IMG/VR virus record: IMGVR_UViG_3300006641_000199
Location: 1-22,516 of that record
Reading direction: 5' to 3' (one strand)
Length of the DNA: 22,516 nt
Source: a virus
A model generated the notes under the pieces. It did no database searches. It saw only the letters and a list, made by a program, of their open reading frames with translations, and was not told the DNA's origin. Position numbers and translations under genes: made by a program. This document shows, in pieces, positions 1 through 22,516 of this stretch. Positions within the stretch are counted from its first letter, which is position 1. Every line of letters starts with the position of its first letter.

Positions 1-1008
1 AAGATTTGTTGGGCGTCCACTCATCGAAGGGTATTGTGGTTGAACCAATCCACTGTACAACTGAGCTTGTATTTTTTTGTCAAGCTTTAAACCATTAATT
101 TCTCCAGGTCTAAGAGCTTCAAATACATTTTGAATATAAGCATCAGCTGCTGCTTCTTGTTGTTGCCTACGTTGTTCTTGTTGAGCTAGTTGTGCATGAA
201 CAATTTGTTCTTGCATTTGATCAAGCTTTGGCTTGAACTGTTTAGCTTTCTTTTCTAGAACACCAAGATCTTTCCATGTTGTAAGTTCTTCTTCAATCTC
301 ATCAGCATTTCCAAAATTGGTTGCCTGTAAATATGAACGAACAATGTGTTCTTGGTCATTTTGATCTGCAGGATTCATTTCTCTCACTTGCTCCACTTGA
401 GCCAAGGCAGCAAATAAACCTTTAAGATCTTGTCCTCCATCTGCTACATACTTTGCAGCATATTGAAGTTCTTCTGGAAGTGACTTAAAAAACTGTTCAG
501 GAGTTTGAGCAGCCACCTCTTGTTTCAAATTATCAACATTTGCCTTCCAAAGTTCATCTACGTCTTTTTCAGACAAACCACTTAGATAATCATCTAAACT
601 TTGTTTTGTTTCATCATAATCATCAAAAGCAAACATTTCTTTTGACTCAATACGTTTTTTTAGAAACTCAACTAGTCCTGACTTTTCAGTACGAGGACGA
701 CCAGCTTTTGATTTAGGCTCATCATCATCCTCATCTTTTATATCAGTATCCAAAATTTCACTAAGGACTTCTTTTGCCTGTTCTTTATCAAGAGGCTTTT
801 TTTCATCCTTACCTTTTTCATCATCGCCATCATCATCTGGCCTATCTAAAAAAGTCAAATCTGTTTGATTTTTAGAAAACAGATTTGGTTTTGTTTCTTG
901 TTCTGCTGGAGTAACAACGCTGTCAGCTCCAGGAGCTCCTAACCAGCTATCGATATCCAGGTCTACTTGTTGTACAGAAGTCTGCACATTTGTTTGATTA
1001 TCAGTCAT
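1..1008 (-). CDS. Scaffold-like acidic structural protein (partial)
   Basis: The frame is open from an ATG at 1008 down to the left edge, so the C-terminus lies outside the window; 336 residues are visible. The protein begins MTDNQTNVQTSVQQVDLDID. An acidic, low-complexity N-terminal third is rich in D/E/K (a DDDGDDEKGKDEKK run). A predicted helical region and a Q/A-rich coiled coil follow, with repeats of Q, E and R near residues 270-290. Acidic, coiled-coil, low-complexity proteins directly downstream of the portal gene are commonly head scaffolds, and the major capsid gene would be expected next, beyond the edge. No catalytic motif is visible. It is separated from the portal gene by a 113-nt gap that carries a duplicated sequence element. 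The structural role rests on position and composition only. Confidence 0.6.
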   Translation of the reverse strand, partial: MTDNQTNVQTSVQQVDLDIDSWLGAPGADSVVTPAEQETKPNLFSKNQTDLTFLDRPDDDGDDEKGKDEKKPLDKEQAKEVLSEILDTDIKDEDDDEPKSKAGRPRTEKSGLVEFLKKRIESKEMFAFDDYDETKQSLDDYLSGLSEKDVDELWKANVDNLKQEVAAQTPEQFFKSLPEELQYAAKYVADGGQDLKGLFAALAQVEQVREMNPADQNDQEHIVRSYLQATNFGNADEIEEELTTWKDLGVLEKKAKQFKPKLDQMQEQIVHAQLAQQEQRRQQQEAAADAYIQNVFEALRPGEINGLKLDKKIQAQLYSGLVQPQYPSMSGRPTNL

Positions 1009-1102
1009 AATTGTTTGGTTTTTTTTGTTTGTATCTCTACAATAATAATATACAACTTAAACTCTAAAAATTTAAAAAAAGTTTCAGTTTTCTATCTATG
1101 CT

Positions 1103-1124
1103 ATGGATAATAGAGCTATAATTA
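1103..1124 (-). repeat. 22-nt element after portal gene, copy 1 of an inverted pair
   Basis: Read on the minus strand, this stretch starts at the TAA stop of the portal gene and runs into the intergenic gap. The identical 22 nt occurs on the plus strand at 21389-21410, where it also starts at the TAA of a gene. Both copies therefore have the same orientation relative to transcription and both lie 70-95 nt upstream of the next start codon. A phage-specific promoter, a processing site or a recent duplication are all possible. Confidence 0.75.
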
Positions 1125-3872
1125 TTTCTTCTTTTTACCTGAAGAATCTCTATCATATTTATTTTTATTTTCTTTAGCAATCTCAAGTTGTTTATTAGCT
1201 ATATTTTGCTGAGCCTGAATCTTTTCTCTTTCAACATTTAATTTTTCATCAGTTTGTTGTTTTTCTACATAATGCATTTCTCTTTTAAGATTCATCTCAT
1301 CTTGATAACGCTGATCTTGATTTAGTTTGTCCAATACATCTAAGTAGTCAGACTGCTGATTGGCATTAATATCAGATTGAGCCCCATATCCTGCAGCTCT
1401 TATCTTAGCTTCCAGTATTCTAGCTTGTCTGTCTTTTTCAGCTTCATCAGCTTTAAACTGCTGAGCTTCTCTAAGCTGTTGTTCTTGAGACTGTATTTGT
1501 TCTTGCTGCATTTTTTGTTGATGCTCTTGTTCATCTTTTCTAGCTTGATCAGCTTTTTCTTCAGCTTTCTTAAGAACACCTGTAAGCTCAGCAATAGATT
1601 CAGATTTAATTACATTACCAAGATCATATATAGAAGCTCCAGTAGTATTATTCTGAATTGCTAATTGTTTGAGCTGTTCCATAATAGCTCTAGAATTAGT
1701 CTTAGTAGTACAGAAAATATTCAAATCTCTAAGCAATAATTCAGTGCCATTCATCTCAAAGTTTAGTTTTTCATCTGCAGATGTAATATACTGAAGTCTT
1801 AAACTAGGATTTTTAGAATGGTAGTATTGAGCTAAGTCAGTTCTCATCTGATGCACACGTGGCATCAAGTTATCTGAATGTTGTATAAAGTATTGTTCTG
1901 TCTGAGCATAAGAAGCATTTGTAGCTTGTTCTACAGCTGTAGCAGTTTGTTGCTGAGCAATAGGAGCACCCATACGTTGTTGGTTCAATCCTATTACAGC
2001 AAAAGCTTCATTCTTAAAATACTCAGCCAACTTAATTCTAGAAAGCAAACGTTGTGTTTGTTCTAAATTTAATACTTGATAATGTTGGAAAGACAAAGCA
2101 TTCTCTGTATTTGTAATAGTAGTATCAAGAGGAAGCATTTGAAAGTTCTTCATAGCAACATAGGCTTTAGCCAGATTATTTTTACCCCAGTCTTCTCCCA
2201 ATGAGTGACGTGGTAAAGCATTCTGGTCTAACATAATCACTGTACCTAATTCATCTACCAAGATGTCAGCTATTTGATTATTTACTATGTTGTAGCCAAT
2301 CTGAAATGGCTTCATTAAATCCACTAAACTTGTAGATCTTGTATTTCTATCTGAAAATACAGCCCCTTCTACAGGAAGTTTACAACCATATAAAGTATGA
2401 TCTCCCTTAAACTGGAATGGAATACGACCTGGCCTTCCACCATTTAAACCAAGATAGATGGGGTTGATACCACCTGGGTTATTTACTCCCCAAAATGCTG
2501 GTCTATTAGGACCAATCTTTATACCACCCCAAGTTTCGTTAATCCAAATCCAATCTATGTGTTCTCCTACAACTAAATTATCTTTACTTTTTTGTTTGTA
2601 TACACTCGTATTATACTGTGGTTTTTCAGTAAGTTTAAAGGTTTCATCTACTATATCTTGTATAATTTCACCTTCTGATGTGATTTTGGTAAGATGTCCT
2701 ACCTTTCTTTGACTCTTCCAATAACACTGCGTAACACGTAGCATATGAGATTTACCAAAGTCTTGAAGATCTTCTGAATCAGATAAAATCCACTCAGCAA
2801 TATCACCAGTGCCAAACTTAGCATCATATAGTGATGTGAACTGACGATATGCCAACGAAGGCATTTGAGTATTCCACTCATGGCTTCTAGTAGGATCATA
2901 ATATGTTCCATCATTTTGATATCCTGATACAGCATACCCAGCTGATCTTACAGGATAGATAACCTCAAGAGCTTCAAGTTGATCTTGAGTCATCATCCAA
3001 CCAAATTTATCAATAACATCTGATACACTCATCATATCAATCTTACCCACCCAGTTACCTTGAGAAATATAACGTACATCTGGTGATTTATGATAAAAAG
3101 TTAAAGTTGGATTCCAAAGTTCAATCTCATAATCATCTTCTCTCATTTGAAAATGCCAAAACTCTCTATCTGTAATAAGAGAGTCACGAAATGCACGCTC
3201 CTCTAACTCTTGCATTTTAAATCTTTCTTCATCTACAGACATCTGATGAGATGCCCATTCTTCAACCATAGATCTATAATCTTTTCTAAAAAACTGTTCT
3301 ATTTCTGGAAGAGTTTTAAGTTTCTCAGGAGATAGTCCTTCTTGAAACTCTTCAGAATCAGTAGGCAATCCCATTTCCATGAGATTAATTATCATTTTAT
3401 TTTTTGCCTCTGCTAAAAGAGTTTGCTCAAGCATAGCTCTTTTCTGATCAAGCATTTCATTAAAAGACTGATCATCTACAGCTTTAAACATTATTCTAGA
3501 TGAACGCTTAGAAAATTCATTAGTAAGAACATTAACTACATTGGGAATAATAGGATAAAATTTAAGTTCTAAAGCTGATGCATCTTCTTTAGTGAGAACA
3601 TCTATAAGATCAGCCATTTCATTATTCTCTTCTATGATGTAGTCATTTCTATCAATAATTCCTTTTGCAAGCTTGTAATTCTTTAAAAGTCTACGAGCAT
3701 TTCTACGCAATTGTTTCATTCCTTGAAACTCTAGCCAGTCGAGATTCCATGCCCTCCATTGGTCATCTTTATCTTTTTCAGGAAGAAACTGAATAGGCTG
3801 CGTAAGCACACCCATCTTATGGTAGTCAACTTTCTTCCCTGCTTTTAGGTCTAAGGCGTTATATATTTGCAT
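1122..3872 (-). CDS. Portal protein, crAss-like size class
   Basis: This 916-residue protein is the probable portal, the dodecameric ring at the capsid vertex through which DNA is packaged and ejected. It lies immediately after the large terminase and a small ORF and before a scaffold-like gene, the standard head-gene order. The N-terminal half is a mixed alpha/beta region rich in Trp and aromatic residues (for example WAWNLDWLEF-like and HIDWIWINETWGG segments). The middle (about residues 470-700) contains the GGRPGRIPFQFKGD stretch and a long helical region. The last 150 residues are a highly charged Q/E/K coiled coil ending in a lysine cluster. The length, far above the roughly 500 residues of many portals, fits crAss-like phages. 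The ATG at 3872 is preceded by a 5-nt gap to the upstream ORF. Assignment comes from context and overall resemblance, not a diagnostic motif. Confidence 0.75.
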   Translation of the reverse strand: MQIYNALDLKAGKKVDYHKMGVLTQPIQFLPEKDKDDQWRAWNLDWLEFQGMKQLRRNARRLLKNYKLAKGIIDRNDYIIEENNEMADLIDVLTKEDASALELKFYPIIPNVVNVLTNEFSKRSSRIMFKAVDDQSFNEMLDQKRAMLEQTLLAEAKNKMIINLMEMGLPTDSEEFQEGLSPEKLKTLPEIEQFFRKDYRSMVEEWASHQMSVDEERFKMQELEERAFRDSLITDREFWHFQMREDDYEIELWNPTLTFYHKSPDVRYISQGNWVGKIDMMSVSDVIDKFGWMMTQDQLEALEVIYPVRSAGYAVSGYQNDGTYYDPTRSHEWNTQMPSLAYRQFTSLYDAKFGTGDIAEWILSDSEDLQDFGKSHMLRVTQCYWKSQRKVGHLTKITSEGEIIQDIVDETFKLTEKPQYNTSVYKQKSKDNLVVGEHIDWIWINETWGGIKIGPNRPAFWGVNNPGGINPIYLGLNGGRPGRIPFQFKGDHTLYGCKLPVEGAVFSDRNTRSTSLVDLMKPFQIGYNIVNNQIADILVDELGTVIMLDQNALPRHSLGEDWGKNNLAKAYVAMKNFQMLPLDTTITNTENALSFQHYQVLNLEQTQRLLSRIKLAEYFKNEAFAVIGLNQQRMGAPIAQQQTATAVEQATNASYAQTEQYFIQHSDNLMPRVHQMRTDLAQYYHSKNPSLRLQYITSADEKLNFEMNGTELLLRDLNIFCTTKTNSRAIMEQLKQLAIQNNTTGASIYDLGNVIKSESIAELTGVLKKAEEKADQARKDEQEHQQKMQQEQIQSQEQQLREAQQFKADEAEKDRQARILEAKIRAAGYGAQSDINANQQSDYLDVLDKLNQDQRYQDEMNLKREMHYVEKQQTDEKLNVEREKIQAQQNIANKQLEIAKENKNKYDRDSSGKKKK

Positions 3873-3877
3873 GGTTC

Positions 3878-4048
3878 TTAATTAGTTAGAGTTACATTTT
3901 GATTTATAGGGTGACTAACATCAGTTACATCAAATCTTACATCTCCTGTTATTGTAGATGTTGAATATGTACCAGCATTCCAATCAGATATAGTAACTGT
4001 TATAGTTTCACTATTTAATGTTTTTGAATGGGCTTCTTGGTTGTGCAT
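3878..4048 (-). CDS. Small beta-rich protein between terminase and portal
   Basis: A 56-residue ORF starts at the ATG at 4048, inside the 3' end of the terminase gene (38-nt overlap), and ends 5 nt before the portal start. An in-frame TTG at 4078 would add ten residues but is less likely. The product is rich in Thr, Ser and Val (ETITVTISDWNAGTYS, then DVRFDVTDVSHP), which suggests a small beta-structured protein. The frame sits exactly in the gap between two head genes, which argues that it is real. No family was recognised. A minor virion protein or head decoration peptide is possible. Confidence 0.55.
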   Translation of the reverse strand: MHNQEAHSKTLNSETITVTISDWNAGTYSTSTITGDVRFDVTDVSHPINQNVTLTN

Positions 4049-6209
4049 ACACTGAAGGTTTAAGTTTTGATTGTCCAATATGTCTAAATGGTCCCCAATT
4101 TAATTTACTGATTTTTTGGCTATTTCCCAAGTTTTCTTTAGTGGATTCAATACGCTTAGATAGTCCTCTGTTAGATTGCTGCACCTTGGCAAAAGCAACA
4201 AGTGCACAAAATGCCACAAGTCTATCCACGTTTAGCCCATCATGGTATGCCTGCATCTCTTTTAAAAGCATTATATCAGGTATACGCTCCACCCCATATA
4301 TTGTTTTCACTATAGTGCCATCAGGTAAAGTTTCATGGTCAAGTTCTTCTTTTAAATATTCTATACCATAAGACAATAAATTACCCTTAAATAGCGTTCC
4401 TACGTTTTTCCAACCATATTGTTGGAACACATTTCGATTGGCACCAAGGTCTTTAAGAAACAATATCATATCCTTTGGTACAAGGTATCTTTGTTTCTTT
4501 TTAGAAATCATGTATTGTATAAAAAGAGCTACGTTATTCTCCACTACAGTCCAAGCATTATACCACTCTATTAGCATCTCAAGACGCTCATGAGTTTTGT
4601 TAATATCATCAAATCTCCCACACCAACTAGCCACTATTCTATCCTGTTCAATACTATTTTTAACATCCCCTGAACCATTATCTTGTATTACCTCCACTGC
4701 ATTTTTAAGAATATAAATAGCACAAAGAGATTCTGATGTTGTAGTTTTACCTTCACCTACAGGATCGACACTAGCATAATACATTCCAAACTGTGGATCT
4801 TTCACTGGTCTTTCATACACACATATCACGCCTTCTTTATCTTCAGTTTTCTTAGATATTGGAAAATCCATAATAGGGGTTTTCCTAGATTGTTTATCAA
4901 TTATTCTACCATCAGCATTTCTACTAAGTTCTAAATATTCAACACTGTATGTCTTGTCTTGTATTCTTTGAGCTTGTTTAGCAACCAGGTGAGGAGGAAA
5001 TACACTCACCTTACGTGTAGCAAAAGCTTCTTCTATATTGCGAGGATGCTGAGATATTGTAAGCTGATATGCATCAGGTGCTAAGTTTTTCTTAGCTTTT
5101 TCAAATTCTTCTTCTAAAGCTTGAAGAGCTTCTTCCACTTTAGAATTACCATATTGGTCAATGTATGGAGGCATACTCCATTGCTCAGGAATAAACAAAC
5201 CTGTCTTAGCTATAGTGCCTTCCTTGTCTAGTAGATCTGTTTCTACAGCATAGAATCCATTTTCTTCTGGATTAAGAATATACTCCTTCATAGGCTCACA
5301 CTGATCAAGATCACCCACTGATCCTGCAGCTATAAACTGACCAGTGATTATATGACCAGATTTAAGAGCTGGTTTAATGAAACCATAAGTGTCATTCATC
5401 TTAGGAGCAATACCACCTTCCTCATGAAAGAAATAGGTAACAGGTCCACCCACACCATTTGTTGGATCTTTTTCAAATGAATACCCAGCAATAGTAGATT
5501 TTAATCCTTTATAGGTATCACGACCATTAATCCTCACCTTAATTCTTTGTTGCCATGCAAATACTTTGTCAGGTTCTGATGGTCTATACCAAGCTGTATG
5601 CTGATTTAAAAAGTTACGATACTCATCAAGAAACTTCCAAGATCCTTTTTCATTGATGTAATCTTTAAGACTTGCACCTATTTTACATATAGAACCTTCT
5701 TCAAACCAATACTGATTTATAAGCTTAGCCATGTGGAAATAAGAAGATGCTATCTGACGTTTTTTTAAAATCACTGCATGCTTCCAATGTAGCTCTGCTA
5801 AATGCTCGTATAAAGCCATGTGATACTGAGCATCTCTCACTTTAGCAAAGTCAAACCTTTTCTCCTCCTTGTCATAAATGGGAAGAAAGTTAAGCCACAT
5901 GTAATAGTCACGACTAATATACCATTCATTTGAACCATTTTTGACAATAATGCCTGATTTACATTTCATTTTCTGGTCATCCCAGTAGGCCATAAAGTCT
6001 TTACTTTTAAATGGGGCTTGACAATAATATCCTTGTTTTTGAAACTTACGAGCTTCAGCATTAAATATTAATGTTGCATCATCAAAGTTATATTTACCTG
6101 GTTCTTTAAAAAGTGTAAGCAAATAATCCCTAAAGTCTTCTCTTGTAGGAAAAGAAGTAATGGTCCACTGACCATTTTCATAAGTGGGGACATCTTTAAA
6201 ATTAACCAT
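4011..6209 (-). CDS. terL: Terminase large subunit (TerL)
   Basis: This 732-residue protein is the DNA-packaging motor: an N-terminal ATPase fused to a C-terminal RNase H-fold nuclease that cuts the concatemer. The ATPase shows a degenerate Walker A at about residues 149-156 (KKRQIASS) and a Walker B at about 257-266 (VTYFFHEEGG, with the acidic pair). The nuclease begins with YYASVDPVGEGKTTTSESL around residue 482 (first catalytic Asp). A VENNVALFIQY segment near 557 and NVDRLVAFCALVAFA near 662 supply the other acidic residues. The ATG at 6209 is preferred over an in-frame TTG at 6215, and either overlaps the upstream gene by a few nt. The motif set and size match terminases of crAss-like phages. 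No small terminase was recognised; the short upstream genes are candidates by position only. Confidence 0.93.
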   Translation of the reverse strand: MVNFKDVPTYENGQWTITSFPTREDFRDYLLTLFKEPGKYNFDDATLIFNAEARKFQKQGYYCQAPFKSKDFMAYWDDQKMKCKSGIIVKNGSNEWYISRDYYMWLNFLPIYDKEEKRFDFAKVRDAQYHMALYEHLAELHWKHAVILKKRQIASSYFHMAKLINQYWFEEGSICKIGASLKDYINEKGSWKFLDEYRNFLNQHTAWYRPSEPDKVFAWQQRIKVRINGRDTYKGLKSTIAGYSFEKDPTNGVGGPVTYFFHEEGGIAPKMNDTYGFIKPALKSGHIITGQFIAAGSVGDLDQCEPMKEYILNPEENGFYAVETDLLDKEGTIAKTGLFIPEQWSMPPYIDQYGNSKVEEALQALEEEFEKAKKNLAPDAYQLTISQHPRNIEEAFATRKVSVFPPHLVAKQAQRIQDKTYSVEYLELSRNADGRIIDKQSRKTPIMDFPISKKTEDKEGVICVYERPVKDPQFGMYYASVDPVGEGKTTTSESLCAIYILKNAVEVIQDNGSGDVKNSIEQDRIVASWCGRFDDINKTHERLEMLIEWYNAWTVVENNVALFIQYMISKKKQRYLVPKDMILFLKDLGANRNVFQQYGWKNVGTLFKGNLLSYGIEYLKEELDHETLPDGTIVKTIYGVERIPDIMLLKEMQAYHDGLNVDRLVAFCALVAFAKVQQSNRGLSKRIESTKENLGNSQKISKLNWGPFRHIGQSKLKPSVYAQPRSPFKNIK

Positions 6210-6459
6210 TATCAATTAGCTTATTTATAACTTCCATGTCCCCTTTAGATTTGTGTAATAAATCTAATAGACCATTTAAGTTTTTACTTCTAATTACAGA
6301 AGGATGATTATACTCGCTCCAATACTCATTATAGGTTTCACGTGGAACAGCAGCCCACTCATTTCTAAATGAACTAAAATGAAACACCCAATCTTCTAAA
6401 TAAGCCATGTCATGAGGTCTGTAAAAAGGTTCTTCATCTAAATAAATTTCTTGTTTCAT
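6202..6459 (-). CDS. Hypothetical protein upstream of TerL
   Basis: The product has 85 residues and an ATG start at 6459, and its stop overlaps the terminase start by 8 nt, implying translational coupling. It is aromatic-rich (YRPHDMAYLEDWVFHFSSF, then NEYWSEYNHPS) with a helical C-terminus. It contains no Cys cluster, membrane segment or known motif. Small genes directly before terL often encode the small terminase, which recognises the packaging site, but this protein lacks a visible helix-turn-helix and is short for that role, so function remains unassigned. Confidence 0.75.
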   Translation of the reverse strand: MKQEIYLDEEPFYRPHDMAYLEDWVFHFSSFRNEWAAVPRETYNEYWSEYNHPSVIRSKNLNGLLDLLHKSKGDMEVINKLIDNG

Positions 6460-6463
6460 ATAA

Positions 6464-6799
6464 TTAATGATTTTTATTAAACATTACAATTGTCGTAAAC
6501 GATATCACCATTAAACCTAACAATGCTATACCACTGTAAATATTTTGTTTTCTTTTAAGTTCAAGAACATAATTAAATTGCTGTTGTCCTATGGTATATC
6601 TCTGTGTTATTTTTCTTAATTCTTCCTGGGATCTATCATACCAGTTTAAATACTGATATGACGCTACAGTGTAAGAAGCCAATTCATTCTTAATAGAATC
6701 AAGATATTTTTTTCTTACTATTGTATCTTTAGAGTTTTGCGCATTTGATAAACTAACACTAAGAGATAAAATTAGACTGAAAAAAATCTTCTGTATCAT
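6464..6799 (-). CDS. Small exported membrane protein
   Basis: The 111-residue product has an N-terminal signal peptide (MIQKIFFSLILSLSVSLSNA, likely cut before Gln21). A polar helical middle of coiled-coil character follows (about 25-80), and then a C-terminal membrane segment (about 88-105, YSGIALLGLMVISFTTIVMF) with a short charged tail. A signal peptide plus C-terminal anchor places most of the protein in the periplasm. The ATG at 6799 lies inside the 3' end of the upstream nuclease-like gene (41-nt overlap). A lysis accessory protein (spanin-like) or an envelope-remodelling protein is conceivable, but no family was recognised. Confidence 0.7.
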   Translation of the reverse strand: MIQKIFFSLILSLSVSLSNAQNSKDTIVRKKYLDSIKNELASYTVASYQYLNWYDRSQEELRKITQRYTIGQQQFNYVLELKRKQNIYSGIALLGLMVISFTTIVMFNKNH

Positions 6800-7253
6800 A
6801 TATAGTATCTTTTCTAAGAATCTTATTTGGTAATTTTAAAAGGTCTTCTGTTAAAACAAGACTAAGAACATCTTTGCAACCTTTTCTTCTATAAAGAGTA
6901 TAAAATCCTTTAGTGTCTTTAACTTTTCTATCTACAATTTTTTCTTTGCAGAAGTTATATAGATCTTCTCTTTTAATTAATAAAAATTCATTTATTAATT
7001 CAAATGCTATGTAGTCAGCTTTTCCATACATCCATCCTTTTTGACCATTTACATTTTGAAACTCCACCCAATGAATTTCAGGATTAGCTTCTGCATCTTT
7101 CATGCTATATCTTTTAATTCCTTTTACATCAATCCCCACGCCTCCAACTTTAAGGTCAATATGGTCAAACATATCTTCATTTTCTGTTGACCATTCTGCA
7201 TTTGTAAATAAATTAAAAAAATCTATTTCTGATTGTCTTCTTATTCTATCCAT
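6759..7253 (-). CDS. PD-(D/E)XK-like endonuclease
   Basis: The product has 164 residues. Its N-terminal part carries a nuclease-like arrangement: an acidic FDHIDL segment (Asp29-Asp33), then GIDVKGIKRY with the D-x-K pair at Asp42 and Lys44, then HWVEFQNVNGQKGWMYGKADYIAFE (Glu64, Asp80). A strand-turn-strand bearing D/E-x-K after an upstream acidic residue is the PD-(D/E)XK core used by restriction enzymes and phage Holliday-junction resolvases. A role in resolving branched DNA before packaging would fit its place near the terminase. The C-terminal third is Lys-rich and could bind DNA. Assignment rests on motif recognition by eye. Confidence 0.6.
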   Translation of the reverse strand: MDRIRRQSEIDFFNLFTNAEWSTENEDMFDHIDLKVGGVGIDVKGIKRYSMKDAEANPEIHWVEFQNVNGQKGWMYGKADYIAFELINEFLLIKREDLYNFCKEKIVDRKVKDTKGFYTLYRRKGCKDVLSLVLTEDLLKLPNKILRKDTIYDTEDFFQSNFIS

Positions 7254-7254
7254 A

Positions 7255-7767
7255 TTATTGATCGTAAGCTAAGTTTTGTCCACCACGTACAGAAGATTGT
7301 TGTTCCTCCATAAGGTCTCTATATACACCTTTAAATGATTGTCTCACTTGGTCATACTTCTCAGCCATTCTTAGAAGAGCTGGACTAGACCCATCTCTAC
7401 CAAACGTAAGTTGTTCTGTTGCCATACTCTTAGCCATATTGTCCAAGAATATTTTAATACCTTGGTAAGCTCTATATGTAGGAGTTTGGTAAAGCTGCTC
7501 ACATCTTTTAAGAGCAGTGAATATCAAATCATCATCAGTGCTGAAATCTGCATCTATTTCTTTAAGAACAAGATGTTCTTTATCTGTTTCTGGTACATCA
7601 AAGAATGGGTTCATGTCTGGATTAGGGCATGTCATATAAAATAGATACGCATATATACGCAAATATTCGTCTGGATACGCATCCATAATGTCCTTAAGAA
7701 ATTTAAGAGTATAACAGTGTTCACTTGCTATCACTTTTCCATTCTGTATATCAAATAGTCTTATCAT
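7255..7767 (-). CDS. Conserved phage structural-module protein, function unknown
   Basis: The 170-residue protein has an N-terminal region beginning MIRLFDIQNGKVIASEHCYTL, then an aromatic helical stretch (YPDEYLRIYAYLFYMTCPNPDMNPF). A helical C-terminal half (about 85-155) ends in a polar tail. It has no signal peptide or membrane segment. It lies 1 nt from the next gene downstream and overlaps the upstream one, so it belongs to the head/packaging operon. I think related proteins occur at similar positions in Bacteroidota phages, but I cannot name a family. A virion component or small-terminase analogue is possible. Confidence 0.75.
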   Translation of the reverse strand: MIRLFDIQNGKVIASEHCYTLKFLKDIMDAYPDEYLRIYAYLFYMTCPNPDMNPFFDVPETDKEHLVLKEIDADFSTDDDLIFTALKRCEQLYQTPTYRAYQGIKIFLDNMAKSMATEQLTFGRDGSSPALLRMAEKYDQVRQSFKGVYRDLMEEQQSSVRGGQNLAYDQ

Positions 7768-8020
7768 TATTTCCTCCTTTTAAAAAGTCCATATTACGTT
7801 TTGCTGTTGGGGGTATTTTAGTTACTACATCCCATCCACTTCCATTCATTGGGTTATCATAAATTCTGATGTCATCTGAGTAAAAATGCTTTACTTCTCC
7901 TCCTGCCATTCTACACACCCATACAGTGTTTACATTCACTCCATAATCAATAATAAAAAATGCTTCTCCATCACCCAAAGGTGTTTTAACATCTATAGTG
8001 GGATTTAATTGTAGCATCAT
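7751..8020 (-). CDS. Small conserved phage protein (beta-rich)
   Basis: The product has 89 residues and two adjacent start codons (8020 and 8017); its 5' end overlaps the stop of the upstream gene in an ATGA-type junction and its 3' end overlaps the next gene by 17 nt. The sequence reads as alternating beta strands: TPLGDGEAFFIIDYGVNVNTVWVCRM, then VKHFYSDDIRIYDNP. Small proteins of the form 'TPxGxGxAxFxIDYGxxxNxxWVxxxxxGxxxHFxxxDIR' are widespread in phages of this kind, usually without a known function. No catalytic residues stand out. Confidence 0.75.
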   Translation of the reverse strand: MMLQLNPTIDVKTPLGDGEAFFIIDYGVNVNTVWVCRMAGGEVKHFYSDDIRIYDNPMNGSGWDVVTKIPPTAKRNMDFLKGGNNDKTI

Positions 8021-8247
8021 ATCATCTTAGTATTTTTTAATAAATCTTTAGTGTTATTACCAGACATCTTTTTTAAAAGTAGTTGTCCTTTAAGCTCATC
8101 GTTATGAATCCATGTCACTCTGCCTGATGCCCTTTCTCTTTCAGATAGATAGCACTTACGTGCTGCTTGAGTTAAATCAAGAGTCCCCATTTCATATTCA
8201 TTTAGTACTTCTTGTAATAAAGGAATGTTATTTTCCTGAGTATTCAT
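8017..8247 (-). CDS. Hypothetical small protein downstream of PhoH
   Basis: The 76-residue protein starts inside the 3' end of the phoH-like gene (20-nt overlap) and ends in a 4-nt ATGA overlap with the following gene. It is charged and mostly helical (LLQEVLNEYEMGTLDLTQAARKCYLSERERASGRVTW). The 'GTLDLTQAARKCYLS' part looks like a short helix-turn-helix, so DNA binding is possible. No family was recognised. Confidence 0.65.
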   Translation of the reverse strand: MNTQENNIPLLQEVLNEYEMGTLDLTQAARKCYLSERERASGRVTWIHNDELKGQLLLKKMSGNNTKDLLKNTKMI

Positions 8248-8881
8248 ATTCTAAAATTTTACCCACAAGATCACTCCTATGGTTATGTTTAAGTTTAATA
8301 TGCTGTATCTCTTGTATTTTTTTACTCAACTCTATTACATACGATAAACCATTGTATGGCTCTTTAATATCCTTTTGCTCATTATCTCCATTAATTACTA
8401 TTTTACCATTCTTTCCAAGTCTAGTAAGAATAGCTAACATTTCTGCTTTCGTAAGATTCTGAGCTTCCTCAACAACAAGTATGTCATCAATGGTCTTACC
8501 ACGTATAAACTGTACAGGAAGTGCTTTAACTTTTCCTGCACTAATAAGCTCTTCAATCTTAACTTTATCGTAGCATTTAAGTAAGTTTTCCTGAAACGCT
8601 TCGAGGTAAGGATCAAATTTCTCAGATAGGCTACCAGGAAGAAAGCCAAGAGAATGCCCAACTTCCACAGCTGCACGTGTAACATATATTGATTCATATT
8701 CTTTCTTAAATAAAAAATCAAGAGCTGTCTGCGCAGAAACAAGACTTTTACCACAACCTGCCCTACCTGTCACCACTACAATTTGACTTTCTCTAATCAA
8801 TCTCTTCACTTCTTTTTGTTCTTCATTAAGAGTGACATTATATTTAATCTCATTCTTAAAAACTTTTTTTTGTTTCTCCAT
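8228..8881 (-). CDS. phoH: PhoH-like P-loop ATPase
   Basis: This 217-residue protein is of the PhoH family, cytoplasmic P-loop ATPases related to the helicase superfamily 1 core and often found in phage genomes. Walker A is GRAGCGKS at residues 39-46. Walker B with adjacent acidic residues is ILVVEEAQN near 140. A sensor-like VINGDNEQKDIKE segment follows near 165, and a C-terminal KHNHRSDLVGKI motif carries the arginine finger region. The length is close to a single PhoH domain. The start abuts the stop of the upstream nuclease gene. The substrate in phages is unknown; RNA or nucleotide metabolism under phosphate stress is usually suggested. Confidence 0.92.
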   Translation of the reverse strand: MEKQKKVFKNEIKYNVTLNEEQKEVKRLIRESQIVVVTGRAGCGKSLVSAQTALDFLFKKEYESIYVTRAAVEVGHSLGFLPGSLSEKFDPYLEAFQENLLKCYDKVKIEELISAGKVKALPVQFIRGKTIDDILVVEEAQNLTKAEMLAILTRLGKNGKIVINGDNEQKDIKEPYNGLSYVIELSKKIQEIQHIKLKHNHRSDLVGKILEYEYSGK

Positions 8882-9711
8882 TAGTGTTTTGCTTTTAACT
8901 TATGCTTATTATCTTCCAACCAATGAATTAAATCAATTGCTTCTTTCTTAAGATAGGGTAGATCATATTGTATTACATCAGTGACAATAGGATTCCCATA
9001 AGTATCAAGAGCAGATATAGGATTATCAAAACGATCTCTTCCTGCTTCTTCAAAAAGAATGTGATGAATTGTAAGGGTACCAGGGCTAAGCTTAGGATTA
9101 TGCTTAAGAATAATATACATATACATACTAAGCTGAAGAGCGTAATGGTTAAGGTTACAATCGTCAAGATGAGCAACAGGAGGAGCCATCTTTTGAGTGA
9201 CCCCTTCCCAATTAGTAAATCCTTCAACTTTAATTTCTTTATTTGTTTTATAATCAGTAATGTGCACTTGTCCATTAACAACCTCCACAAGATCTGATTG
9301 ACCACATACCCCAGCAGAACGCAGGTAAACCATATGCTCAGGATAAATGCCATCTTTTAATTTTTGCTCAGGAGAATGTTTAACCCCATCAACTTCAATG
9401 GGTTTAAAAACTGGGATTGTTGTTCCATGTCTTTCCATATTTCCTATCTCACATAAATCAGCTTCTCTTTGATTATGATACCATGTCCCTAAGTCAGTGG
9501 CTCTTTTAGCTTCAGCTTTCCAAGCCAACTTTATTTCTTCTGGTGTCATACCATACCACTTACTCTTTTTACTTACAGCACATTTTTTTGCTATAGAGTC
9601 TGCATCAAATGGCTGTTTAAAATTTCCAATGAAGCTTGTAACACTTAACCAATTTATATCATCATCGCTAACATATTTATGATCATGTGCTGTGAATTTT
9701 AATATACTCAT
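8881..9711 (-). CDS. PD-(D/E)XK exonuclease (RecB/Cas4-like)
   Basis: This 276-residue nuclease has the RecB-type PD-(D/E)XK fold. An N-terminal lead-in (WLSVTSFIGNF) precedes a conserved G-T-x-x-H segment at about 75-79. Glu125 follows, then GQSDLVEV with Asp140, and HITDYKTNKEI with the D-x-K at Asp153-Lys155. A late QLSMYMYILKHN helix matches the usual Gln-x-x-x-Tyr motif of this superfamily. Such enzymes degrade or trim DNA ends during recombination, replication or packaging. Its stop overlaps the phoH start by one base and its own start overlaps the upstream Cys-rich gene by 4 nt, so the three are translationally linked. Confidence 0.85.
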   Translation of the reverse strand: MSILKFTAHDHKYVSDDDINWLSVTSFIGNFKQPFDADSIAKKCAVSKKSKWYGMTPEEIKLAWKAEAKRATDLGTWYHNQREADLCEIGNMERHGTTIPVFKPIEVDGVKHSPEQKLKDGIYPEHMVYLRSAGVCGQSDLVEVVNGQVHITDYKTNKEIKVEGFTNWEGVTQKMAPPVAHLDDCNLNHYALQLSMYMYIILKHNPKLSPGTLTIHHILFEEAGRDRFDNPISALDTYGNPIVTDVIQYDLPYLKKEAIDLIHWLEDNKHKLKAKH

Positions 9712-10037
9712 AGTCCTAATTTTTCTTTTAATTTATCTTCCTCTTCCTCTGTAAGTTCAGCTGCCCATTTACCAAGAGGACATGCAGAAGAAAGAGCCCT
9801 TGTCTTTAGTGATAGAGAACATCCACATCCACCCATATCTTGATTACAACAAGGTTGTGTACCAGAAACAAAACATCCAGATCCTTGCACGTCATAAAGT
9901 GCACAATTCATACAAATCTGCATTCTCTGTTGTGCAATCTCTTCTACATCTTCCTTCTTAAAAATAGAGTTGGTGATTCCTTCAAGAATCTGGCCCTTGG
10001 TTTTCCAAATTTTTATTATGTTTTCTCTTAGGCTCAT
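9708..10037 (-). CDS. Cys-rich putative zinc-binding protein
   Basis: The 109-residue product has eight cysteines in the middle: Cys42, Cys45, Cys55, Cys63, Cys64, Cys71, Cys73 and Cys86. The pattern C-x2-C-x9-C ... PCCN ... GGCGC ... C implies one or two metal sites, most likely zinc. The segment GCGCSLSLKTRALSSACPLGKW resembles a conserved block in structural-module proteins of Bacteroidota phages. The C-terminus is an acidic helix (ELTEEEEDKLKEKLGL). A virion or assembly role is suggested by position. It overlaps the 3' end of the IHF-like gene. Confidence 0.75.
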   Translation of the reverse strand: MSLRENIIKIWKTKGQILEGITNSIFKKEDVEEIAQQRMQICMNCALYDVQGSGCFVSGTQPCCNQDMGGCGCSLSLKTRALSSACPLGKWAAELTEEEEDKLKEKLGL

Positions 10038-10401
10038 TTTTTCCTCTTTTATGTAATTTAATAAAATCTTTTCTTTGCTCTTCGTCTTTCATCAAATTTT
10101 TTAAATTCTTAAGATCAAATAAACTTTCAGCTGTTTTAAATCTAGCTGTCATTTGTTGTAATCCTTTTTGTTTGTTGTTCTCCTCCCACTGTTCTAGTCT
10201 TTTTATTTTTTCTTCTATCTTCCAATGCTTAACAACAAAATCACCAAGATTGGTAACATGTACTCTTTGATGTTTTAGAGATGATAGATTTTTTCTAACT
10301 TCTTGCCAATAAAATCTAACAACTGCCTCCACTACATCTTCAGACTGTCCCAGTGAGCTTGCCACTTCTGGTATAAACTCTTTAGCTTTTTTAGGATTCA
10401 A
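9982..10401 (-). CDS. IHF/HU-like DNA-binding protein (TTG start)
   Basis: The 139-residue protein has an N-terminal HU/IHF-type helical dimerisation region (residues 1-45: helices AKEFIPEVASSLGQSEDVV and FYWQEVRKNLSSL). The strand-turn segment HVTNLGDFVVKHWKI that begins the DNA-binding arms follows. After that a long basic, coiled-coil tail replaces the usual HU arm and ends in a Lys/Arg/Asn-rich stretch. IHF-like subunits encoded beside the capsid genes are a known feature of crAss-like phages and probably bend or organise DNA. No ATG is available between the upstream in-frame stop and the conserved core, so translation must begin at the TTG at 10401, overlapping the previous gene by 11 nt. 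Confidence 0.82.
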   Translation of the reverse strand: MNPKKAKEFIPEVASSLGQSEDVVEAVVRFYWQEVRKNLSSLKHQRVHVTNLGDFVVKHWKIEEKIKRLEQWEENNKQKGLQQMTARFKTAESLFDLKNLKNLMKDEEQRKDFIKLHKRGKNEPKRKHNKNLENQGPDS

Positions 10402-10753
10402 TGCTTAAAAATTTAAAGTCAAGTAAAATACTTCCTTTAGCATGAATATTCAAAACAGGATTAATTAGTATTTTCTTTTTATTTTTTCCTTCTTTAACAA
10501 TCATTCCTTTTTTTTCCAACTTAGCTAAACAGTTTCTAGCACTCTGTGGAGAAGAAAATATTTTTCTTTCATGAATAATATTACAAAAACTTGTAAGCTC
10601 TTGTTCCCCTTGTATAGCTAAATATGTAAGACAATCTAATTCAGAATCGCTGACAAAGATGTTAGACAAATAGCAATGAGTGACAAGCTGGTATTTTACA
10701 ATACCCCACTTACCAATCTTTACTCTTTTATCCACTTGATTTACTACTGCCAT
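10391..10753 (-). CDS. Winged-helix DNA-binding protein
   Basis: The 120-residue protein contains a helix-turn-helix followed by a wing: FCNIIHERKIFSSPQSARNCLAKLEKKGMIVKEGKNKKKILIN (about 60-100). The recognition helix would be SPQSARNCLAKLEKKG, with the wing formed by the two strands after it, as in MarR-type regulators. Proteins of this kind recur next to the IHF-like gene in crAss-like genomes. The start overlaps the acetyltransferase stop by one base. It may act as a late regulator or a structural DNA-binding protein; the target is unknown. Confidence 0.75.
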   Translation of the reverse strand: MAVVNQVDKRVKIGKWGIVKYQLVTHCYLSNIFVSDSELDCLTYLAIQGEQELTSFCNIIHERKIFSSPQSARNCLAKLEKKGMIVKEGKNKKKILINPVLNIHAKGSILLDFKFLSIES

Positions 10754-11184
10754 TATAACTCTAATTTAAAACTCATATAATCTTCTTTGGTATTTGACCA
10801 GTTTTTGTACAACAATATAGGTGTAGCACCAAAGTTTTCAAATATCTTCCAGCTAGCTCCCTTACGAGCTTCCCCTGTAAGAAACTCATAACCAGAATTT
10901 GTCCCCCAATCTATAGCAAGTTTTACAAGATCATGACCTAAACCTTGTCCTCTGTGTGTTGGTAGTACAGTGAAACTTTCTATGTGCAGCACGTTGGTTG
11001 ATTGCCACGACAACAAGATTTCTCCCACCAACTCAGACTTATCTTTAAGCCATATCCCCTGGAAATTTTTTTCCTCTTGTAACATATACAATTTATAAGA
11101 GTCATCCCATCGAAGTTCTTTGGGATGTTCTCTTTCAAACTTAAACGTTTCCCTGTAATCCTTAAGTCTGTAGATGGGGGACAT
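10753..11184 (-). CDS. GNAT-family N-acetyltransferase
   Basis: The 143-residue protein has the full GNAT core. The central strand LHIESFTVLP leads into the acetyl-CoA-binding loop RGQGLG (Arg78-Gly83, the R/Q-x-x-G-x-G/A motif) and the following helix HDLVKLAIDWG. The strand GYEFLTGEARKGASWKIFENFGATPILLY is typical of the C-terminal motif B. GNAT enzymes transfer acetyl from acetyl-CoA to amines of proteins or small molecules; the acceptor is not predictable. Phage versions can modify host proteins. The gene is embedded in the structural operon between a coiled-coil protein and a winged-helix protein. Confidence 0.88.
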   Translation of the reverse strand: MSPIYRLKDYRETFKFEREHPKELRWDDSYKLYMLQEEKNFQGIWLKDKSELVGEILLSWQSTNVLHIESFTVLPTHRGQGLGHDLVKLAIDWGTNSGYEFLTGEARKGASWKIFENFGATPILLYKNWSNTKEDYMSFKLEL

Positions 11185-11190
11185 TCTGAT

Positions 11191-11517
11191 TTACTTTTTA
11201 AGGTTTCTTGATTTAGGAGCTGGAGCTGGTTCTTCAGATCTCAACACTTCATCTCCCACTTGCAATCCTGCTTCAACCAACTCTGGGTTGTTATCAAGAT
11301 CTTCTTGTGTAAGATTATAAGGCACTCCTTGTGGTGCACTTGATTGAGGATTTGTAAGAGTGCCAATAAACTGTAAAGCTTTAAGCTCTTCAGCTCTAGC
11401 TACAGCCAGTTTAGTGTTAAGCTCTTGCAGCTCATACTGTTTAGACTTCACTTCAATTTGTTCTGCTAAGAAAGACAACACTTCTTCCTTGCTTGGAACT
11501 TTTTGTTCTTCTGACAT
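11191..11517 (-). CDS. Coiled-coil protein of the structural operon
   Basis: The 108-residue product has a helical, heptad-rich N-terminal part (about 5-55: EVLSFLAEQIEVKSKQYELQ and following). A Pro/Asn/Gln linker and an acidic tail with PAPAP before a basic end (KSRNLKK) follow. No enzyme motif, Cys cluster or membrane segment is present. Position suggests a small virion or assembly protein. It ends 6 nt before the acetyltransferase start. Confidence 0.7.
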   Translation of the reverse strand: MSEEQKVPSKEEVLSFLAEQIEVKSKQYELQELNTKLAVARAEELKALQFIGTLTNPQSSAPQGVPYNLTQEDLDNNPELVEAGLQVGDEVLRSEEPAPAPKSRNLKK

Positions 11518-11539
11518 ACTTGTTGGTTTTTATTGTTAA

Positions 11540-11857
11540 TTAAAGGGATGTTTCTTCATCGTCATCACTAGGTTCTGCCTGTTCCCATATAGACCTAACA
11601 TAATCCTCCCACTTCTCAACTAGTTCATGATAAGGAGTGTCAAGTATAAATGAGTTGCCATCTGTGCAAAATATAGTGGCACATTTATAAGTGGGACCAT
11701 CTGCCTCATCATTGCTCATCTTAATAGCATTAATGATCCCCATGTCAATAGCAAATGGCAACCACTTGCCTTCGTCTTCTTTTATACCAAGTAGATCCAT
11801 TTCTGTAGGATTCACTGTGTGGCATTGCACTTTACATTTGTGTATCATATGTCTCAT
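11540..11857 (-). CDS. Hypothetical acidic protein
   Basis: The 105-residue protein has an alpha/beta pattern: HKCKVQCHTVNPTEMDLLGI, then GKWLPFAIDMGIINAIKMS, then YKCATIFCTDGNSFILDTPYHEL. It ends in a strongly acidic tail (EPSDDDEETSL). The CTDGNSFILDTPYHELVEKW part suggests a small beta domain followed by a helix. Four Cys residues are scattered rather than arranged as a metal site. Its start lies 1 nt from the upstream gene. Function is unknown. Confidence 0.7.
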   Translation of the reverse strand: MRHMIHKCKVQCHTVNPTEMDLLGIKEDEGKWLPFAIDMGIINAIKMSNDEADGPTYKCATIFCTDGNSFILDTPYHELVEKWEDYVRSIWEQAEPSDDDEETSL

Positions 11858-11858
11858 A

Positions 11859-12209
11859 TTATTGTATATATGGTTTTAAACTATTAGCCACTTGTTTGAA
11901 TAAATGATCCTTCACTCTTTGCTCTAAAGGTAGTTCACTATATAAAGCAAAGCAAGGATGTTCTTTCTTAATAGGGTCTTTCACTGGTCCCCACTTCCAA
12001 CCCTCAGCTGCCTTATCCCTACACCACACTTCATGACTAAGTTCTGGAGTGGCATCTGGGTTATTAAGATGAAAATCCACTCCTCTAATAGCTGACCCTT
12101 TTTGCCAGTCTGGAGCATCCTCCCATGTAGGCTGAGACATATCACCTAATGCCTCACAATACACCTTGTTAATTTCATGTGCCACCTTGGCCACTTGTTC
12201 TACTGTCAT
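11859..12209 (-). CDS. RyR-domain protein, first gene of the leftward operon
   Basis: This 116-residue protein is essentially one RyR (ryanodine-receptor repeat) domain, a fold common in phages and prophages. Diagnostic features are the WEDAPDWQKGSAIRGVDF segment, the HEVWCRDKAAEGWKWGPVKD block (about 59-78), and HPCFALYSELPLEQRVKDHLF near 84-103. RyR domains may bind small ligands; their role in phages is not established. It is the first gene after a good Bacteroidota-type promoter about 30 nt upstream. Confidence 0.88.
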   Translation of the reverse strand: MTVEQVAKVAHEINKVYCEALGDMSQPTWEDAPDWQKGSAIRGVDFHLNNPDATPELSHEVWCRDKAAEGWKWGPVKDPIKKEHPCFALYSELPLEQRVKDHLFKQVANSLKPYIQ

Positions 12210-12240
12210 AATATAATATACTTTAAATGTTTAAACTTAA

Positions 12241-12271
12241 CAAATTTAATTATTATTTTTTATCCACCAAA
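12241..12271 (-). promoter_or_regulatory. Bacteroidota-type promoter for the leftward operon
   Basis: Read on the minus strand, TTTG (12271-12268) is followed after exactly 19 nt by TAAATTTG (12248-12241). This matches the Bacteroidota primary sigma consensus TTTG-N19-TAnnTTTG. The expected transcription start is near 12235, about 25 nt before the ATG at 12209. The rest of the divergent gap to 12435 is AT-rich with a GC-richer patch at 12340-12390. It includes a weak -7-like TAGATTTA at 12392-12399 that could serve the rightward gene. Confidence 0.65.
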
Positions 12272-12435
12272 TTTTTCTATGGGAAAATTAAAAATTTTTT
12301 CTACCCCAAAAATTTGACTTGTGTGTTAGAAGTTGTGAAGGGTAGTCCAGCGAAGGTCCCCACCACCATGTCGAAGCTACGCTCACCCCCATAGATTTAG
12401 CTGTATTTATTTCATAACACTCTAAAATTTAAAGT

Positions 12436-12717
12436 ATGAGTACTAGAAGCAAAGTCACATTTATGACTGTAAACGCGTTCAAAAAAGCGATTGGTGTAAA
12501 CTCTATCCAAGTCGTGCGCTACGACAAGGGTGAGAAAGCTACGAACAAGCTCTCTGTTCTGGACGAAGATGGTAATTTCTATCGTTGCCAACAGAGCATT
12601 GACACCTCTAAACCAATGGCTTTCTTAATCGAAGAGAACGCTTCTCTCGATGAAGCCTGCTTGGTTAACGTGAGTGGCACTGGCGAGAGTCCACTGACTA
12701 CCTTGGCAAGTCTCTAA
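12436..12717 (+). CDS. Hypothetical protein with high-expression codon use
   Basis: The 93-residue protein begins MSTRSKVTFMTVNAFKKAIG. It looks like a compact alpha/beta domain (IQVVRYDKGEKATNKLSVLD, then FYRCQQSIDTSKPMAFLIEE). No family was recognised. Codon use differs clearly from its neighbours: it favours C-ending and G-containing codons (TAC, GAC, CGC, CGT, CTC, ATC) where the rest of the window prefers A/T-ending ones. It is the first rightward gene from the divergent region and is followed directly by a 13-bp terminator hairpin. This layout suggests a strongly expressed, perhaps early, protein. Confidence 0.8.
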   Translation: MSTRSKVTFMTVNAFKKAIGVNSIQVVRYDKGEKATNKLSVLDEDGNFYRCQQSIDTSKPMAFLIEENASLDEACLVNVSGTGESPLTTLASL

Positions 12718-12726
12718 TGCCAAGAC

Positions 12727-12763
12727 ACCACCTGACGACAGCAAGTTGTCAGGTGGTTCCTTT
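12727..12763 (+). terminator. Intrinsic terminator-like hairpin after the first rightward gene
   Basis: The stem 12727-12739 pairs with 12745-12757 over 13 bp (one G-U) around the loop AGCAA. The following sequence is TCCTTTG, a weak U-tract, so termination may be partial and allow read-through to the small ORF that follows. Confidence 0.65.
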
Positions 12764-12801
12764 GTCAATTTGATACTCTTAATGGTATCGAAACTACAAT
12801 T

Positions 12802-12894
12802 ATGCTAGCTACCTTCATGCTAGATGGAACTGTTGTACTTGTGAATAGTATCAGAGATGCTATCACTACAGCAGAAGACGTGCGCAATGCGTAA
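12802..12894 (+). CDS. Putative 30-residue small protein
   Basis: An ATG-initiated frame encodes MLATFMLDGTVVLVNSIRDA plus TTAEDVRNA. The frame stays open upstream back to 12736, without another ATG. The codon mix (GTG, CGC, GAC, GTA) resembles the preceding 93-residue gene, and it lies between that gene's hairpin and a strong terminator, so the two probably share a transcript. Without homologues, a chance ORF in a structured 3' UTR cannot be excluded. Confidence 0.4.
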   Translation: MLATFMLDGTVVLVNSIRDAITTAEDVRNA

Positions 12895-12949
12895 GTCTCA
12901 TCCAGAGTTAAGCTTTATCTCTGTCAAATAAAAAGCTTTCACCTATTTA

Positions 12950-12989
12950 TGTGTGTGTTACTGTCAGGGGCAGACACACACATTTTTTT
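12950..12989 (+). terminator. Strong intrinsic terminator
   Basis: TGTGTGTG (12950-12957) pairs with CACACACA (12975-12982), with an inner CTG/CAG pair (12961-12963 with 12971-12973), followed by seven T residues. An additional AAGCTTT/AAAGCTT hairpin (12910-12916 with 12932-12938) lies just upstream. It ends the 12.4-12.9 kb unit and isolates it from the RNA-rich region beyond. Confidence 0.85.
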
Positions 12990-13220
12990 ATTTCAATATT
13001 TCTAAACCACTGAAAATACAATAATTTGGTGGCATTAGATAGCTATAGATACAGCTGTTGTTCAGTTGTGGGTTGTTTATTTTTCACGTAGACTAGAGAT
13101 TGAATGTAGAGCCTAGAATATTCGCTAGGTTAATAGACTAAGTAAAGGATTCTGGTAGTTAGACTTCATTTAGCTACTGCTTTATGGTGATGCATAAACC
13201 ATTGTTTTTTGGCCTTACAT
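12990..13220 (+). other. Gene-free leader to the RNA-rich region
   Basis: No credible ORF is present. Small hairpins are visible: CCTAG/CTAGG (13112-13116 with 13125-13129) and TTTATG/CATAAA (13181-13186 with 13193-13198). An ATAATTTG at about 13021 is one transposition away from the Bacteroidota -7 box. This stretch may hold the promoter and 5' part of the RNA transcripts that follow, but no convincing promoter was found. Confidence 0.35.
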
Positions 13221-13342
13221 AGCCAGTTAGTGCAAGGGTAGCACGTTACTCAGGAAGAGTCTGTATGATATCTACAGACACCTATGTTAGGCCAACATAT
13301 GGGTCTTGAGTAAAAATGGGGGTTCAAGTCCCCCATTGGCCT
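13221..13342 (+). tRNA. tRNA-like gene with an interrupted anticodon loop
   Basis: Standard tRNA parts are present. The acceptor AGCCAGT (13221-13227) pairs with ATTGGCC (13335-13341), six of seven pairs with an A-C mismatch at the end. TA lies at positions 8-9. The D-arm is GTGC-AAGGGTA-GCAC (13230-13244) with the conserved GG. A 4-nt variable loop is followed by the T-arm GGGGG-TTCAAGT-CCCCC (13318-13334) with a consensus T-loop. The anticodon stem TTACTCA/TGAGTAA (13246-13252 with 13307-13313) encloses 54 nt instead of a short loop. That insert holds two hairpins: GTCTGTA/TACAGAC (13259-13265 with 13273-13279) and TATGTT/AACATA (13283-13288 with 13294-13299). No clear anticodon can be read; removing an insert to leave T-TCTTGA would give CUU, but this is speculative. 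CCA is not encoded. Confidence 0.6.
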
Positions 13343-13343
13343 G

Positions 13344-14236
13344 CTCATAGTGTAGAGAATAGAGATATTCTTGAACAACGAGGCGTCAGTACACGCCTAC
13401 AAGGACAGTAATGTCTAGAGACTATGAGGTATTTTTTAACAAACTACAGTTGTTGGTACTACAGTAACCATCTAGGGTGGATAGGTCCTATGAATCTATC
13501 ATTATTATTTAAAGTCTTTTAAGATATTTCCTTGGCTTGCCAGGGCGATTGGCTGCTTATGGTCATAGGATAAACCTAGTGATAGGTATAAAGTGTATAG
13601 TGTGAACAACGCTATATGCACAGGTGGGTGGTGACACTCATTCTGGCCATGTAAGCATACGAGCAACACACTTGATGGAGAAATCTCTGAGAGTGTACAG
13701 TGTTAGCATACGCTGTTGAGTGGGAAACCACAATAGGAATACTCGTAGGAATATGTGAAATGATTCCACCAAGAGTCAAATTGCGTTGACCAAGTGAATA
13801 TAAAGGCCTGGTAACAGGGTCTTAATTCACTCGTAGACTGGTAATCTACACTGGGATGTCATAGTACGTCTTGCTCAAAAGGCAGGAAGCTATATTCTGA
13901 CAACACATCCTGGATTATGCTATTGTTTATTAACATCAAAAATTAATAAATGCAAAAGCTTGTCAGGTGTTCATGTGAAATTGCCTTATGTGTCTGTAAT
14001 ATGACACCATTATGTTCTCGCAAGGAACATTTTGAGATCTAGAGAGTATATCTAAGTAGCTGCAGGGATGTAGCGCAGTGTTCCAACACGCTTGGTAGAA
14101 ATCAAAGTTTATATAGCATGAACAAAGAACCTTCTGGAGAGAAGTAAACTACTGGCAATCCTATCTACAAACTAGTAATAGTTTGTGTGTGAGCATATTG
14201 GTAACAATATGTCGATGATAGGGTCAAAGGTCAATT
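13344..14236 (+). ncRNA. Very large structured RNA (GOLLD/ROOL-like candidate)
   Basis: About 890 nt contain no credible ORF but many consecutive helices. It opens with a four-way junction: CTCATAGT/ACTATGAG (13344-13351 with 13421-13428) enclosing three hairpins. GNRA-capped hairpins occur at 13403-13416 (GTAA), 13574-13587 (GTGA), 13720-13731 (GAAA), 13807-13818 (GTAA), 14167-14186 (GTAA, 8 bp) and 14194-14211 (GTAA, 7 bp). The last two are enclosed by CCTATC/GATAGG (14160-14165 with 14217-14222). Further helices are 13634-13639 with 13691-13696, 13794-13799 with 13825-13830, 13833-13837 with 13845-13849, 13854-13859 with 13905-13910, 13926-13933 with 13943-13950, and 14012-14017 with 14025-14030. 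AGCATACG occurs twice (13654, 13705). Size, GNRA richness and a tRNA-like neighbour recall the GOLLD and ROOL giant RNAs of phages and prophages. It could also be two RNAs, since a T-run follows the first junction at 13432. Confidence 0.65.
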
Positions 14237-14290
14237 CACTCAGCCTTTTATTTCTTTTGTAAACAATCCTCTAAACATAAAATAAACAAA

Positions 14291-14788
14291 ATGCGTAAAT
14301 TCAATCAAACAATCAGCATTGAAATTGAAGTGGATAGCATTGCTAATCAACTTCTTAACACAATCAACCCAGAGTTTAAACATCGTATACCTGTGGTTGA
14401 AGCCATTATTGGCACAGCATTGAACAACAGAGATTCTCAAGCACTTGGCTACATCTTTAACGCTTTGTCAGGTCACTTACCTGAAATTAATTACAAAGTG
14501 GGTGATTTAGTTAATTGTACAGCAACCACTTACATGTATGTTAGTGAGCAAAGTAGAGCTAAAAAAGACTCTGAAAGCGCACCATTGGGTAAGTCTAAGG
14601 TTATTGCAATTAACCCATTCTCTAGCACACCTTTGCAAGTGGAATTTGATTATCATCGTTCAGATGGCACAATCAGAAAAGACACTATGTGGGTAAAAAT
14701 GAATCAATGTTCAAACATTGTTAGAACAAGCGATTGTTCAGATGAAAGCATTGATGGTATTTACAAGTACGAAGACATTTTCTCTTAA
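14291..14788 (+). CDS. Conserved phage hypothetical protein
   Basis: The 165-residue protein has a helical N-terminal half (ISIEIEVDSIANQLLNTINPE, then AIIGTALNNRDSQALGYIFNAL). The C-terminal half is beta-rich, beginning INYKVGDLVNCTATTYMY and containing SKVIAINPFSSTPLQVEFDYHRSDGTIRKDTMWVKMNQC, which reads like a small SH3-type barrel. No enzyme motif is visible. I believe similar 'VGDLV...VEFDY...DT.WV' proteins occur in other Bacteroidota phages, but I cannot name a family. It is followed by a hairpin terminator and preceded by the large structured RNA. Confidence 0.8.
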   Translation: MRKFNQTISIEIEVDSIANQLLNTINPEFKHRIPVVEAIIGTALNNRDSQALGYIFNALSGHLPEINYKVGDLVNCTATTYMYVSEQSRAKKDSESAPLGKSKVIAINPFSSTPLQVEFDYHRSDGTIRKDTMWVKMNQCSNIVRTSDCSDESIDGIYKYEDIFS

Positions 14789-14800
14789 ACCTTATTTAGT

Positions 14801-14836
14801 ATGGAGTGTGGGCTTAACAGCTCATACTCCATTTAA
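14801..14836 (+). terminator. Hairpin terminator, weak T-tract
   Basis: ATGGAGT (14801-14807) pairs with ACTCCAT (14826-14832), with further inner pairs around GC/GC, 13 nt after the stop of the preceding gene. Only three T residues follow directly, so this may be a partial terminator or a 3'-end stabilising hairpin. Confidence 0.55.
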
Positions 14837-14854
14837 CCTTTAAATTATTTCCAC

Positions 14855-15025
14855 GTGAAACATTTAATCGTATTTCCCATTTGGTTGTTGTTAGTTGTTA
14901 TATCATTAACAGCTGGAGCTATATTTTGGCTATACAGGTTCTCATTTGCAGACTTCAAAAAGGCATCTACATTCATTAACATGAAAATCATCAGGTTTAC
15001 ACGCTGGTATGAATTTTCAAGATAA
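14855..15025 (+). CDS. Small membrane protein (GTG start)
   Basis: A 56-residue frame begins at GTG with KHLIVFPIWLLLVVISLTAG and continues AIFWLYRFSFADFKK. It has one strongly hydrophobic segment (about residues 3-27), then a basic, amphipathic tail (FINMKIIRFTRWYEFSR). It overlaps the unused upstream ATG of the next gene and precedes a second small membrane protein. Such single-pass, positively charged proteins in phages can be holin-like or superinfection-exclusion factors. No family was recognised. Confidence 0.5.
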   Translation: MKHLIVFPIWLLLVVISLTAGAIFWLYRFSFADFKKASTFINMKIIRFTRWYEFSR

Positions 15026-15035
15026 AATATTCAAA

Positions 15036-15242
15036 ATGAAGAAGTTCAGTATACTATTAGCAACTGCAGCATTGCCATTTTTGTTGGTTTGGGCTGCTTG
15101 GGTATTAACAGCTTTTAATTTTAATCCTCACGATGTATTCAACGAAGGTGCATTTTGGGGATTGAGCACAATGTATTGGTTTTTATGGATTTGTATGTCA
15201 GCATTAATCGTTGAATTGATTGATGAATCTGTCAAATCCTAA
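15036..15242 (+). CDS. Small two-pass membrane protein
   Basis: The 68-residue product starts at MKKFSILLATAALPF. The ATG at 15036 is preferred because it follows an A-rich leader and gives a normal basic N-terminus; an ATG at 15009 would add nine residues overlapping the previous gene. Two membrane segments are visible, about 4-23 and 42-60, separated by the short loop FNFNPHDVFNEGAFWG, with an acidic C-terminus. The topology would suit a small holin-like or envelope protein, but there is no sequence evidence for function. Confidence 0.65.
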   Translation: MKKFSILLATAALPFLLVWAAWVLTAFNFNPHDVFNEGAFWGLSTMYWFLWICMSALIVELIDESVKS

Positions 15243-15259
15243 AGTTCGTAGGAAGGTTG

Positions 15260-15303
15260 GGTGTCCACCTCAGAGCTTGTAAGAGCAAAAACACCTTTTT
15301 TTT
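15260..15303 (+). terminator. Possible terminator between small membrane genes
   Basis: GGTGT (15260-15264) pairs with ACACC (15291-15295) followed by eight T residues. The stem is only 5 bp with a long loop, so the call depends mainly on the T-run. Confidence 0.4.
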
Positions 15304-15325
15304 CTATCACCTAAATCATGATAAC

Positions 15326-15658
15326 ATGAGTGAATTTCCTCCAGATCATAAAGAACCAAACTTTATAATGCCTATTATACTCTTAGTAGTTTTAATAGCT
15401 AGTATTGTAGGGTGTTTCTTTTTGTTTAAGCCAGAACCTGCCAAAACACGAAACACATCTTCATCAGTTGTTCACGATATTAAACGAGATAATCTTCCAA
15501 TTCTCATTGTCTTCACTGACACCACAGATGATGGTCGTCCTATGTACAGCGTAATCTTACCAGATAGCACTGCTTTAGATTGCATGTATCCAGAAGAAAT
15601 TGCAGAAAGCCTTAATAAAGGCAAATGGCAATATGATGAAGATTTGAGAGTTCAGTAA
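15326..15658 (+). CDS. Single-pass membrane protein with periplasmic domain
   Basis: The 110-residue product starts at MSEFPPDHKEPNF. An upstream in-frame ATG at 15257 lies in the terminator-like stretch and is disfavoured. One membrane helix (about 15-34, MPIILLVVLIASIVGCFFLF) is followed by a linker and a small alpha/beta domain (LPILIVFTDTTDDGRPMYSV and onwards to EEIAESLNKGKWQYDEDL). An N-in/C-out orientation is likely. The function is unknown. It is part of a run of small envelope proteins at 14.9-15.9 kb. Confidence 0.7.
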   Translation: MSEFPPDHKEPNFIMPIILLVVLIASIVGCFFLFKPEPAKTRNTSSSVVHDIKRDNLPILIVFTDTTDDGRPMYSVILPDSTALDCMYPEEIAESLNKGKWQYDEDLRVQ

Positions 15659-15708
15659 ATTTTTTGTATTTTTTATTGTAAACGTTTATTTAAACAAAAA
15701 ACCCAGTT

Positions 15709-15855
15709 ATGAAGAAAATTCTAGTTTTTGCAGCTTTAGTAACAACATTTGCTGCTTGTTCTGATGCAGTCTCTACAGATGAGACAGGAACGACCACAGA
15801 CACCACAATCGTTAAAACAGATAGCACAGTGGTAACAGTGGATAGCGTTAAGTAA
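15709..15855 (+). CDS. Small lipoprotein
   Basis: The 48-residue protein starts MKKILVFAALVTTFAACSDA. The short leader ends in FAAC, so lipidation at Cys17 by the host lipoprotein pathway is expected. The mature part is a Thr/Asp/Ser/Val-rich tail (DETGTTTDTTIVKTDSTVVT) with no fold apparent. Tiny lipoproteins of this composition are common in Bacteroidota. In a phage, surface lipoproteins may block receptors against superinfection, but this is only a possibility. A clear terminator follows 23 nt after the stop. Confidence 0.75.
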   Translation: MKKILVFAALVTTFAACSDAVSTDETGTTTDTTIVKTDSTVVTVDSVK

Positions 15856-15878
15856 GCGCTTACAGCCAAGTAAACAGA

Positions 15879-15913
15879 AGCCCTTGATGTAATAGTCAGG
15901 GGCTTTATTTTTT
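15879..15913 (+). terminator. Intrinsic terminator after the lipoprotein gene
   Basis: AGCCCTTGA (15879-15887) pairs with TCAGGGGCT (15896-15904) over 9 bp including one G-U, followed by TTATTTTTT. Confidence 0.88.
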
Positions 15914-15961
15914 AACAGCTCAGATTTGCACCCCCATCATACCACTATATTATATAGTTAC

Positions 15962-15969
15962 TATGTTTG
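15962..15969 (+). promoter_or_regulatory. Candidate -7 promoter element
   Basis: TATGTTTG matches the Bacteroidota -7 box TAnnTTTG, 33 nt before the next start codon and just after a terminator. No TTTG lies at the expected 19-nt spacing upstream, so support is partial. Confidence 0.35.
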
Positions 15970-16002
15970 TAGCTCATTTCTGCGCCCCCTAAATCCTTTA
16001 AA

Positions 16003-16281
16003 ATGGAACATGAATTGTTAGTGCTATTAGCAAGCACAATGACAAAAGATCAGATTATTGATCGTATAGAAGAAGCAATCAGTGAATATAAACAAGCTGA
16101 ACTTATTGGTGATGAAAAAGAGATACATATAAAAGCACATCATTTAGCTATGTCTTGTAATTTGTTTTTGATGAATATGGTGACAGATGGTGATATGAAA
16201 AAAGCCATGGGCACTATTCAAAAGATTCACAAAATGCGTGATAGAGATAAAATCTTTGATATTGATAATAAAAAGAACTAA
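16003..16281 (+). CDS. Helical hypothetical protein
   Basis: The 92-residue, almost entirely helical protein begins MEHELLVLLASTMTKDQIID. It continues with RIEEAISEYKQAELIGDE and a His/Ala helix, and ends in a basic MRDRDKIFDIDNKKN tail. It has no membrane segment or metal site. It is the only protein gene between a terminator and a 200-nt structured gap. Function unknown. Confidence 0.7.
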   Translation: MEHELLVLLASTMTKDQIIDRIEEAISEYKQAELIGDEKEIHIKAHHLAMSCNLFLMNMVTDGDMKKAMGTIQKIHKMRDRDKIFDIDNKKN

Positions 16282-16282
16282 A

Positions 16283-16486
16283 GATACGTTCTGTTTCACA
16301 AACAGATAGTGTATCCACCATGATGAGAAACAGAGTTGTTCTCTGTATGGATTTGCTCGTATAACAAGGTTATACCAAGATGATAACTTTAACTACAATC
16401 TATTCCTAACCTCCATCTGTGAAGAACAAGACGAGGGACAGCCACAACACCTGTAAGCTGGATAAATTAGGGTGTTATATTTTTAT
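16283..16486 (+). ncRNA. Candidate structured RNA ending in a weak terminator
   Basis: No ORF is seen in this 200-nt gap. Helices include GATAC/GTATC (16283-16287 with 16311-16315) enclosing CTGTTT-CAC-AAACAG (16291-16305). CCAT/ATGG (16318-16321 with 16347-16350) encloses ACAGAG/CTCTGT (16330-16335 with 16341-16346). GTATAAC-AAG-GTTATAC spans 16359-16375, and AGATG/CATCT is longer range. It ends with AACACC/GGTGTT (16446-16451 with 16471-16476) before a T-rich stretch. It could instead be the structured leader of the next gene. Confidence 0.5.
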
Positions 16487-16512
16487 TGTTTAACTCAAAA
16501 CTATTTATAAAC

Positions 16513-16671
16513 ATGAAAAAGTTAGAAAACTTTTTAGCTGGTATTATTATTGGTGGATTAATATGCATGGTAGCACATGGATTAACATCATGCTCTAGTA
16601 CAAAGAATGGCTATGGGTGTCGTGGGAATGAGTCATGGAGTCATATGGTTAAACGCATAAATTCTAACTAA
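16513..16671 (+). CDS. Small lipoprotein
   Basis: The 52-residue protein starts at MKKLENFLAGIIIGGLICMV; an in-frame ATG at 16486 lies in the upstream T-rich terminator-like region and is unlikely. The hydrophobic leader ends in LTSC, making Cys27 the probable lipidation site. The mature tail STKNGYGCRGNESWSHMVKR is short and contains one further Cys. Its TAA overlaps the ATG of the next gene. Function unknown. Confidence 0.7.
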   Translation: MKKLENFLAGIIIGGLICMVAHGLTSCSSTKNGYGCRGNESWSHMVKRINSN

Positions 16672-16958
16672 TGGGAAAAATGAAAGAAATATTTATTGAT
16701 CAAATGAATCAACAGCGCAATATGCCTGATGATACAGATTGGGATGCTCCAACGTTTGATTCTGCAGGATATACAGAAGCTGATAGAATGGCTGATGATT
16801 ATTATCAAAACCAATACAATCAGAATCAGTTAGACCCACCACCTAATGAAATTAACACTGAAACAGGTAAAATGATGTGGGAGATAAAAGGATACAAAAT
16901 TTGGGCAGATAATTATCAGCAAGCTTTACAATTAGTATCTGTTATTGAATCATTTTAA
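16671..16958 (+). CDS. Acidic Asn/Gln-rich hypothetical protein
   Basis: The 95-residue protein starts at an ATG overlapping the previous stop (TAATG). The N-terminal two thirds is acidic and rich in Asn, Gln, Asp and Tyr (ADDYYQNQYNQNQLDPPPNE) and probably disordered. The last 30 residues (KMMWEIKGYKIWADNYQQAL and onward) look like a small folded unit. The coupled start indicates co-translation with the lipoprotein gene. No family was recognised. Confidence 0.7.
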   Translation: MGKMKEIFIDQMNQQRNMPDDTDWDAPTFDSAGYTEADRMADDYYQNQYNQNQLDPPPNEINTETGKMMWEIKGYKIWADNYQQALQLVSVIESF

Positions 16959-16959
16959 T

Positions 16960-17142
16960 ATGAAGGTTATGAAGCATATCAAAGAAATATTGTTTGGTGT
17001 AAGAGCACAGGGACAACCTGTACCTCCTCCAACATTTAAAACAACAGAAGTAATAAATAGACCCACCATAGATAAATGGACTAAAGAAGTAAACTTTGGT
17101 TCACGATATGGGCACAGAGGTTCATTCTATCAAAGAAGCTGA
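16960..17142 (+). CDS. Small basic hypothetical protein
   Basis: The 60-residue product starts at MKVMKHIKEILFGVRAQGQP. ATG choices are 16945 (overlaps the previous gene), 16960 (2 nt after its stop, preferred) and 16969. After an amphipathic N-terminal helix comes a Pro-rich segment (PVPPPTFKTTEVINRPTIDK), then an Arg/Gly/Tyr-rich tail (RYGHRGSFYQRS), suggesting a disordered, binding-type protein. No family was recognised. The structured gap begins right after its stop. Confidence 0.6.
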   Translation: MKVMKHIKEILFGVRAQGQPVPPPTFKTTEVINRPTIDKWTKEVNFGSRYGHRGSFYQRS

Positions 17143-17143
17143 A

Positions 17144-17380
17144 GCTAGCAAGAGCTAGCATATAGGTCACACACTTGGCCTTGAGCATTTGGTACTAAGA
17201 TACTGATCAACTATGTGTATGTGTCTAGACAAGAATCTAGGCTAATCAGGGATGAATAACGATAACCTGTAATGATGAATAACCATTGTCATTCCCTAGT
17301 CTGGGTTGCACCTTTGGGCTTACACTACTCTATCTAAATGCATTACGACATGTTAGAATGAGATAGTTACTGGACACATG
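17144..17380 (+). ncRNA. Candidate structured RNA, about 240 nt
   Basis: No ORF is seen. Visible helices are GCTAGC-AAGA-GCTAGC (17144-17159), ACACAC with TGTGT segments (17169-17174 with about 17213-17223), and CTAGA/TCTAG (about 17225-17240). AGGGA-TGA/TCA-T-TCCCT brackets 17248-17296, and CTATCT/AGATAG spans about 17330-17366. A 10-nt direct repeat GATGAATAAC occurs within the AGGGA arm. A good intrinsic terminator lies immediately downstream, which supports an independent transcript. The precise ends are unknown. Confidence 0.5.
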
Positions 17381-17410
17381 CAGGGTGGGTGAAGCCCTGT
17401 ATTTTTTTTC
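17381..17410 (+). terminator. Intrinsic terminator of the 17.1-17.4 kb RNA
   Basis: CAGGG/CCCTG (17381-17385 with 17395-17399, loop TGGGTGAAG) is followed by TA and eight T residues. It lies only 13 nt before the next start codon, so it may also attenuate that gene. Confidence 0.75.
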
Positions 17411-17422
17411 TAAAACAGTATT

Positions 17423-17704
17423 ATGAAAAATGCTAGAATCAAAGATGGGTTTGGTATGGTTTCTAATACTGTTATTAGAGATGCTGACCTATCTTTAAAA
17501 GAGAAAGGATTATATGCTTATTTAGCAACTTATGCTAATAGTAAAACAAATGAGTGTACTGTTGGTATAGATAAAATGGCAAGCGAGTGTGGAATAGATC
17601 AATCCACTATAAAAAGAATTTTAAAGACGTTGAAAGAAAAACGTGTAATTTTAAGAGTGCAAAGAGGTATTAATACCACAGCAATAACAATATTACTTAA
17701 ATAA
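17423..17704 (+). CDS. Helix-turn-helix protein (replication-initiator-type domain)
   Basis: The 93-residue protein begins MKNARIKDGFGMVSNTVIRD. The segment LSLKEKGLYAYLATYANSKT and the following EC-T-V-GIDKMASECGIDQSTIKRILKTLKEKRVI (about 44-78) form a classic winged helix-turn-helix of the HTH_36 type. This type is found at the N-terminus of plasmid and phage replication initiators and in some regulators. Only the DNA-binding domain is present, so a regulatory role is more likely than replication initiation. A terminator-like hairpin just upstream could make its expression conditional. Confidence 0.8.
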   Translation: MKNARIKDGFGMVSNTVIRDADLSLKEKGLYAYLATYANSKTNECTVGIDKMASECGIDQSTIKRILKTLKEKRVILRVQRGINTTAITILLK

Positions 17705-17715
17705 AACCTGGAGAC

Positions 17716-17916
17716 ATGGCAAACAAGTCAAAGAAGGGATTCAATGGAACTCCCAAAGCAAGAGATCGTAGATCACGTGTTGTTACACGTTTAGAAGCGC
17801 AACTCAAGTCTGGTGTAAGATCACCACTCAGAGATGAAAAATTTGAAGTTCCTTTAAAGGAATCAGATATTGCAAGAATTGAAAAAGAATTGTCCATTTT
17901 AAAAACTCGTATATGA
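17716..17916 (+). CDS. Small basic hypothetical protein
   Basis: The 66-residue product begins MANKSKKGFNGTPKARDRRS. The N-terminal half is strongly basic with several Arg/Lys pairs. The C-terminal half (VPLKESDIARIEKELSILKT) is a predicted amphipathic helix. A nucleic-acid-binding role is plausible from composition. Its stop overlaps the next start in an ATGA junction, so the two are translationally coupled. Confidence 0.7.
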   Translation: MANKSKKGFNGTPKARDRRSRVVTRLEAQLKSGVRSPLRDEKFEVPLKESDIARIEKELSILKTRI

Positions 17917-18176
17917 CACAAAAATTCTTTTTAAAGATTGATGCAGAGTCACCAGATGGTGAAGCTGTCAAATGCGAGACTAGAGTGAAAGTTGAATGCT
18001 CTGGTCAGATGGCTGTAGCAGTGCTTGCTAATTTAATACAAGAAGATAAAAATCTTAGAAAGCTTATTACAGAAGCATTGCTTTTAGCAATGGAAGATGG
18101 TATTGATGTTCAAAAGATCACAGATGAAGAGTATGTAAAGCGTGGAGGAGATAGTGATTCAGATATAGAATTGTAG
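17913..18176 (+). CDS. Small acidic hypothetical protein
   Basis: The 87-residue protein begins MTQKFFLKIDAESPDGEAVK. It has a beta-strand pair (VKCETRVKVECSG) followed by two helices (MAVAVLANLIQEDKNLRKLI, then EALLLAMEDG) and an acidic tail (GGDSDSDIEL). It is translationally coupled to the preceding basic protein, so the two could form a charge-complementary pair; this is inference. The tRNA-Arg gene begins 9 nt after its stop. Confidence 0.7.
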   Translation: MTQKFFLKIDAESPDGEAVKCETRVKVECSGQMAVAVLANLIQEDKNLRKLITEALLLAMEDGIDVQKITDEEYVKRGGDSDSDIEL

Positions 18177-18184
18177 ATGTTGAA

Positions 18185-18258
<74 letters not shown>

Positions 18259-18275
18259 CAATAAAGAGCAAGTAT

Positions 18276-18514
18276 CAGGTATGGGGACAAACCCTAGCAT
18301 TATGTACTTGTACGATAATATTAGAACCTGTCCCCACCTTAAGTTATTAGCATGATTAGAAGAGCCATAATCGTATAGATTAGAGGACAATTGATATACT
18401 ATGAACACATTAGTAGAATCTTGACATGATCAAAAAGGCCTGAGGTTTGAAGCTGTAAGTAATTATGGAATCTATGATCCAAAGACATAGAAACTATGTC
18501 CTTCTAATATGCTA
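18276..18514 (+). ncRNA. Two-module structured RNA between tRNA-Arg and tRNA-like
   Basis: No ORF is seen. Module 1 is an extended hairpin: AGG + TGGGGACA (18277-18289, 2-nt bulge) pairs with TGTCCCCA + CCT (18329-18339), with inner ATTAT/ATAAT pairs. Module 2 is closed by 14 bp with one bulge, TAGCAT + ATTAGAAG (18348-18362) with CTTCTAAT + ATGCTA (18501-18514). Inside is a GACATAG-AAA-CTATGTC hairpin (18484-18500). Two further 7-bp pairings cross each other: 18365-18371 with 18462-18468, and 18375-18381 with 18469-18475. This crossing means either a pseudoknot or two alternative folds. Confidence 0.5.
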
Positions 18515-18524
18515 TCTTTGTAAT

Positions 18525-18598
18525 AGTCAAGTAGCTCCAACATAATAGAGCCCTTACTTGTAGTAGGGAGTGTATGGGAGAATGACCCATCTTGACTA
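18525..18598 (+). tRNA. tRNA-Thr(UGU)-like cloverleaf with aberrant D- and T-loops
   Basis: All stems have canonical lengths. The acceptor AGTCAAG/CTTGACT is perfect. TA is at positions 8-9 and the D-stem is GCTC/GAGC. The anticodon stem CCTTA/TAGGG (one G-U) carries the loop CTTGTAG, giving anticodon UGU. The variable loop has 5 nt, and the T-stem is ATGGG/CCCAT. However, the T-loop is AGAATGA rather than TTCRANY and the D-loop CAACATAATA lacks the GG pair, so the normal tRNA elbow cannot form; nucleotide 26 also seems missing. It may be a decaying tRNA, a tRNA mimic, or a processing element next to the tmRNA. It starts 10 nt before the tmRNA ends of processing would be expected. Confidence 0.55.
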
Positions 18599-18607
18599 TA
18601 CTTTTAT

Positions 18608-19071
18608 GGGGGTGCCTGGATTTGACAGCAAAGAGTAGGTATCATCACATGCGAGGCGCAGTCAGTAGCCAAACCAACTGATTAAAAACAAAGGACAACT
18701 CAAACAATGTTGAACTTTCTGAGTATACCATCGACAGTCTGCTTGCAGAATTGTCTGGTGCTGAGCTTGAATTAGCTTAATCAGAGGAGCAGCCATGCTT
18801 TGCAACAGAAAATGGTAATGTAAAGACATAGGGTCTTCCTGTGACACTGACCATCCAAGACTATATGATGTAAAAAGAAAGCACAAGTGGACTTTTCCTA
18901 GTTTCAAGACACATTAGAAAAAAAACTAGGTGGTGGTTGCTAACCAATAGCCCCAATTACTGTGCAGAAATAACGTGGGTTCACCCACTTGATTGTTTCA
19001 GTACTAAGCATGTAACTAAATGGTGGTATTGACGATTTGTTTGGACGAGGGTTCGACTCCCTCCACCTCCA
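18608..19071 (+). ncRNA. ssrA: Transfer-messenger RNA (tmRNA)
   Basis: tmRNA rescues stalled ribosomes and tags the nascent peptide for proteolysis. The 5' end GGGGGTGCCTGGATTTGACAGC-like start (18608 on) carries the Bacteroidota signature TTTGACAGC. It pairs with CACCTCC (19064-19070), leaving discriminator A at 19071. The 3' part has GACTAAGCATGTA and the T-arm GAGGG-TTCGACT-CCCTC (19047-19063). The likely tag frame runs from about GAC at 18694 to TAA at 18778-18780, starting DNSNNVELSEY and ending GAELELA. At about 28 codons it is far longer than the roughly 9-11 residues typical of Bacteroidota. At 464 nt the RNA is longer than usual. CCA is not encoded. Confidence 0.93.
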
Positions 19072-19072
19072 C

Positions 19073-19110
19073 GACTAGATAGGATAGAAATATCCTAGAG
19101 GCTCTAGTTT
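19073..19110 (+). other. GNRA-capped hairpin directly after tmRNA
   Basis: ACTAGA/TCTAGT encloses TAGGATA-GAAA-TATCCTA, a perfect 7-bp stem with a GAAA tetraloop, beginning two bases after the tmRNA discriminator. It may guide 3'-end processing or be a small stable RNA. Confidence 0.6.
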
Positions 19111-19127
19111 AAATAGGATTTGGATTA

Positions 19128-19157
19128 ATAAAAGCCTTTGTTTCTACAAGGGCTTTT
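19128..19157 (+). terminator. Intrinsic terminator of the tRNA/tmRNA transcript
   Basis: AAAGCCTTTG pairs with CAAGGGCTTT over 10 bp (one G-U, loop TTTCTA), ending in a run of six T residues. It closes the RNA-rich transcription unit before the next protein operon. Confidence 0.88.
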
Positions 19158-19188
19158 TTCATTTAATTTATTCACTAAAAATAAAATT

Positions 19189-19533
19189 ATGTACGCAAAG
19201 AAAGTATACAAAGTATACAACACAGAAGCTAAACACGAAACTCATGAGTACACAATCACTCAAGATAGAAACAAAGACAATTATCTTGTAACTACATTAA
19301 GTAGAAGTCATGAAGAGATGTGGTCAGAAGACAACAAAGGTGAAGAATTAATATCTCTTATAGACACAGGAGATGAAGTAACATTTCCTAAAAAGCTATT
19401 TGCAGGTGATGTAGGGTATGATAGATTTGCTGAATTATTCATTCTACTTAGTTTTATAAATAAAACTGAAACTTATGGACTATATAAAGGTAGAATAGAA
19501 CAAGTATATCCTTCTAAAACTTTTGAAATATGA
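19189..19533 (+). CDS. Hypothetical protein, first gene after the RNA region
   Basis: The 114-residue protein starts at MYAKKVYKVYNTEAKHETHE. An in-frame ATG at 19138 falls within the terminator and is rejected. The N-terminal half is beta-rich (HEYTITQDRNKDNYLVTTLS); the C-terminal half includes GYDRFAELFILLSFINKTET. No motif was recognised. Its stop overlaps the next start (ATGA), marking the beginning of a compact operon to 20.7 kb. Confidence 0.7.
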   Translation: MYAKKVYKVYNTEAKHETHEYTITQDRNKDNYLVTTLSRSHEEMWSEDNKGEELISLIDTGDEVTFPKKLFAGDVGYDRFAELFILLSFINKTETYGLYKGRIEQVYPSKTFEI

Positions 19534-19733
19534 CACCAGTACAATGGTTAGATAGATGGTTTAGAGATAATCCTGAAGCTACACATGAAGAAGGCAACAA
19601 AGCTTTAGAACAAGCTTTAGAAATGGAAAAACAACAGCGTTTCTTAGATTATAATGTAGGATACAATGATGCCTCTTGTAATCACATAAATGATGCTGAA
19701 CAATATATACATCAATCAACAAATAATATTTAA
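19530..19733 (+). CDS. Small helical hypothetical protein
   Basis: The 67-residue protein begins MTPVQWLDRWFRDNPEATHE. Its N-terminal Trp-rich helix is followed by an acidic helix (EGNKALEQALEMEKQQRFLD) and a tail with Asn, His and Gln. It is translationally coupled to the preceding gene. No family was recognised. Confidence 0.65.
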   Translation: MTPVQWLDRWFRDNPEATHEEGNKALEQALEMEKQQRFLDYNVGYNDASCNHINDAEQYIHQSTNNI

Positions 19734-19734
19734 A

Positions 19735-20070
19735 ATGGACTTTTATTTATTAGATGAAAATAAGCAACCTTATAAGGTTAGTCTTGAAGAAAGTTACAAG
19801 ATATATCAAGATCCCAATATGAAAATTGTACAACAGGATAAACTTGATAATGGACTTTTTGTATCCACTGTATTTCTTGGTATGGATCATAGCTGGGATC
19901 AAAGCCTTAATCATAAACCAGTGTTATGGGAAACTATGATATTTGATGGCAAAGACGAATATCAAGAAAGATACACATCTTATGAAGATGCTGTAGAAGG
20001 ACATAAAAAGGCGTTGGAAATAGCAAAATTGTATGATAAATCCAACATTAGTACAGAAAACAACAATTAA
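19735..20070 (+). CDS. Conserved phage protein, 'FLGMDHSW...LWETMIF' family
   Basis: The 111-residue protein starts at MDFYLLDENKQPYKV; the ATG at 19690 overlaps the upstream gene and is disfavoured. The core VSTVFLGMDHSWDQS (about residues 43-57), PVLWETMIFDGKDEYQERY (about 62-80) and the following Tyr/Ala/His helix YEDAVEGHKKALEIA match a small protein family found in many phages, including actinobacteriophages. Members carry 'VSTVxLGxDHxxxxxxPLxFETMVF...RYxTxxEAxxGH'. Function is unknown. It is the most widely conserved protein in this accessory operon. Confidence 0.8.
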   Translation: MDFYLLDENKQPYKVSLEESYKIYQDPNMKIVQQDKLDNGLFVSTVFLGMDHSWDQSLNHKPVLWETMIFDGKDEYQERYTSYEDAVEGHKKALEIAKLYDKSNISTENNN

Positions 20071-20089
20071 TGACTGAAAAATCAGACAA

Positions 20090-20677
20090 ATGTATAAACT
20101 GATATTACTATTTGCATTGTATTTTGTTAGTTGTAGTAGTAGTGAAAAACCTAATGAAACTATTGCAAATCCAATTTACAGAACAGCTATTAAATTTAGT
20201 AACGAAAAAACATGGTGGTATGATCCAGCTTATTACAAAATATCATACCCCAATGGCGATGTGCCTTCTGGTGGAGCTTGTACAGACGTAATCATAAGAG
20301 TGTTAAGAGAAAATGGTATGGACTTGCAACAACTCATTCATGAAGATATGTTGGCTCACTTTGATGAATACCCACACAAATGGGGCCTTACTGCACCAGA
20401 TGCAAACATAGACCATAGGAGAGTGCCTAACATTATGAAATACTTTGAAAGAATGGGATATTCTAAACCTACTACTTACAATCTCAATGATTACAAACCT
20501 GGTGATATTATAACATGGATGTTATCTCCTGGCACAACTCATATTGGTATATATTTAGAAAATGGTGATGTTTATCATAATATGGGACCTCAAGCACGAA
20601 TTGATAGAAACTTTTTATTTGAACATCAAATTATTGGACACTATAACATTAAAAAGTATGACACAAGATCAATTTAA
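20090..20677 (+). CDS. DUF1287-like lipoprotein, putative cell-wall hydrolase
   Basis: The 195-residue protein has a short leader ending in VSC (Cys15), so it is probably lipidated and exported. The main domain matches DUF1287 of the NlpC/P60-type papain-like fold: YPNGDVPSGGACTDVIIRVL with candidate nucleophile Cys64. The FDEYPHKWGLTAPDANIDHR stretch follows, then YKPGDIITWMLSPGTTHIGI with candidate catalytic His151, and VYHNMGPQARID near the end. Such enzymes are thought to cut peptide bonds in peptidoglycan, though DUF1287 activity is not firmly established. A phage lipoprotein of this type could aid lysis or modify the wall after infection. It overlaps the next gene by 20 nt. Confidence 0.82.
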   Translation: MYKLILLFALYFVSCSSSEKPNETIANPIYRTAIKFSNEKTWWYDPAYYKISYPNGDVPSGGACTDVIIRVLRENGMDLQQLIHEDMLAHFDEYPHKWGLTAPDANIDHRRVPNIMKYFERMGYSKPTTYNLNDYKPGDIITWMLSPGTTHIGIYLENGDVYHNMGPQARIDRNFLFEHQIIGHYNIKKYDTRSI

Positions 20678-21209
20678 TACTTTAAAGGAGGATTTCATAA
20701 CTAACATCAGAGAGTATGTTACAGAAAATGGAAGTATATTTCCTCACATTAGCATATTTGCTGATGTAAGAAATCCTTCAACTGAAGAAGAAAACATACC
20801 TGCATTAATTCATATTCCAATACCAGATGAGTTAATGATGGATGATGAAGGAAAAGATAAGTTTGTAAATAAAGTTTTTCCTAAAATCGCTGAAGAAGTA
20901 AAAAAGAAATTTGTTCCAACAGCTTTAGCATGGACAGCAGAAGCATGGGTGAGAACAATGGACAAAAACAAAGATTTAGAAAAAACTAATTGGAAAGAAC
21001 TACCTATTGAAAAAGAAGTTGTCATTATCACTATAGAGTCTAATGATGACAAAAAGTGTGTAATATATGATATCATTAGAAATGGTAAACAAATTACACC
21101 TGAAGGAGATATGGTAGATAAAGTAGAGCTTATCGAAGCTAAAAACCTAGCTCATCCAGATGGAATTGGTGGACGATTCTCAGGATTATTTGCTAAACTT
21201 AAAGATTAA
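20658..21209 (+). CDS. Hypothetical protein, 183 residues
   Basis: The start MTQDQFNTLKEDFITNIREY at 20658 overlaps the 3' end of the DUF1287 gene; the upstream in-frame ATG at 20562 would overlap by over 100 nt and is rejected. The protein has alpha/beta character: GSIFPHISIFADVRNPSTEE, then ALIHIPIPDELMMDDEGKDK, then KEVVIITIESNDDKKCVIYD. The C-terminal HPDGIGGRFSGLFAKLKD tail is Gly-rich. No catalytic or binding motif was recognised. Confidence 0.75.
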   Translation: MTQDQFNTLKEDFITNIREYVTENGSIFPHISIFADVRNPSTEEENIPALIHIPIPDELMMDDEGKDKFVNKVFPKIAEEVKKKFVPTALAWTAEAWVRTMDKNKDLEKTNWKELPIEKEVVIITIESNDDKKCVIYDIIRNGKQITPEGDMVDKVELIEAKNLAHPDGIGGRFSGLFAKLKD

Positions 21210-21211
21210 TT

Positions 21212-21391
21212 ATGGACCTTTTTGGAAGAAAAGCTAAAAAACAACTCAAAGAAGCAGAAGAAGCACTAAAAGAGTGTGAGCAAAAACTCATTGAACGCCA
21301 GGAACATATAAATAAAACAAATGCCTACTGGAAAAATAAAATGAGAGAACTTAGAAGAGAAATTACTCCTAATTTAAAGAAAAAGAGTTAA
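21212..21391 (+). CDS. Small coiled-coil protein
   Basis: The 59-residue ORF starts 2 nt after the preceding stop and begins MDLFGRKAKKQLKEAEEALK. It is almost wholly a charged helix with heptad spacing (ECEQKLIERQEHINKTNAYW), ending in a Lys cluster. The close spacing and codon use match its neighbours. Its TAA is the first triplet of the 22-nt element shared with the portal gene's 3' end. Function unknown. Confidence 0.6.
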   Translation: MDLFGRKAKKQLKEAEEALKECEQKLIERQEHINKTNAYWKNKMRELRREITPNLKKKS

Positions 21392-21410
21392 TTATAGCTC
21401 TATTATCCAT
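21389..21410 (+). repeat. 22-nt element, copy 2 of the inverted pair
   Basis: This is identical to the minus strand of 1103-1124. It begins at a stop codon and lies 70 nt upstream of the next start, as the other copy does on the opposite strand nearly 20 kb away. Confidence 0.75.
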
Positions 21411-21480
21411 TCTTAAGTATTTATATCTTTTATTTATTGTTTTTTAATACATAGTTTTATGTATAGAAAACAGTAAACAC

Positions 21481-21735
21481 TTGTTATATCAATTACCCAA
21501 TGGTAAAGTTATAGAAATTAGCACAGAGCAATTCGTAGAAATGTCTGACGAAGAGCTAGAGTATCTTATTGCTTATAATTATGGCGATGCTCAAGAAAAT
21601 CCATGGTTTGGGTCAGTGTTGGTAAAACAAGTAAAAGAAGAATACTATGAAGAAATTCCTCCTGATTTAACAGAAGTGCCTGAAGATGATAAAATAAACT
21701 TCTTAGACATTGATTATCAGGCAGAAGACGAATAA
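21481..21735 (+). CDS. Small acidic phage protein (TTG start)
   Basis: The 84-residue protein reads MLYQLPNGKVIEISTEQFVE, continuing with SDEELEYLIAYNYGDAQENP. There is no ATG or GTG between the in-frame stop at 21445 and the conserved-looking core, so TTG at 21481 is the probable start. The short beta hairpin YQLPNGKVIEIS followed by an acidic helix and a flexible C-terminus suggests a small regulator or inhibitor-like protein; related small 'LPNGK.IEIS..QFL.MSDEEL' proteins may occur in other marine Bacteroidota phages. A terminator follows. Confidence 0.7.
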   Translation: MLYQLPNGKVIEISTEQFVEMSDEELEYLIAYNYGDAQENPWFGSVLVKQVKEEYYEEIPPDLTEVPEDDKINFLDIDYQAEDE

Positions 21736-21758
21736 AAATTTTATAAATTTTAATGACG

Positions 21759-21782
21759 CCTCAGCAATAGCTGGGGTTTTTT
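21759..21782 (+). terminator. Intrinsic terminator
   Basis: CCTCAGC-AATA-GCTGGGG (7 bp, one G-U) is followed by six T residues. Confidence 0.88.
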
Positions 21783-21819
21783 ATTTTAATCAAATCGCAA
21801 ATCAAAAAACAAATCAAGT

Positions 21820-22299
21820 ATGAACACAAAAGTGATCGTAACAGCAGATGAAAATGGAAACGTTATTGGTGTATCCAAGAACAACCCAGAATTTGGCTAC
21901 ATTCGTGTAGAACAGACAGCTCCAATGGTAACAGATAAGGGCTGGTTAAAGATTAGTAAAAGATCAAGCCTTATTAAAGGTAGAGTAGAAGATTTACAAG
22001 TATTAAACTATACAGCAGGTCAAGTATTGCCTGGTACAATTGTAGTTAAAGAATCTCTTATGCCATTTAATACAGAAAATCCTGATCGTGATCTTAAGAT
22101 TGCAGGAGAAACTGGTGTTGTATGTCGTATTGATGATCAACCAATTTATCGTCAGACTTTCTATACAACAAATCCAAACAGCTATGATGAGTTGATTACA
22201 CACGATAATACTGAAGAAATTCGTGAAGTTCAAGCAGCTCAAAAAGCTATGTCTAAAATTACAAGACGTAGTGATAAGACAGAAGTAGCTGAATTGTAA
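21820..22299 (+). CDS. Hypothetical protein flanked by terminators
   Basis: The 159-residue protein begins MNTKVIVTADENGNVIGVSK. It looks beta-rich over the first 130 residues (FGYIRVEQTAPMVTDKGWLK, then GQVLPGTIVVKESLMPF, then TGVVCRIDDQPIYRQTFY). A helical acidic tail (EEIREVQAAQKAMSKI) follows. The strand-rich body could be an OB-type fold, which would allow single-stranded DNA binding, but I see no diagnostic residues. It is a monocistronic unit between two strong terminators, often a sign of high expression. Confidence 0.75.
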   Translation: MNTKVIVTADENGNVIGVSKNNPEFGYIRVEQTAPMVTDKGWLKISKRSSLIKGRVEDLQVLNYTAGQVLPGTIVVKESLMPFNTENPDRDLKIAGETGVVCRIDDQPIYRQTFYTTNPNSYDELITHDNTEEIREVQAAQKAMSKITRRSDKTEVAEL

Positions 22300-22322
22300 T
22301 AAGCTATACTAACCCCAACCAT

Positions 22323-22356
22323 AGAGGGCCCACCTAGTGTGGGCTCTCTTTTTTTT
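22323..22356 (+). terminator. Strong intrinsic terminator
   Basis: An 11-bp GC-rich stem (22323-22333 with 22339-22349, loop CTAGT, one G-U) is followed by eight T residues. Confidence 0.92.
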
Positions 22357-22374
22357 AACTCCAATTAAATTCAA

Positions 22375-22516
22375 ATGAATCCAAACAAAACTATCTCAGC
22401 AAACTCTAAAGGTATTACGATAACATTTGGAGATGTAAACAAACACAAATTTGTTTATTATAATAACAACGATGTTGTTAAAAACATACAAGTTCATGGA
22501 AAAAACATGTATCAAA
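22375..22516 (+). CDS. Hypothetical protein, 5' end only
   Basis: An ATG frame runs off the right edge. The visible 47 residues begin MNPNKTISANSKGITITFGD and continue VNKHKFVYYNNNDVVKNIQV. It is Asn/Lys-rich with beta-strand character. No function can be assigned from this fragment. Confidence 0.6.
   Translation, partial: MNPNKTISANSKGITITFGDVNKHKFVYYNNNDVVKNIQVHGKNMYQ

Follow-up and report, generated by a model that had tools for sequence, protein, structure and literature searches.

The window analysed here, a stretch of 22,516 bases that makes up one complete IMG/VR record and is probably a genome fragment, encodes proteins that include a portal, a terminase (TerL) and PhoH. Since the terminase shares 22-29% identity with its counterparts in Crassvirales and in Flavobacterium and Cellulophaga phages, the phage is assigned to the crAss-like group. 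The window also contains a block at 13344-14236 that had been described, on a sequence-only reading, as a gene-free giant structured RNA close to tRNAs. A tRNA-like element is located directly upstream of it, and a tRNA-Arg and a tmRNA are found approximately 4-4.8 kb downstream (Table 1), in line with the closeness to tRNAs proposed in that reading. Genes for tmRNAs with tag peptides were also called by ARAGORN in relatives L060 and L073.

Table 1. Features of the RNA locus and its surroundings, in coordinates of the window.
Feature	Position	Strand	Evidence
Promoter-like motif GGTGGCATTAGATAGCTATA	13028-13047	+	read from the sequences of L041, L065, L058 and L064
tRNA-like element: acceptor, D arm, canonical T arm; anticodon loop replaced	13221-13342	+	RF00005, 41.4 bits, E 5.7e-7, with insert; fold
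Divergent GOLLD RNA gene, ~0.9 kb, including 3' terminator-like tail	13343-14258	+	Rfam match, 5'-domain model, covariation, fold z-score
5' domain	13344-13850	+	nhmmer profile of the window RNA
5'-terminal four-way junction, closing helix CTCATAGT/ACTATGAG	13344-13428	+	MFE and centroid folds
GNRA hairpins	13356-13371, 13404-13415, 13574-13587, 13720-13731, 13807-13818, 14167-14186, 14194-14211		perfect stems of at least 4 bp
GOLLD 5'-domain hairpin GATAA-ACCTA-GUGA-UAGGU-AUAAAG	13567-13594	+	independent covariance model
Conserved 3' domain	13851-14246	+	RF02032 positions 1-416 (all), 92.1 bits, E 2.8e-24
Invariant UCAAAAG loop of the first 3'-domain helix	13875-13881	+	Rfam alignment and other GOLLDs
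A/U-rich variable linker	13914-13951	+	aligned to the Rfam linker region
CUCGCAAGG hairpin loop	14017-14025	+	Rfam alignment, loop pattern
Two-hairpin domain closed by CCTATC/GATAGG	14160-14222	+	two GNRA hairpins inside
Terminator-like hairpin AAAGG...CCTTT and T-rich tail	14226-14258	+	sequence; Rfam 3' end; tails of other GOLLDs
tmRNA gene	18608-19074	+	RF00023, 69.8 bits, E 4.3e-27 over the region

The block is indeed gene-free, as its + strand is free of ORFs of at least 50 aa and the antisense strand contributes just two, of 54-55 aa. The dense series of perfect GNRA-capped helices that had been reported was also recovered, with a corrected count: seven such hairpins, and not six, are present when Watson-Crick stems of at least 4 bp are counted. 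Dinucleotide shuffles of the block contained 0.146 GNRA hairpins on average, with seven or more in 0 of 500 shuffles, and the average elsewhere in the window is 0.07 per 893 nt. The predicted fold is more stable than that of shuffled sequences, with z-scores of -4.5 for 13343-13850 and -5.5 for 13343-14262. Both the MFE and the centroid folds display the four-way junction that had been proposed for the 5' end, and the 3' two-hairpin domain was located with both of its hairpins capped by GNRA loops; this domain carries a UAC-stem-GUGUG element that recurs in other RNAs of the family discussed below. The RNA extends a little past position 14236, to the terminator-like hairpin and T-rich tail. 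An origin from degraded protein genes, which the sequence-only reading had named as the finding that would overturn it, or from an accumulation of chance hairpins has a negligible probability, given that reading frames are closed throughout the block, GNRA hairpins lie far above the shuffled expectation, the helices covary and Rfam yields a family match (both described below); the interpretation as a giant RNA stands.

Whether the RNA was a divergent member of a known family or the first of a new class had been left undecided. When Rfam was searched in E-value mode, the 3' part of the block matched the GOLLD family (RF02032) over the full length of the model, with a score below the gathering score of 150 bits, a value that is the curators' annotation cut-off and reflects no structural feature. 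At gathering thresholds, Rfam reported neither GOLLD nor the tRNA-like element, the tRNA and tmRNA elsewhere in the window being the only hits; both matches surfaced in E-value mode alone. For ROOL, the other family suggested for comparison, there was no Rfam match at E up to 10 in a search of 4227 families over 12700-14300, and BLASTN gave zero matches when either the region or the entire window was compared with 50,697 phage records. A loop pattern taken from the window (TCAAAAG, GCAAAAG and CTCGCAAGG, with gaps) and run on IMG/VR retrieved 27 stretches, and 25 of 26 distinct records tested were GOLLD by Rfam, with 18 of the 26 above the cut-off. A second pattern with a longer linker yielded 40 further stretches (10 of 11 tested records had a GOLLD match at E up to 0.01), and a version with shorter gaps found L021 alone. 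Three pattern hits (L128, L137 and L154) were unlike GOLLD on reading and were excluded.

Evidence for the 5' half was obtained independently of the Rfam model. An nhmmer profile of the window RNA proved collinear through both domains with other GOLLDs, covering query positions 209-776 in L153, 216-905 in L136 and 194-695 in L121. This collinearity starts at approximately 13537, and the preceding ~190 nt (13344-13536) had no match in the profile search except the window's own copy and the relative L041, in which a different sequence occupies the place of the four-way junction. A covariance model built from 17 other GOLLDs, with the window left out, placed its top window hit on the 5'-domain hairpin (33.3 bits, E 5.3e-7; runner-up E 0.02). 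Hairpins of this form, [GA]ATAA-stem-GNRA-stem-AAAG, are common to many GOLLDs at ~260-410 nt upstream of the UCAAAAG loop, and in the window the distance is 296 nt. A small model of the 5' hairpin run on 48 records gave mostly marginal hits and was set aside. Judged by these matches, the 5' half of the window's RNA is part of GOLLD too.

Covariation, which had been proposed as a check, supports the shared fold. Loop-anchored, gap-free segments were used, because a whole-GOLLD L-INS-i alignment was too poor in its 5' part. Three helices (18 pairs) covary strongly across 19 sequences: 88% of cells are paired. For the 5' hairpin this percentage is biased, since its stem played a part in its selection; loop sequence alone served to anchor the two remaining helices. 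Double-change cells numbered 107 versus 34.8 in shuffled data, and the covariation score was 0.776 versus 0.219 in shuffled data and at most 0.161 with partners slid. The two sides of the 3' closing helix beside the UAC-stem-GUGUG element also vary in step in 10 GOLLDs, an observation that counts for less since the helix and its partner were both sought by complementarity. A new class of giant RNA that merely resembles GOLLD could account for the score below the Rfam cut-off and for the 5'-most 190 nt, unmatched in GOLLDs beyond the nearest relatives, but this reading is made most improbable by the match along the entire model (E 2.8e-24), by the 5'-domain hit obtained independently and by the covarying helices held in common. 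We are thus almost certain that the block encodes a GOLLD RNA over its full length (~0.9 kb), divergent in sequence and equipped with the two domains of the family.

Compared with GOLLD as described by RF02032, the window RNA retains the whole 3' domain in order, with the UCAAAAG, GCAAAAG and CUCGCAAGG elements and the conserved CUCAGCC end, which falls within the terminator-like element; it also retains the GNRA hairpin of the 5' domain at the usual distance, the A/U-rich linker, the phage location, a tRNA-type element nearby, and a size of ~0.9 kb in a family of gene-free RNAs of ~800 nt or more. It differs in its score (92 versus 150 bits), in the ~190 nt with the four-way junction at the 5' end and in the loops of the P21 region. 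With ROOL, a cage-forming relative, it shares the size class, the phage location and the proximity to tRNAs, and differs in the absence of an Rfam ROOL match.

The element upstream of the RNA adjoins the closing helix of GOLLD. Its acceptor and D arm are intact and its T loop is TTCAAGT, and through an insert of ~57 nt the anticodon stem reaches 10 bp and gains two further hairpins, the 7-nt anticodon loop being absent from 13221-13342 in both the Rfam alignment and the fold. ARAGORN run on the window called no tRNA at these positions; allowing introns produced mostly implausible tRNAs, and these calls were dropped. Elements that are tRNA-like or partial tRNAs, keeping acceptor and T arm, occur up- or downstream of other GOLLDs ~20 times as often as in the background of the same scan; this figure is approximate, as the scan was a custom one whose limits were fixed. 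The GOLLDs of large phages L004, L007, L009 and L012 are preceded by at least one ~110-nt tRNA-like element with extra hairpins and no evident anticodon loop. Partial tRNAs lie ~475-531 nt upstream of the UCAAAAG loop in L003 and L017, where acceptor and T arm have been kept and the part between them is short or degenerate. The 5' domain of L041 is present without such an element in front, so the tRNA-like element is not obligatory. Cases of a tRNA inside or beside GOLLD have been described before, among them an unexpressed pseudo-tRNA in a mycobacterial GOLLD (PMC6582537).

The intact T loop, D arm and acceptor, together with the 41.4 bits against the Rfam tRNA model, would also suit a working tRNA with a spliced insert that neighbours GOLLD incidentally. 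We consider this highly unlikely, given the negative ARAGORN result, the fact that the insert forms a 10-bp anticodon stem and two hairpins in place of a 7-nt loop, and the occurrence of tRNA-like or partial elements in the same place at other GOLLDs; furthermore, a group I intron would require more than the ~57 nt of this insert.

Fourteen other phage records (including L004, L007, L009, L015, L129, L136, L141, L142, L146, L157 and L165) likewise match GOLLD over the full length of the model, with scores of 62-108 bits that all fall short of 150; their carriers include crAss-like phages and jumbo phages of 344-412 kb. Copies such as those of L136, L146, L129, L142 and L157 and of the 344-412 kb contigs resemble the window RNA in their score range, in the 5'-domain hairpin (most of them) and in the UAC-stem-GUGUG 3' element (many of them); they differ in belonging to other phages, and the jumbo copies come after tRNA-like elements in which an extra hairpin precedes the T arm. 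The GOLLD-bearing contigs L018, L146, L136 and L003 encode distant homologues of the window terminase (25-29%), and, just as in the window, their packaging genes occupy one strand and GOLLD the other, so that the divergent position is shared. A literature search for GOLLD in crAss-like phages returned nothing relevant.

Among 80 PhoH relatives, many of them short fragments, the Rfam GOLLD search matched the near-identical contig 3300025872_000989 alone, and 11 named related genomes gave no Rfam GOLLD match at E up to 0.01. Absence is not firm, because of the short fragments and because Rfam also missed L153 and L041, the latter a PhoH relative whose 5' domain runs up to the contig end. L065 lacks both the tRNA-like element and GOLLD, and a protein gene follows directly. 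The preceding segment of the window, 12795-13052 (+), in which a 30-aa ORF, a terminator-like hairpin and the promoter-like motif can be read, displays 72-75% identity to L041, L063, L065, L075, L082 and L036. The motif is retained in relatives with or without GOLLD, has a similar form in L058 and L064, and is separate from the RNA itself. A gene-free stretch of ~160 nt (13050-13212) leads from it to a hairpin and T run; its counterpart in L065, at 5720-5185 (-), is ~500 nt long, with conserved ends and a different middle, and the stretch is possibly a second non-coding RNA.

With the integration of these findings, the explanation that we hold with good confidence is that of a divergent GOLLD with tRNA-like 5' processing, cage assembly and a late accessory role. 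Transcription would proceed on the + strand, opposite to the packaging genes, and probably jointly with the upstream tRNA-like element. Host tRNA-processing enzymes would recognise the acceptor and T arms and cut at the 3' end of the element, producing the GOLLD 5' end at approximately 13343; this mode of 5'-end formation is a reasonably probable one. The 3' end would be set by the terminator-like hairpin, and folding would give two domains, the 5' one for the cap and the 3' one for the ring, joined by a short A/U-rich linker.

The model for assembly is GOLLD env-38, solved by cryo-EM as a 14-mer nanocage in which the caps are built from 5' domains and the rings from 3' domains, the linker is inside and disordered, and contacts between copies are many and conserved (PMC12286853). 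The window RNA, known from its sequence, is similar in length to env-38 (833 nt) and shares its two domains, short linker and upstream tRNA. By analogy, its copies probably assemble into a hollow RNA-only cage as well, a view to which we lean. It could instead act as a monomer or small oligomer that, for instance, scaffolds host RNA or protein or soaks it up like a sponge. This is possible though rather unlikely: the loops of the P21 region, GGGA and UUCCAA, read by eye and only putative counterparts of loop L21a with its self-complementary dinucleotide, appear to lack the GC or CG pair of the env-38 self-kissing contact, so that assembly could differ, and a single GOLLD has a solved assembly in PMC12286853; against it, both domains and the linker are conserved in the window RNA, and the contacts between copies in the solved structure are numerous and conserved. 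More tentatively, and with a low probability in our view, this lineage may pair GOLLD with a dedicated tRNA mimic that has kept the processing parts and lost the decoding loop and that releases or caps the RNA, the cage, with its altered loops, differing from the 14-mer in size or contacts.

As for function, the likeliest role by analogy would be an accessory one, late in infection, in which the putative cage holds or shields something within the host cell. In Lactobacillus brevis, GOLLD accumulates during lytic growth, yet a prophage could make phage without its GOLLD (PMC7567579); this speaks against an essential role and is the reason for favouring a late accessory one.

The identity of the RNA as GOLLD is unsurprising to a specialist; what deserves following is the breadth of sub-threshold copies, the position common to crAss-like phages and the tRNA-like element. 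Few RNA-only cages are known, and GOLLD forms one of them; at the standard Rfam cut-off, a wide range of GOLLDs from large phages goes unseen, among them those of crAss-like phages and of jumbo phages of 344-412 kb. Their occurrence in the same divergent position extends across crAss-like branches with terminases only 25-29% identical, and, as close relatives mostly have no detectable copy, the presence and absence of GOLLD can be compared between closely related phages. Finally, the recurrent tRNA-like element in front of GOLLD provides a concrete, testable idea of how the 5' end of this RNA may be formed.
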